47,230 nt of DNA from a virus: the IMG/VR virus record IMGVR_UViG_3300025671_000110, positions 1 through 47,230 of that record; one strand, written 5' to 3'. Shown one piece after another: positions 1 through 47,230 of this stretch. Numbering within the stretch: position 1 is the stretch's first letter; the number at the start of each line of letters is the position of its first letter. The translations under genes were made by a program, and so were the position numbers. Under the pieces are notes generated by a model. The model saw only the letters and a list, made by a program, of their open reading frames with translations, made no database searches and was not told where the DNA came from.

Positions 1-318
1 TGAATTGCCATGTATCAGGCTTGCCCAGCCAGCATAGGTTTCTTCGCCGGATATCGGATCGATATGGTAAAATTCCAACGCTATCCAATCCATGCATTGC
101 GCTTCATCCCAAGCTTTGGCAATGCTTTTGCCACGATAAAAAACGTTATCGCAATCTTCCGGATCCTGAACAGATACTTCAAAACCCATATGATTGATTG
201 CGTATTTGATCAATTGATATCCTGAATTTTTCATTTGTTTTCCCATTTCGGTTTTATGCAATTGTACGGATTTATTTGATATTGGCTGTAATCCGTGTGG
301 CCATTCATAGTTACTCAT
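1..318 (-). CDS. Hypothetical protein, 3' part cut by the window edge
   Basis: An uninterrupted leftward frame of 106 codons starts at the ATG complementary to 316-318 and runs off base 1 without a stop. It begins MSNYEWPHGLQPISNK and later reads GKSIAKAWDEAQCMDWIALE. An AAAGGA Shine-Dalgarno sequence lies about 8 bases upstream of the start. The protein is soluble-looking and rich in Trp, Cys and acidic residues. I do not recognise it. It is transcribed away from the late block and uses codons such as GCG, TGC and GGC more freely than the structural genes, so it may belong to a different module. A rightward frame covering the same bases (10-225) is its shadow. Confidence 0.72.
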   Translation of the reverse strand, partial: MSNYEWPHGLQPISNKSVQLHKTEMGKQMKNSGYQLIKYAINHMGFEVSVQDPEDCDNVFYRGKSIAKAWDEAQCMDWIALEFYHIDPISGEETYAGWASLIHGNS

Positions 319-372
319 GTCGTTGTGTCCTTTCGCAAACATGATTGATTGAATAAATTTTTTCGGCAATTT

Positions 373-423
373 AAAACCCCTATTTAATTTATTCATACTT
401 CGTATGAATTAAATAGGGGTTTT
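373..423. repeat. Long hairpin 1 (bulged inverted repeat, possible bidirectional terminator)
   Basis: Bases 373-389 pair with 407-423 (outer arms AAAACCCC/GGGGTTTT, then TATTTAATT/AATTAAATA). Next comes an unpaired TATT at 390-393 on the left arm only, then CATAC/GTATG around a TTC loop. The right arm ends in a T run, so it could terminate rightward transcripts; read leftward it also ends in TTTT. The inner arms and the four-base bulge recur in the hairpin at 561-613. Confidence 0.75.
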
Positions 424-438
424 ATTTTTGGTTGTCAA
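410..438 (-). promoter_or_regulatory. Candidate leftward sigma-70-like promoter for the gene at 1-318
   Basis: Read leftward, TTGACA (438-433) is followed after 17 bases by TATTTA (415-410). The -35 is a perfect consensus and the -10 matches at four of six bases. Transcription would start inside the loop region of hairpin 1, giving a leader of about 85 bases before the gene. The overlap with the hairpin makes this less certain. Confidence 0.4.
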
Positions 439-448
439 ACGATTTTTT

Positions 449-546
449 CGATGATGATTTGCCGGGTGAAAACACAACAAATCGATCATCAAAACGATCA
501 TCACGGATCGTCAAAAGCTTGTCAAAGATCTGACGGAATGATGATC
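449..546. repeat. Iteron-like cluster of GATCATCA repeats
   Basis: CGATCATCA occurs at 483-491 and 495-503 with a 12-base period, followed by the near copy GGATCGTCA at 505-513. Inverted relatives lie at 449-457 (CGATGATGA) and 539-546 (TGATGATC). Such short direct repeats are typical of initiator or repressor binding sites. No replication initiator gene is visible here, so the role is inference. Confidence 0.5.
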
Positions 547-793
547 TGGTTTTGCCAATTCAATAGATTATTTAATTTATTCATAACTTTGTTATGAATT
601 AAATAATCTATTGTTTTCAGTGATTTGGGGATGGATACCATGGGGATTTGGAAAGACTGGATAGCCTTTGGCTATGTCATGTTTTTGACATTATCTTGAT
701 CTTGTCTATGAAAACTAACCAAAAACTAGTTAATCTTTGCCAATCTGCTGTCAATTCCTTGACAGAAAAGGATTCTTTGTCAATTTTCTGACA
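520..793. promoter_or_regulatory. Four operator-like dyads, TGTCA-N6-TGACA
   Basis: The same dyad with an exact six-base spacer occurs at 675-690, 749-764 and 778-793, and with one mismatch (TGACG) at 520-535. The half-sites contain TTGACA, so bound protein could cover -35 elements on either strand. Centre-to-centre distances between the three perfect copies are 74 and 29 bases. This is the arrangement expected of operators for a dimeric repressor or activator in the divergent control region. No candidate regulator gene is seen in the window. Confidence 0.6.
561..613. repeat. Long hairpin 2, related to hairpin 1
   Basis: Bases 561-577 pair with 597-613, there is an unpaired TATT at 578-581, and CATAAC/GTTATG closes on a TTT loop. 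The inner stem and the bulge match hairpin 1, while the outer arms (CAATAGAT/ATCTATTG) differ and still pair perfectly. A short TTTT run follows on the right, so weak rightward termination is possible. Confidence 0.75.
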
Positions 794-818
794 AATCTAT
801 AAAGATTTGTTCAGAACC

Positions 819-933
819 CCCACCAAAAAAATGCAGGTTTATATATATTATATATATGACCCTGACATATATTTAAAAAAATTAAAGGGACTTTCATCGG
901 GGCTAATTAGTTGGTAGGAAAAGGTTATAAAAA
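819..933. other. AT-rich tract with short TATATA dyads
   Basis: This part of the 319-1100 gap has runs of alternating AT around 839-858 and a dyad ATATATG-N7-CATATAT at 852-872, followed by A-rich sequence. There is no credible reading frame. It resembles easily melted DNA next to regulatory sites, but nothing identifies it as an origin. Confidence 0.4.
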
Positions 934-968
934 AAGTTCGTACAAGTTTAATTAACTTATACGAACTT
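930..968 (-). terminator. Terminator-like hairpin, best oriented leftward
   Basis: AAGTTCGTA (934-942) pairs with TACGAACTT (960-968), and AAGTT pairs with AACTT around TAATT, with one C-A mismatch. Read leftward the stem is followed by a run of seven T bases. It could stop antisense transcription leaving the late block, since no leftward gene lies to its right for 37 kb. Confidence 0.5.
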
Positions 969-1046
969 CACTTAACTATATAACTATGTGTGTTGCTGTG
1001 TCGGGTAGGTATTTACCTTTGGAAACTTAGTAGTAAAATAACATAT

Positions 1047-1075
1047 TTTCAAAACTTATGCAAGTGTGTTACAAT
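1047..1075 (+). promoter_or_regulatory. Candidate promoter at the head of the late block
   Basis: TTTCAA at 1047-1052 and TACAAT at 1070-1075 are separated by 17 bases and lie just before the gene at 1101. The -10 is good and the -35 weak. Confidence 0.35.
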
Positions 1076-1100
1076 AAAAAAATCAAGAAAGGAATAAAAA

Positions 1101-1301
1101 ATGTACAAAGCAATAATTATAGTTTGCATGATCAACACAGAATGTGTAGAATTGCATGATAAACGTGGGCCTTACAAAACACAGGTAGAATGTATGGCAC
1201 GTAGTGCAGAAATGATGCAGGACTTTGTGTCTGAAGAAAGCACACCACCAGTAGTAACTTTAGAAGTACAGTGTAATATAGAAAAAGGTACAGCAGCATA
1301 A
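1101..1301 (+). CDS. Small cysteine-patterned protein with hydrophobic N-terminus
   Basis: This is a 66-residue protein starting MYKAIIIVC, preceded by an AGAAAGGAA ribosome site. It has a short hydrophobic N-terminus and four cysteines, with a VEC motif in the middle and a VQC near the C-terminus. The same layout is seen in the products of 36074-36268 and, less clearly, 14626-14787, so I read the three as relatives. Small proteins of this kind are common in marine phages and have no established function; export or membrane association is an inference from the N-terminus. It abuts the large terminase gene, whose ATG directly follows its stop. Confidence 0.75.
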   Translation: MYKAIIIVCMINTECVELHDKRGPYKTQVECMARSAEMMQDFVSEESTPPVVTLEVQCNIEKGTAA

Positions 1302-2867
1302 ATGTTAGATACACATGATACAGGAGTATTACCAGAACTATCTGGTATGGGGTCTTATATTAATTTAAAAGATTCTATGAATAAGTATATACATAAAGCA
1401 GCACGTGACGACTTTTTGACATTTGTAAAGTTATTTGCGCCTACACTTGTGTCTGACTTTGAAATGGGTAGGCATATTGAACTACTATGTTCAAAGTTAC
1501 AAGGTGTGGTAGAAGGAAATGTAAAAAGACTTATGGTCTTTCTGCCACCACGTTCATCTAAATCACTTATATGCAGCAAGCTATTCCCTGCATGGTACAT
1601 AGGAAACTATGCTAATCACGAGATTATGTCGGTATCACACAGTGATCAGCTTGCCAGTGACTTTGGTAGATCGGTAAGAGATATAGTAAACACAGAGAAG
1701 TTTCAAAGGATCTTTCGTGGTGTGTCCCTTCGCAGTGACGTAAAGGCAGCAGGTAAGTGGAAGACGAATAAGAATGGTTCTTACTATGCAGCAGGTGTAC
1801 GTAGTCAGGTGGCAGGTCGTGGCGCACACGTAGCATTACTTGATGACGTGATGTCTGAAGAAGACAGCTTCAGTGAAGCAGGACGTAGATATATTAAGGA
1901 ATGGTATCCTGCAGGTTTACGTACACGTATCATGCCCAATGGAGCCATCATTATTATCAACACACGATATCACTATGATGACCTGTGTGGATGGTTGTTA
2001 AAGCAGGAATCAGCAGTAGAAGAATCCAAGTATCCTTGGGAAGTTATATCTATACCTGCATGGTTAGATGAGCCAGCAGCAGAGTTACTTGGTTTACCAG
2101 TAGGAACTTCATACTTTCCAGAATGGAAATCAGATGAAATACTAAAACTGGATGAGCAGGAAATACGTGCATCTAATGGTAGTAGATACTGGAATGCTTT
2201 GTATATGCAAGATCCAAGTCCTGATGATGGTGGTATTATTAAAAAGAAATGGTTTAAGTGGTGGGATTATGAAGATCCACCAAGCTGTGACTTTATTATT
2301 CAGACATATGATACAGCATTTAGTACAAGTAGAACGGCTGACTATAGTGTAATTCAGACTTGGGGTATCTTTAATAACTATGAAGAAGACGGATATGGTG
2401 GTGAATATGTTACTTCTAATCTTATTCTATTAGGAAATGTAAGAGGAAGATTTGAATATCCTGAACTTCGTAGGCTGGCACAGGAACTATACGCACAGTA
2501 CAGACCAGATATTTGTATTATAGAAAAGAAAGCTTCGGGTCAGTCCTTGCTGCAGGATATGCGTAGGGCAGGTCTTCCTGTACTTGACTATCTTCCAGAC
2601 AGGGACAAGGTGGCACGTGTATACGCATCTACACCAATGATGGAAGCAGGACGTGTATGGTTACCTAATGATAGGGTATGGGCAGATGATTTGTTTTCAG
2701 AATGTATGTCATTTCCGAATGGCGCACATGATGACCAAGTTGACTGTATGACTATGGCTATTCATTATATGAAAGATAGCTGGAACCTTAGACATCCAGA
2801 AGATCCTGATTGGGAAGACGATGTTAATTATAGAAGACAAAAGCGTGTTGCATATTGGAGAACTTGA
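1302..2867 (+). CDS. terL: Terminase large subunit (ATPase and nuclease)
   Basis: The 521-residue protein is the DNA-packaging motor that docks on the portal and cuts concatemers. The N-terminal ATPase shows a Walker A-type LPPRSSKSL at 81-89 and a Walker B-type HVALLDD at 176-182. The C-terminal RNase H-like nuclease carries its acidic residues in QTYDTAF (D337), IIEKKASG (E408) and GAHDDQVD (D477/D478/D481). Length and motif order are normal for the family. It begins immediately after the stop of the preceding small gene, suggesting translational coupling. The small subunit is not next to it but 36 kb away on the other strand (38363-38881). Cos versus headful packaging cannot be decided from the sequence. 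Confidence 0.95.
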   Translation: MLDTHDTGVLPELSGMGSYINLKDSMNKYIHKAARDDFLTFVKLFAPTLVSDFEMGRHIELLCSKLQGVVEGNVKRLMVFLPPRSSKSLICSKLFPAWYIGNYANHEIMSVSHSDQLASDFGRSVRDIVNTEKFQRIFRGVSLRSDVKAAGKWKTNKNGSYYAAGVRSQVAGRGAHVALLDDVMSEEDSFSEAGRRYIKEWYPAGLRTRIMPNGAIIIINTRYHYDDLCGWLLKQESAVEESKYPWEVISIPAWLDEPAAELLGLPVGTSYFPEWKSDEILKLDEQEIRASNGSRYWNALYMQDPSPDDGGIIKKKWFKWWDYEDPPSCDFIIQTYDTAFSTSRTADYSVIQTWGIFNNYEEDGYGGEYVTSNLILLGNVRGRFEYPELRRLAQELYAQYRPDICIIEKKASGQSLLQDMRRAGLPVLDYLPDRDKVARVYASTPMMEAGRVWLPNDRVWADDLFSECMSFPNGAHDDQVDCMTMAIHYMKDSWNLRHPEDPDWEDDVNYRRQKRVAYWRT

Positions 2868-2876
2868 GTATATAAT
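2848..2876 (+). promoter_or_regulatory. Candidate promoter before the portal gene
   Basis: A consensus TATAAT at 2871-2876 follows TTGCAT at 2848-2853 with a 17-base spacer. A similar TATAATATAGG stretch recurs at 10364. The -35 is weak and overlaps the 3' end of terL. Confidence 0.4.
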
Positions 2877-2917
2877 ATAGGGATAGTTGAATATTAACTT
2901 TATAAGCAGGGAAAACT

Positions 2918-5407
2918 ATGGCTACAGAAAAAAATCCAAACGATCAAATTCCAACAGATAATATTATTAATGTGGACTTTGAAACAAATATGGACTCAAA
3001 TGTTAATTTTGAAGTCGATCCAGATACAGGTGAAATAGAAGTTGAATTTACTTCAGACGATAATGTTGTTGAAGTAGATTTTAGTTTAGATGATTCAGAC
3101 TTCTATGCTAACCTAGCTGAAGAACTAGATGAAGATATCCTTTCTTCTATCGGTCAAGAAATCTACGATAATTATGAAGCAGACAAAAGTTCACGTTCTG
3201 AATGGGAATCCATGTTTGAACGTGGCTTTGATTTGCTTGGCCTCAAACTACAGGAAACCACAGAACCGTTTGAAGGCGCAGCAACTGCTGTACACCCATT
3301 GCTGATCGAATCAGCAGTCAAGTTCCAATCAAGGGCAAGTCAAGAACTATTCCCTGCTTCCGGGCCTGTAAAGACCCAAGTTCTCGGTGATATTACGGAA
3401 GACCGTCAGCGTCAGGCTAACCGTGTTCGCAACTTTATGAATTACCAGTTGACTGAACAGATGCCTGAATACTTTGACGAGTTTGAACGTATGCTATTTC
3501 ACCTGCCCTTGATTGGTTCAGCTTTTAAAAAGATTTACTTTGATGCATCTGTAGATCGTCCTGTCAGTGAGTTTGTACCCATTGACCAGTTCTATGTGTC
3601 TTATTATGCTACAGATCTACGCCGTGCTGATCGATATACCCATGTGTTGTATCGCAGCCCTGTAGAACTGTCACGTCAAATTAATGCAGGTATGTATCTG
3701 GATAATGATCTTCCCGATCCTTATTTACCAGAACAATCTGCTCTTACAGAAAAAATGGATACAGTTCTAGGACTGTCACCTTCTTCAGATAGTGATATGC
3801 AATATGTTCTTCTTGAACAGCATTGCTATCTGGACATTGAAGAAGAAGGTGTGGCTTGTCCTTACATTGTAACTATTGAAGAAAGTTCACGTCAAGTTCT
3901 TTCTATTCGCCGCAACTGGGACCCAGAAGACGAAACAAAACAAAAGAAAATGTTCTTTACTCATTATCGTTTTGTACCGGGCTTTGGGTTCTATGGTCTT
4001 GGTCTTATTCACTTCCTTGGTAACCTTACTATGTCTGCTACGGCAGCTATGCGTAACCTTATCGATGCTGGTCAGTTTGCTAACTTGCCCGGTGGCTTTA
4101 AGGCAAAAGGTGTACGTATTGTAGGTGATAATGATCCTGTTGCTCCCGGCGAGTTTAAAGAAGTTGAAGCAACTGGTATGGATCTTACAAAGTCTATTGT
4201 ACCACTACCATATAAAGAACCATCAGGAACTTTGTTCCAGATGCTACAGTTTGTAGCGGCAGCAGGACAAAAGTTTGCAGATACCACTGAGCAAGTAATC
4301 AGTGAAGGTTCTAACTATGGGCCTGTAGGTACAACCATGGCACTGCTTGAAGCTTCTAGTAAGTTCTTTAGTGCTATCCATAAGCGTTTGCACAAGTCAC
4401 AAAAAGATGAATTTAAAATTTTGGCACGTATCGATTACGAAAGTTTGCCAGACGAATACCCCTACGATGTCCCCGGTGTTACAGAAAAGATTTTCAAATA
4501 CGACTTTGATGGTCGTGTAGATGTCTTGCCTGTATCAGATCCAAACATTCCTTCTTCTGCACACCGACTTATGATGACGCAGATGGCTGTACAAATGGCA
4601 CAGACAGCCCCACCGGGAATGTTTAATATGGAAGAACTAAACCGTACTTTGTTGAATGCGGCTAATATTCCTAATCTAGATCGCATTCTACCTAAGAAGC
4701 CTGAACCACAGCCTCTTGATCCTGTTACGGATATTGAAGCTGCAACTAAAGGCTTGCCTATTAAAGCATTTGCTGGACAAAACCATGATGCACATATTCA
4801 AGTTAAGACAATGTTCTTACAAGATCCTGCTAATGGTGGTAATCCTATGATGCAACGTATTGCACCTGTATTGCAAGCAAATATTCAAGAACATATTGTA
4901 ATGAAGTATGAGGAGCAAGTTAATGGTCTAACACGTCAAATGATGGCAGAAGCACCGCAAGGTGATCCTAATGCACAGAATCCACAAGTAATCGAACAAG
5001 TAATGGCTGCTGCTGCACAACAAGTCATGCAAGCTAACATGGCTGCAGCACAACAAGGAGGTGGTCCAGAACAACAAATGGTTGCTATTGAAGCACAACG
5101 TCTTGAAATTGAAAAACAAAAGATTCAGGCGCAACTTGCAAAAGAAGCTTCTGAAGGTGCGTTGAAGAACCGTGACCTTGATCTAAAAGAACAGAAGATT
5201 GCGCTTGATGCTTATAAAGTGGGAGCAGAGAATACTCTGAAGTCTGATGAAAAAGAGAAAGATCGAAATACAAAAACGGCTATCAAGGCTGTCGAAATCC
5301 TCGCAGACCTTATCAAACAAGAAGACAACATCAAAAACTCCGAAACGCTTAAAGCGGCAGACATGATTACCAAGTTACTAGCAGATGCTAAAAAGGGAAA
5401 GGCATAG
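2918..5407 (+). CDS. Portal protein
   Basis: The 829-residue protein is expected to form the dodecameric portal ring at the capsid vertex. The central region contains a stretch typical of long portals of marine phages (SEGSNYGPVGTTMALLEASS, then FFSAIHKRLHKSQKDEFKIL). The C-terminal 200 residues are Gln/Ala/Lys-rich and helical, as expected for a P22-type barrel. The first 60 residues are a very acidic extension with recurring VxF and VDF strands. Position directly after terL and before the scaffold and capsid genes supports the call. The ribosome site is GCAGGGAAAACT before the ATG. Confidence 0.9.
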   Translation: MATEKNPNDQIPTDNIINVDFETNMDSNVNFEVDPDTGEIEVEFTSDDNVVEVDFSLDDSDFYANLAEELDEDILSSIGQEIYDNYEADKSSRSEWESMFERGFDLLGLKLQETTEPFEGAATAVHPLLIESAVKFQSRASQELFPASGPVKTQVLGDITEDRQRQANRVRNFMNYQLTEQMPEYFDEFERMLFHLPLIGSAFKKIYFDASVDRPVSEFVPIDQFYVSYYATDLRRADRYTHVLYRSPVELSRQINAGMYLDNDLPDPYLPEQSALTEKMDTVLGLSPSSDSDMQYVLLEQHCYLDIEEEGVACPYIVTIEESSRQVLSIRRNWDPEDETKQKKMFFTHYRFVPGFGFYGLGLIHFLGNLTMSATAAMRNLIDAGQFANLPGGFKAKGVRIVGDNDPVAPGEFKEVEATGMDLTKSIVPLPYKEPSGTLFQMLQFVAAAGQKFADTTEQVISEGSNYGPVGTTMALLEASSKFFSAIHKRLHKSQKDEFKILARIDYESLPDEYPYDVPGVTEKIFKYDFDGRVDVLPVSDPNIPSSAHRLMMTQMAVQMAQTAPPGMFNMEELNRTLLNAANIPNLDRILPKKPEPQPLDPVTDIEAATKGLPIKAFAGQNHDAHIQVKTMFLQDPANGGNPMMQRIAPVLQANIQEHIVMKYEEQVNGLTRQMMAEAPQGDPNAQNPQVIEQVMAAAAQQVMQANMAAAQQGGGPEQQMVAIEAQRLEIEKQKIQAQLAKEASEGALKNRDLDLKEQKIALDAYKVGAENTLKSDEKEKDRNTKTAIKAVEILADLIKQEDNIKNSETLKAADMITKLLADAKKGKA

Positions 5408-5410
5408 ATT

Positions 5411-6382
5411 ATGGCTGGCGGTTTACAACAAGTATTAAAGCTTGCGGCAAGGTCTGGACTAAAAGAGTTTGCCACACCAATTAAAACTACTGGACGTGGT
5501 TCAGCAAAGAAGTTTGTTCCTGAAAATGAACCTATTATGCGTATGGAAGAAAGTGTGGAAGAATCACTTTCTCCACGCATGAAACGAGCAATGGATACAG
5601 AAAAGTTTCCTGAAGCTGCTTCTATTATGCCAGCCCCCGGTAGATTTTTTGATCCTACAAAACGTGACTATAAAAAAGAAATGTCAGAAAGTTTATCTAA
5701 AGCAGGGATAGAACTTGATTTAGATTTTGGTAATTACATTATGATGGGTAAAGGTAAACCTACTGATGTATCTAATGAAACTTTTGAAAATCTTTTTATT
5801 AGTCCTCGCACTTCGTTTAAAAAAAGTAGTGAAAGATTACCTAATACTCCAACACAAAATAAAACTGTAGCTAGGGCTAACACACTTTCTGAAAATTTAA
5901 GCATTGAAGATATGAAAAAAAATTATAAACAAAATACTGGTTCTACAGGAAAAGAAATAAATACTAATCTTTTACAACCGGGTAGATTTTTTGTTATGGT
6001 AAATAATGAAAAAAGATTACTAGACCACCCTATTGTTGCTGTTCAGCCAGTAAGAGGACAACACTATTATACTTTAGATACACAATTTGTTGGTCCTGTG
6101 AATATGAAAAAAATGACAGACAAAGTTAATAGAAAATTAAAATCTGGTGAAATTAAAGAAGAAGTACAACAACCTAATTTACGTCCTGCAACTGTTGGAG
6201 ATATTAGACTAGGAAATATAGTAGCAGAAATTAAAGTAGGAAGCAGAACACATCCTTTATATGATTATATTGAAGTAGATGCTGTACCTTCTTTTTCTAA
6301 AGGTGTAGGCCAAATTGAAAAATTTAAATCAGGTGGTAGTATAGAACGTAATCCATATAACTATGAGCCAAAGGCTATTTAA
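5411..6382 (+). CDS. Hypothetical virion-region protein with GGSI C-terminal tag
   Basis: A 323-residue basic protein four bases downstream of the portal gene. No known domain is recognised. It has prolines and charged residues throughout and no membrane segment, and it repeats the phrase PGRFF (in MPAPGRFFDP and LQPGRFFVM). It ends in FKSGGSIERNPYNYEPKAI, whose GGSI fits the GG[RSK][IV] tag on several other small proteins here. The next gene starts right after its stop, so it is part of the packed late block. An internal or accessory head protein is plausible but unproven. Confidence 0.8.
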   Translation: MAGGLQQVLKLAARSGLKEFATPIKTTGRGSAKKFVPENEPIMRMEESVEESLSPRMKRAMDTEKFPEAASIMPAPGRFFDPTKRDYKKEMSESLSKAGIELDLDFGNYIMMGKGKPTDVSNETFENLFISPRTSFKKSSERLPNTPTQNKTVARANTLSENLSIEDMKKNYKQNTGSTGKEINTNLLQPGRFFVMVNNEKRLLDHPIVAVQPVRGQHYYTLDTQFVGPVNMKKMTDKVNRKLKSGEIKEEVQQPNLRPATVGDIRLGNIVAEIKVGSRTHPLYDYIEVDAVPSFSKGVGQIEKFKSGGSIERNPYNYEPKAI

Positions 6383-6574
6383 ATGCTTTGGGAAGAAATA
6401 GATCGTGTACTGCAAAAAGAAATGCAGTCTTTAAAAAATTCGCTTGCATCTGGATCAGCTTCAGATTATCATTCGTATACAAATGCAGTTGGTAGAATCG
6501 CTGGCATAGAATGGGCCAGAGAAGAAATCAAGCATATAGTAAACACAATGATATATGAAGACGATGAGGAGTAA
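6383..6574 (+). CDS. Small acidic helical protein
   Basis: The 63-residue product begins MLWEEIDRVLQKEM and ends in the acidic IYEDDEE. It is predicted to be a single helical hairpin with no membrane segment. It starts immediately after the preceding stop and is followed two bases after its own stop by the GroES-like gene. Small helical proteins sit at this place in many related phages. The function is unknown. Confidence 0.75.
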   Translation: MLWEEIDRVLQKEMQSLKNSLASGSASDYHSYTNAVGRIAGIEWAREEIKHIVNTMIYEDDEE

Positions 6575-6576
6575 AA

Positions 6577-6993
6577 ATGCAAGCAGTATCAATGGGCAAT
6601 TCAATTAAGAATGACGAATGGATTACAGCAGGTGATGCACCAGATCCATCCGTGTTGCCACACATTCCGGGCTACCACATTTTGGTACGTCCTGTTTCTG
6701 TAAAAGAACAAACTAAAGGTGGTATTATTCTACCTGATTCAACAAAGAATGACATTGCTTATCTTACAACGGTAGGTAAAGTTCTTAAAGTTGGTGACTG
6801 TGCTTATCAAGATACAAGCAAGTTTCCCAATGGGGCATGGTGTTCCGAAGGAGATTATGTATGTTATGGTAAACATACTGGTCATAAGTTCTTTTATAAA
6901 GGTATTCGTCTTATTCTTTTGTTTGATGACCAGATTTCTATGGTTGTTGAAGATCCAAAAGAACTAGACCCAACCTATAATTTGTCACACTAA
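6577..6993 (+). CDS. GroES-like co-chaperonin
   Basis: The 138-residue protein has a Cpn10/GroES fold signature: HIPGYHILVRPVSVKEQTKG, then GIILPDS, TVGKVLKVGD and a C-terminal GIRLILLFDDQISMVVEDP strand pair. A GroES-type mobile loop would fall within the KEQTKGG region. It is longer than bacterial GroES (about 95 residues), with an N-terminal extension. Phage co-chaperonins such as T4 gp31 work with host GroEL to fold the major capsid protein, and its position between portal and scaffold fits that. No GroEL homologue is in the window. Confidence 0.85.
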   Translation: MQAVSMGNSIKNDEWITAGDAPDPSVLPHIPGYHILVRPVSVKEQTKGGIILPDSTKNDIAYLTTVGKVLKVGDCAYQDTSKFPNGAWCSEGDYVCYGKHTGHKFFYKGIRLILLFDDQISMVVEDPKELDPTYNLSH

Positions 6994-7109
6994 TGGCAAA
7001 AACATATACATTGGCGGTAGCTTCTTATGGCAAACCTAAGAAGCGTAGGCCGGGAAGACACAAGAAAAGGTTAAATAAACGCAATAAACCTAAGATTTTC
7101 TTTGGATAG
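6993..7109 (+). CDS. Very small basic protein with RRPGRHKK motif
   Basis: A 38-residue frame starts at the TAATG overlap with the GroES-like gene and begins MAKTYTLAVASYGKPKK. Its core, KRRPGRHKKRLNK, resembles a short PGRHKK-type protein found in many cyanophages and other marine phages. The protein is strongly basic and ends KPKIFFG. Nucleic-acid contact is likely from charge alone. The stop/start overlap and the recognisable motif support it as a real gene. Confidence 0.7.
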   Translation: MAKTYTLAVASYGKPKKRRPGRHKKRLNKRNKPKIFFG

Positions 7110-7112
7110 CTA

Positions 7113-7141
7113 TTGTATATATCTAACTTATCTTGTATTAT
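7113..7141 (+). promoter_or_regulatory. Candidate promoter for the scaffold-capsid group
   Basis: TTGTAT at 7113-7118 and TATTAT at 7136-7141 are spaced by 17 bases in an 87-base gap. A small CGTCA/TGACG dyad lies in the leader before an AAAGGAG ribosome site. Confidence 0.45.
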
Positions 7142-7196
7142 AAAAACAATTGCGTAACTCGTCAGCTTCGCAAATGACGTTAAAGGAGAAATATAA

Positions 7197-8162
7197 ATGT
7201 CAGATAATGACTGGACAACGGTAGATACTTCCAAAGCCGAAAAAGAGGAAGAACGTGTAGAGTTTGAAATTGAAGGTGAAGAAGAACAACCAGAAGTTGA
7301 AACTCAACAAGAAAGGGTAGCTGAAGCACAAGCAGAAGCTGTAGAAGATCAGAAGCCTGATCAGGAAGAACAACAACAGTCTGGCGCACAAAAGCGTATT
7401 CGTCAATTAGTACGTCAGAAAAAAGAACGTGAAGAACAAATTGCTGAATTAATTGCTCGTCAAAAAGAACTTGAAGATCAATTAAAGAATAAGCAAAAAG
7501 AAATTGAAACTTCTGTTGAAAAGAATTTTGAAACATCAGAAGCAAGCATTAATAACCGTATTGATATTGCTAAACAAGCTTATCGTCAAGCTTTGGAATC
7601 AGGTGATACGGACCGCATTGTAGAAGCGCAGGAACATTTAAGTCGGGCGCAAAACGATGCATCAATGCTTCAGATAAATAAACAGCAGTTTACAATGTCT
7701 CAGCAGCAAGCTGTTCAACAAACTGAAAGATCTATTCAACAAGAAGCCGCACAGTATGATCGTTTGGCAGTTGAATGGGCAGGTAGAAATCCTTGGTTTG
7801 GTCAAGATTCCGTAATGACTACATTAGCATTGGAAATTGACAATGAACTAAAAGGAGAAGGCTTTGATCCTTCAGATACAGATTTTTACCAAGAGATTGA
7901 TTCTAGACTTCGGCAACGATTTCCAGAACGTTTTGGTGAAGCACCTGTAACACAACGGACGCAGGAAACGTCATCACCTGCTCAAGTGGTTGGTGGAGCA
8001 TCACGCACTTCAACCTCTTCATCTAATAGCAAGAAAGTAAAACTTTCAAAAGAAGATATTCGTCTTGCTGAAAAATGGGGTATACCACTTGAACAATACG
8101 CCGCAGAAAAACTAAAAGTGGAACGATCCGATGGTGAGTACACTTCTGTTTATGGTAATTAA
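7197..8162 (+). CDS. Probable scaffolding protein
   Basis: The 321-residue product is acidic at the N-terminus and has a long Glu/Gln/Lys coiled coil (roughly residues 20-190). A more ordered C-terminal third contains ERFGEAPVTQ and KLSKEDIRLAEKWGIPLEQY. Highly charged, helical proteins placed before the capsid gene are typical scaffolds that line the prohead and then leave. No protease domain is seen in it or next to it. The assignment rests on composition and position. A strong AAAGGAG ribosome site precedes the start. Confidence 0.7.
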   Translation: MSDNDWTTVDTSKAEKEEERVEFEIEGEEEQPEVETQQERVAEAQAEAVEDQKPDQEEQQQSGAQKRIRQLVRQKKEREEQIAELIARQKELEDQLKNKQKEIETSVEKNFETSEASINNRIDIAKQAYRQALESGDTDRIVEAQEHLSRAQNDASMLQINKQQFTMSQQQAVQQTERSIQQEAAQYDRLAVEWAGRNPWFGQDSVMTTLALEIDNELKGEGFDPSDTDFYQEIDSRLRQRFPERFGEAPVTQRTQETSSPAQVVGGASRTSTSSSNSKKVKLSKEDIRLAEKWGIPLEQYAAEKLKVERSDGEYTSVYGN

Positions 8163-8182
8163 TAGCGTGGAGGTAAACTAAA

Positions 8183-8677
8183 ATGGCACGTAATACAACA
8201 ACATCACGTAGTGCAGAGTCTCGTGAACTTAATTCTAGGGAAATGGAATACGAATATAGAGAACCAAATCTATTAGATATTCCAGAGGATGTAGAAAATC
8301 GTTTTGCTGATCAAGGTTTAAAGTTACGTTGGATCCGCATTACTAGCCGTGGTCAAGACGATTACAAAAATATCGGAAAGAAACTCCAAGAAGGTTGGCA
8401 GTTTGTTTCTGTAGATGAAGTTCCCGAACTAATGCATTCGTCCATCGTGAAGGACAGTGGTCGGTATGAAGGTACAATCTGTCGTGGAGATTTGGCCTTG
8501 GCTAAAATACCTTTAGCAAAAGCTAAAAGCCGACAAAGGTATTTTGAGAATCAAAGTCGTGAAATGGTTGAAGCTGTTAATGCTCAACTTATGAACTCAA
8601 GTGATTCAAGAATGCCAATTCGTAATAATAGTAAGACCCAAGTTACAAGGGGTCGATCACCTAGATTTCAAGATTAA
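8183..8677 (+). CDS. Conserved hypothetical head-region protein
   Basis: The 164-residue protein contains a compact region LRWIRITSRGQDDYKNIGKK followed by EGWQFVSVDEVPEL, then a charged C-terminal tail that looks disordered. This arrangement occurs between scaffold and capsid genes of other marine phages. The function is not established; a head assembly role is inferred from place. It is preceded by a GGAGG ribosome site. Confidence 0.75.
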   Translation: MARNTTTSRSAESRELNSREMEYEYREPNLLDIPEDVENRFADQGLKLRWIRITSRGQDDYKNIGKKLQEGWQFVSVDEVPELMHSSIVKDSGRYEGTICRGDLALAKIPLAKAKSRQRYFENQSREMVEAVNAQLMNSSDSRMPIRNNSKTQVTRGRSPRFQD

Positions 8678-8736
8678 TTGAAACTAATGGTCGGAACTTT
8701 TTTCTTGGTGTGCAATTTTAAAAAGGGAGAAATAAA

Positions 8737-9351
8737 ATGACTGCAACTAAAGCATTGTCAGGCTTCCGACCTTCTCGTAAACGTGGTAGTGGCTCAAACA
8801 GCACAGGTACTAATGAGTATCCTATTGCTTCAGCCTACGCTGCTAATATTTTTACAGGCGATCTTGTCCGTATCAATGCAGGGAATTTGGAAGTTATTAC
8901 GACAGTAACTGAAATCGTTCAGGGCGTATTTATGGGTTGCCGTTACGAAGCTAACGGTGAGCAGAAGTTCAGCAAGTACTGGCCTTCTGGAACATCAGCT
9001 ACTAATGCTGTAGCTATCGTTGCTGACGATTCACGTACCGTGTTTGAAGTACAAGCAGATGCATCTGTAACTGCTGGTGACCTACACGGCTCACAAAACT
9101 TTGCTGTAACACTTGGAACAGGCTCAACCTTTACTGGTATGTCTGGTCACGGTGTAGAGGCTGCAACTCGTACAACTGGTATCGCAATGTGTCGCACATT
9201 GGATTCAGTTGATGAACCGGGCAACGATGTGGCTGTAGCTGCTGAGAACGCTTATTTGAAGTTGAATGTACAACTCATTCAGCATACAGATAACTTCTTG
9301 ACTGCTGCTGTTTCTGCCCCTGCAACCATTACTGCATACCTATTAGGTTAA
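8737..9351 (+). CDS. Probable capsid decoration or minor head protein
   Basis: A 204-residue Gly/Thr/Ala-rich protein, probably mostly beta structure, with no signal peptide. The ribosome site AAGGGAGAAAT is close to ideal and codon choice resembles the adjacent capsid gene, suggesting high expression. Location directly upstream of the capsid gene suggests a decoration or stabilising protein of the capsid surface. I do not recognise a specific family. Confidence 0.72.
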   Translation: MTATKALSGFRPSRKRGSGSNSTGTNEYPIASAYAANIFTGDLVRINAGNLEVITTVTEIVQGVFMGCRYEANGEQKFSKYWPSGTSATNAVAIVADDSRTVFEVQADASVTAGDLHGSQNFAVTLGTGSTFTGMSGHGVEAATRTTGIAMCRTLDSVDEPGNDVAVAAENAYLKLNVQLIQHTDNFLTAAVSAPATITAYLLG

Positions 9352-9367
9352 TAAGGGAGATTAAAGA

Positions 9368-10300
9368 ATGGCTATTAATAGAGCAAGTATTGCAAAAGAG
9401 CTTCTCCCCGGTCTTAATGCCGTATTCGGTATGGAATATGGGGAAGTTGCTGACGAACACGCACCGCTTTTTGAAACTGAAAATTCAGATCGTGCGTTTG
9501 AAGAAGAAGTATTGTTCACAGGTTTCGGTACTGCACCTGTTAAAGGTGAAGGTTCAGCCGTTACTTATGACGATGCACAGGAAAGCTACACTTCACGCTA
9601 TACACATGAAACCATTGCACTTGCATTTGCAGTGACAGAAGAGGCTATGGAAGATAACCTCTATGACACATTTGCAAAACTTCGTGCAAGAGGTTTGGCA
9701 CGTGCTATGGCGAACACCAAGCAAGTTAAAGCTGCTGACGTATTTAACAACGGCTTCAGCGCAGCTTACGTTGGTGGCGATGGCGTAGCACTGTTCTCTG
9801 CTTCTCACCCAACAGCTTCTGCTGGTAATCAGTCAAACTACATTGGTGCTTCTGATCTTGCAGAATCATCTTTGGAAGCTGCACTGATTCAGATCTCAAA
9901 AGCAAAAGATGACCGTGGTATTCTGATTGGTCTGCAAGCTAAGTCTTTGCACATTCCATCAGACCTCGCATTTACTGCTGATCAGATCCTGAACAGCACA
10001 CTGTCAACTGCTACTGCTACCTTCGGTACAGATGGTATCACGCAAGTTAATGACATCAACTCAATCCGTAATCAGGGTCTGGTTCCCGGTGGCTTCTACG
10101 TAAACCGCCGCTTCACAGACACTGACGCTTGGTTTATCAAAACTGATTGTCCAAACGGTACAAAGATGTTTGTACGTGCGCCGCTTCAAACCAAAATGGA
10201 ACCAGATTTCGATACTGGCAACCTGCGGTTTAAGGCTCGTGAACGTTACAGCTTCGGTTGGTCAGACTGGCGTGGGTTCTACGGCTCAGACGGTGCATAA
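9368..10300 (+). CDS. Major capsid protein, HK97 fold (Mu gpT-like)
   Basis: The 310-residue protein begins MAINRASIAKELLPGLNAVF. It contains the sequence LFSASHPTASAGNQSNY, characteristic of Mu gpT-type major head subunits. The central region has an ALAFAVTEEAMEDNLYD helix and the C-terminus has a conserved KTDCPNGTKMFVRAPLQTK strand pair. A strong GGGAGA ribosome site and codons favouring GCT, GGT and CGT fit the most abundant virion protein. A terminator lies immediately downstream. I see no sign of a cleaved N-terminal scaffold domain. Confidence 0.92.
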   Translation: MAINRASIAKELLPGLNAVFGMEYGEVADEHAPLFETENSDRAFEEEVLFTGFGTAPVKGEGSAVTYDDAQESYTSRYTHETIALAFAVTEEAMEDNLYDTFAKLRARGLARAMANTKQVKAADVFNNGFSAAYVGGDGVALFSASHPTASAGNQSNYIGASDLAESSLEAALIQISKAKDDRGILIGLQAKSLHIPSDLAFTADQILNSTLSTATATFGTDGITQVNDINSIRNQGLVPGGFYVNRRFTDTDAWFIKTDCPNGTKMFVRAPLQTKMEPDFDTGNLRFKARERYSFGWSDWRGFYGSDGA

Positions 10301-10320
10301 GGTTAATTTAAATTAATCTG

Positions 10321-10360
10321 AAAAAAGTAGGGGAAGGGTCTTTGATCCTTCTCCTTTTTT
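10321..10360 (+). terminator. Rho-independent terminator after the capsid gene
   Basis: GGGGAAGGGTC (10330-10340) pairs with GATCCTTCTCC (10344-10354), with two G-T wobbles and a TTT loop, followed by TTTTTT. An A run precedes the stem. Confidence 0.85.
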
Positions 10361-10369
10361 GTGTATAAT
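10341..10369 (+). promoter_or_regulatory. Candidate promoter directly after the capsid terminator
   Basis: Consensus TATAAT at 10364-10369 lies 4 bases after the terminator T run. The possible -35 (TTTGAT or TTGATC) overlaps the terminator loop. It would restart transcription for the tail genes from 10419 on. Confidence 0.5.
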
Positions 10370-10418
10370 ATAGGTAACGAACCACAACTAACTAATTAAC
10401 AAATATAGGTGACGTGAT

Positions 10419-10724
10419 ATGGCAAGTAATATTAGAACTGCTCATCAAGTAGGCAGTGGTGCATTTGTAGATTCAATTACAAGCACAACAATTTCAAATA
10501 CTCGTATTAAAGGTCTAACATTTTCAGGCGTTGGTACATTTACCATTACAGGTTCTGAAACCGATGAGTATGGTAATGCACGTGGAAGCAATATTAAATT
10601 TGTAGGAACAACTGCAAACGATGCAGGTGACGTAATGATCCCAGACTTTGGTGTTCGCATGGTCGGTTCTGTAAAAGTTTCTGCTCCTACATCAGCAGCT
10701 ACTGTGACAATTTATTATGGCTAA
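10419..10724 (+). CDS. Small beta-rich structural protein
   Basis: The 101-residue product is rich in Ser, Thr, Gly and Val with alternating strand-like segments (TFSGVGTFTITGSET; MVGSVKVSAPTSAATVTIYY). It overlaps the next gene by 8 bases. It is the first gene after the terminator/promoter pair. Location between capsid and adaptor suggests a head or connector accessory protein. No family is recognised. Confidence 0.72.
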   Translation: MASNIRTAHQVGSGAFVDSITSTTISNTRIKGLTFSGVGTFTITGSETDEYGNARGSNIKFVGTTANDAGDVMIPDFGVRMVGSVKVSAPTSAATVTIYYG

Positions 10725-11391
10725 TTATACTTATCTGGTTGAGGACTTAATCGGTGCTACTGAAAATGATGGCGCAGAGTTCTTAGCATATATTCCAAAA
10801 ATTGTAAATCGAGCAGAGGAACGTCTGACAAGGGTACTAGACGACTATGGTCTTGTAACTTATACGTCAGTCGCTGTATCTGCAGATAACAATCGTATTA
10901 CTTTAGTATCAGGTACACGTATAGTAAAGAATTTTAATATTACTACTTCTGCAACAAGTACAACTGATCCAACACGTATTCACCTATTACAACGTACTGA
11001 TGAGTACATTAAAGATTACTGGCCTGTAAGCGCAAGCACAGGTACACCAGTATATTATGGTAGACGTGATAATACTACAGTTATTATTGCTCCTACACCT
11101 GTATCTACATTGAATGGTGAAATTGCATATGTAGCTAAACCAGTTGCTCTTACATCAGCAACACCTAATAATTATTTTTCTGACTATTGTTATGATGCTT
11201 TGTTTAATGCGTCTATGGTAGAAGCAATGGTATTTATGAAAGACTACCAAGCAAGTCAACTGTTTGAACAACGCTATCAAGCAGCAGTTGAATCATTACG
11301 TAACCAAGCAAGACGCACTAGAAGGGACGATATGGAAGCTGCTACAAGTCCCGGTGGTGCAGATAATCCAGTTATACCGGGAGCAAACTAA
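10717..11391 (+). CDS. Head-tail adaptor protein
   Basis: The 224-residue protein has an N-terminal helical part (YLVEDLIGATENDGAEFLAY, IVNRAEERLTRVL), a middle beta part (VYYGRRDNTTVIIAPTP), and a C-terminal helical part (ALFNASMVEAMVFMKDYQAS, then FEQRYQAAVESLRNQARR). This helix-sheet-helix order is that of phage head-completion adaptors of short-tailed phages. It lies after the capsid gene and overlaps both neighbours. A second adaptor of similar size is at 16551. I infer that it forms a ring below the portal. Confidence 0.75.
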   Translation: MANYTYLVEDLIGATENDGAEFLAYIPKIVNRAEERLTRVLDDYGLVTYTSVAVSADNNRITLVSGTRIVKNFNITTSATSTTDPTRIHLLQRTDEYIKDYWPVSASTGTPVYYGRRDNTTVIIAPTPVSTLNGEIAYVAKPVALTSATPNNYFSDYCYDALFNASMVEAMVFMKDYQASQLFEQRYQAAVESLRNQARRTRRDDMEAATSPGGADNPVIPGAN

Positions 11392-12668
11392 TGGGACTTT
11401 TTACAATTGTAGGTGGTAAAATTTTAAAGAAAGGTGCTAGTGAGGCTGCAAAAAAAGCTGCCCCTAAAGTTGCAAAAAAAGCTGCTGCACCAAAGCGTGG
11501 ACGTTTAACCAAACAACAAAAGGCTTCACAGACACGTGCTAAGAAGAAAGCACCTGTTGCTAAAAAACCTGCACCAAGTAAAACAAGTGCATCAGCAACT
11601 CGTGCAAAGTCTACTCCACGTGGAACACTTGCAGGAATGACTGATAAACAAAAGCAAGAACGTAATAATCTGCTTACTAAATTCCGTCAAGCATACGGAA
11701 TTAAAAAAATGGCAGATCTAAAAAATATGACTTTAAAAGAACTTAAAGATATTGATGCAAGACGTAAGCCAAAAGAAATAATTGAAAGTCGTATTCCTAC
11801 AAAAACTCCACCACAACCAAAGCAAATGACTAAAGAGGAGTTAGCTGCTGAAGGACGTAGACGTGGTGCAAGAGATGATTATACTGGAAGAATGCAACAA
11901 CCGCAAGTTGCAAAGGGTGCATATGAAGAAGGGCCAGATACTGTACTTCCTTCTAAGATTGAACTTCCTGAAAAACTTAAAGATTATTCACGCAGAGAAC
12001 TTAGAAGACTTATTGAAAGTGGACAGGCTCGTATTGTTAAAACAAAAAATGGTTCTAAAGTTCAAACAACTGGACGGTTTTCACCACCTGCTTCTATGAT
12101 TTCTGAAAAAATGGGAACAGGAAAAGCTACTAATGCAATGAGAAATAAAGTTACAAAAGAAGTTGATTTAACAAAAGTTGCAGATCCTAGACCAATGCGT
12201 ATTAAAAAACCTAGCTTTGGTCAACGTTTAAAACAAGCTATGCGTTCTGGTGAACCTACTACACTTGAAGAGGTTCGTAAACGTAAAAAGGCTTCTGAAT
12301 CTTTAAGTAAAGCTTTTTTTGTAGATGCTAAACAAGCAACAAAAGAAGCTGGTAAAGAAATTCGTCAACGAATTGATATGGTTCAAAAACAATTAGAAGA
12401 TAAAAAGATTACTAAAACTCAGGCTAAACAAAAAATTAGACAAATTAAAAAGTCTGCTACAAAAATTATTGAACAGAAACAAGGTAGAGGTAAAGGTGGA
12501 TTTGAAAAATCTCCTACATCTATGCAAAGATACACATCACCTTCTGCTAGATTTATACCAAGCACAGGTAAGTTGTTTAATAAAGGCGGTAGAATTAAAT
12601 CAAATAAAAAATCTTCTCCACGTGGTTGTGGTAAAGCTTTACGTGGTTACGGAAAGGCGATGAAATAA
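11391..12668 (+). CDS. Basic virion-region protein with GGRI...GCGKALRGYGKAMK tail
   Basis: The 425-residue, strongly basic protein starts at the TAATG overlap with the adaptor gene. Its first 75 residues are an Ala/Lys segment like histone H1 tails (AAKKAAPKVAKKAAAPKRGR). Lys/Arg-rich helices follow throughout. The last 31 residues contain GGRI (399-402) and end GCGKALRGYGKAMK. The next gene carries the same 14-residue sequence at its own C-terminus. No enzyme motif is seen. DNA binding is likely by composition; it could be an internal head protein. It is the first member of an island of basic genes. Confidence 0.75.
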   Translation: MGLFTIVGGKILKKGASEAAKKAAPKVAKKAAAPKRGRLTKQQKASQTRAKKKAPVAKKPAPSKTSASATRAKSTPRGTLAGMTDKQKQERNNLLTKFRQAYGIKKMADLKNMTLKELKDIDARRKPKEIIESRIPTKTPPQPKQMTKEELAAEGRRRGARDDYTGRMQQPQVAKGAYEEGPDTVLPSKIELPEKLKDYSRRELRRLIESGQARIVKTKNGSKVQTTGRFSPPASMISEKMGTGKATNAMRNKVTKEVDLTKVADPRPMRIKKPSFGQRLKQAMRSGEPTTLEEVRKRKKASESLSKAFFVDAKQATKEAGKEIRQRIDMVQKQLEDKKITKTQAKQKIRQIKKSATKIIEQKQGRGKGGFEKSPTSMQRYTSPSARFIPSTGKLFNKGGRIKSNKKSSPRGCGKALRGYGKAMK

Positions 12669-12922
12669 TGGCAAAAAAGAAATCTAAAAATAAAAAAGGA
12701 CTTATGGGTAAACTTGCTGGATCAGGAGCAATTCTTGAAATTCCCATGATGGCAGATCTTTATACAGATGCTGGATTAGCTTTGGGTGGATTAGGAGAAC
12801 AGCTAATGAACTTGGGTATATTTAAAGAAGGCGGCTCCGTATCAAAAAATAAAAAATCACCACGAGGATGCGGTAAAGCTTTACGTGGTTATGGTAAAGC
12901 AATGAAAGGTAAAAAACAATGA
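12668..12922 (+). CDS. Small basic protein sharing the GCGKALRGYGKAMK tail
   Basis: The 84-residue protein starts with MAKKKSKNKKGLMGKL. It has a short, moderately hydrophobic middle (GSGAILEIPMMADLYTDAGL) and a C-terminal part with EGGSV followed by [21 protein letters not shown]. Its 14-residue tail is identical to that of the gene before it, and the two share little else. It overlaps both neighbours, by 1 and 4 bases. The function is unknown. Confidence 0.72.
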   Translation: MAKKKSKNKKGLMGKLAGSGAILEIPMMADLYTDAGLALGGLGEQLMNLGIFKEGGSVSKNKKSPRGCGKALRGYGKAMKGKKQ

Positions 12923-14196
12923 ATCAGTTTATTAAACTAGGTGGTATGTTAATTAAAACATCTAAATCAATTGCAGATGATTTAATTAAAAATTTTGGTG
13001 CAACAAGAGTAAAACCTTCTGCTGTTAAAGCAGGAGATAAACCACTTACAGTAACAAATCAAAATTTAGGGGCTATAAAAACTGTTTCACGTCCTGTTGC
13101 TACAGTAACAGATGACTTAGCAGCAGGTGTAACACGTACTATTGGTCGTGGTCGCAATAAAGCTAGAACTACAAAACCTAAACCAACAGTAACAACTAAA
13201 CCTAGTACTACAGCTAAACCAAAACCTAGTACTACAGCTAAACCAAAATCTAGTACTACAGCTAAACCAAAAACTGCTACTGGTGCAGGTAAACCCACTA
13301 TGGAACCTAAACCAACAACTAAACCTAGTGCTACAGCTAAACCTAAAACTACTGCTAAACCTAGTGCTACTGCTAAACCTAGTGCTACTGCTACACGTAC
13401 ACGTGGTTTTCCTTATGGACCACTAGCAGGTGCAGGAGTAACAGCAGGAACAATGCTAGGTATTAGTACACTTGGTAAAGATGATAAGGGTAAATCTAAA
13501 GCAATTTTGCCTAAACGAAAACCAAAAGTACAAGGTCCACCTATGGGACCATCACGTGTATCTGGTTCTGATACAGAAGCAGGTAGACCAAAAGTTCCTG
13601 TTCCAACATCTTTTAATAAAGGTGCTAATACTGGCTTTGGTATTAATGCAAGCACTTTTGTTGGCGGTCCAGAAGAACGTGCCGTTATGATGAAGTATTA
13701 TGGTGGTACAGGTAAAGAAGCAGCGAAGGCAGCTATGGCAGGTACTCAAGGTAAATTAAAAGAACTTGGCATGGATGCACTTAAAAAAGAATTAGCTGCT
13801 GCTAAAGCAATTCGTTTTAAACGTGATGCTGCAAAAACTAAAAACAATAAGACTGGTGGTAAAATGAAATCTTACAGTAATGGTCGTAAGATTGGTAAAA
13901 AACCAAAAACCACAACTGTAAATAAATATGACACAACTAAATATGACACGCCACAAAAAGATGCTCAATATACTGGAGAAAGAAAATTTAGAATTGGTCC
14001 AACTGGTGTAAAATATCCTGCACCTGAAAAAAGACCTCCAATTTTTAAATCTAGAAAACCCGGAGGTAAAAGACCACGTAAAAAATTAATAGACACTTTT
14101 TCTGGACCTATGGAATTTAGCAAAGGTGGTAGCATTAAAAGTGGTCCTGCTCGTCAAATGCGTGGTTGGGGTAAGGCTCGTAAACCAAAGCGGTAA
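12919..14196 (+). CDS. Lys/Thr/Pro-repeat basic protein with GGSI tail
   Basis: The 425-residue protein has an N-terminal segment with no known domain. A low-complexity repeat region (about residues 88-165) is built of KPSTTAKPK and KPSATAK units. Next is a Gly/Ala stretch ([20 protein letters not shown]) that could be a weak membrane-interacting segment, and then a basic tail. It ends with [20 protein letters not shown], a looser form of the tails on the two preceding proteins. The repeat region resembles histone H1-type tails. A role in DNA compaction or ejection is inference from composition only. It starts inside the previous gene (ATGA overlap). Confidence 0.72.
13201..13395 (+). repeat. 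Tandem repeats coding for KPSTTAK/KPSATAK
   Basis: Three nearly exact 24-base units start at 13201, 13225 and 13249. Further 18-base units of the related KPSATA type start at 13360 and 13378. Unit length is always a multiple of three, so copy number can change without breaking the frame. Confidence 0.85.
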
Positions 14197-14207
14197 GGAA
14201 ATCTACA

Positions 14208-14618
14208 ATGCCATTGACAAAAGGTAGGTCTGCCAAAGTAATTAGCAAAAATATTAAAAAGCTAAAGAAAGAAGGCAGACCTCAAAAGCAAGCGGTAGCA
14301 ATTGCACTATCCTCTGCAGGTAAATCTAATCCTGTAGCTAAAGGTTTAAAGGATGGAAAATTTAAACCTAAAATTGTTAAGCCTAAAAAAGGAAAGGGAT
14401 CTTACACAAGAAAGAATGTAAGATCTCTTTCTACAGGTGGCAAACCTAAATCTACTGTCAATAAGGCAGGTAATTATACCAAGCCAACTATGCGTAAGCG
14501 TTTATTTGAAAAGATTAAAGCTGGTAATAAAGGCGGCGCACCGGGTCAATGGTCTGCTCGTAAGGCTCAACTACTAGCAACTGAATATAAGAAAGCTGGT
14601 GGTGGTTACAAATCTTAG
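14208..14618 (+). CDS. Small basic protein with DUF5872-like C-terminal part
   Basis: The 136-residue protein begins [20 protein letters not shown] and has a [16 protein letters not shown] segment, a motif frequent in small phage proteins. The C-terminal 60 residues ([20 protein letters not shown], then [20 protein letters not shown]) match my memory of the DUF5872 family, which occurs in phages and large eukaryotic viruses. It is highly basic and has no catalytic motif. It ends KKAGGGYKS. Confidence 0.8.
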
Positions 14619-14625
14619 TGTAGTA

Positions 14626-14787
14626 ATGTTTTGTGTTATTACTGCTAACAACATAGAGGTAAAAACAAAGGTCCATGATACACATGAATGGATTTCTAAA
14701 TGTCATATGGCATTAACTGAACATAATTTTAAAAATCCAAACGATAAATGTTTTTGTGTAGAAGTAAGTAATGTACAAGGAAAGTAG
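14626..14787 (+). CDS. Small cysteine-patterned protein, possible relative of 1101 and 36074 genes
   Basis: From the ATG at 14626 the protein has 53 residues (MFCVITANNIEVKTKVHDTH). An in-frame GTG at 14599 would add nine residues (MVVTNLSVV) and give a more hydrophobic N-terminus, but it lies inside the previous gene and neither start has a clear ribosome site. Cysteines occur near the N-terminus, in SKC in the middle and in KCFC near the end, broadly like the proteins at 1101 and 36074. The function is unknown. Confidence 0.6.
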   Translation: MFCVITANNIEVKTKVHDTHEWISKCHMALTEHNFKNPNDKCFCVEVSNVQGK

Positions 14788-14789
14788 TT

Positions 14790-15242
14790 ATGGACCCAAT
14801 TACAGCAATAGCCGCAGCAACGACTGCCTACAATGCAATCAAGAAAGGCTTTGAAGTAGGTAAAGAAGTTGAATCAATGGCTGGTGATTTGGGTCGTTGG
14901 ATGAATGCCATTCACCATGTTAAGAAAGAACACAATGTTGCAAAGGGTCGTAGGTTTGGTAGCGTAGAAGAGGAAGCATTAGAAACATTTGCTGCTAAGA
15001 AAAAAGCAGAGCAGATGGAAAACGAATTACGTAACTTTATTATAGGCCAATATGGTATGAATGCGTGGCAAGAAATTATACGTATTCAAGGTGAGATTAG
15101 AAAAAGACAAAGGGCAGAAGCTGCTAGAATAGCGCAAGAACGTGAGCAGCTAATATATAACGCTACTATTATAGGTTTAATTTTATTCTTTTTATCTTTT
15201 CTTATACCATTTATTTGGTTTGTATATGAAGGATTACAGTGA
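14790..15242 (+). CDS. Conserved virion-region protein with C-terminal membrane segment
   Basis: The 150-residue protein starts MDPITAIAAATTAYNAIKKG, has a long charged helical middle (EEEALETFAAKKKAEQMENE; QGEIRKRQRAEAARIAQERE) and ends in one membrane helix (about residues 123-147). This form recurs in many marine phages near head-tail genes. The hydrophobic tail and helical body suggest a protein that enters or spans the cell membrane during DNA delivery, but this is inference. The ribosome site is AAGGAAAG. Confidence 0.78.
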   Translation: MDPITAIAAATTAYNAIKKGFEVGKEVESMAGDLGRWMNAIHHVKKEHNVAKGRRFGSVEEEALETFAAKKKAEQMENELRNFIIGQYGMNAWQEIIRIQGEIRKRQRAEAARIAQEREQLIYNATIIGLILFFLSFLIPFIWFVYEGLQ

Positions 15243-15260
15243 TATAATAAGGAATGTTGA

Positions 15261-15524
15261 ATGGCAAACTTAAAAAAACCTCAAAGGAGTTTAAAAGCTT
15301 GGACAAAACAAAAGTGGAGAACCAAAAGTGGTAAGCCATCCACGCAGGGTCCAAAAGCTACAGGAGAACGTTACTTACCAGCGAAAGCGATTAAAGCATT
15401 ATCCGCAAAAGAATACTCAAAGACTTCGGCAGCTAAAAGAAGAGGAACTAAACAAGGAAAACAATTTGTTAAGCAGCCTAAGACTGTCGCAAAGAAAGTT
15501 AGAAAATATAGGAAGGTCAAGTAA
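15261..15524 (+). CDS. Small basic conserved phage protein
   Basis: The 87-residue, Lys/Arg-rich protein contains the ordered motifs SLKAWTKQKWRTKSGKPST, GPKATGERYLPAKAIKALS and KQGKQFVKQPKTVAKK. I associate this combination with a family widespread in cyanophages and other marine phages, with no known function. It overlaps the next gene by 1 base (TAATG). Confidence 0.8.
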   Translation: MANLKKPQRSLKAWTKQKWRTKSGKPSTQGPKATGERYLPAKAIKALSAKEYSKTSAAKRRGTKQGKQFVKQPKTVAKKVRKYRKVK

Positions 15525-15889
15525 TGGCAGGTAAATCTTCTAAATATCCCGGTGTAAAACGTCTGCCATCAGGAGGCATAGAATATCGTGGTACTAAATT
15601 TGCAGGGTTTAACAAACCTAAAAGATCTAATCGTCCAGAAAAAAAGGGAATGGTTCTCGCAAAGGACGGAGATACAATTAAGCTTATTCACTTCGGAGCA
15701 AAAGGATATGGACATAACTATTCACCAACGGCTCGTAAATCTTTTAAAAGCCGCCACGCAAAAAATATTAGTAAGGGCAAGCTTAGTGCTGCTTATTGGG
15801 CCGACAAAGTATTATGGGCTGGACCGGGCAAATCTAAAAAAAGTCCACCAAAAACTCAGCAACATAAGAAGTATGGTAAGGAGAAGTAA
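15524..15889 (+). CDS. Small basic protein, DUF6321-like
   Basis: The 121-residue protein has a KDGDTIKLIHFGAKGYGHNY strand pair followed by SPTARKSFKSRHAKN and SAAYWADKVLW. This order (IKLxxFG, RRKSFRxRH, WxxxYW) resembles the DUF6321-type proteins seen in cyanophages. The usual Cys pair of that group is missing here, so it is a diverged member if related. N- and C-terminal tails are Lys-rich. Confidence 0.7.
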   Translation: MAGKSSKYPGVKRLPSGGIEYRGTKFAGFNKPKRSNRPEKKGMVLAKDGDTIKLIHFGAKGYGHNYSPTARKSFKSRHAKNISKGKLSAAYWADKVLWAGPGKSKKSPPKTQQHKKYGKEK

Positions 15890-15892
15890 GTA

Positions 15893-16387
15893 ATGGAACT
15901 ACCTAAAAAATCGCCAGTACGTGCAATTAAAAATTTGTCAGATAGTCAGTTAAAAAAACTGAGTAAAAATTTTGACAATACATTAAATAAAGCAACTGCT
16001 TTTCATAGTTTATCTGCAGTTTCTCCTAATCCTAAAATGAAAGAGTTTGGTGAAAAGTTTATAGAAAATTATAAATTTGCTAAAAAATTTAAACCTATTG
16101 TACAAAAAGAAATTTTAAAACGTGACAAAGGTAGATCAATGCCTGATGAATCAGTAAGTCCTAAACCTAAAAAAACAGTGAATAAAAAAGCAGGACAACA
16201 AGTAGGTTTATCTTCTACTAAGGCTGTTAAACAAATTAAAAAAGATACAGATGAAGAAAAGAAACGTAAGTATAAACAATTTAGAAATAACAATCCTAGT
16301 ACTCCACCAAGTGTTATGAAAAAAGGTGGTAAGGTTAGTTATAAAAAGGGTGGGAAAATTGGCTGCTCACATAATAGGTTATATTAA
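15893..16387 (+). CDS. Basic protein ending in the CSHNRLY tag
   Basis: The 164-residue protein is helical and lysine-rich with no recognised domain. Its C-terminus reads GGKVSYKKGGKIGCSHNRLY: a GG[RSK][IV] doublet and a terminal CSHNRLY. The same terminal seven residues occur on the proteins of 36750-36938 and 36953-37174, some 20 kb away. It is the seventh consecutive basic gene product of the 11391-16551 island, apart from two interspersed small genes. Confidence 0.75.
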   Translation: MELPKKSPVRAIKNLSDSQLKKLSKNFDNTLNKATAFHSLSAVSPNPKMKEFGEKFIENYKFAKKFKPIVQKEILKRDKGRSMPDESVSPKPKKTVNKKAGQQVGLSSTKAVKQIKKDTDEEKKRKYKQFRNNNPSTPPSVMKKGGKVSYKKGGKIGCSHNRLY

Positions 16388-16389
16388 GA

Positions 16390-16551
16390 ATGTCTATCAA
16401 TCGTGCAAGTGTTGGACAGCAAATCATAAAAGCCCCATCGAAAAGACGATTGAAGAGGACTTCTGGCAACAGGAATGGCGCAAAACCTATGATCCGATTA
16501 AAAGACCTTAAACTAAGATTAAAGAAAAGTAAAAAGAGTAGGTTGTATTAA
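16390..16551 (+). CDS. Very small basic protein (53 residues)
   Basis: A complete frame opens at 16390, two bases after the previous stop, and closes by sharing one base with the next ATG (TAATG). It begins MSINRASVGQQIIKAPSKRR and ends KKSKKSRLY. It is almost a quarter Lys/Arg. The start resembles the MAINRASI start of the capsid protein and the end resembles the RLY of the CSHNRLY tag; both could be chance. Neat fit between two genes is the main support. A longer competing frame at 16326-16511 is overlapped by it and looks like noise. Confidence 0.68.
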   Translation: MSINRASVGQQIIKAPSKRRLKRTSGNRNGAKPMIRLKDLKLRLKKSKKSRLY

Positions 16552-17222
16552 TGGCTACTTCAGGTACATTTAACTTCAATATGGATATAGATGAAGTTAT
16601 TCAAGAAGCAATGGAGATGATAGGTGGCGAAGAAACTCTTGGTCACGAGCCTAAGTCTGCACGGCGTTCTATTAACCTTATCTTACAAGACTGGCAGAAC
16701 CGTGGCGTTATGCTATGGACTGCCAATACTTCTGCCGTTACGCTTGCAACTAGTGTAACTACCTTTGCACTTGCTTCTTCTACTATTGATGTGCTTGAAG
16801 CTGTACATAATCGTAATGATACAGATGTTCAGCTTGAACGTATTTCTATGCAGGAATATCTAAAGATACCTAATAAAGGACAGACAGGACGTACAACACA
16901 ATATGCGGTACGACATGAACGTGGCAACCCTGTGGTACATTTGTGGCCTATTCCAGAAAATAATACTGATCAAATAAAATTAGAATTAGTTCGTTATATG
17001 GAAGATGTAAATAAATCTGCTATTCAAAATGCAGATATTTCTCGTAGGTTTCTTCCGTGTTTAACTGCAGGTCTTGCATATCAAATGTCTATCAAACGTC
17101 CTAATGTTGATATGAATAGAATTCAAATGATTAAGACAGAGTATGAAGAAAGACTTGGACGTGCAATGGAAGAAGACAGAGAACGTGTAAGTATATTCTT
17201 TAAACCAAAGGTAACTGTTTAA
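16551..17222 (+). CDS. P22 gp4-like head-tail adaptor
   Basis: The 223-residue protein shows helical parts (IDEVIQEAMEMIGGEETLGH, ARRSINLILQDWQNRG), a central strand pair (VVHLWPIPENNTDQIKLELV) and a C-terminal helical part (IQMIKTEYEERLGRAMEEDR). This is the signature of P22 tail accessory factor gp4-type adaptors, which seal the portal and seat the tail in short-tailed phages. Its partner, the gp10-like protein, is at 25899. It is the second adaptor-like protein in this genome (the first is at 10717). Confidence 0.85.
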   Translation: MATSGTFNFNMDIDEVIQEAMEMIGGEETLGHEPKSARRSINLILQDWQNRGVMLWTANTSAVTLATSVTTFALASSTIDVLEAVHNRNDTDVQLERISMQEYLKIPNKGQTGRTTQYAVRHERGNPVVHLWPIPENNTDQIKLELVRYMEDVNKSAIQNADISRRFLPCLTAGLAYQMSIKRPNVDMNRIQMIKTEYEERLGRAMEEDRERVSIFFKPKVTV

Positions 17223-17500
17223 TGGCTACACGAAGAGATGTATATGGTCTTTGTGATACTTGTGGATTCAGATATAAATTAAACCAGCTAAAGAAAAATA
17301 GTTATGGTTTAATGGTATGTCCTACCGATTATGATTATAGTTACGATTTAAAAAATCATCCACAAAACAAATCACCAAGAATAGATGAAAAAGAATTTAT
17401 TCGTGATATACGTCCTGACCCTAATACAGACCGTAACGGTGCATGGACTGCAGTAACCATTACATTTAATAATAACCTCAAGTATTGGAATTTGATATAA
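17222..17500 (+). CDS. Small zinc-ribbon-like protein
   Basis: The 92-residue protein has CDTCGFRYKLNQL and, after a short loop, MVCPTDYDYSYDLKNHPQNK. The CxxC plus a later CxxD fits half a zinc ribbon or a treble-clef-like knuckle. The phrase after it (YDLKNHPQNKSPRI) recurs in proteins beside adaptor genes in other marine phages. It may be a tail-knob or adaptor accessory protein; metal binding is inference. It shares one base with each neighbour. Confidence 0.78.
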   Translation: MATRRDVYGLCDTCGFRYKLNQLKKNSYGLMVCPTDYDYSYDLKNHPQNKSPRIDEKEFIRDIRPDPNTDRNGAWTAVTITFNNNLKYWNLI

Positions 17501-20064
17501 TGGCAGATTTAACTGGAAAACTCATAGCAGATTCGTATAAGAATCTTTTACAAACATCTGATACAAACAGTAATGGTTTAGGGTCAGGTCAGTTTGTTTA
17601 TATTCAGGATGGTGCAGGACGTAACTCTACACTGCAAATTTCACAGTCAGGTATTAATCTGACAGGTACAATTCAAATTAATGGTACACAACTTGTAGCA
17701 ACTGCAGAGCAACTTAATACTGCCGCAGCAGGTGCAACATCTGTTACAGGTATTGTAGTTGAATCAGGTGATAGTAAATATGGTCGTACACTAACAGGTA
17801 CTGCAGGTGTTACTATTACCAATGCTAATGGTACTGCAGGTAATCCTACATTTGCTCTGACACAAACAAGTGTATCTGCAGGTACTTATGGGTTAAGCCA
17901 ATTTACAGTAGATGCCTATGGACGTATTACAGATGTAACAGTTGCCAATACTGTATCAGCTAATTCATTTGTAGGTGGTACATTTAGTGGTTCTTCACTT
18001 ACAATAGAAAACAATGTATCAGTAAGTGGTACACTTGATGTTGTAGGTGCTGCTAATATTGATGGTAAGTTGTCTGTATCAAACGATATTAATAGTACTG
18101 GTACTCTTACAGTTGCAGGTGCTACGTCTGTAGGTGGTAAACTTACTGCAGGCAACATTTCAACAAGTGTAGTAAGTGCTACATATTTGTATGGTGATGG
18201 TTCTAACATTACAGGTCTTGCAGGTGCAGGTACAATGACTGCCTTAACTGCAGGTACAGGTATTCACATTCTTGAAAATGCTACAACTGTAACAGGCATT
18301 ACTGGTTCAGGTACAGTTGTTATAAATTCTAATCAGTCTTTTGGTACAGTAAGCGTAACTACACTTGATGTAAATAATAATCTTATTGTAGATGGTAGTG
18401 CAACTTTTGTAGATAATGCTGCTCTTCATTTTGGTACAGATAAAGATTTAACTATTCAACATAATGGTTCTAATTCTTTAATTACTGACAGTGGAACTGG
18501 AAATCTTTTTATACAAAGTAATGAAATACGTTTAACCAATACTGGTTCGTTTTCTATGCTTACCCTTACAGACGGACAAGATGCAGACTTTCCGTATGGT
18601 GTTCAAGTAAGCGGTACAGTAAGTGCTACAAGCTTTGTTGGTCCAACTATTACTTCTATTAATAATGTTATTGCGGCAGTATCTGCAGTTACTTCAGTTA
18701 ATGCGGCAGCAATTACATCTATTAACAATGCTATTGGTGGTGCTGGATATGCAACAACTTCACAACTTGCAGTAGTATCAGCATATGCAACAAGCATAAC
18801 AGAAGCTTTATCGGCTACACTAGCAACATCTATTGGTAATCATTTACCACTTGCAGGTGGTACTATGACTGGTGCAATTACACTGCCGGGTAATCCTTCT
18901 GCAAACCTTGAAGCCGCAACAAAGCAATATGTAGACAATTTAACTGCTGCGGCTATTCACTTCCATGATGCAGTTCGTGTAGAATCACCTATTAATCTTA
19001 ATGCTACTTATAATAATGGTACTGCAGGTGTAGGTGCTACACTTACTAATGCAGGTACTCAAGAAGCATTGGTTATTGACGGTGTAACTCTTAATACATC
19101 TGACCGTGTGCTTGTATATGAACAAACAGATGCTACACAAAATGGTGTGTATACAGTTACTGATGTAGGTTCTGGTTCTACTAATTGGGTACTTACTCGT
19201 GCAACAGATGCAGATAACTACGCACCGGGAACTAATAGTGGTCTTGACGAAGGTTCTTACTTCTATGTTCAAGAAGGTGATACAGGTGCAGGTGAGGCTT
19301 ATGTATGTAATACAATAGGTACAATTACTTTTGGTACAACTAATATTACCTTTATACAGTTTAGTTCTGCTCTTGTCTATACTGCAGGTTCAGGAATTAA
19401 TATTAATGCAAGCCGTGTAATATCAGTATCTGGTGTTCCTTCATCAGCTACCATTGCCGCCTTGTCAGCTACAATGGCTACGTCTATTGACAATAGTAAC
19501 ACTAATATTACTACCAATACTAATGCTATTACTTCTATTAATAATGTAACAACATCTATTAATAATGTTATTACTGCTCTGTCAGCTACGATGGCAACAA
19601 GCATTGACAATAGCAATACAAATATTACTACGAATACAAATGCCATTACATCTATTAATAGTGTAATTGGTACAGTATCTAGTACACTGGCAACTTCAAT
19701 TGCTAATCATTTGCCCTTGTCTGGCGGCACATTAACTGGTAATATAGTAAATGCTGTACATACGGCATCTCTTACTGGTGCTAATACACCTGACTTTAGT
19801 ACTTATAATAGTTTTGTTTGGACACTTACAGGAGACTTAACTCTTAATAACCCTACTACAGAAGTAGGTGGCATGGCAGGTGTGTTTGTATTTAAACAGG
19901 ATGCAACAGGAACTAGATTGCTTTCACTTGGTTCTGAATATAAAACAGCAGGTGGTTCAGGTATTACATTGTCAACTGCGGCAGATGCAGTAGATGTTGT
20001 TCCTTATTTTGTAGAAGTTACAGGTACTATTTATTTAGGCGCAGCTACGAAAGCTTTCGCATAG
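17500..20064 (+). CDS. Tail fibre or appendage protein, repeat-rich
   Basis: Taking the ATG at 17500 (one-base overlap with the preceding stop) gives 854 residues beginning MADLTGKLIADSYKNLLQTS. The body is Gly/Thr/Ser/Ala-rich with fibre-type phrases LPLAGGTMTGAITL and, later, LPLSGGTLTGNI. Between them is a globular part with EAATKQYVDNLTAAAIHFHD and the repeated YxY/VTDVG strands of trimeric fibre shafts. Two 39-residue repeats containing NITTNTNAITSIN follow. Role: adsorption fibre attached to the tail, acting outside the cell. An alternative start five residues earlier (17485) lies inside the preceding gene and is less likely. Confidence 0.82.
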   Translation: MADLTGKLIADSYKNLLQTSDTNSNGLGSGQFVYIQDGAGRNSTLQISQSGINLTGTIQINGTQLVATAEQLNTAAAGATSVTGIVVESGDSKYGRTLTGTAGVTITNANGTAGNPTFALTQTSVSAGTYGLSQFTVDAYGRITDVTVANTVSANSFVGGTFSGSSLTIENNVSVSGTLDVVGAANIDGKLSVSNDINSTGTLTVAGATSVGGKLTAGNISTSVVSATYLYGDGSNITGLAGAGTMTALTAGTGIHILENATTVTGITGSGTVVINSNQSFGTVSVTTLDVNNNLIVDGSATFVDNAALHFGTDKDLTIQHNGSNSLITDSGTGNLFIQSNEIRLTNTGSFSMLTLTDGQDADFPYGVQVSGTVSATSFVGPTITSINNVIAAVSAVTSVNAAAITSINNAIGGAGYATTSQLAVVSAYATSITEALSATLATSIGNHLPLAGGTMTGAITLPGNPSANLEAATKQYVDNLTAAAIHFHDAVRVESPINLNATYNNGTAGVGATLTNAGTQEALVIDGVTLNTSDRVLVYEQTDATQNGVYTVTDVGSGSTNWVLTRATDADNYAPGTNSGLDEGSYFYVQEGDTGAGEAYVCNTIGTITFGTTNITFIQFSSALVYTAGSGININASRVISVSGVPSSATIAALSATMATSIDNSNTNITTNTNAITSINNVTTSINNVITALSATMATSIDNSNTNITTNTNAITSINSVIGTVSSTLATSIANHLPLSGGTLTGNIVNAVHTASLTGANTPDFSTYNSFVWTLTGDLTLNNPTTEVGGMAGVFVFKQDATGTRLLSLGSEYKTAGGSGITLSTAADAVDVVPYFVEVTGTIYLGAATKAFA

Positions 20065-20075
20065 GAGTTATATAA

Positions 20076-23000
20076 ATGAGTTTGACTAATAGTCCATTTT
20101 GGTTTTCATCTGGTGCTACCTCTGCAGGTGGTGGCGGTACTGTAGTATATCCTACAAGTATTAACCAATCTTTACGTGTTGATGATTCTAAAAGCCAACG
20201 TATGTATCAAAATACTGTAGCTGGTAGCGCACAAAAATTCACAATGTCATGCTGGATTAAACGCACAGAGTTAAGTGATGCTGGCACTATTTTTTCAAGC
20301 TGGAATGGTGCGTCTAACTTTGTAAATATATATTTTAGTGGGGATTACCTATATGTTTATATTTGTGATAACCGTTCTGGATTTGTTGATTATAACTTTA
20401 ACACCCAATCTGCGGCAGGTGGTGGAATTATATTTAGAGATGTAAGTGCTTGGTATCATATAGTAGTTGCTGTAGATACTACTCAATCTTATGTCTATGA
20501 AAGATATAAAATATATATAAATGGTGTTGATACACAAGCACGTTCTGGTGGTTCTGGGAATGACCTTCCATTAAATTACAATATGGAAATTAACGAAGCT
20601 AGTGGTCAAAACTTTATATTTCATAATCCAGACAGTTCAACATATTATGGAAGTTTTTATGTTGCTGATATGGTTTATGTTGATGGCACAATGTATGATG
20701 CAAACACTTTTGGTGAGTTTATTAACGGCATATGGGTTCCTAAAGATATTTCTGCTCAATCAATTTCATATGGTAATAATGGATTTTATTTAACATTTTC
20801 TGATAACTCTACTGCTTCAGCATTAGGTACAGATTCTAGCGGTAATGGAAATAATTTTACAACAGTAAATAATTTTGCTACTAGTGACCAAGTGCCGGAT
20901 AGTCCGACTAATAACTTTGCTACTTGGAACGTGTTACAGCCAACAGGTGCGGCGCAAGGGACAATGACGCTTTCTGAAGGCAATATGAAAGCAACTGGCG
21001 GCTCAAGCATTTACCGTCAAGTTATGGGCAATATGTCTGTGCTTGGTGGCAAGTGGTACACTGAGTTCTATATCACTGATGCTGGCTATCCATCTTGGCA
21101 AGTTGGTTGGACAAAGGCAAATAGATATGAAGCCTTTACAGGTGCTGGAACCGAATCTACAGACCTAGCAAATTTTGGAGATTTTAGTACTTCAAATGGT
21201 TTTATTTCAACATTTGGTCAGGCAAGCTTTGGAACACAATACGCATGGTCAACTTTATGGTCTGGTGGAACAGCACCAACAACAGGCGATGTAATTGGTT
21301 GTGCCGCTGATTTTGATAATGGCAAGTTATGGTGGTCAATTAATGGAGAATGGATAAATATAGGTGCTGGTGCTGGTGACCCAGCAAATGATTCAAATCC
21401 ATCAGCAACCTACACTGCATCTGATTATGAAGATGATTTTAAATCACCACATTATTTGAACTACAATGGGTCTGCTGTTTTGAACACTGGTCAGGATAGC
21501 ACGTTTGCTGGAAACACAACTGCTGGCGGCAACAGTGATGCCAACGGCTACGGTGATTTTAAGTATTCTGTGCCATCCGGCTTCTTGGCGATGTGTTCAG
21601 CCAACCTGCCAGCACCAGCTATTGGTCCTCAACTAGCTTCAGGCCAACAGTCTGACAATTACTTTGAAACTATCCTATATACAGGTACTGGAGCAACACA
21701 ACACATTGGTTCAGGTGGCGCACAGCATCCTATAGATGTTACTACTGTTGCTAATAGTATTAGATTTAATGATGATGATAGTGCTTATTTAAGCCGCACA
21801 CCTGCATCTGCTGGTAATCGTAAAACATTTACACTTTCTACTTGGATAAAACCAAATCCAGCAGCTACAAATTATCCTCCTATTTTTAATGCAGGAACAA
21901 GTGCGCCAGATACGGTAATCAGACTTGATAATACTGGCAAGTTGCAGGTTGTACTTGAAAATGGTGGAGGCAGTGATTCGCAACTTACTACCAATAGAAC
22001 ATTAAAAAGTTCTTCAACATGGTATCATATCTTAGTTGCTGTAGATACTACAAACGCCACGGCTGATGATAGAATAAAAATTTATATTGATGGTGTTGAG
22101 GAAACATCTTTTGCATCTAGAACAAACCCATCTTTAAATTTAGATACAAATATTAATAATACAGTAGTTCACAAAATTGGAGCACAGAGATATGCATCCT
22201 ATTGGGATGGCTATATGGCAGAAATGTATTTTATTGATGGTACTGCTTTAGACCCAACATATTTTGGTCAATACGGTTCTAATGGTTATTGGATTCCAAA
22301 AGCTGTATCAGGTTTAACATTTGGTACTAATGGTTTCTATCTTGACTTTTCTGACAACTCAACTGCTACTGCATTGGGTACAGATAGTTCAGGTAATGCT
22401 AACAACTTTAGTGCAACTAACGTAGCAACAACTGACCAGATGGGTGATAGTCCTACACAAAACTTTGCTACATTTGACCCTAACAGACCTTCTGGAACAA
22501 CACTTACTTTATCAGAAGGTAACTTAAAAGCAGAAAGAACAAGCACTTCTTTTGCTCAAGCATATTCAACTTTTGAAATGACTAGTGGTAAATGGTATGC
22601 GGAGTTTTTATTAGATGCAGGTAACAGTGGTGTAGGTGTTATTGCTGGTAGAACAATTCCTAGTACAAATAGATATATGGGGCAAGATAGTTACACTTAT
22701 GGATATTATGTTGATGGACGTAAAGTAAATAACGCAACGTATACAACTTATGGAGATAGCTATACAACTGCCGCAGATGGTTCTGGTGATGTAATTGGTG
22801 TTTTAATTGATGCAGATAATGGAAACATATCTTTTAGTAAAAATGGAACAGTTCAAAACTCTGGTATTCCTGCTTTTAGTGGAATACAAGGCCCATTCAG
22901 ATTTGCTATAGCATCTGAATCAAACTGTTTTCACATAGCTAACTTTGGACAAGACGATACATTTTCAGGTTTTAAAACAAGTGGTAGTGCAGGAGCAGCA

Positions 23001-24065
23001 GACGGTAATGGCTATGGAAAATTTTATGATACACCACCTACTGGCTACCTTGCTTTGGTAAATGACAATATTCCAGTAGAAGGTATAACTGGTCCTGATT
23101 TTGTATGGTGGAAGAACCGAACTGATGTTGCATCGCATATGCTTGGAGATAGCGTTAGAGGTGCTGGTAAGGTTTTGTCTTCTAATAACACTGACGTTGA
23201 ACTTGATAGCACATCAACGTATTTTTCATCATTTGACTATGATGGATTTACAGTTGGGACTGCTAATGTAACAAATGGTTTAAATGATAAAATGGTAGCT
23301 TGGACTTGGAAAGCAGGTGGTAAAGCTAATACATTTAATATAGATGGTACAGGCTATGCCTCAATAGCTGCATCACCTATTAGTGATGGTACTATTCCAT
23401 TAACAGGTTTGTCTACTAATACAACTTCTGGGTTTAGTATTCTTGGCTATGCTGGCACAGGTTCTAATGGAACAGTGGCTCATGGCTTATCTAGTGCGCC
23501 GGAGATGTTTATCTGCCGCAACCGCACCAACGCAAGAGACTGGCTGGTTTACCATAAAGACATTGGCTACACAAAAGACATCTTCCTGAACCTGACAAAT
23601 GCAGAAAGAAGCAATGACGTTTATCAGCAACAGGCACCTGATAATAGTTTGATTTATCTTGAGACACAAGACAGGATAAATGAAAGTGGGTCAAATCATA
23701 TTATGTGGTGTTTCCACAGTGTTGATGGCTACAGCAGGGTCGGCAAATATGTCGGCAACAATTCTACAAATGGCCCCTTTAATTACACAGGGTTTAGGCC
23801 AGCGTTTGTTATAATAAAAAGAACAGATAGCACGGCAGGATGGGTTCTTTACGATGATAAAAGGGACACATACAATCAGATGCAATATGTATTATGGCCT
23901 AATTTAAATAATGCTGAATACACATCAAACTTGCTTCATGTAGATTTTTTAAGCAATGGCTTTAAGGTTCGTAATGCTACTTATGGTGAAACTAACGCAT
24001 CAGGCGGCAGTTACATTTACATCGCCTTTGCCGAACAACCTTTTAAATACGCCAATGCACGATAG
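20076..24065 (+). CDS. Receptor-binding fibre with duplicated LamG-SPRY modules
   Basis: The 1329-residue protein is built of two copies of a lectin-like module. Copy one has a LamG/concanavalin-type part near residue 55 (FTMSCWIKRT; WYHIVVAVDTTQSY) and a SPRY-type part near residue 326 (GKWYTEFYITDAG). Copy two has the same parts near residues 585 (FTLSTWIKP; WYHILVAVDTTNA) and 839 (GKWYAEFLLDAG). The last 320 residues (DFVWWKNRTDVASHMLGDSV; GFRPAFVIIKRTDSTAGW) match a C-terminal domain type found on other phage fibres (DUF7483-like by memory). Base composition varies along the gene. An AGGAG ribosome site precedes the ATG. It most likely binds host surface sugars. Confidence 0.82.
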   Translation: MSLTNSPFWFSSGATSAGGGGTVVYPTSINQSLRVDDSKSQRMYQNTVAGSAQKFTMSCWIKRTELSDAGTIFSSWNGASNFVNIYFSGDYLYVYICDNRSGFVDYNFNTQSAAGGGIIFRDVSAWYHIVVAVDTTQSYVYERYKIYINGVDTQARSGGSGNDLPLNYNMEINEASGQNFIFHNPDSSTYYGSFYVADMVYVDGTMYDANTFGEFINGIWVPKDISAQSISYGNNGFYLTFSDNSTASALGTDSSGNGNNFTTVNNFATSDQVPDSPTNNFATWNVLQPTGAAQGTMTLSEGNMKATGGSSIYRQVMGNMSVLGGKWYTEFYITDAGYPSWQVGWTKANRYEAFTGAGTESTDLANFGDFSTSNGFISTFGQASFGTQYAWSTLWSGGTAPTTGDVIGCAADFDNGKLWWSINGEWINIGAGAGDPANDSNPSATYTASDYEDDFKSPHYLNYNGSAVLNTGQDSTFAGNTTAGGNSDANGYGDFKYSVPSGFLAMCSANLPAPAIGPQLASGQQSDNYFETILYTGTGATQHIGSGGAQHPIDVTTVANSIRFNDDDSAYLSRTPASAGNRKTFTLSTWIKPNPAATNYPPIFNAGTSAPDTVIRLDNTGKLQVVLENGGGSDSQLTTNRTLKSSSTWYHILVAVDTTNATADDRIKIYIDGVEETSFASRTNPSLNLDTNINNTVVHKIGAQRYASYWDGYMAEMYFIDGTALDPTYFGQYGSNGYWIPKAVSGLTFGTNGFYLDFSDNSTATALGTDSSGNANNFSATNVATTDQMGDSPTQNFATFDPNRPSGTTLTLSEGNLKAERTSTSFAQAYSTFEMTSGKWYAEFLLDAGNSGVGVIAGRTIPSTNRYMGQDSYTYGYYVDGRKVNNATYTTYGDSYTTAADGSGDVIGVLIDADNGNISFSKNGTVQNSGIPAFSGIQGPFRFAIASESNCFHIANFGQDDTFSGFKTSGSAGAADGNGYGKFYDTPPTGYLALVNDNIPVEGITGPDFVWWKNRTDVASHMLGDSVRGAGKVLSSNNTDVELDSTSTYFSSFDYDGFTVGTANVTNGLNDKMVAWTWKAGGKANTFNIDGTGYASIAASPISDGTIPLTGLSTNTTSGFSILGYAGTGSNGTVAHGLSSAPEMFICRNRTNARDWLVYHKDIGYTKDIFLNLTNAERSNDVYQQQAPDNSLIYLETQDRINESGSNHIMWCFHSVDGYSRVGKYVGNNSTNGPFNYTGFRPAFVIIKRTDSTAGWVLYDDKRDTYNQMQYVLWPNLNNAEYTSNLLHVDFLSNGFKVRNATYGETNASGGSYIYIAFAEQPFKYANAR

Positions 24066-24077
24066 GAGAATATAAAT

Positions 24078-24560
24078 ATGCCTTGGAAATATAAAGCAAG
24101 AATTATTAAAGAAGGAAGAGCATGGCAGGATGACTATGGTATCCAGCATCCTTCTTCATGGGTGCGTTGGTCTGCTGAAACTAAAGCATCTAAAGGTTTA
24201 GTGTGGGAAGAACCACCTGCACCACACGATGGACGTTTTTACTTTGGTAGAGACTTGGATGGTAATCTTATTCCACGTGACTTGGCAGAACTTAAAGCTG
24301 GTGAAATTGCCAAAACAAAACAAACTGCAGGTAGTCTTCTTAGTTCTACTGATTGGTATGTCACACGTGAAGTAGAAGAAGGTACAAATTGTCCTACTAA
24401 TATTAAAAACTATCGTAGAGCAGTACGTGCTAAATCAAATGAAATAGAACAACTCATTGATAAGACAATAAGTATTGACGAACTAAAAGCTTTGATGGAA
24501 GTGGCAGAAGGTGAAAAAGCTGCACCTATTAATAACTGGCCTGAACTAGAGGACTTTTAA
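24078..24560 (+). CDS. Tail fibre assembly-like protein
   Basis: The 160-residue protein begins MPWKYKARIIKEGRAW and carries the segment STDWYVTREVEEGTNCPTNI followed by KNYRRAVRAKSNEIE. The DWYVxRxxEEG...YRxxVR pattern is found at the C-terminus of tail fibre assembly and DUF4376-type proteins. It lies directly after the large fibre, with an AGGAG ribosome site, as expected of a chaperone for it. Confidence 0.72.
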   Translation: MPWKYKARIIKEGRAWQDDYGIQHPSSWVRWSAETKASKGLVWEEPPAPHDGRFYFGRDLDGNLIPRDLAELKAGEIAKTKQTAGSLLSSTDWYVTREVEEGTNCPTNIKNYRRAVRAKSNEIEQLIDKTISIDELKALMEVAEGEKAAPINNWPELEDF

Positions 24561-24790
24561 TGGAAATGAATAACCTTATAGATATTCTTTTAATGGTAAT
24601 TGCCAGTGCTTTTGGTTGGTGGGCTAATAATACTACCAAAGAAGTAAAGCGTCTTGAGATTCTTCTTAACAGAACAAGAGAAGACTATGCAACACGTGGT
24701 GAACTAAAGGAAGATATGGATAGGGTTATGGAAGCCTTGCACCGTGTAGAAGATAAATTAGACCGTATATTGTCTGACAGACGTAATTAG
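24560..24790 (+). CDS. Small membrane protein with coiled-coil tail
   Basis: The 76-residue protein has one N-terminal membrane helix (about residues 5-22, IDILLMVIASAFGWW) followed by a charged coiled coil (VKRLEILLNRTREDYATRGE, then MDRVMEALHRVEDKLDRIL). This is the form of XhlA-type lysis accessory proteins, some small holins and inner-membrane spanins. Being between fibre genes rather than in the lysis region, a virion or membrane-docking role is as likely. Confidence 0.72.
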   Translation: MEMNNLIDILLMVIASAFGWWANNTTKEVKRLEILLNRTREDYATRGELKEDMDRVMEALHRVEDKLDRILSDRRN

Positions 24791-24798
24791 TATATAAT
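24770..24798 (+). promoter_or_regulatory. Candidate promoter inside the tail block
   Basis: TTGTCT (24770-24775) and consensus TATAAT (24793-24798) are 17 bases apart and precede the gene at 24831 by a normal leader length. Confidence 0.5.
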
Positions 24799-24830
24799 AG
24801 TAGCAACAGTTTAAGAATAGGAACTAAGAT

Positions 24831-25895
24831 ATGCCTTCAAGTTATACCACCAGAATACGAATAGAAAAACAGGCAGACGGTGAAAATCCCAACTCATGGG
24901 GTGACATCCTAAACCAGAACGTCATTGACTTGCTTGATGACGCTGTTGGTGCTTATGTAACTATTGGCACATCAGGCACACAGATTGTAAATGATAATAC
25001 ACTAACAACTAACAACGGTTCTGCAGATGAAGCACGTGCAGCAACTCTTGAATTACAAGGCTACGTAGTTAGTGCATCAGCCGCTAACATTGTCCTTCCT
25101 GCAGTTTCCAAAACATACGTAGTTCATAATAAGATTACACAGTCCTCTGCTACTGGTACTGTTCGTATTATGAATACTGGTGCAACTGCAACAGGCTTTG
25201 TAGTTCCTACCACAACAACAGGAACTAGCACATTCCTTATTACTACTGACGGTACTAATGTACGTGGTATTGATACTGCAGGTCTTGGTATTCCCGGTGG
25301 TTCAGCGGGTGCGGCAACACGTAGTGTAATTACAAGCATTGGTGAAATTGAAACCACAACGGTTGACCCTGTAACATCTGTTACTGCAACTGGTGTAAGT
25401 ACATTTATTTCTAATACTTCAGTAGTAAACCCTGCACTGATGGCTTTGTCTACCACAGACATTCGTTATGTAAATACAAGTGCTGGTTATACTAATACTA
25501 TAGCTTCTGAAAATATTATTACTGGTCAAACATATTCACCTCTTGTTACTGTTGCTGTTTCTGATACTAGTATCTTTGCTGTTGACATGACTGCAGGTAA
25601 TAACTTTATTGTGTATCTTAGCGCAGATAGTACGCTACGTCAACCAGATAATATTAAAGTAGGACAACAAGGTATTATTTATGTTATCCAAGAACAGACA
25701 TTAGGCGGTAAAACACTATCATATGCAAATGACTTTAAGTTTGTAAGTGGTACAGTTCCAACAATTACAACATCTATTTCTGCAGTTGATATGCTGGTAT
25801 ACAGTGTTCGTAGTGTAGCTACGACAGTAACAGCAGCCGTAACGGTAACAACTGCATTTATTGACGCAGCAGCAATCCAAAACTTTACAAGGTAA
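24831..25895 (+). CDS. Tail appendage protein, common marine-phage type
   Basis: The 354-residue protein begins MPSSYTTRIRIEKQADGENP followed by NSWGDILNQNVIDLLDDAV. This start (RLExQxxGENxxxWGxxxNxNL) is one I know from many structural proteins of marine podoviruses and siphoviruses. After it come NGSADEARAATLELQG and long Thr/Val/Ser beta repeats. It sits next to the gp10-like gene and is probably part of the tail or a fibre. Confidence 0.78.
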   Translation: MPSSYTTRIRIEKQADGENPNSWGDILNQNVIDLLDDAVGAYVTIGTSGTQIVNDNTLTTNNGSADEARAATLELQGYVVSASAANIVLPAVSKTYVVHNKITQSSATGTVRIMNTGATATGFVVPTTTTGTSTFLITTDGTNVRGIDTAGLGIPGGSAGAATRSVITSIGEIETTTVDPVTSVTATGVSTFISNTSVVNPALMALSTTDIRYVNTSAGYTNTIASENIITGQTYSPLVTVAVSDTSIFAVDMTAGNNFIVYLSADSTLRQPDNIKVGQQGIIYVIQEQTLGGKTLSYANDFKFVSGTVPTITTSISAVDMLVYSVRSVATTVTAAVTVTTAFIDAAAIQNFTR

Positions 25896-25898
25896 GAC

Positions 25899-27737
25899 AT
25901 GGCTTCTACTTCAGGAAAGCTTGCCAAACTTGAGTTCGTACCGGGGTTTCACAGAGAATCTACACAGTATGCGGAAGAAGGCAAATGGTATGATGGCAAC
26001 AGAGTTCGCTTTCGTGATGGAAAGCCTGAAAATCTTCGTGGCTATGAAAAGGCTGTAAACGATACTCCGTTTACTGGTATTGCTCGTGACCTAATTACTT
26101 GGTCAGATAATGATACTAAGAAGCTTATGTCATTTGGTACAGAAAAGTTTCTGTATGTAGTAGATTCAAATCAACTATATGATAGTACTCCTTTTGTGTC
26201 TGCAGCTACACTTACAAGTGTAATGAATACACAATTAAATTCTCCTCTTGTAAGTATTAGTATAACAAACCATGGGGTGTCTGTCAATGACCGTATTTAT
26301 ATTACTTCTGCAACTAGTATTGGTAATAGTGGCATACTTCTATCTGGTGAATATTCTGTAGTTGCCGTAGGCGGTCTTAATAACTTTACTATCTCTGCTA
26401 CAACTTCTGCTATAAATGCAGTAACTGATGGTGGTACTGCAGACATAGAATTTATTCTTCCTGTAGAAAATACTGTACCTGTTCAGGGTACTGGTTATGG
26501 TGCAGGTACATATAATGCAGGTGTAAGTACAACTGGTGCAAGAGCATGGAACCGTCCAGCTGCTACAGGTGCTATTACATTTAAGAACTCACAATGGTCA
26601 TTGGATAATTGGGGTGAAGACATGGTGGCCTGTCGCCGTGGTGGTAAGATATTCTACTTGGATGTAGATGCCTCTATTACACCAGAACGTGCAGTTGTTG
26701 TTTCTGCAGCACCTTCAGTAAACAATTATATTCGTGTGTCACCTAATGATAGACACCTTATTGCTTTTGGCTCTAATGAGTTTGGTACTGGCGATTATAA
26801 TCCAATGTTGGTTCGTTGGTCAGACCAAGAAAACTTTAACAACTGGACACCTTCTATTTCTTCTACATCAGGTGAAGTAATCCTTACAGGTGGTACAGAA
26901 ATACGTGGTGCTATTCGTTCACGTAATGCTATTAACATTTGGACTGACAATGCTATGTATACACAGCAGTTTGTTGGTCCACCTTTTATATTTAACTTCC
27001 AGCAAGTGGGTACTAATTGTGGCCTAATTGCGCCACACGCTGCAGTTGATGTGGATGGCATTGCATACTGGATGGGTGAAAATAACTTCTATGCTTTTGA
27101 CGGACGTGTAAGAAACTTGGATTGTACTGTACGTAGGTATCTATATGAAAGCTTTAATGAAGTAAATAAAGATAAAGTATTTGCAGGAACTAACTCTGAG
27201 TTTAATGAAATTATTTGGTTGTACTGTTCTGAGTTTGCAACAGAACCTGATAGCTATATTATCTATAACTATAAAGAAAACCATTGGGCATTTGGTACTA
27301 GCTTCTATTCAACATATGCAGACCACAGTGTGTATGAAAATACAATAGCCACTGGTCGTGTGTCTGCTACTGCTGATAGATATGTATGGAACAATGAACC
27401 TAAAGACGAATACAAAGGCGATGGTAAGATACTACCATCATACTTAGAATCTGCAGAGTTTGAGATTGATGATGGTAATGAAATTTTATTTGTAGATAGA
27501 ATTATTCCAGATTATACTATTACAAATAACGGTTCAATAGAATTAACATTACAGTTCCAAGAATATCCTAATAGTGCAATTATAACAAAAGGACCATACA
27601 CTGTACAACAATCTACTAAGAAGATTGATTTACGTGGTAGAGGAAGACAGGCTAAGATTATTGTGTCTGCAAGTTCAGATAGTTCTTGGCGTTGGGGTGC
27701 GGTTCGTGCTAATATCCAGCCGGACGGTAAAAGATAA
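25899..27737 (+). CDS. P22 gp10-like tail accessory (DNA-stabilising) protein
   Basis: The 612-residue protein begins with KLAKLEFVPGFHRESTQYAE, then GKWYDGNRVRFRDGKPENLR, the start typical of gp10-like packaged-DNA stabilisation proteins of short-tailed phages. Several blade-like repeats follow (LVRWSDQENFNNWTPSISST; IWTDNAMYTQQFVGPPFIF; YWMGENNFYAFDG), consistent with a beta-propeller. It should bind below the gp4-like adaptor (16551). It starts four bases after the preceding gene and overlaps the next by one base. Confidence 0.87.
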   Translation: MASTSGKLAKLEFVPGFHRESTQYAEEGKWYDGNRVRFRDGKPENLRGYEKAVNDTPFTGIARDLITWSDNDTKKLMSFGTEKFLYVVDSNQLYDSTPFVSAATLTSVMNTQLNSPLVSISITNHGVSVNDRIYITSATSIGNSGILLSGEYSVVAVGGLNNFTISATTSAINAVTDGGTADIEFILPVENTVPVQGTGYGAGTYNAGVSTTGARAWNRPAATGAITFKNSQWSLDNWGEDMVACRRGGKIFYLDVDASITPERAVVVSAAPSVNNYIRVSPNDRHLIAFGSNEFGTGDYNPMLVRWSDQENFNNWTPSISSTSGEVILTGGTEIRGAIRSRNAINIWTDNAMYTQQFVGPPFIFNFQQVGTNCGLIAPHAAVDVDGIAYWMGENNFYAFDGRVRNLDCTVRRYLYESFNEVNKDKVFAGTNSEFNEIIWLYCSEFATEPDSYIIYNYKENHWAFGTSFYSTYADHSVYENTIATGRVSATADRYVWNNEPKDEYKGDGKILPSYLESAEFEIDDGNEILFVDRIIPDYTITNNGSIELTLQFQEYPNSAIITKGPYTVQQSTKKIDLRGRGRQAKIIVSASSDSSWRWGAVRANIQPDGKR

Positions 27738-28009
27738 TGGCTAACTATCCTAAACTTCCTGTTTATAGAATGACTAGTGGTATGTCTTCAGAAGAACTGT
27801 ACAGGGAAATAAGACAGTTTGCAGATTTATTAGGTTATGAATTAGACACAAGAGATAATCAGATAGATAATAAACCTGCAAGTAAAGTATTAACAGTGGT
27901 AACTGTAGCATCAATAGGTAGACCTGCTAACGGTGATATTGTATTTGCTGCAAGTGCAGGTAAGTTTAGAGGCTATGTTAGCGGAACTGGATGGGTGGAT
28001 TTTAACTAA
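27737..28009 (+). CDS. Small tail-region protein
   Basis: The 90-residue protein has a helical N-terminal half (MSSEELYREIRQFADLLGYE) and a beta C-terminal half with GRPANGDIVFAASAGKFRGY. That second half resembles the GDIVxAxG...W endings of tail appendage proteins. It shares one base with each neighbour. The function is unknown. Confidence 0.72.
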   Translation: MANYPKLPVYRMTSGMSSEELYREIRQFADLLGYELDTRDNQIDNKPASKVLTVVTVASIGRPANGDIVFAASAGKFRGYVSGTGWVDFN

Positions 28010-28224
28010 TGAACAGACAACAATACTTTGATTTAATAAATAACAGCACCTATGTTACCAATATTAATAGTGGTGTCGTACAAACCAATGACTATTTTGG
28101 AACAAAAACAGTCCAAGGTATGGCATTAAACCTTAATTCATTGTATAATAAGAGTAGTAATTTTCAGGCAGATATGACTAAAGCACAGTCAAATTATATG
28201 TCTCCAAATAAGGTATCAGCATAA
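28009..28224 (+). CDS. Small hypothetical protein
   Basis: The 71-residue, Asn/Ser/Tyr-rich protein begins MNRQQYFDLINNSTYVTNIN. No domain, membrane helix or catalytic motif is visible. It is joined to both neighbours by TAATG overlaps, which is the chief support that it is translated. Confidence 0.65.
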   Translation: MNRQQYFDLINNSTYVTNINSGVVQTNDYFGTKTVQGMALNLNSLYNKSSNFQADMTKAQSNYMSPNKVSA

Positions 28225-28961
28225 TGGCTTATTACATTAATAGACAAGCACCTATGTCAGGTATTTCTAGTCTTCTTGCATTAAAAGGTAGGCAAGGAGA
28301 TTCTGAACTTGTACATATGTCAAAACCAGAAATGAATTTACTTCAGCGTATGGGTAAACTTACAATCAATCCTAAGACTGGTTTACCAGAAGCGTTTAAT
28401 CTTCAAGATTCTTTTGAAGGTATAGCAGGTTTATTAAATCAAGATATATCTGGTAAGCAAGCCATGCAGGAACTTATAAACTTTGGTCGTAATAAACTTG
28501 CTGATTATAACGCTGATGACATGGAAGAAGAAGAAATGGCTATGGAAGAACAGCTAATGCAGCAGCAATCTATGCAGATGGCTCCACAACAGCCACAACA
28601 AATGGAACAGCCTCAGATGCCTATGATGAACCAAGGTGGCCTCCTTGCGCTTCTATCAGCCGGGAAACAGCCTTCTAGTGCAGGTAAATACTTTGAAGGA
28701 ATGGTTGACGGTAAAGGTGACGGAATGTCAGATGAAATAGAATTTAAAGTTGATGGTGATCCACAAATTAAAAAGGCTCGTTTAAGCCGTGATGAATATG
28801 TAATTGCTGCAGATGTTGTGTCCGAACTTGGTAATGGTTCGTCTGATGCAGGTGCAGAAAAACTAGATAAGTTTATGCAGGATGTTAGACATAAAGCAAA
28901 TGGAACAGGAAAACAAATGAACCAGATTAATGGGGACAAAATAATTAAGGAGTTAACATAA
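28224..28961 (+). CDS. Conserved virion-region protein with DGMSD/LSRDEYV motif
   Basis: The 245-residue protein has a helical N-terminal third, a Glu/Met/Gln-rich linker (about residues 92-135) and a C-terminal domain. That domain carries VDGKGDGMSDEIEFKVDGDP, LSRDEYVIAADVVSELGNGS and AEKLDKFMQDVR. I recognise this C-terminal pattern from many marine phage genomes, where it lies between tail and internal-protein genes. A role as a small ejection or internal virion protein is inferred from position. Confidence 0.78.
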   Translation: MAYYINRQAPMSGISSLLALKGRQGDSELVHMSKPEMNLLQRMGKLTINPKTGLPEAFNLQDSFEGIAGLLNQDISGKQAMQELINFGRNKLADYNADDMEEEEMAMEEQLMQQQSMQMAPQQPQQMEQPQMPMMNQGGLLALLSAGKQPSSAGKYFEGMVDGKGDGMSDEIEFKVDGDPQIKKARLSRDEYVIAADVVSELGNGSSDAGAEKLDKFMQDVRHKANGTGKQMNQINGDKIIKELT

Positions 28962-30631
28962 TGGCAGACCCACAATACGATGTGCCAGAGGATTATAAAT
29001 CTGGTCTAAAAGATGTTCTTAAAGAAGCAAAAGAAATTTATGAACAGAAAAAAGGATTGGGTTACCAAACCTATGCAGGTCCACAGATTGCAGGGTTTAG
29101 CCCTGACGAACTGGCAGCTATGCAAGGCATTGCAGGTTTGGTTGGTGCAGGTCAACAGTACTTTGCTCCGTCTGCTGCTTTAACTTTAGGACAGACACAA
29201 CAGTTTACACCACAAATGGCTACTCAGTATATGTCCCCATACCAGCAAGCCGTTGTAGATGTAGAAAAGCGTGAGGCTGTACGTCAAGCGCAGGTTCCTA
29301 TGCAACAAGCACGTGCTAAAGCAGTTGGTGCTGGCGGTTATGGTGGGTCACGTCAGGCCATTCTTGAAGCAGAACAACTACGTAACTTACAACAACAGCT
29401 TGGTGATATTCAAACTAAAGGTTCGCAAGCTGCTTATGAAACTGGTCTTCGTGCATTTGAAGCACAGAAAGAACGTGAACGTGCTGCAGCTTCTGGCCTT
29501 GCTGCCTTGGGTCAGGCTGCACCTAAACAGGCTCTTACAGAACTTACTGCTTTGTCTGGTATTGGTGAAGCACAACGTGGCATGACACAGGCGGGTTTGG
29601 ACATTGCTCGTCAGGAGTTTGAGCAACAGCAACAATATCCATATACTACACTTGGTCAATATCAGTCTACACTTTATGGTTATCCTTACCAATCTACAGC
29701 AAGGTATCAGCCAATGGCTCAACCATCTTCATCACAGAACCTTGCAGGTATTCTTGGTGCAGTAGGTAAGATTGCAGGTCCTTCTGGATTTGGTTTCTTT
29801 AATACTGGTGGTTCTATTGCTTATAGATCAGAAGGTGGATTATCTGGTCAGATTAAAAACCTACAAGGTGCAGGAATGATTGGTGATACTGGTGTCAGTG
29901 AAGCATCTCCACTAGGTCAAGATTTAAGTAAAGCAACTTTTATTTCTGCTTTAGGTAGTTTATTACAAGGACAGAAAAATATTACAACAGAAAAAGAAGA
30001 ATTATTTAAACGTCAACAGGAAGCTGCTGCTAAGAAAATGGAAGAATTAGAAAAGCAGCGTAGTCCTATTAATTATATTTCAGATCTTTTACTTGGTTAT
30101 GCACAGGCCACACCGGGAGCAGGGGTAGGCGCACAGCTTGCAGAGGCAAGTGAGTTTGCAGGTGAACGTAGACCAGACCTTGTGTCGGCTGAATATGAAA
30201 TTGAACAGCAGTTGGCAGAAGGTCGTATTAGTATAGAAGAAGCTAAGTTAAAAGAAGCAGAGTTGTATTATGATTCTATTGCAGATCTAATGAAAACTAA
30301 GAATATAGATTTAACTGAAGCAAAAAAGATTCAAGATATGATAGATTCTCAACTTGGTTTTAGATATGATGAAGTTAATAATAGATATGTAAATAGTGAA
30401 GGCAAACCTTTATCAGCAGATGAAGCACTTAGTAGAGCTAGATTCCTTGAAGAACAACTTCAAAACTACACAGATCCTTTAGATCTTCAAAAAAATATTA
30501 GAGAACGTATTCAGTCTAGAACTGGTGGTAATGATGCAGATAGTAATAACGAAGTACCTGAAGGTAGTACAATACAAATAAAGAAAAGCGGTGGAATCCT
30601 TTCCATGATTTCAGAGGAATATGAAGATTAA
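28961..30631 (+). CDS. Internal/ejection-type virion protein
   Basis: The 556-residue protein has an N-terminal helical Ala/Gln-rich half with YMSPYQQAVVDVEKREAVRQ, GGYGGSRQAILEAEQLRNLQ and FEQQQQYPYTTLGQYQSTL. A Gly-rich linker with NTGGSIAYRSEGGL follows, then a charged helical half. It ends with SGGILSMISEEYED. Proteins of this plan precede the largest internal protein in other marine podovirus-like phages and are thought to be ejected with the DNA. It lacks any enzyme motif that I can see. Confidence 0.75.
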   Translation: MADPQYDVPEDYKSGLKDVLKEAKEIYEQKKGLGYQTYAGPQIAGFSPDELAAMQGIAGLVGAGQQYFAPSAALTLGQTQQFTPQMATQYMSPYQQAVVDVEKREAVRQAQVPMQQARAKAVGAGGYGGSRQAILEAEQLRNLQQQLGDIQTKGSQAAYETGLRAFEAQKERERAAASGLAALGQAAPKQALTELTALSGIGEAQRGMTQAGLDIARQEFEQQQQYPYTTLGQYQSTLYGYPYQSTARYQPMAQPSSSQNLAGILGAVGKIAGPSGFGFFNTGGSIAYRSEGGLSGQIKNLQGAGMIGDTGVSEASPLGQDLSKATFISALGSLLQGQKNITTEKEELFKRQQEAAAKKMEELEKQRSPINYISDLLLGYAQATPGAGVGAQLAEASEFAGERRPDLVSAEYEIEQQLAEGRISIEEAKLKEAELYYDSIADLMKTKNIDLTEAKKIQDMIDSQLGFRYDEVNNRYVNSEGKPLSADEALSRARFLEEQLQNYTDPLDLQKNIRERIQSRTGGNDADSNNEVPEGSTIQIKKSGGILSMISEEYED

Positions 30632-33600
30632 TGGCTGAAAGTTTCTTTTCTCTAAGTCCTGAAGATAAGAAAAAACTTCAGGAATATAAAAACAGAGAAA
30701 CAGTTTTTGATCCGGGTAAGATCATTAGCAAAGCTGCTGCTGGTCTAGGAGAAGCTGCGCTTGATTTAACAGAACTTAATATTGATTTGCTTACTGCTGG
30801 TAAAGGTGGTAAGAAGTTTCGTAATGCTATTTCAGAAGCAACAAAGTATGTAGATAATAAACTTCAAGAAACATCTGCAGGTCGTGCAATTTCTGAAGCT
30901 GCTAAAGAAACAGTATCTCCTAGTAAATTAAGTACAGCCGAAGATGTTGCTGCAGATATTCTTGAGTTTGGTATAGCAACTCGTGGAATAGGTGCGGCAA
31001 CAAAAGGTATAGCACAACCTACAACAAAACTAGGTAAGTTTGGTAAGCTTGCTACTGATGGTGTTCTTGCTGATGTGCTTGTCCGTGATCGTGATGAACA
31101 AATTACAAATGATTTTATTCAACTTGTTCCAGAATCAGAAGAGTATATTGGTGCGCTTGCTATTGATCCTGATGACGAACTTGCGGAAAAGAAACTGAAA
31201 CAATTAATTGAAAGTGCTATTGCTGGTGGTATTATAACTGCTGCGGCAGCACCTGCAATTCTTGCACTAAAGTTTGGTGGTCGTAAATTATTTTCTAAAG
31301 TAAAAGCACTAAAGAAAGATAAGGTTGACACACCTATTGAAAACACATCAAAGGTAGAGGCAAAGAAAACAAAGATAATTCCTACACCAAGTGGTGGATA
31401 CGTACAACGTACTGGCCTTATTGAAAAAATGGGTAAGGTAAATACAAAACTTGGTCGTTTGTTTACCAGTAAAGCTGGACTACCAGATGAACTATTTAAT
31501 TCTTATCTTCGCAAACAAAGATTTGCAGAAGGTGCAGACATAGAAGTACAAAAATATGTTAGAGAATTAAAAGAAGTAATAGAAAAAAACAAAGACAAAC
31601 TAAGCCCAGAAGATTTTAATAACCTAACAGAAATGTCTGTACGTCAAATACAACAGGCTGTTCGTTCTGGTACTGTGCCTAAAGAAGTTGCTGATAAGTT
31701 TCTTCAGCTACGTAAGTCTGTAGATGCTAATGAAACAAAACTTCTTGATCTCCTTGATATAGACAAAGACAGTGCGCTTGGTATTAAAATGGACAAAGAC
31801 TATGTGCCTTATATTACACGTAGCTATGAAACATTTACTAATCCTAAGTGGTCAACAGAAATTAAAAAAGCTTTGAAGGATGAACTAGATCCTGATCTAT
31901 CTGATCACAATGCTGAGATTGTTAAGATTGTAGATAATGCTAAACGATATATTCGTAAGAACAATAAAGGACTAAATGACGAAGAAGTAAATGCTGTCAT
32001 AACTAACATCGTAGAGCAAGGTAAAAAAGGTGGTCAGCTAAAAGCATTCATAGACATGATGAATGGTACAGTTGCTGGTCAAAAAATTAAAGTTCTTAAA
32101 ACAAGAAAAGATCTTGATAAACCTATTCTTGATTTGCTTGGTGAAGTAAAAGATCCTACACGTAAATTTGAAACAACACTTCGTAATCAGAACAAGCTTA
32201 TTGCCGAAGCAGAATATCTTAAAGATGTTAAAAAATATGCAGAACAAAACCTTGGTAAAGAAGTTACTATCAAGGGATTGTTTCCTTTTCTTCCACAAGA
32301 AAAAACTACATTCTTAAAGAAAGGTGTTTACTCAGCTAATCGTGACATAAGAAAAAGCATGGCAGATCTTGGTTCTGACGTACAATCTTTTGGTGGTCAG
32401 ACAGGAAAGATTGGTTTAAATAATTATGTAACTACTGAAAGTATGCATGAGATATTTAAAAATGGTTTAGATCTTTTTGATAATCCTTATGGTAATAGCT
32501 GGTTGGGTAAAGTTACTCAAAAGACTTTAGGTACAGCACAGGCGATGGAAACTGTGTTTGACCATACTGCTCATGCTCTTAACGTGTATGGTGCTATTCA
32601 ACAACTTATGATGAATGGTCATGCGTTTGATAGGCAGATATTAAAAAGCGCACAAAAGAATGTAGCGACTGTAATTCGTAGGGCTAAGAAAAATAATGAT
32701 CCAGCAGCTATAGAATTTTTACGTAAAGCAAAGAACCGTGGTGTTATTGATTCAAACCTTGTGTCTGAAACTGTTCTTAAAAACGTAGATAGATATGGCG
32801 ATAAACTAAAAGCAGACAGTAAGTTTGCTACACCATTTCAGTTTGTGGAAGAAACATTTGACAAAGGTGTTAAAGGTGCGTCTGCAGTATACGGTGGTGC
32901 TGATGACGTGTCTAAACTTATGGCACTTGATGCAGAAATTAAACAACTTACAAAAGTATTTCCAAATAAAACTAAAGACGAAATATTTGATATAGCTGCA
33001 GAACGTGTTAGGAATACTATGTTGTCTTACTCAACTGCTATCCCACTTGTTCGTATTATAGGTAAGATGCCTCTTGGTACTTATGCTACTTTTCCTGCAG
33101 AAATACTTCGTTCTAATTATCATATTATTCGTTATGGTATTAAAGATATTATGGAAGGACAAGCAACAGGTAACACAGCACAGACGCTTATGGGTTTAAA
33201 ACGTTTGTCTGCTGCTGCAGGAACTGCCGCTGGTCTTGAAACAATAATAAATACTAATAATGAAAAACAAGGAGTATCAGCAGTAGAAGAACGTGGCGTT
33301 AATTTAATGTCACCTGACTATGCTAAGAATTCTAAAAAGGTATTTACAAAAGGATTTGAATATGATCCACAGACTGGTCATATTATGACACGGTATGTAG
33401 ACAGTGGGTTTATTGATTCAGCCCAATCTTTAAAAGGTCCATTACGTGCTATCACAGGTAAGCTACTTGCAGGTGGAGAAGTAACTCAACGTGAACTAGA
33501 TGATGTGATGTTAGATATTGCTAAAGAAAGTCTTAGTCCATACATATCAGAAAAGTTTTTGACTGCTGCTATTCTTAATGCTTCACGTGGTGTTGATGCA

Positions 33601-34371
33601 GAAGGAAGAACAATAGAAGGTGATAGCTTTGCTGAAAGACTTCCTACAGAAATAGGAAAAGTTTTTATACCCGGCGGTGCTAAAAATATTAAAAGATATT
33701 TAGACGCAAGGGCATCAGAAAACTTTTTAGAAGAACAGCTAGGTACTGAAAAAGCTATTGGTCGTACAAAAACAGGATTTCCTGTAAGTAAAAATGAACA
33801 ACTAGGATTTAATCTGACTGGTGTTCGTAATAATACTGTAGATATTACTAAGGCTGTAGGTTATTCTATGTACGAAGATTCAAAGAAAGTTAATGAGACA
33901 CAGGCTAAATTTAAAAAATACTTAAATGAAATACCTGTAGAGCAGATGACTGAAAGCGATGTTCAAGATTTATATAATGAATATAGAAAGCTTCAGGACG
34001 AAAAGTATGAAGCTATGGCACGGCTTACAGACAAGGCCATGGTATTTATGGAAATGCAGTATCAAGTTCGTAATCCAAAAGATGGAACAGTAACAATTAA
34101 AAAGTTTGGTATTGATGGTTTGCATGATGCAGTAACTTCTGATAAAATGTATAAGCCAGCACAAAATTATATTAATGCTTTGACAAGTAATTCACGTAAG
34201 GGAACAGTAGGTTACTTTACACCTGATCGTATTAATGATAAACAGCTTATTAAATTACTAAGAGATAAGCGCATACCAGATAATGTTATCTATGGTCTTG
34301 AACAAATAGCAAGACAATATGAAGGACTGCCTCTTAGAAAAATTCGTAACGTAAGAGAAGAAGATAATTAA
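30631..34371 (+). CDS. Large internal virion protein (ejection protein)
   Basis: At 1246 residues it is the second largest product of the window, after the receptor-binding fibre. It is mostly helical and basic, with an Ala/Gly-rich hydrophobic segment near residue 190-215 (IAGGIITAAAAPAILALKFG) and another Ala-rich region around residue 855-870 (KRLSAAAGTAAGLE). Such long helical proteins at the end of the tail block are the internal core proteins of short-tailed phages, which form a channel across the cell envelope. No lytic transglycosylase motif is evident. It shares one base with the preceding gene. Confidence 0.75.
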   Translation: MAESFFSLSPEDKKKLQEYKNRETVFDPGKIISKAAAGLGEAALDLTELNIDLLTAGKGGKKFRNAISEATKYVDNKLQETSAGRAISEAAKETVSPSKLSTAEDVAADILEFGIATRGIGAATKGIAQPTTKLGKFGKLATDGVLADVLVRDRDEQITNDFIQLVPESEEYIGALAIDPDDELAEKKLKQLIESAIAGGIITAAAAPAILALKFGGRKLFSKVKALKKDKVDTPIENTSKVEAKKTKIIPTPSGGYVQRTGLIEKMGKVNTKLGRLFTSKAGLPDELFNSYLRKQRFAEGADIEVQKYVRELKEVIEKNKDKLSPEDFNNLTEMSVRQIQQAVRSGTVPKEVADKFLQLRKSVDANETKLLDLLDIDKDSALGIKMDKDYVPYITRSYETFTNPKWSTEIKKALKDELDPDLSDHNAEIVKIVDNAKRYIRKNNKGLNDEEVNAVITNIVEQGKKGGQLKAFIDMMNGTVAGQKIKVLKTRKDLDKPILDLLGEVKDPTRKFETTLRNQNKLIAEAEYLKDVKKYAEQNLGKEVTIKGLFPFLPQEKTTFLKKGVYSANRDIRKSMADLGSDVQSFGGQTGKIGLNNYVTTESMHEIFKNGLDLFDNPYGNSWLGKVTQKTLGTAQAMETVFDHTAHALNVYGAIQQLMMNGHAFDRQILKSAQKNVATVIRRAKKNNDPAAIEFLRKAKNRGVIDSNLVSETVLKNVDRYGDKLKADSKFATPFQFVEETFDKGVKGASAVYGGADDVSKLMALDAEIKQLTKVFPNKTKDEIFDIAAERVRNTMLSYSTAIPLVRIIGKMPLGTYATFPAEILRSNYHIIRYGIKDIMEGQATGNTAQTLMGLKRLSAAAGTAAGLETIINTNNEKQGVSAVEERGVNLMSPDYAKNSKKVFTKGFEYDPQTGHIMTRYVDSGFIDSAQSLKGPLRAITGKLLAGGEVTQRELDDVMLDIAKESLSPYISEKFLTAAILNASRGVDAEGRTIEGDSFAERLPTEIGKVFIPGGAKNIKRYLDARASENFLEEQLGTEKAIGRTKTGFPVSKNEQLGFNLTGVRNNTVDITKAVGYSMYEDSKKVNETQAKFKKYLNEIPVEQMTESDVQDLYNEYRKLQDEKYEAMARLTDKAMVFMEMQYQVRNPKDGTVTIKKFGIDGLHDAVTSDKMYKPAQNYINALTSNSRKGTVGYFTPDRINDKQLIKLLRDKRIPDNVIYGLEQIARQYEGLPLRKIRNVREEDN

Positions 34372-34372
34372 T

Positions 34373-35836
34373 ATGCCTGAAGATTTGAAAGTAGGGAAGA
34401 AAACTGGTAAAAAATCTACAGCAGGTAGAGATGTTTATCTTACACCAAAAGGTAAAGAAGTTTCAGAACTATCTATTACAATTCCTATAGGTGACAATTG
34501 GATTAATGTTCCTAGTATACATAATGGAATAGAGTACAGTGAGAATGACATAGTTGATATGTTAAAAGCAGGAAAAATAAAAGTTACAAGTATACACAAA
34601 ACAAAGGAAGAGGCACTAGAAGCTGCTGATAAAAGAAGTAAAGAACTAAAGGAAGGTGGACAACCTATGGCTAAGAAAAAATCAGACACAAAAGGACTAG
34701 CAGGTATTGTAAAGAACGTACCTCGTGAACTAGACATCAAAGGTCAGAAGCATATGCTTGCTTGGATTACACCTAAAGAAGGTGAAACTCTAAAAGCATT
34801 AGGTGGTGCTGGCATCCTTGGCCCTATGGGTATTCCTGCATTTCCACCTACAGGAGCAATGGGTAAGGGTGGTGTAGGAAGTGCTACATCTGGTGGTGGT
34901 AATAAAGGTGGCTTTTCCGGCCCTGAAGACCGTGGCGAATTAGGCGGTGGTACTGATAAAGGAAGTAGTGTATCTGGCGGTGGCGGCAGTAAAGGTGGTG
35001 ATGGCAGTGGATTTAGTTATGACGCTGACACTGGTATTGATGCTGAAACAGATGACCCAGATACTGCAGGTGCAGGTAGTAAAGAATCTCCCGGATATGA
35101 CCCAGCTACAGGATTAGGAACTAGAACAGGTAAATATGGTCAAGACCCTGCTAATAAAGCTGCAATTGATGCTTATGCTGCAGCCATGCGTTCTAAAGGA
35201 TATTCTGGATATAATGATACAAGTTATGCATTAGGTTTGGAAGGGCAAAACCGTAAAGTTTCTGGTATTACACGTGAGCAATATGCTAATATGCCCGGTT
35301 GGATGAAAACGATATATGATAAACTTGGTACGCCTACAGCAAGAGAAGTTTATAATTATGATATAGACCCTAAAACAGGAAAAGTAAAAGGATTTTATCA
35401 CGATAGCTTATTACCAGATAGTCCTTTAATAAGTATATTAAAATCTATTTTTGGTAAAAAACCAGAAGAGATGACTGAAGAAGATTTATGGGGTGTATAT
35501 ACTGGTTATGCTAGACAGTCTCCTTTTGATGATGGTAAAGGTCGTGATGAAGAAAAGAAATTTGGCATTACTCCAACAGTATCTGCAACTGACCCTATAA
35601 CTGGTGTGTCTGTGTCTCCTGCAGATTACTATAGTAAAGGTGTAGGTTCTGCTACTATTGATTTGTATGACCCAACAAAAATTGATGCATATCTTGCACA
35701 GTTGTATGGTGTAACACCTAGCCCAATCGGTGCTAAGTATGATGCAGCAACTAGTTCATATACTATGCCGGGTAGTTCTAGAAAACGCCGTACACGTTTA
35801 CGTGGTTTGGATATTTTTAAACCAGTGAGTATGTAG
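34373..35836 (+). CDS. Virion-region protein with two marine-phage motifs and Gly-rich linker
   Basis: The 487-residue protein starts with a domain at about residues 20-92 (DVYLTPKGKEVSELSITIPI, NWINVPSIHNGIEYSENDIV, SIHKTKEEALEAADKRS). I know this domain as an N- or C-terminal unit on many phage virion proteins. Around residues 123-143 comes HMLAWITPKEGETLKALGG, another recurrent marine-phage motif. A Gly/Ser linker (about 160-215) leads to a C-terminal part of unknown type with a basic end (RKRRTRLRGLDIF). It begins one base after the large internal protein and is probably also carried in the virion. Confidence 0.75.
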   Translation: MPEDLKVGKKTGKKSTAGRDVYLTPKGKEVSELSITIPIGDNWINVPSIHNGIEYSENDIVDMLKAGKIKVTSIHKTKEEALEAADKRSKELKEGGQPMAKKKSDTKGLAGIVKNVPRELDIKGQKHMLAWITPKEGETLKALGGAGILGPMGIPAFPPTGAMGKGGVGSATSGGGNKGGFSGPEDRGELGGGTDKGSSVSGGGGSKGGDGSGFSYDADTGIDAETDDPDTAGAGSKESPGYDPATGLGTRTGKYGQDPANKAAIDAYAAAMRSKGYSGYNDTSYALGLEGQNRKVSGITREQYANMPGWMKTIYDKLGTPTAREVYNYDIDPKTGKVKGFYHDSLLPDSPLISILKSIFGKKPEEMTEEDLWGVYTGYARQSPFDDGKGRDEEKKFGITPTVSATDPITGVSVSPADYYSKGVGSATIDLYDPTKIDAYLAQLYGVTPSPIGAKYDAATSSYTMPGSSRKRRTRLRGLDIFKPVSM

Positions 35837-35837
35837 T

Positions 35838-36077
35838 ATGTCAGCCGCAGCGGTGTTGGAATGGAAGATATTACCAAGATTTATGATGTTCGTAATGACG
35901 CTTATGAGTTGGCGTGTAGTAGAATGGTTTATGACCTTACCAGATCCTACTGCAGCACAGGCTGGTTTAGTATCTGTAGTAACTGGCGCAATGACAGGAG
36001 CCTTTGCCGTGTGGATGAACCACGAAGGCAAACATCCACATCAGTCTAACCATTATATTTCAGAGACAAGAAAATGA
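35838..36077 (+). CDS. Two-helix membrane protein, holin-like
   Basis: The 79-residue protein has two membrane segments, about residues 12-32 (LPRFMMFVMTLMSWRVVEW) and 44-60 (LVSVVTGAMTGAFAVWM), joined by an acidic DPTAAQ loop, and a hydrophilic C-terminus. It is typical of small membrane proteins next to lysozyme genes in marine phages. Its place before the lysozyme suggests a holin or antiholin; the three-helix protein at 38042 is the other candidate. Confidence 0.75.
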   Translation: MSAAAVLEWKILPRFMMFVMTLMSWRVVEWFMTLPDPTAAQAGLVSVVTGAMTGAFAVWMNHEGKHPHQSNHYISETRK

Positions 36078-36268
36078 ATGTAATTATTTGGTCATTAGTA
36101 TTAACTGTTTGTGCATCTAACGGTCAGTGTTTTAATCAAACAGTACAATGGTTTGATAAAGAAAATGAATGCTTACGTTACAAAGAAATATACGAAGAGA
36201 TTCCACAAGATGGTCATTGGGCATCAGTAAATTATAAGTGTGGAATTGTAGGGGCTATGGATATATGA
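36074..36268 (+). CDS. Small cysteine-patterned protein with hydrophobic N-terminus
   Basis: The 64-residue protein begins MNVIIWSLVLTVCASNGQC. It has a middle NEC and a YKC near the end, the same plan as the product of 1101-1301. The hydrophobic start could be a membrane anchor or signal peptide; the residues before Cys-13 (LTV) do not make a standard lipobox. It overlaps the previous gene by 4 bases (ATGA) and the lysozyme gene by 4, which suggests a lysis-time role. Confidence 0.72.
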   Translation: MNVIIWSLVLTVCASNGQCFNQTVQWFDKENECLRYKEIYEEIPQDGHWASVNYKCGIVGAMDI

Positions 36269-36750
36269 AGTACAACCGTTCACACTTTTTAGATAAGCTA
36301 ATAGAGCATGAAGGTATGGTACTTACTGTGTATCAAGATACCCTTGGTATTGATACAATTGGTATTGGTCGTAACCTAAAAGATCGTGGAATAAGCAAAG
36401 AAGAATTAGACTATATGGATATACCAAACATGGATGTTATATATGAACACGGTATATCAGAAGCTGATGCACGTTATCTAGCAATGAATGATATTGCGAT
36501 TGTAGAAAATGAACTGTGCCGTGTACATCCTTGTGTAGAAGAGTTAGATAGTGTACGTCAGCTAGTGCTAATGGATATGGCATTTAACATGGGCGTTCCT
36601 CGTCTTTGTAAATTTAAGAAGATGTGGAATGCAGTACATGAAGAAAATTTTGAAGCTGCAGGTTTAGAAATGATGGATTCAAGATGGGCAAGACAAGTAG
36701 GCGGCAGGGCTAAGAAACTTTCTGACGCTATGAAAACAGGGGAATTTTAA
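36265..36750 (+). CDS. Endolysin, T4-type lysozyme (muramidase)
   Basis: Starting at the ATGA overlap (36265) with an AGGGG ribosome site, the protein has 161 residues. The start region HEGMVLTVYQDTLGIDTIGI carries Glu-16, Asp-25 and Thr-31 with the 9 and 6 residue spacing of Glu-11, Asp-20 and Thr-26 in T4 lysozyme. The C-terminal part has QLVLMDMAFNMGVPRLCKFK and DSRWARQVGGRAKKL, also standard. It cleaves the glycan chain of peptidoglycan. There is no signal peptide, so it needs a holin to reach the wall. A longer in-frame start at 36238 lies inside the previous gene and is less likely. Confidence 0.92.
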   Translation: MKYNRSHFLDKLIEHEGMVLTVYQDTLGIDTIGIGRNLKDRGISKEELDYMDIPNMDVIYEHGISEADARYLAMNDIAIVENELCRVHPCVEELDSVRQLVLMDMAFNMGVPRLCKFKKMWNAVHEENFEAAGLEMMDSRWARQVGGRAKKLSDAMKTGEF

Positions 36751-36938
36751 TGTCTAAAGAAAAAGGATATACTTTAAAAACTATAAAAGGTAAAGTGTAT
36801 AAGATATATGCTAATGGTACTAGAGAATATCTAGGACCTGCTGCACCTAAACAAAAGGATAATGGTGAAAGCATAGCTTCACAAATTGGATTTAAAAAAG
36901 GTGGTCGAATTAAATGTAGCCATAATAGATTGTACTAA
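36750..36938 (+). CDS. Small basic protein ending in the CSHNRLY tag
   Basis: The 62-residue protein has a short beta-like start (GYTLKTIKGKVYKIYANGTR) and ends FKKGGRIKCSHNRLY. The last seven residues are identical to the ends of the proteins of 15893 and 36953. The codons differ between copies: Ser is AGC here, TCA at 15893 and AGT at 36953. It shares one base with the lysozyme gene. The function is unknown. Confidence 0.75.
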   Translation: MSKEKGYTLKTIKGKVYKIYANGTREYLGPAAPKQKDNGESIASQIGFKKGGRIKCSHNRLY

Positions 36939-36952
36939 AAAGGAAAAATAAA

Positions 36953-37174
36953 ATGACAAATTTATTTGGATTAGATGCTAAAAGATATCGTAGGACTAAA
37001 GAAGGTCAAGCAGAAAAAAAAGCACGTGAACTTCACAACGAAAGAATGGGTCCAAAAAATAGAGCAACTAAGCATAAACTTCGTAGAGATGCTAATAAGG
37101 CAGATGCTGCTAAAGGAGCAGCTATGTTAAAAAAAGGTGGACGCATCAAGTGCAGTCATAATAGGTTGTACTAA
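36953..37174 (+). CDS. Small basic helical protein ending in the CSHNRLY tag
   Basis: The 73-residue protein is a Lys/Arg/Ala-rich helix (AEKKARELHNERMGPKNRAT) followed by the tag LKKGGRIKCSHNRLY. Apart from the tag it has no clear similarity to the gene before it. The ribosome site is AAGGAAA. The tag and the basic body group it with the 11391-16551 island although it lies 20 kb downstream. Confidence 0.75.
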   Translation: MTNLFGLDAKRYRRTKEGQAEKKARELHNERMGPKNRATKHKLRRDANKADAAKGAAMLKKGGRIKCSHNRLY

Positions 37175-37224
37175 TGTGGCCTTATAATGACGAAGAAGAA
37201 AGGTGGTTAAATGGGTACGCCTAG
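37174..37224 (+). CDS. Candidate 16-residue microprotein
   Basis: The frame MWPYNDEEERWLNGYA begins at a TAATG overlap and ends inside the start of the next gene. Short MWPxxxEEE-type peptides occur in other marine phages, as I recall. The sequence could also simply hold the ribosome site for the gene at 37211, so this is tentative. Confidence 0.35.
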   Translation: MWPYNDEEERWLNGYA

Positions 37225-38005
37225 TTCAATGACACGTACTGGTAAGCATGAACCTTGGGAACTACAAGTTTCTAGGGAACAGATACCTTTTCACCAATCA
37301 ATATATAAGTTTGGATATAATCCAGATATTAATGGAACAGAAGAAACTATTTGGTCACAAGGTGGTATCTATTCTTATCCTGTTAGTGCTGCTCAATTGT
37401 ATGTAAGTTCTAGTAGCACAGCAGATACTAATGGTGGAACAGGTGCTAACTCTGTAAAGATTATAGGTCTTGATGCTAATTATAATGAGGTAGAAGAAGA
37501 CATTACTCTTACAGGACAGACGCAAAAGATTACTCAAACATCTTGGTTACGTGTGTACCGTATGTATATTACTCTAGCTGGTTCAGGTGGGGGAGCAGCA
37601 GGAACTATTTATCTTGCCAATACAGGAGCAACTGCAGGTGTACCTACTGGTACTGTCTATGCTTCTATTCTTTTAGGGGCAGGACAAACAGAAATGGCTG
37701 TATATACAGTACCTGCAGGATATACTCTTTACTTAGATGATATTAACTTTACTGCTGCTATTTCATTAGCAAACTCATACTGTCAGGTTAGGTTTATACA
37801 ACGTGACTTTGGAACAAATGTATTTCGTGAACAAACAAGAGTTGTATTACAATCTAATACTTATATTTTTAAGTTTGAATACCCTTTAAGGATACCAGAA
37901 AAAACTGACATTGAAGTTCGTGGTATTAGTGTAGGAAGTAATAACAATCCTATATCTGCAACGTGGCAGGGCATATTAATTAAGAATGAAATACCAACTA
38001 GCTAA
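37211..38005 (+). CDS. Beta-rich structural protein
   Basis: The 264-residue protein begins MGTPSSMTRTGKHEPWELQV. It is mostly strands of Gly, Thr, Ser and Val, with a C-terminal region VRFIQRDFGTNVFREQTRVV and FEYPLRIPEKTDIEVRG. Such proteins are found as virion components of several marine podovirus-like phages. It is placed between tagged basic proteins and the holin. An AGAAAGGTGG ribosome site precedes the start. The precise role is unknown. Confidence 0.75.
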   Translation: MGTPSSMTRTGKHEPWELQVSREQIPFHQSIYKFGYNPDINGTEETIWSQGGIYSYPVSAAQLYVSSSSTADTNGGTGANSVKIIGLDANYNEVEEDITLTGQTQKITQTSWLRVYRMYITLAGSGGGAAGTIYLANTGATAGVPTGTVYASILLGAGQTEMAVYTVPAGYTLYLDDINFTAAISLANSYCQVRFIQRDFGTNVFREQTRVVLQSNTYIFKFEYPLRIPEKTDIEVRGISVGSNNNPISATWQGILIKNEIPTS

Positions 38006-38041
38006 TGTTTGGACAAGTATTACAAGTAACAGGAGAAGCTT

Positions 38042-38428
38042 ATGTTAAACCTTCTGATAGGCCCGATTGCAGATTTAGCAGGTACTTGGTTAAAAGGTTC
38101 TGTAGAAAAAAGCAAGGCCAATACAGAGGCAAAGGTAGCACAAGCAAAAGCTGAAGCTACTATCATGCAGAAGAAAGCCACTGGTGAGATTGATTGGGAT
38201 CTCAAGATGGCTGATGCATCTGCATCTAGTTGGAAAGATGAATGGTTAACAATTATATTTTCAGTACCGCTTATACTAGCATTCTGTGGTGACTGGGGAA
38301 GGGAAGTCGTAGATGCTGGATTTGCTGCTCTTATGGGTATGCCTGAATGGTATCAGTATACTTTAGGTGTCATCGTTGCTGCCAGCTTCGGTGTCCGTAG
38401 TGCTAGTAAGTTCTTCGGTAAGAAGTAA
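38042..38428 (+). CDS. Three-helix holin (GTA holin-like)
   Basis: The 128-residue protein has a short N-terminal amphipathic or membrane helix (LLIGPIADLAGTWLKG), a charged coil, then two clear membrane segments (LTIIFSVPLILAFCGDW; YTLGVIVAASFGVRSASKFF). The combination KDEWLTIIFSVPL...MPEWY...VIVAASFGVR matches the three-helix holin family named after gene-transfer agents (GTA_holin_3TM). It would release the lysozyme of 36265. An AGGAG ribosome site lies before the ATG. Its last 22 codons overlap the small terminase gene on the opposite strand. Confidence 0.85.
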   Translation: MLNLLIGPIADLAGTWLKGSVEKSKANTEAKVAQAKAEATIMQKKATGEIDWDLKMADASASSWKDEWLTIIFSVPLILAFCGDWGREVVDAGFAALMGMPEWYQYTLGVIVAASFGVRSASKFFGKK

Positions 38429-38881
38429 CTCTTCGTCATCCTCATATTCTTCTTCGTCTTCATCTGCAAACTGATCTGGGAAAGCTTGGGCAGCAAGTTC
38501 AAATACTTTTTCAAATCCAATTATTTTCATGGAATCAATGATCTCTTTTTCAAGAGATTCAGAAGAGACATCTTCTGTCTCAGAATTATTTCCCCTTACA
38601 CGAGAAAGAAGTTCAAGGGCTTTTAGTGCAGTAGTTCCGTTACCTGCATTACGAGCAACTTCATACTGCTTTTCTATCTCAGATATAACATCTACATCAG
38701 TAACAATCTGACTTCGTAACTCTTCGATACGTTCAAGAATTGCAGTTTCCTGTAGTAGTCTATATCCTTGATTGTGTGCAGAAGCTTCACTATATCCTGC
38801 ATCCTTTGCCGCCCTTGTAGCATTGTTATGCAGGATATAGTTTTGACAGAACTTCTCTTGCTTTTCTTTAAGCTGCGTCAT
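38363..38881 (-). CDS. terS: Terminase small subunit
   Basis: The 172-residue protein begins with the Terminase_2-type DNA-binding domain: LKEKQEKFCQNYILHNNATR, AAKDAGYSEASAHNQGYRLL, ILERIEELRSQ. A helical middle (KALELLSRVRG) and a very acidic C-terminal tail (FADEDEEEYEDDEELLL) follow. It recognises the packaging site and activates the large subunit. Unusually it lies on the strand opposite terL and at the far end of the late block. It overlaps the preceding leftward gene by 14 bases and the holin tail by 66 bases on the other strand. The gene would therefore be expressed from the leftward transcript. Confidence 0.85.
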   Translation of the reverse strand: MTQLKEKQEKFCQNYILHNNATRAAKDAGYSEASAHNQGYRLLQETAILERIEELRSQIVTDVDVISEIEKQYEVARNAGNGTTALKALELLSRVRGNNSETEDVSSESLEKEIIDSMKIIGFEKVFELAAQAFPDQFADEDEEEYEDDEELLLTEELTSTTDTEAGSNDDT

Positions 38882-41156
38882 TCAATAACTCTGTGTAGTA
38901 TTTTTCCTGACCACGTTTAGATTGCTTCCAAACTGCTGCAGCTAGAGTTCCTTCACCATGGAAGTTAATACCCATGTCCATGTCTACATTATCAAACAGC
39001 TTCTCACAGTCTTGTGCCATAGCAAGTAGTTCACCTGTAGTCCAGAACTTATGACCACCTGTTTCTACCTGCATATACTTAGGCTTAGTTTTTTCTGTGT
39101 CAGTCTTTTCCTTTTTCATTTCCTCTGTCATAGTTGGAACAGAACAATCAAAACCAAACAGTTCAAAGTTTCTAAAGCCTAGTGTATGTGCAATGGCAAT
39201 GGTACGCATAGCCGCACAAGTACCACCAGTGATAAGTGTAGAGCCTTCTTCTATACCTGTAGACTTGTCTACTACAATCTTATCCTTTACATTCATGTCA
39301 CGTAGTGCATCTGAATAAGCTTGCCATCCTTTTATATTAGCACCTTGTTCAAGCAAGTATTTAGTAACAGATGGGTCAGTCATAGAAGCAACAAGCATGA
39401 TAGTCTTATCGTCCACTGTCTTAAACAAATCTTTACGTACTACACCATGTGTACTTGTTCCATCAATAGGACGTGGATCTAGGATAACACAGGCAAATGG
39501 TTGGATGCCATTCTCAAGTAACTTAGGATAGCTATGCTTAACGCAGAACACTTTACCTTTAGTTTGCTTGATTGTCTTCTTAACCAATTTCCAGTTAACA
39601 CTATCACCGCCAGAGATAATAATAGCAGTTTCATTATTGATCTTACTAGTTTTAATCCAGTCGAAATCTTTAATAAGCTTTTTATTTTCTTTTACATTAT
39701 TAATGATCTCTTCTTTAGGCCGTGAATCTTTAGGTGTAACAACAATAGGTACACGTGTTAATTCATCAGGTAGTTTAGGTAGTCCTTCTTTCATAGCAAC
39801 AAAGCATAGGTGTGTAACACCACCATCCTTTACCATGTCACTGCTAGGAAGAACTATTTTAGCATATGCCTTAACCTCTTTCATTAACTGATTAACGCCA
39901 TCATTCTCAGGCATACGTCCTTCTTTGTCTTTAGAAAAGTAATCATCAAAGACAAGAACAGGAATATGTTTTAGGTTTTCAAAGTCAGCCTTAACTGTTT
40001 CATATGAATGACCGCCATCAATGTATGCAAAGTCTGCACCCTTAACTGATTCACAATCTTTAAGAGTTTGTTTGGTGTCTCCTTTATATAGTTCAAATGT
40101 AAACTCTTTTCCTTTTTCAAACATTTTACCACCGAACTCTTCCAGTCGTTTAGTAACAGCGGCTAGTGTATTGTGTGGTTTAGAGTTTAATTCTATATGG
40201 TCTAGTTCAGGTGTAGCTTCCTCAAACAAATCAAAGCCTACATAATGTACACTGTCTGTGTACTGGAATGCAGCCATAGCCATTTGAATAGCACGTCCAC
40301 CATTCCAAGTACCTGTCTCTACAATAGTACTTGGTCTGTAAAACCCAATCATATCAAGCAATTGCTTGTATCTTTTAGGCCCATTAACATCAGGTGCTAC
40401 CTGAGTATCACTAAGTTTCTTCTTTAGATTACCCTTGAAGTGGTCGAAGTATTCTGCCAATGGAGACTGAGCAAATGCTGCCAGACCTTTTACTCCTTGT
40501 GACAGATTGTTTGTTACCATACCATGTGCTTTGTAAATATTTAACAAACGTTCAAAGATAAATCCGTCATGCCATTCACGATAAGCAACAACCTCACCTA
40601 TAGTGTAACAGCCACGAAGGTCAGCAAGTAAGCTACAAGTGTTATGAGAACTAAGGTTAAAGCCCATAAAACTTGTTTCGCTATAGTCAACATCCATTCT
40701 ACCAAGGTGGACAAGATCTGCTTTGTCTGGTAACCATTGCTTAAACTTTTCAACATCCAATCTCCTTGTGGTTACTGTGTCTGCATCCAACCAGATCATC
40801 CAGTTGCTTTCGTCATAGACATCTTCCATCATTTCAAAAGCTAGATCGGTCATGGCATATACTTTGTGACACCATTTGATAGCATCAAGCCGCCAGTTAT
40901 ATGGCATATTACCACCTTCAGTACCATCGTGAAGCTTCATACGTTCACGATACTCAAGCATTTCTTCAACATCATTTAGATTACGATACTCAATTGTATT
41001 ACAAACAGGATGTTCTACATCCTTAATGTTAAAGTCATGGTAGTATGCGATTAGTTTAAAATGTTTTGGATTCCATTTATCCATAACACTTTCAAGCATT
41101 TTCTTGGCATACTCATGGTAGCCTTGTTCACTGAACGATGTTACAAAAACATACAT
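38868..41156 (-). CDS. Trimodular glycosyltransferase / methyltransferase / DUF115 protein
   Basis: The 762-residue protein joins three domains. Residues 1-240 look like a nucleotide-sugar glycosyltransferase, with IWLDADTVTTRRLD (DxD at 124-126). Residues 260-460 form a class I SAM-dependent methyltransferase, with IVETGTWNGG (278-287), YIDGGHSYET (379-388) and VFDDYF (402-407). Residues 505-760 resemble the DUF115/MptE-type domain found in flagellin-glycosylation accessory factors, with AIIISGGDSV and FGFDCS. Together they suggest building or modifying a surface or virion sugar. It shares one base with the upstream glycosyltransferase gene. Confidence 0.82.
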   Translation of the reverse strand: MYVFVTSFSEQGYHEYAKKMLESVMDKWNPKHFKLIAYYHDFNIKDVEHPVCNTIEYRNLNDVEEMLEYRERMKLHDGTEGGNMPYNWRLDAIKWCHKVYAMTDLAFEMMEDVYDESNWMIWLDADTVTTRRLDVEKFKQWLPDKADLVHLGRMDVDYSETSFMGFNLSSHNTCSLLADLRGCYTIGEVVAYREWHDGFIFERLLNIYKAHGMVTNNLSQGVKGLAAFAQSPLAEYFDHFKGNLKKKLSDTQVAPDVNGPKRYKQLLDMIGFYRPSTIVETGTWNGGRAIQMAMAAFQYTDSVHYVGFDLFEEATPELDHIELNSKPHNTLAAVTKRLEEFGGKMFEKGKEFTFELYKGDTKQTLKDCESVKGADFAYIDGGHSYETVKADFENLKHIPVLVFDDYFSKDKEGRMPENDGVNQLMKEVKAYAKIVLPSSDMVKDGGVTHLCFVAMKEGLPKLPDELTRVPIVVTPKDSRPKEEIINNVKENKKLIKDFDWIKTSKINNETAIIISGGDSVNWKLVKKTIKQTKGKVFCVKHSYPKLLENGIQPFACVILDPRPIDGTSTHGVVRKDLFKTVDDKTIMLVASMTDPSVTKYLLEQGANIKGWQAYSDALRDMNVKDKIVVDKSTGIEEGSTLITGGTCAAMRTIAIAHTLGFRNFELFGFDCSVPTMTEEMKKEKTDTEKTKPKYMQVETGGHKFWTTGELLAMAQDCEKLFDNVDMDMGINFHGEGTLAAAVWKQSKRGQEKYYTELLNDAA

Positions 41157-41920
41157 TATATTACATCTCCTATTGCATTATCGTAAAAAATCTTATTGGC
41201 TCTTACGTGCCAGTCACCTGCATACTCTGCATCTATCTGGCGTTTTGGTTCCCATTCTTTAAACCAAGGACCGCCAGTAGTAAAGTGTACATTCTTTGGA
41301 GATATAGATTCACTTGACCAACCATCAAGCCAGTTCCATTCCTCATGTATGCCACCGATCTCTTCGTCTTCTAACCAAGAGAAACCATGTAACCAAGATC
41401 CAGACTTTGTATTTACATCATCAACTGTAAGTCGTAAGTTTCCTTCGTGACCACAGTTCCACAACACAAGGCTGGACCAGTTCTTTCTATTATATTGTTG
41501 TTGTATTTGTCCGTCCATTTTAACAGTTGCTGATGGATTGTAGTTATGCTTTACGCATTGAATAGCATAGTCTCTATTACCATACTCTTCAAACAATTCA
41601 TTTATGTTTGTACGTACAAGCATATCTGAATCCATGAACAATGCCAAACCTTCATATTGGTTTAAGGCAGGGATAAGAAAACGTGTGAATGTAAACTCTG
41701 TGCTGAAAGGTCTTCCATCGAAGACATCAACCATCACACGTTTTCCATCAATACTATCAAGCCTAGCAGACCTGCGATAAAGATTTGCTCTACGAAGAGC
41801 CTGTTGTTTAAGTGGTACAATATCATATTCCTTATTGTATTCACGTATCGAATCATGCAAGACCTCATATGCTTCGCTTTCCCTGCCATCAAAGCCAATA
41901 TAAATTACTGGACGTTTCAT
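41156..41920 (-). CDS. Glycosyltransferase, GT8-like
   Basis: Using the ATG at 41918-41920, one base after the previous stop, the protein has 254 residues and begins MKRPVIYIGFDGRESEAYEV. FMDSDM at 96-101 carries the DxD metal- and sugar-nucleotide-binding motif. Phrases STEFTFTRFLIPAL, VLWNCGHEGNLRL and GGPWFKEW agree with GT-A enzymes of the GT8 kind. It probably acts together with the trimodular protein encoded next to it. A TTG start eight codons earlier is possible but lies within the preceding gene. Confidence 0.82.
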   Translation of the reverse strand: MKRPVIYIGFDGRESEAYEVLHDSIREYNKEYDIVPLKQQALRRANLYRRSARLDSIDGKRVMVDVFDGRPFSTEFTFTRFLIPALNQYEGLALFMDSDMLVRTNINELFEEYGNRDYAIQCVKHNYNPSATVKMDGQIQQQYNRKNWSSLVLWNCGHEGNLRLTVDDVNTKSGSWLHGFSWLEDEEIGGIHEEWNWLDGWSSESISPKNVHFTTGGPWFKEWEPKRQIDAEYAGDWHVRANKIFYDNAIGDVI

Positions 41921-41921
41921 T

Positions 41922-42125
41922 TTACCGAATCCAGAAAGGTGCAAGAGAACTTGTGTTCCTATAACCTAACGCTTTCAGTTCATCACGAATAGCTGCATCT
42001 GCTTCATTACGTGCAGCAATAGCATCACGAAGACCAGATGTACGGCGTTCACGATATTCCTTACGAAGTTCTGTCAAACGTTCTTCAGTCAGTTTGATCT
42101 CTTCTTGTAATTCGTCTAGTTCCAT
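41922..42125 (-). CDS. Small coiled-coil protein
   Basis: The 67-residue protein is a charged helix (MELDELQEEIKLTEERLTEL, RKEYRERRTSGLRDAI). It is the first gene after the strong leftward promoter at 42157-42185 and has an AAAGGAG ribosome site. The function is unknown; small proteins of this kind in phages often bind host proteins. Confidence 0.72.
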   Translation of the reverse strand: MELDELQEEIKLTEERLTELRKEYRERRTSGLRDAIAARNEADAAIRDELKALGYRNTSSLAPFWIR

Positions 42126-42156
42126 ATTAAACTCCTTTCATAACAAAGACATGGCT

Positions 42157-42185
42157 ATTTTACTACAATTAAGCCGCCATGTCAA
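42157..42185 (-). promoter_or_regulatory. Strong sigma-70-like leftward promoter
   Basis: Read leftward: TTGACA (42185-42180), 17 bases, TAAAAT (42162-42157), then an AAAGGAG site and the ATG of the 41922-42125 gene. The -35 is perfect and the -10 matches at five of six. It would drive the glycosyltransferase pair and the small terminase. The -35 and spacer lie over the 3' end of the gene at 42169. Confidence 0.72.
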
Positions 42186-42681
42186 CAAGTATTTTATCAA
42201 AGTCAACTAGTTCTTTTTGTTCTGCAACAAAACATCTCTTCATAAATTTAGGTGGAAGGATATATCTTTCTGGTTTGAAAAACTCTTTTGCATCCATTCC
42301 ACCTACGATTGTGTATGCTCCATATTCACCAGTAACAAGAACAAGAAGATCAATAGCTGGATTCTTTTTGTATGATATTAATCTTCCTGTCTTGTACCTT
42401 GTGTGTTTAATATCTATGGATACACCTTTATAAATGATGTCTCCGGGGTCTGTGCCACGGTCAATAGAGAAATCACCACCAAGAAAGATTAGTTCTGGAT
42501 AAACATTTAGGTACTTACATACAGCAAGTTCTGTCATGTATCCTTCCCAATCTATCTTGGCTTGATCCTGTGTCTTATCCACTATGCTTGGTGAATCCTG
42601 TCCATTAAACATATTACGTCTATGAACTGCACAGGCTTTTGCTACGGCCTTTTCTCTATCTGTAAGCTGTATGTTTATCAT
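42169..42681 (-). CDS. Putative PD-(D/E)XK-fold nuclease
   Basis: The 170-residue protein has a helical N-terminus with DWEGYMTELAVCKYL (Glu-46 or Glu-51) and the strand pair DPGDIIYKGVSIDIKHTRYK. The latter provides Asp-81 and the D90-x-K92 pair expected of PD-(D/E)XK nucleases. The rest is less clear. It overlaps the ribonucleotide reductase gene by 4 bases (ATGA). Breakdown of host DNA, which would feed nucleotides to the reductase, is a reasonable inference; a non-catalytic relative cannot be excluded. Confidence 0.65.
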   Translation of the reverse strand: MINIQLTDREKAVAKACAVHRRNMFNGQDSPSIVDKTQDQAKIDWEGYMTELAVCKYLNVYPELIFLGGDFSIDRGTDPGDIIYKGVSIDIKHTRYKTGRLISYKKNPAIDLLVLVTGEYGAYTIVGGMDAKEFFKPERYILPPKFMKRCFVAEQKELVDFDKILVDMAA

Positions 42682-44603
42682 GCCGCACTTAGATCCACGA
42701 TTTCACATACACCTGCAGTACAGGCTAGTTCACGTCCACCTGATGTGGTGTCTTCCTTTTCAAACTCAGGAAGCAAAGACCAGTCCACATTCTTAGGCAT
42801 CTTAGCTACCAGTTCTTTATACGTTTCAGCATCGATATCCTGATAAGGTGCTTGCTGATATGTATGTTCACTGAATGGTAAGAAGCTAATACCAGATACT
42901 TCATCGAAGTGTTTGTATACCCAAGCACCTACTTCCATCCATTCATTTTCCTTTACAGAAATAGTAACTGATGGTTTATGTTCACACCAATGACGCTGGT
43001 ATAATAGCCACAGTTCAAGCTGTTCAATAGCAGTCATACCTGTACGTGTCACTGCATTCTTAGGTGACTTCATTGGAAAGCTAAACACTGTAGTACTATC
43101 TGGTTTAGTTACGTCTGGTTCATTAATGATACCTTGAGACTTCATAAACTCTGTCAATGGGTCTTTGTTATCGCCACGAACAGTACGAATGTAGTACGGA
43201 TTGTGACGTGCATGAATACCTGATGCACTATCTACTAACTGAGACACAGTACCACTAGGCTTTACACAAGTAATGGCAGTTGATTGACTAATGCCAAGCT
43301 GTTGTGCCATAGATTTGTTAGCTTCAATAGCTGTAACACGGAGCATCTCAAGCGTGTCAGCCACTTCTTTACCTTTATGAAGTATTGCACAGTCCATGAT
43401 GCCTGTAAGAGACACGCCAAGTAGACGTTCTTCTTCCGTGTTCTGCTTCCAGATCTTACGGAGATACTTGAAGTTAGTCAGCGTAGCTTGGAATGTGCCA
43501 AGGATAGTTGCAAGACGTACCTTTTCTTTCAATGATAGAAGAGTATCAGTCTCACGTGCTACAACCTCTGACAGATTACAGAACTGATAAGGACGTAGGA
43601 TGATTTCAGAACATGGGTTACAACCAAAGTCCTGATCAGCGTCACGTCTACCATTCTTAGCTGCTTGCTTCTTGGATGATTCACGGTTGAAGATGCCACG
43701 TTCACCTGACTTACTGTCGTACAGTGACAACCATTCACGCATGAATGTACCCATCTCTGGCTTCTGCTTGTAGGCCACAGAGTTATTAGCCAACGCACGT
43801 TGACCTTCATTCTCCCACCACTGGCCTGACTTAGCATGAGCCATCTGATCATCGTTAAGATTAGACAAGCTGATCAAAGCTGAACGGCGTACACCACCAA
43901 CGACTACCACTTCACCAATCTTACACATGATGTCATGGCATTCAATAGGATATAGCCTACGTCCTGCCGCACCCTTAAACTTCTCAATACAGAAGTTAAA
44001 CAATTCGATCAGCGGTTGTGGGCCAGATGCACGTCCACCAAAAGTCTTTAGCCTTGCACCTGCAGGACGTACTTCTGATACATCGAACTTAGGAATCTGA
44101 CCAGTGTACAGCATAGCAATCAGTTCTTTCAATGACTTAGCCCAACCCGGACGACTATCACCTACTTTAATTACTGTGTCTGTGGTATGGAATTCCTCAT
44201 TCACTACAGGAAGTTTCTCAATGTTGTGTCGTTCCACAGAGAAGCCGACACCTGTACCACACATAAGGATATACATAGTTTCGTCAAATGCACGTGGACT
44301 ATCCACTGGTACATAAGAACAATTATATCCACCTACATGACAACGTTCCAATGCAGGGCCGCTGGTCATCAGTGAACGCATACTTGGCATAATAGATTGG
44401 TTTAATACTGCTTCTTCTAGTTCAGATCTTAAACTGTCAGATAGCTTGTAATTATTATTCCTAGCCAAGTGACTAGCCATATAATCAAAATATCTTGATA
44501 CGGTTTCATTCCATGTTTCTCGTCTTTGTTCATCTTCTTTCCACCTTGCATAACGTGATAGGGCTATAAAATTTTGATAGTCTGTAGGTAAATGGTTATT
44601 CAT
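42678..44603 (-). CDS. Ribonucleotide reductase, class II (B12-dependent), monomeric type
   Basis: Choosing the ATG at 44601-44603 with an AGAAAGGAAG site gives 641 residues starting MNNHLPTDYQNFIALSRYAR. It resembles the monomeric adenosylcobalamin-dependent ribonucleoside triphosphate reductase. YNCSY (Cys-95) and FCNLSE (Cys-342) supply the reducible disulfide, and GCNPCSEII (Cys-331) supplies the radical cysteine. KPSGTVSQLVDSASGIHARH follows, and ACTAGVCEI at the C-terminus gives the shuttle cysteines. It makes deoxynucleotides for phage replication without oxygen or a second subunit, but needs cobalamin from the host. A candidate promoter lies upstream. Confidence 0.92.
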   Translation of the reverse strand: MNNHLPTDYQNFIALSRYARWKEDEQRRETWNETVSRYFDYMASHLARNNNYKLSDSLRSELEEAVLNQSIMPSMRSLMTSGPALERCHVGGYNCSYVPVDSPRAFDETMYILMCGTGVGFSVERHNIEKLPVVNEEFHTTDTVIKVGDSRPGWAKSLKELIAMLYTGQIPKFDVSEVRPAGARLKTFGGRASGPQPLIELFNFCIEKFKGAAGRRLYPIECHDIMCKIGEVVVVGGVRRSALISLSNLNDDQMAHAKSGQWWENEGQRALANNSVAYKQKPEMGTFMREWLSLYDSKSGERGIFNRESSKKQAAKNGRRDADQDFGCNPCSEIILRPYQFCNLSEVVARETDTLLSLKEKVRLATILGTFQATLTNFKYLRKIWKQNTEEERLLGVSLTGIMDCAILHKGKEVADTLEMLRVTAIEANKSMAQQLGISQSTAITCVKPSGTVSQLVDSASGIHARHNPYYIRTVRGDNKDPLTEFMKSQGIINEPDVTKPDSTTVFSFPMKSPKNAVTRTGMTAIEQLELWLLYQRHWCEHKPSVTISVKENEWMEVGAWVYKHFDEVSGISFLPFSEHTYQQAPYQDIDAETYKELVAKMPKNVDWSLLPEFEKEDTTSGGRELACTAGVCEIVDLSAA

Positions 44604-44638
44604 ATGTCGCTTCCTTTCTGAATAGTGAATAAGACTCA

Positions 44639-44667
44639 AGTGTACCACAACAGGGTCACAGTTGCAA
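44639..44667 (-). promoter_or_regulatory. Candidate leftward promoter before the ribonucleotide reductase
   Basis: Read leftward: TTGCAA (44667-44662), 17 bases, TACACT (44644-44639) in the 68-base gap. Each hexamer matches consensus at four positions. Confidence 0.42.
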
Positions 44668-44671
44668 TAAT

Positions 44672-44998
44672 CTAATGCCCTAAAACTGCATTAATTCTTT
44701 TGCGAACATACTCTACTTCACCAGATTTAAGAACCTTGAAAGCAAAGTCACGCATATAAGAAGGATCAACGCCAGCATAGTCACAGACTACGGTGAAGTC
44801 TTCTGAAGTTACTCCGACTGATGCAAAGAACCAAGCAACTGCCCGATCTCTTTCAAGCACAGATGAATCTGGTTCACCCATGTATGAAGGTTTCGTGGCA
44901 TCAAGCAGTGCTTGTAGTATAACGCAGAGGAACAACGTCTTCTCAGGCGTTGTAACCTCATTGATTATTTCATCTATTACTATTTCTTCTTTTTTCAT
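44672..44998 (-). CDS. Conserved hypothetical phage protein
   Basis: The 108-residue protein contains TLFLCVILQALLDATKPSYM, VLERDRAVAWFFASVGVTSE and VCDYAGVDPSYMRDFAFKVL. This set (FLxVILQAxLDAT...ERDRAxAWFxxSVGV...AGVxP) is shared by proteins in replication modules of several alphaproteobacterial phages, as I remember it. The C-terminal part looks like a helix-turn-helix (DYAGVDPSYMRDFA). DNA binding is inference. It overlaps the resolvase gene by 29 bases. Confidence 0.78.
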   Translation of the reverse strand: MKKEEIVIDEIINEVTTPEKTLFLCVILQALLDATKPSYMGEPDSSVLERDRAVAWFFASVGVTSEDFTVVCDYAGVDPSYMRDFAFKVLKSGEVEYVRKRINAVLGH

Positions 44999-45392
44999 TC
45001 AGCCATTCTATTGGTATACCTTCGCCTTGCTTACAGTATTTGAAGTCATACTTCTCACACCAATCGGCATAGGTCATCTTACCACCTTTGTATAGTTTAC
45101 GATTAGGATTATCAAATACAAATCTAATGTCATAGTCAGAACCATACTGGTCACGAATAAACAGATGTTTCTTTCTATCTTCCAACATAAACCTGCCCTT
45201 GACTTCAAGTATGACACCATTAGGTAAGATAAAATCAGGAATGTATTTTTTATCTTCAGTCCATACATAACTGATTGGATCAGTCTCATACTTGAAATCA
45301 ATCTTGTGTTTGATTAACACAGTGGCAGTATTATATTCTGAATTAGATCTGTACTTATGATCTATGTCACGCTTTCTTCTTTTATGCGGCAT
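44970..45392 (-). CDS. T7 endonuclease I-like Holliday junction resolvase
   Basis: From the ATG at 45390-45392 the protein has 140 residues. It carries YIPDFILPNGVILEVKGR, with Asp-53, Glu-63 and Lys-65 spaced exactly as Asp-55, Glu-65 and Lys-67 of T7 gp3. Glu-19 corresponds to Glu-20. DRKKHLFIRDQYGSDYDIRF, KLYKGGKMTYADWCEKY and IPIEWLNE also match. It resolves branched replication and recombination DNA before packaging. A TTG start five residues earlier is possible. It overlaps the next gene upstream by 11 bases. Confidence 0.93.
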   Translation of the reverse strand: MPHKRRKRDIDHKYRSNSEYNTATVLIKHKIDFKYETDPISYVWTEDKKYIPDFILPNGVILEVKGRFMLEDRKKHLFIRDQYGSDYDIRFVFDNPNRKLYKGGKMTYADWCEKYDFKYCKQGEGIPIEWLNEKRRNSNR

Positions 45393-46248
45393 CAGTAATC
45401 TCTTCAACGTTAGGTGTCTTTGCTACCTGTACTAGGTGACGGACACCATTAGAGTATTGAAAAGATCTAATGCCTGTACCACCATTAGCATCGTCCCAGC
45501 ATTTAAACTTGTATGGACAAAACACACATCCAATAGCAAGCTTCATATTACCAGATGTGCCATCAGGCTCTGGTTGGTAACAACGTTCAGGTGGTGTTGA
45601 AGAAGAAACCATGCTCTTAACATTCCGAATACGTTCAGATGCATTGATCATATGTACAGGCTGTACTTCCATTAGTGCAAGATCTGCAGATGATTTATCA
45701 ATAGCAAAGAATGCAGCTTTGTTGTCGTTACCTGCTTCAGCATATCCACTGATCTGAGCAATGTATCCGAAAGGATCATCAGAATGTAGTGTTCCTTCCT
45801 TAAACTTCTTAAAGGCGTATGGAGAAGCAGACTTGATATCTACAAGGACACCATCAATACGACAGTCTTTGTGTCCCTTGATACCTTCAACCTCAACTTC
45901 CTCTTGTTTCTCTGTCACAGTGTGACCAGCCAGTTCTGTCAATGCAATCAACAGGGCTTCTAGGATATCTCCATATAGAAACTTGATACGAGTTTGACCG
46001 TTGATCATTTCCGCTTCAACATCTTCCTGCATATCATACCACAGTTGGCGATTAGGTTTACCTACCTGTGACATACGCAGTCTTGGTTTTCTTTTTTCTG
46101 TTGATGGTTCTGATAATGCCTTGCGAAGAATCGAAGACATTTCACTACCAAAGTTATGTAGAATATCTCTGTTCTGCACAGACGAAACGTTTGTACCATT
46201 CTCAAGAAGACTATATATGTCTTCAATAAGTGTATCTATCTTTTTCAT
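45382..46248 (-). CDS. Cas4/RecB-like exonuclease with likely iron-sulfur cluster
   Basis: The 288-residue protein has the PD-(D/E)XK core of RecB-type nucleases: CRIDGVLVDIKSAS (Asp-132, Asp-137, Lys-139) and GYIAQISGYAEA (Gln-165, Tyr-169). The C-terminal cysteines GCVFCPYKFKCW (241, 244, 250) with Cys-223 or Cys-129 would bind an iron-sulfur cluster as in Cas4 and AddB. Role: end processing in phage recombination or replication. No Cas genes or array are present, so a CRISPR link is not suggested. It shares one base with the gene at 46248. Confidence 0.85.
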   Translation of the reverse strand: MKKIDTLIEDIYSLLENGTNVSSVQNRDILHNFGSEMSSILRKALSEPSTEKRKPRLRMSQVGKPNRQLWYDMQEDVEAEMINGQTRIKFLYGDILEALLIALTELAGHTVTEKQEEVEVEGIKGHKDCRIDGVLVDIKSASPYAFKKFKEGTLHSDDPFGYIAQISGYAEAGNDNKAAFFAIDKSSADLALMEVQPVHMINASERIRNVKSMVSSSTPPERCYQPEPDGTSGNMKLAIGCVFCPYKFKCWDDANGGTGIRSFQYSNGVRHLVQVAKTPNVEEITDAA

Positions 46249-46562
46249 TACGATAGTTCCTTTCTGGTTTGTTCGTTAATAAGCTTGGCTAAATACCACT
46301 GTGCTTTCTGTAGATCTTCCATACCATTCTTATATCTATATCTCCAAAGATATTTAATTATGTTTCCTTGAAGATAATACTCAAAGCCATCACCACAAGC
46401 CGCTTCGATAGCTTCAATACATTCTATACCTGAAGCATTGTAATGTGGTGGATGGTCTACCATATCCACATCTGATTGCTTGTTAGCTTGAACAGTTTTG
46501 GTATGCATCCACTGATCATTTAGTTCAGCTTGTTTAGCTTTCATAAAATCTTCATGTCTCAT
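46248..46562 (-). CDS. DUF3310 family protein
   Basis: The 104-residue protein contains VDHPPHYNASGIECIEAIEA, YYLQGNIIKYLWRYRYKNGM and DLQKAQWYLAKLI. This is the complete signature of DUF3310, a small protein in the early genes of many phages, sometimes called a nucleotide kinase-like protein without firm evidence. An AGAAGGAG ribosome site precedes the ATG. Confidence 0.9.
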   Translation of the reverse strand: MRHEDFMKAKQAELNDQWMHTKTVQANKQSDVDMVDHPPHYNASGIECIEAIEAACGDGFEYYLQGNIIKYLWRYRYKNGMEDLQKAQWYLAKLINEQTRKELS

Positions 46563-46582
46563 AAAGATGCTCCTTCTGTTTA

Positions 46583-46623
46583 TTTAAAAGATGCTGGCGT
46601 ACCCACCGCTAACACAAGCCAGC
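46583..46623 (-). terminator. Possible leftward terminator or processing hairpin after the SSB gene
   Basis: GCTGGC (46593-46598) and GCCAGC (46618-46623) pair over a loop of about 19 bases. Read leftward they are followed by ATCTTTTAAA. The large loop makes it a weak terminator at best. Confidence 0.35.
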
Positions 46624-46668
46624 CCACAGACATTAACTAAATGTTCTGCTCCCGATTGATGTTGTTAC

Positions 46669-47157
46669 TTAGGCTGCTGACGAAACACCAAAGTTAATGT
46701 CATCGTCATCGAAGGAAGCGTCTTCTGCATTGTAGCCGCCGGGAACAACATCAAAGTCATCGGCATCATCCTTGCCACCATAGGCCACAAGATTTACTAC
46801 CTGTACAGCTTGAAGATCTGTACCGATTCCTTTGTTACCTGCATATTCCCATTCATAGGTTTTAAACAGGACGTTAACATCGGAACCATTACCAATAAGA
46901 GTACCGTGCATATCACGCTTCTGACCATCCTTCAGTGCTGGTGCAGAATTAACACCACCATCTTTACGATTTACCTTACGCTTGATACTTACAAAGTTAC
47001 CACGGTCATCACCCTTGGATTTAATTTTAAGACCTAGCTTCTTGGCCTTCTCAACTTCACTTTCGTTCAACGAAAGATCAACCTGATAGACAGGCTCATA
47101 AGTTGTGTTAGGTGTTGAGATAGATGCCCAATAAGCTTTTCCTGATAATACTGGCAT
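46669..47157 (-). CDS. Single-stranded DNA-binding protein (T7 gp2.5-like)
   Basis: The 162-residue protein begins MPVLSGKAYWASISTPNTTY and has an OB-fold-type strand pattern (YQVDLSLNESEVEKAKKLGL; GTDLQAVQVVNLVAYGGKDD). It ends in an acidic tail (AEDASFDDDDINFG), the hallmark of phage ssDNA-binding proteins such as T7 gp2.5, which dock partner replication proteins through it. An AAAGGAG ribosome site lies upstream. It is the first leftward gene visible at the right edge; its promoter is probably cut off. Confidence 0.83.
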   Translation of the reverse strand: MPVLSGKAYWASISTPNTTYEPVYQVDLSLNESEVEKAKKLGLKIKSKGDDRGNFVSIKRKVNRKDGGVNSAPALKDGQKRDMHGTLIGNGSDVNVLFKTYEWEYAGNKGIGTDLQAVQVVNLVAYGGKDDADDFDVVPGGYNAEDASFDDDDINFGVSSAA

Positions 47158-47230
47158 AATAAATGCTCCTTTCTTTCTATGTGGTCTTAGCCACTGTTGT
47201 ATGATTTGTGAATTATGACATAGGTAATTA

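Follow-up and report, generated by a model that had tools for sequence, protein, structure and literature searches.

Bulged hairpins before the early genes of an uncultured phage clade keep their fold while their bases are replaced

The stretch of DNA analyzed here (the window) is a 47,230-base IMG/VR phage record from a distant relative of pelagiphage HTVC023P; the closest cultured matches to its large terminase subunit are HTVC023P and its relatives, at ~39% identity. Genes run rightward from ~1.1 kb, including the terminase gene terL (1302–2867, + strand) that served as the anchor for finding relatives, and leftward from 38.4 to 47.2 kb, continuing at 318–1. The first leftward gene (1–318, − strand) is cut by the end of the record, has the ribosome site AAAGGA upstream and matches no Pfam or PHROG family. 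Its relatives begin at an ATG that corresponds to window position 234, and an in-frame insertion of 81 bp (235–315), at the gene's start, is missing in the near relatives L004, L005 and L006. Because L006 (1–588 and 11834–12323) links window 46643–47230 to window 4–576 and so joins both ends of the window, the hairpins described below sit in a divergent control region of a genome of ~58 kb. Relative to L006 the window record is missing ~11.2 kb, a stretch in which L006 has DNA polymerase A, primase-helicase, MazG and GP88-type genes. Elsewhere in the window, a 762-aa protein (38868–41156) comprises joined methyltransferase-like and MptE-like domains, and the adjoining gene (41156–41944) encodes a possible family 8 glycosyltransferase that scores below the Pfam cut-off. 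A 1246-aa protein of the virion region (30631–34371) has homologues in ten of the relatives read and is matched by nothing in PHROG or PDB and by no Pfam family above the cut-off. It was considered as an N4-like polymerase, and neither PDB nor Pfam returned a match; its relatives resemble an internal virion protein. Searches for the N4-like RNA polymerase that an N4-type hairpin promoter would require gave no match, and the PF00940 control also matched nowhere.

Two bulged hairpins, described here in gene orientation (− strand), lie at 372–424 (hairpin 1) and 561–613 (hairpin 2). Hairpin 1 has an 18-bp lower stem, a 4-nt bulge, a 5-bp apical stem and a GAA loop, and in sequence order reads TAAAACCCCTATTTAATT-[TATT]-CATAC-TTC-GTATG-AATTAAATAGGGGTTTTA. 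Hairpin 2 has a 17-bp lower stem, the same 4-nt bulge, a 6-bp apical stem and an AAA loop (AGA in relatives), and in sequence order reads CAATAGATTATTTAATT-[TATT]-CATAAC-TTT-GTTATG-AATTAAATAATCTATTG. Both therefore comprise 23 bp and a 3-nt loop and carry the bulge on one and the same arm; in gene orientation the bulge is AATA on the 3' arm, and its position can slide by a few nucleotides. The hairpins start 188–190 nt apart, and hairpin 1 precedes the first leftward start by ~53 nt. Their fold energies are −25.1 (hairpin 1) and about −20.4 kcal/mol (hairpin 2), with z values between −6 and −9 whichever strand is folded. Perfect stems in 301–1100 reach 18 bp, as compared with a maximum of 11 in 300 Markov shuffles, and a bulge-tolerant scan of all 47,230 bases returned hairpins 1 and 2 only and none in three shuffled windows; sliding-window energies alone are unspecific. 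Rfam matched the window hairpins only far below its gathering threshold, and no literature specific to them was found. The initial annotation had described two bulged hairpins with a common inner stem, an unpaired TATT and unrelated yet perfectly pairing outer arms. Refolding bears out each of these features and makes hairpin 1 one pair longer than claimed; the term outer arms is right as to pairing but loose, because lower stem, bulge and apical stem form a single hairpin.

The iteron cluster that the hairpins had been said to enclose is present as iteron-like repeats, read from the sequence between them (CGATCATCA/GATCGTCA, and CGATCATCA/CGATCATCACGGATCGTCA at 480–520). A candidate leftward sigma-70-like promoter, TTGACA-17-GATGAT (497–525, − strand), also lies between the hairpins; it is a consensus match only, and promoter-like sites in the region are no commoner than in shuffles. 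Hairpin 2 may lie upstream of an early promoter at this candidate site (525–497), in which case it would serve a longer leader or another end. Three further features were noted in the region. Repeated TGTCAA/TTGACA dyads at 748–800, including TGTCAATTCCTTGACA and found also in G012 and L009, are possibly repressor operators of the divergent control region. A non-coding block at 816–896 is about 75–84% conserved in L011, L012, L014, L015, L017 and L020, whereas the surrounding hairpins are not, and may be the core of a promoter or of an origin. Among the intrinsic-terminator-like sites of the region, the best is a dyad of 16 pairs (933–969) with a T-run after it on the minus strand; it would halt leftward transcription coming from the terL side.

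An IMG/VR search with exact cores of the window family found three near-identical phages only, and the wider comparison was therefore made via terL: 80 loci were retrieved out of at least 598 confirmed terL relatives, and 16 relative records were read whole or nearly whole. No terL relative was confirmed in bacterial genomes, and a 49-bit match in E. coli phage PD06, inside a gap between divergent genes, was set aside as probable chance. Among the near-identical phages, L004 and L005 keep both hairpins rather than one of them, unchanged apart from the loop of hairpin 2 (TTT to TCT); L006 has hairpin 1, and its record stops inside hairpin 2. All three have a third hairpin, 14 nt past the stop of the first leftward gene (L006 11680–11733, gene orientation, TTAGAACAGGGAATAATATACCC-TTTA-GGGTATATATATTATTCCCTGTTCTAA), which also has 23 pairs and a 4-nt bulge on the same arm as the window pair but is unrelated to it in sequence. 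In the more distant L014 (terL 86%), a pair of leader hairpins is spaced by 191 nt (189 in the window); their stems are CT-rich, the bulge is 5 nt long and sits on the arm that carries it in the window hairpins, and a third hairpin lies further on.

Many genera have a tandem hairpin family of their own in the leftward early genes beside terL and practically nowhere else in the genome, with two to nine copies per genome in a single orientation; G003, G005 and G011 are among the relatives without a clear repeated hairpin family. Two families are considered here in detail. Family A (G012, G013 and L142) has seven to nine hairpins per genome, and most of these follow the pattern TTAAA-T-[11-15 bp variable]-loop-TTTAA. 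Family B (G017, L128 and L127) has five copies in G017 and six in L128 of GTGTATCAATxxxxxxCACGAAGTGAxxxxxxATAATGATACAC (gene orientation), in which the x arms vary and always pair. Elsewhere, flanks GGAATATTA...TATAACGCC around variable stems are common to G006, G007 and other contigs. The bulge is on the 3' arm in the window, in L014 and in families B, C and F, and on the 5' arm or absent in families A and D. Near-identical hairpin copies occur at several loci within one genome. G017 and L128 also contain minisatellite-like tandem repeats (about 5880–6520 and 7110–7470, gene orientation) that differ between the two phages. Long bulged hairpins before early genes form a class that extends across the clade, and the window hairpins are the form it takes in one genus.

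Since MAFFT misregisters hairpins with different stems, pairing was counted per family with the copies registered by hand. The counts come from few rows, in which copies within a genome are related and the arms of the leader set were found through their pairing: in family A all 144 cells are paired and both sides have changed in 13 of 18 pairs, in family B all 95 are paired (both sides changed in 6/19), and in the leader set of the window and L014 all 52 are paired (10/13). For family B, 500 shuffles yielded no paired percentage or covariation score as high as the observed one, and the signal collapses in slid controls. The strongest evidence, which is independent of choosing hairpins by their complementarity, comes from the orthologous junctions J1, J2, J3, J5 and J6 of L142, G013 and G012, where each genome has a hairpin and the stem is different. 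The earlier proposal that the fold matters beyond the sequence is thus supported past the two copies on which it was made: unrelated stems still pair at orthologous junctions of related phages, and arms that have changed in related genomes have not drifted out of pairing. The fold and its retention with changed bases are directly supported, and a fold that is kept while bases are freely replaced and the sequence is genus-specific is what is new about these early-gene hairpins. Watson-Crick pairs account for 907 of 926, the remainder being 14 G-U as against 5 A-C on the gene strand, an excess that weakly favors RNA of the gene strand as the folded molecule.

The usual order in gene orientation is stop codon, hairpin, ribosome site and start codon. 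For 54 hairpins the median distance to the next start with a Shine-Dalgarno (SD) site is 42 nt, as compared with 173 nt when positions are drawn at random in the regions that contain the hairpins, and 67% of hairpins versus 26% of random positions lie within 70 nt of such a start (P = 6e-9, a value that ignores the relatedness of the hairpins). Hairpins with z < −5 are densest on the strand of the early genes (0.54/kb, against 0.38 on the complementary strand); the late region has 0.28 and 0.20. The orientation relative to the genes is single in every genome read; this, like the place before early genes, is a direct observation. No T-run follows the hairpins consistently over the families on either strand, and in families A and B so little space separates stop codon and ribosome site that a promoter would hardly fit.

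These features are consistent with RNA elements of the leftward early transcript that are cut by host RNase III and stabilize early mRNA, a reading that, on the sequence comparisons, we consider to have about an even chance of being correct. RNase III recognizes duplex shape more than sequence and tolerates sequence change, which would leave the arms free to change as long as they pair. The leftward early transcript would run through the hairpins, which follow a stop codon (or promoter) and precede the ribosome site of the next early gene, and the host enzyme would cleave their duplex of roughly two turns, with the 3'-arm bulge limiting or positioning the cut; no RNase III gene was found in 19 records, many of them fragmentary. 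The polycistronic early mRNA would be split just upstream of each cistron, and a protective 3' hairpin would remain on the upstream piece; transcription through the hairpins, cleavage and stabilization are steps that we infer. Among the options offered initially, structured regulatory RNAs comes closest, although the hairpins look less like independent RNAs than like parts of the leftward early transcript that serve in its processing or as its leader.

The RNase III sites of the T7 early region (R0.3, R0.5, R1, R1.1 and R1.3) are likewise long hairpins directly upstream of early genes, and their folds, at positions that we take from general knowledge of T7 (Dunn and Studier), were used as a yardstick. 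When folded, they have a common apical hairpin, an unpaired stretch in the 3' arm (UUUA or AAU), paired lower stems that are specific to each site and an early gene directly downstream. The window hairpins match this arrangement: they have the apical hairpin in common, AATA bulges from the 3' arm, the arms differ between the two and yet pair, and an early gene lies downstream. The hairpins stand before early genes in a polycistronic unit and have a variable lower stem with conserved pairing, as in T7; an unpaired 3'-arm stretch is found in the window, L014 and families B, C and F but not in A and D. The T7 sites differ in having two-sided internal loops, more G-U pairs and lower stems shorter than the 15–20 bp of the window hairpins, and their cleavage is proven whereas that of the window hairpins is inferred. 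By analogy, the hairpins probably resemble T7 RNase III sites in their working and are candidate members of that class.

An alternative that we regard as rather unlikely is that the hairpins are modular junctions, whose mutual similarity, together with transcriptional punctuation, lets small early-gene cassettes recombine. The precedent is the PeSLs of T4-type phages, stem-loops between small early genes that are implicated in modular gene shuffling (as summarized in PMC4503421); the present hairpins likewise lie between small early genes and, in one subgroup, at places of gene exchange. A PeSL combines a stem-loop terminator and an early promoter, and in families A and B no such promoter was seen beside the hairpins; the window has one promoter-like match between its hairpins (525–497), with no enrichment over shuffles. 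Masking hairpins before BLAST forces block ends at hairpins, and therefore breakpoints were taken from an unmasked comparison, the masked one being used solely to tell which genes are shared. G013 and G012 differ by the presence of two stretches of two genes each (G013 2855–3390 and about 1741–2244), both of which run from one hairpin to another, and a gene between two hairpins is replaced between L142 and G013. About 10 of 12 breakpoints, counted by hand in three genomes, are within 40 nt of a hairpin, although viable breakpoints are expected between genes anyway. Gains, losses and replacements of this kind are visible in the one subgroup of G012, G013 and L142 and are unproven in general: the breakpoints between G017 and L128 are away from hairpins, and no such pattern is seen in the window family. 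Furthermore, exchange driven by homology should preserve sequence, yet the fixed junctions show replaced stems. It is comparably doubtful that the hairpins bound exchangeable early-gene cassettes throughout the clade, as sequence-free punctuation with genus-replaced bases that would combine mRNA processing with exchange in the absence of a dedicated recombinase. Folded recombination sites, as first proposed, are disfavored in that no tyrosine recombinase was found in 19 records, many of them fragmentary, although modular exchange at hairpins does occur in the one subgroup.

That the hairpins are regulatory sites acting as DNA, for instance as inverted repeats of an operator or promoter in the manner of the ESAS of cluster K mycobacteriophages, is quite unlikely. 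The hairpins are near-perfect palindromes upstream of early genes, and ESAS share both this placement and a genus-specific consensus (PMC3203893, PMC11373665), being imperfect ~17 bp inverted repeats upstream of some non-structural genes with a consensus that varies by subcluster (PMC3203893). However, ESAS copies are one sequence with a SigA-like promoter inside (PMC11373665), which their arms retain (those of Anaya keep TTGACATGCATACAG), whereas the stems of the present hairpins are replaced at orthologous junctions, which is incompatible with a sequence-specific protein or promoter. The hairpins do not share one conserved inverted repeat with an embedded promoter, families A and B have hardly any room for one, and no repeat like the 13-bp SAS that ESAS accompany was seen with them. 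The conserved flanks of some families would be possible contact points.

Transcription terminators or attenuators of the early region, another of the initial options, are very unlikely. The hairpins are located between cistrons, TTTTATTTTT follows hairpin 1 on the + strand, and T4–T6 follows family A on the gene strand; nevertheless, the T-run is inconsistent over families on both strands, and most lower stems are AT-rich at the base. The combination of a GC-rich stem and a T-run that marks an intrinsic terminator is lacking, with hairpin 1 on the + strand alone coming near it, and a terminator scan reported neither window hairpin. Stopping before every gene would, moreover, silence the operon.

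It is likewise highly improbable that the hairpins are palindromic DNA elements under no selection as RNA, spread by duplication and with arms kept perfect by template-switch (quasi-palindrome) correction. Their arms are near-perfectly Watson-Crick paired with few intermediates, and near-identical copies lie at several loci of one genome; the near-pure pairing exceeds what selection on RNA alone needs, and quasi-palindrome correction could be the source of part of it. Template switching should erase the bulge too, yet the bulge stays in place, and the hairpins have a single orientation relative to genes, directly before ribosome sites. Neither Y1 transposase (PF01797) nor tyrosine recombinase (PF00589) was found in 19 records, many of them fragmentary, while all 14 controls for PF00589 matched. 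The same searches and the orientation locked to genes disfavor the REP-like elements proposed initially and led us to reject an IS200/IS605 or REP-type identity, and integron attC sites, although also folded bulged hairpins with variable arms that lie between small genes in one orientation, were rejected because no integrase was found in the 19 records and no R'/R'' boxes were seen by eye.

Terminators, attC sites, IS200/REP elements and ESAS operators fit the hairpins worse than does processing by RNase III. In phages that metagenomes alone have revealed, the hairpins offer a clean natural example of a nucleic-acid fold that outlasts the complete turnover of its sequence among related genomes. 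Should the RNase III reading hold, early mRNA processing in the style of T7 would extend to a large uncultured phage clade, and the hairpins would provide a handle for locating early-gene boundaries and small host-takeover genes.

Follow-up and report, generated by a model that had tools for sequence, protein, structure and literature searches.

The question raised by this locus is why a single dyad, TGTCA-N6-TGACA, recurs within a short stretch at one end of a phage contig, and what kind of protein it might serve. The window, a stretch of 47,230 bases, is an entire IMG/VR virus contig. A count over its whole length returns exactly three perfect matches, at 675-690 (TGTCATGTTTTTGACA), 749-764 (TGTCAATTCCTTGACA) and 778-793 (TGTCAATTTTCTGACA), all inside the control region, and none in the 47,230 bases outside 675-793. 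The three lie within 120 bases, where 0.13 are expected in the window, and none of 100 shuffled windows reached three, which agrees with the statement in the initial annotation that chance is an unlikely source. When one mismatch is allowed, the window holds five matches against 2.7 expected: the three perfect copies, one at 520-535 (TGTCAAAGATCTGACG) inside the array and one at 6983-6998 outside it. The copy at 520 alone is therefore not significant against the whole window. It keeps the GTCA-N6-TGAC core intact and carries G as its outer base; since the outer base varies in the family, the G at its end reflects normal variability and not damage, and the description of three perfect dyads and one with a single mismatch stands. 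The four sites, none of which has a strand, spread over 275 bp with irregular spacing.

To the right of the array are a small ORF, the terminase large subunit (TerL) gene, and the portal and other virion genes, all directed rightward. To the left is the first leftward (early) gene (1-318, minus strand), which is truncated by the window edge, probably starts at the ATG at 318 behind AGGACA, and has no family match. The contig of locus L004 (G001, 39,607 bases), whose TerL is 100% identical to that of the window, extends past both window edges. Matching genes in this near-identical contig place a family A DNA polymerase, a T7-like primase/helicase, MazG, GP88 and many small ORFs in the missing stretch of approximately 11.3 kb, all of them leftward. 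With leftward replication genes on the left and rightward TerL and virion genes on the right, the dyads thus lie at the parting of the early/replication and late blocks. Two near-perfect inverted repeats without strand are found in the leader: one with 21-nt arms at 372-424, ahead of the first leftward gene and a possible bidirectional terminator, and one with 20-nt arms at 561-613, between the first and second dyads. Both contain the 17-base word TATTTAATTTATTCATA. Relatives too have long near-perfect hairpins in the early leader, each phage with its own sequence, as in L011 (at about 300-336, 590-636 and 780-828).

A conserved AT-rich core, a leftward terminator-like hairpin and a candidate late promoter lie between the dyads and TerL. 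The core (ACCCCCACCAAAAAAA-N12-TTTATATATATTATATATATGACCCTGACATATATTT.., 811-905, minus strand) was aligned in 15 of the 21 representatives tried, is found in relatives both with and without dyads, and contains CCCCCACCAAAAAAA together with an AT-rich stretch. It is a candidate leftward early promoter, or else a candidate origin; the promoter scan did not pick up a promoter in it. The hairpin with its T tail (933-969, minus strand) comes from a terminator scan in which two terminator-like sites were found against 0.3 expected from shuffles. The candidate late promoter (1046-1075, plus strand) reads TTTTCA-18-TACAAT with TG before the second hexamer, in a scan that was near chance overall. It is followed by a 66-aa ORF (1101-1301, plus strand), with homologues of its family at 15 of the 79 tandem-dyad loci, and by TerL (1302-2867, plus strand; PHROG 38, E 2.2e-111), with which the large genes of the rightward late block begin. 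Farther along the window, at 38868-41156, is a 762-aa protein that combines a methyltransferase domain with an MptE-like domain and is conserved in the clade.

Relatives were surveyed at 77 of the 80 TerL loci fetched (L047, L048 and L071, truncated in TerL, were left out), counting dyads with at most one mismatch within 1.5 kb upstream of TerL. Arrays of at least two dyads were present in L004, L005, L006, L008, L010, L012, L014, L015, L017, L038, L042, L044, L050, L062, L069 and L070. Several further loci have single dyads, many have none, some have too little upstream sequence to tell, and most of the more distant relatives are without the dyad. The close relatives L004 and L005 retain the second and third copies and have TGTCAAAGATTTGACG at the position of the first. 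The copy at 778, which follows the block GAAAAGGATTCTT, has a counterpart in L038 and L044, where the same block precedes a site, and is decayed in L042 and L017. L006 (TerL 90%) also carries four perfect sites, placed at different distances. In G007 (57 kb) all five copies of the GTCA-N6-TGAC core fall in the control region by listed coordinates; whole-contig counts in contigs without arrays give 0 to 3 scattered matches.

After dereplication to 32 relatives, 46 sites are found in 36.2 kb of control region versus 9 in 303 kb elsewhere, a density of 1.27 per kb compared with 0.030, or about 40 times. At least one site is present in 12 of the 32 and at least two in 9. The remaining 20 control regions have no site, nor was an array seen in the stretch examined around TerL in seven cultured distant relatives (HTVC023P, HTVC027P, 023Pt_psg01, DSL-LC04, CRP-902, CRP-810 and MinM2), so a phage of this genome plan can do without the dyad. 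Individual sites are gained, lost and shifted among relatives, yet arrays persist. Because such arrays are kept at the early/late junction, a real switch region is likely. The dyad is neither common elsewhere nor lost in close relatives, and its near confinement to the region upstream of TerL on the relatives' contigs upholds the view that the array is selected.

Fifty unique sites from 16 loci, collected by the GTCA-N6-TGAC core, give the consensus YGTCAAwwwwTTGACR, in which positions 2-5 are invariant since the search required them. In these 50 sites the outer base is T at a frequency of 0.72, C at 0.18 and A at 0.10, position 6 is A at 0.85, and there is no conserved signal outside the 16 bp. 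The GTCA and TGAC blocks of the two half-sites are centred 10 bp apart around an AT-rich centre, and the 16-bp symmetric site resembles what a single dimer might cover. Neighbouring sites are separated by 16 to hundreds of bp.

The tandem dyad is also present in many unrelated phages, with G+C contents from 0.24 to 0.63. This set covers 79 of 94 stretches (80 were listed, and L006 already belonged to the TerL set). A TerL-family gene lies within 2.5 kb in 19 of the 79 loci, from several unrelated lineages, and a small terminase (TerS) of the family seen in G026 is near the dyads in 8. Reading of the sequence adds a TerS-like gene near the dyads in four more (L119, L123, L142 and L145); in the first three of these, five nearly abutting dyads lie between the TerS-like gene and an apparent serine recombinase. 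Bacterial tandem dyads amount to at least 120 stretches (80 listed, 14 inspected), mostly from Actinobacteria, in many of which a tandem TGTCA-N6-TGACA about 28 bp apart recurs (L207, L272 and similar loci). As read from the sequence, the sites precede apparent MarR-like genes in L207 and L272 and adjoin apparent LacI-like genes in L233 and L275. Since it occurs in unrelated phages and before bacterial regulator-like genes, the dyad is readable by more than one protein and does not by itself tell which.

The search for that protein covered the families listed, in four of the listings up to 25 each, with the long ORF at 20076-24065 and several short ORFs outside the scan. No integrase, CI/Cro-like repressor or phage RNA polymerase is among the families listed for the window and the approximately 11.3 kb beyond its edge, and no CRP/FNR-family protein is among those listed for the phage's proteins. 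The regulator had been placed beyond the left edge; that stretch can be read from the near-identical contig and yielded no recognisable DNA-binding regulator. A lysogeny module was rejected, as no integrase or repressor is among the listed families. Of the lysis/lysogeny or early/late switch proposed in the initial annotation, the early/late part is favored by a non-chance array at the divergent boundary, and the lysogeny part falls away. The phage looks virulent and marine, and shows no sign of lysogeny.

No family is common to 18 dyad-bearing contigs yet missing from 8 without the dyad; families limited to small subsets of dyad bearers occur, for example one in 5 of the 18. Within the clade, a finer comparison singled out a 70-aa protein that G001, G004 and G007 encode and 8 contigs lack. 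It was dropped as the cognate protein: of 12 further contigs with relatives of it, only G230 has a dyad cluster. TerS was also rejected as the binder, because its similarity does not track the sites. The TerS of the window is 54-68% identical to those of dyad-less phages and 64-67% to those of the dyad-bearing G004 and G007, while in G026, where six sites occur, the TerS shares only 30% identity with it. Tested as a regulon in 190 alphaproteobacterial genomes, TGTCAAN4TTGACA gave 17 matches, each in a different genome, against about 30 expected by simple arithmetic and 4 for the reversed pattern; the reading of the dyad as a host regulon was discarded as not enriched, which holds for the sampled Alphaproteobacteria. 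No TerL relative was found by alignment in GTDB contigs. The exact string TGTCAN6TGACA had no match in the literature searched, although the motif may nevertheless have been published.

In an unbiased count over the 32 dereplicated control regions, three groups of gapped 4-mer pairs emerged. The first is the TGTCA dyad (46 versus 1.0 expected, 12 loci), the second GAAC-N7-GAAC (37 versus 0.8, 10 loci), and the third GTGT-N11-CACA (40 versus 1.8, 14 loci), a palindrome read as TGTkrCA-N4-TGymACA. This second palindrome (GTGTTGCA/GTGTGACA-N4-TGyMACAC) is found in the control regions of L022, L031, L010, L012, L038 and L042, where in several cases it also lies between the late-promoter TATAAT, which it closely follows, and the small ORF. 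Tested as a host regulon in 58 alphaproteobacterial genomes it was not enriched, with 6 matches versus 3 for the reversed pattern. A perfect TGTTTCACGTGAAACA, which we take to be a chromosomal parS sequence, occurs at L068:574, L069:4964, L070:740 and L350:6142; in L068, L069 and L070 it is about 590 bases upstream of TerL. In L028-L030, L036-L037 and L045 the same region carries 20-base direct repeats (e.g. TATATTGATTTCTATGTATC) at intervals of about 160-450 bp, which are perhaps phage-specific early promoters.

GTTC-N7-GTTC, the other strand of the second group, is described in the accessible part of PMC12700426 as the LexA (SOS) box of Caulobacter. It occurs 37 times in the 36.2 kb of control region and 8 times in 303 kb elsewhere, and is present in the control region of 10 of the 32 dereplicated relatives, 7 of which have two or more. 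The control region of the window has none, and the window copies are only at 3885 and 12797. Arrays of this box, often phased at 11 bp, lie upstream of TerL in L014, L050, L062, L011 and others, and the phages with such arrays have no visible repressor. A long version of the box is enriched in 58 alphaproteobacterial genomes (18 matches versus 1 for the reversed pattern), so alphaproteobacterial hosts are supported for the sister phages that carry it. The presence of other palindromes and LexA-type boxes at the same place in sister phages fits an operator region. Counting TGTCAA-N4-TTGACA, TGTkrCA-N4-TGymACA, host-type LexA boxes and chromosomal-type parS (L068-L070) together, we suggest very tentatively that the early/late junction could be a platform on which the sites of several regulators are swapped in and out; related virulent phages, having neither integrase nor repressor, would in this way tie their early programme to different host signals, SOS among them.

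The four dyads, set in the long leader between the early and late genes, are probably an operator array to which a sequence-specific protein would bind as a dimer. What the sequences show is an array that is confined to one region, comes back at the corresponding position in relatives, and changes there in how many sites it has and where they lie; the conserved core, the leftward terminator and the late promoter candidate that surround the array also count for this reading. Counted against it are the absence of a family specific to dyad-bearing phages, the failure of the one small candidate, and tandem sites that often lie near terminase genes, as a packaging role would also predict. A dimeric protein would bind the 16-bp sites YGTCAAwwwwTTGACR, and its binding may act on leftward early transcription, as a roadblock or by repression downstream of a promoter in the core at 811-905. 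The array would work by site number rather than by exact position.

The half-sites read TTGACA on each strand, and had therefore been proposed to overlap promoter -35 boxes; the dyads would then be back-to-back -35 pairs in a cluster of bidirectional promoters. A -10-like hexamer (at least 5/6) 16-18 nt from a TTGACA half was sought at the 50 unique sites in both directions (100 tests), and was found in 5%, versus 5% at random positions of the same regions. The only two dyad-linked matches of the promoter scan are leftward, at 525 and 514, with GATGAT, and promoter-scan matches in that region are near chance (9 found versus 5.2 +/- 2.3 expected). Promoters moreover need neither strict symmetry nor an N6 spacer. 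The overlap was not borne out, and on the -10 test the promoter cluster was rejected as scarcely credible. Replication-origin iterons in an AT-rich initiation region are very improbable. The conserved AT-rich core adjoins the array, and GC skew changes sign near it, from negative over the genes that run left to positive over those that run right; the skew is, however, confounded with gene direction, regular rather than variable spacing would be expected, and no initiator gene is seen in a phage with a T7-like primase/helicase and a family A polymerase.

A part in packaging, with the array belonging to a cosB- or pac-like site whose repeats are bound by the small terminase, is improbable as well. 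It would suit the position upstream of TerL in this clade and the terminase genes near tandem dyads in unrelated phages (TerL 19/79, G026-type TerS 8/79), but site type does not follow TerS type, as G026 illustrates, the TerS gene is on the opposite side of the genome, and sister phages with a similar TerS have other words there. Rather unlikely, but deserving more weight, is recognition by a host regulator of CRP/FNR-, FleQ- or other bEBP-like geometry, through which the phage would sense the state of its host, much as other virulent phages use CtrA or Spo0A. The Caulobacter LexA-type boxes (PMC12700426, accessible part) at the same place in sister phages, the use of that box by Alphaproteobacteria, and the failure of family comparison to find a phage-encoded partner all speak for it. 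The core GTCAA-N4-TTGAC also fits the FleQ boxes GTCaNTAAAtTGAC and GTCAaAAAAtTGAC proposed in PMC6120874, so far as the accessible part of that source goes. Against it, the dyad forms no regulon in the 190 alphaproteobacterial genomes, and the control region of the window is without a LexA-type box.

Among known systems, the OR and OL operators of phage lambda are tandem dyads of 16-17 bp for a dimer between divergent transcription units. The window likewise has tandem dyads in a divergent control region, but no repressor or integrase is among its listed families, and its dyads overlap no recognisable promoters and are irregularly spaced over 275 bp. The CRP/FNR/CooA-type site, TGTGA-N6-TCACA, has the same five-base half-sites and six-base spacer; the half-site differs, and no such protein is among the listed families of the phage. 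The CtrA boxes of alphaproteobacterial phages ('lytic deferment'), supported by EMSA and reporter assays with a known host regulator, are clustered in phage promoter regions and served by a regulator that the phage does not encode, which is one reading here (PMC9437464, accessible part). Unlike those boxes, the dyad of the window has no regulon in the sampled Alphaproteobacteria and no cognate protein was found. GIL01, in the accessible part of PMC4551915, is a temperate phage controlled by LexA, with SOS boxes in its early control region and a phage-encoded co-repressor; sister phages of the window resemble it in their GTTC-N7-GTTC boxes, whereas the window itself does not. For FleQ, a Pseudomonas regulator, the accessible part of PMC6120874 gives the core palindrome GTCAN(4-6)TGAC, which the dyad matches, and a P. 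putida consensus, GTCAaAAAAtTGAC, to which the sites of some relatives are equal. The outer T/A of the dyad is extra, however, and the sister phages point to Alphaproteobacteria.

Operator arrays are already known; what stands out here is that site types are swapped. Phages that read host regulators are in print, with CtrA and, as told in the accessible part of PMC9437464, also Spo0A and LexA; given these precedents, the present case extends a known idea and founds none. Should the array prove to be an operator, this uncultured clade of marine phages would have an early/late switch without a visible repressor gene, and the dyad itself would be a ready bait for its protein. The exchange of site types among close relatives, the host LexA box included, would offer a natural series on whether strictly lytic-looking phages sense host stress.
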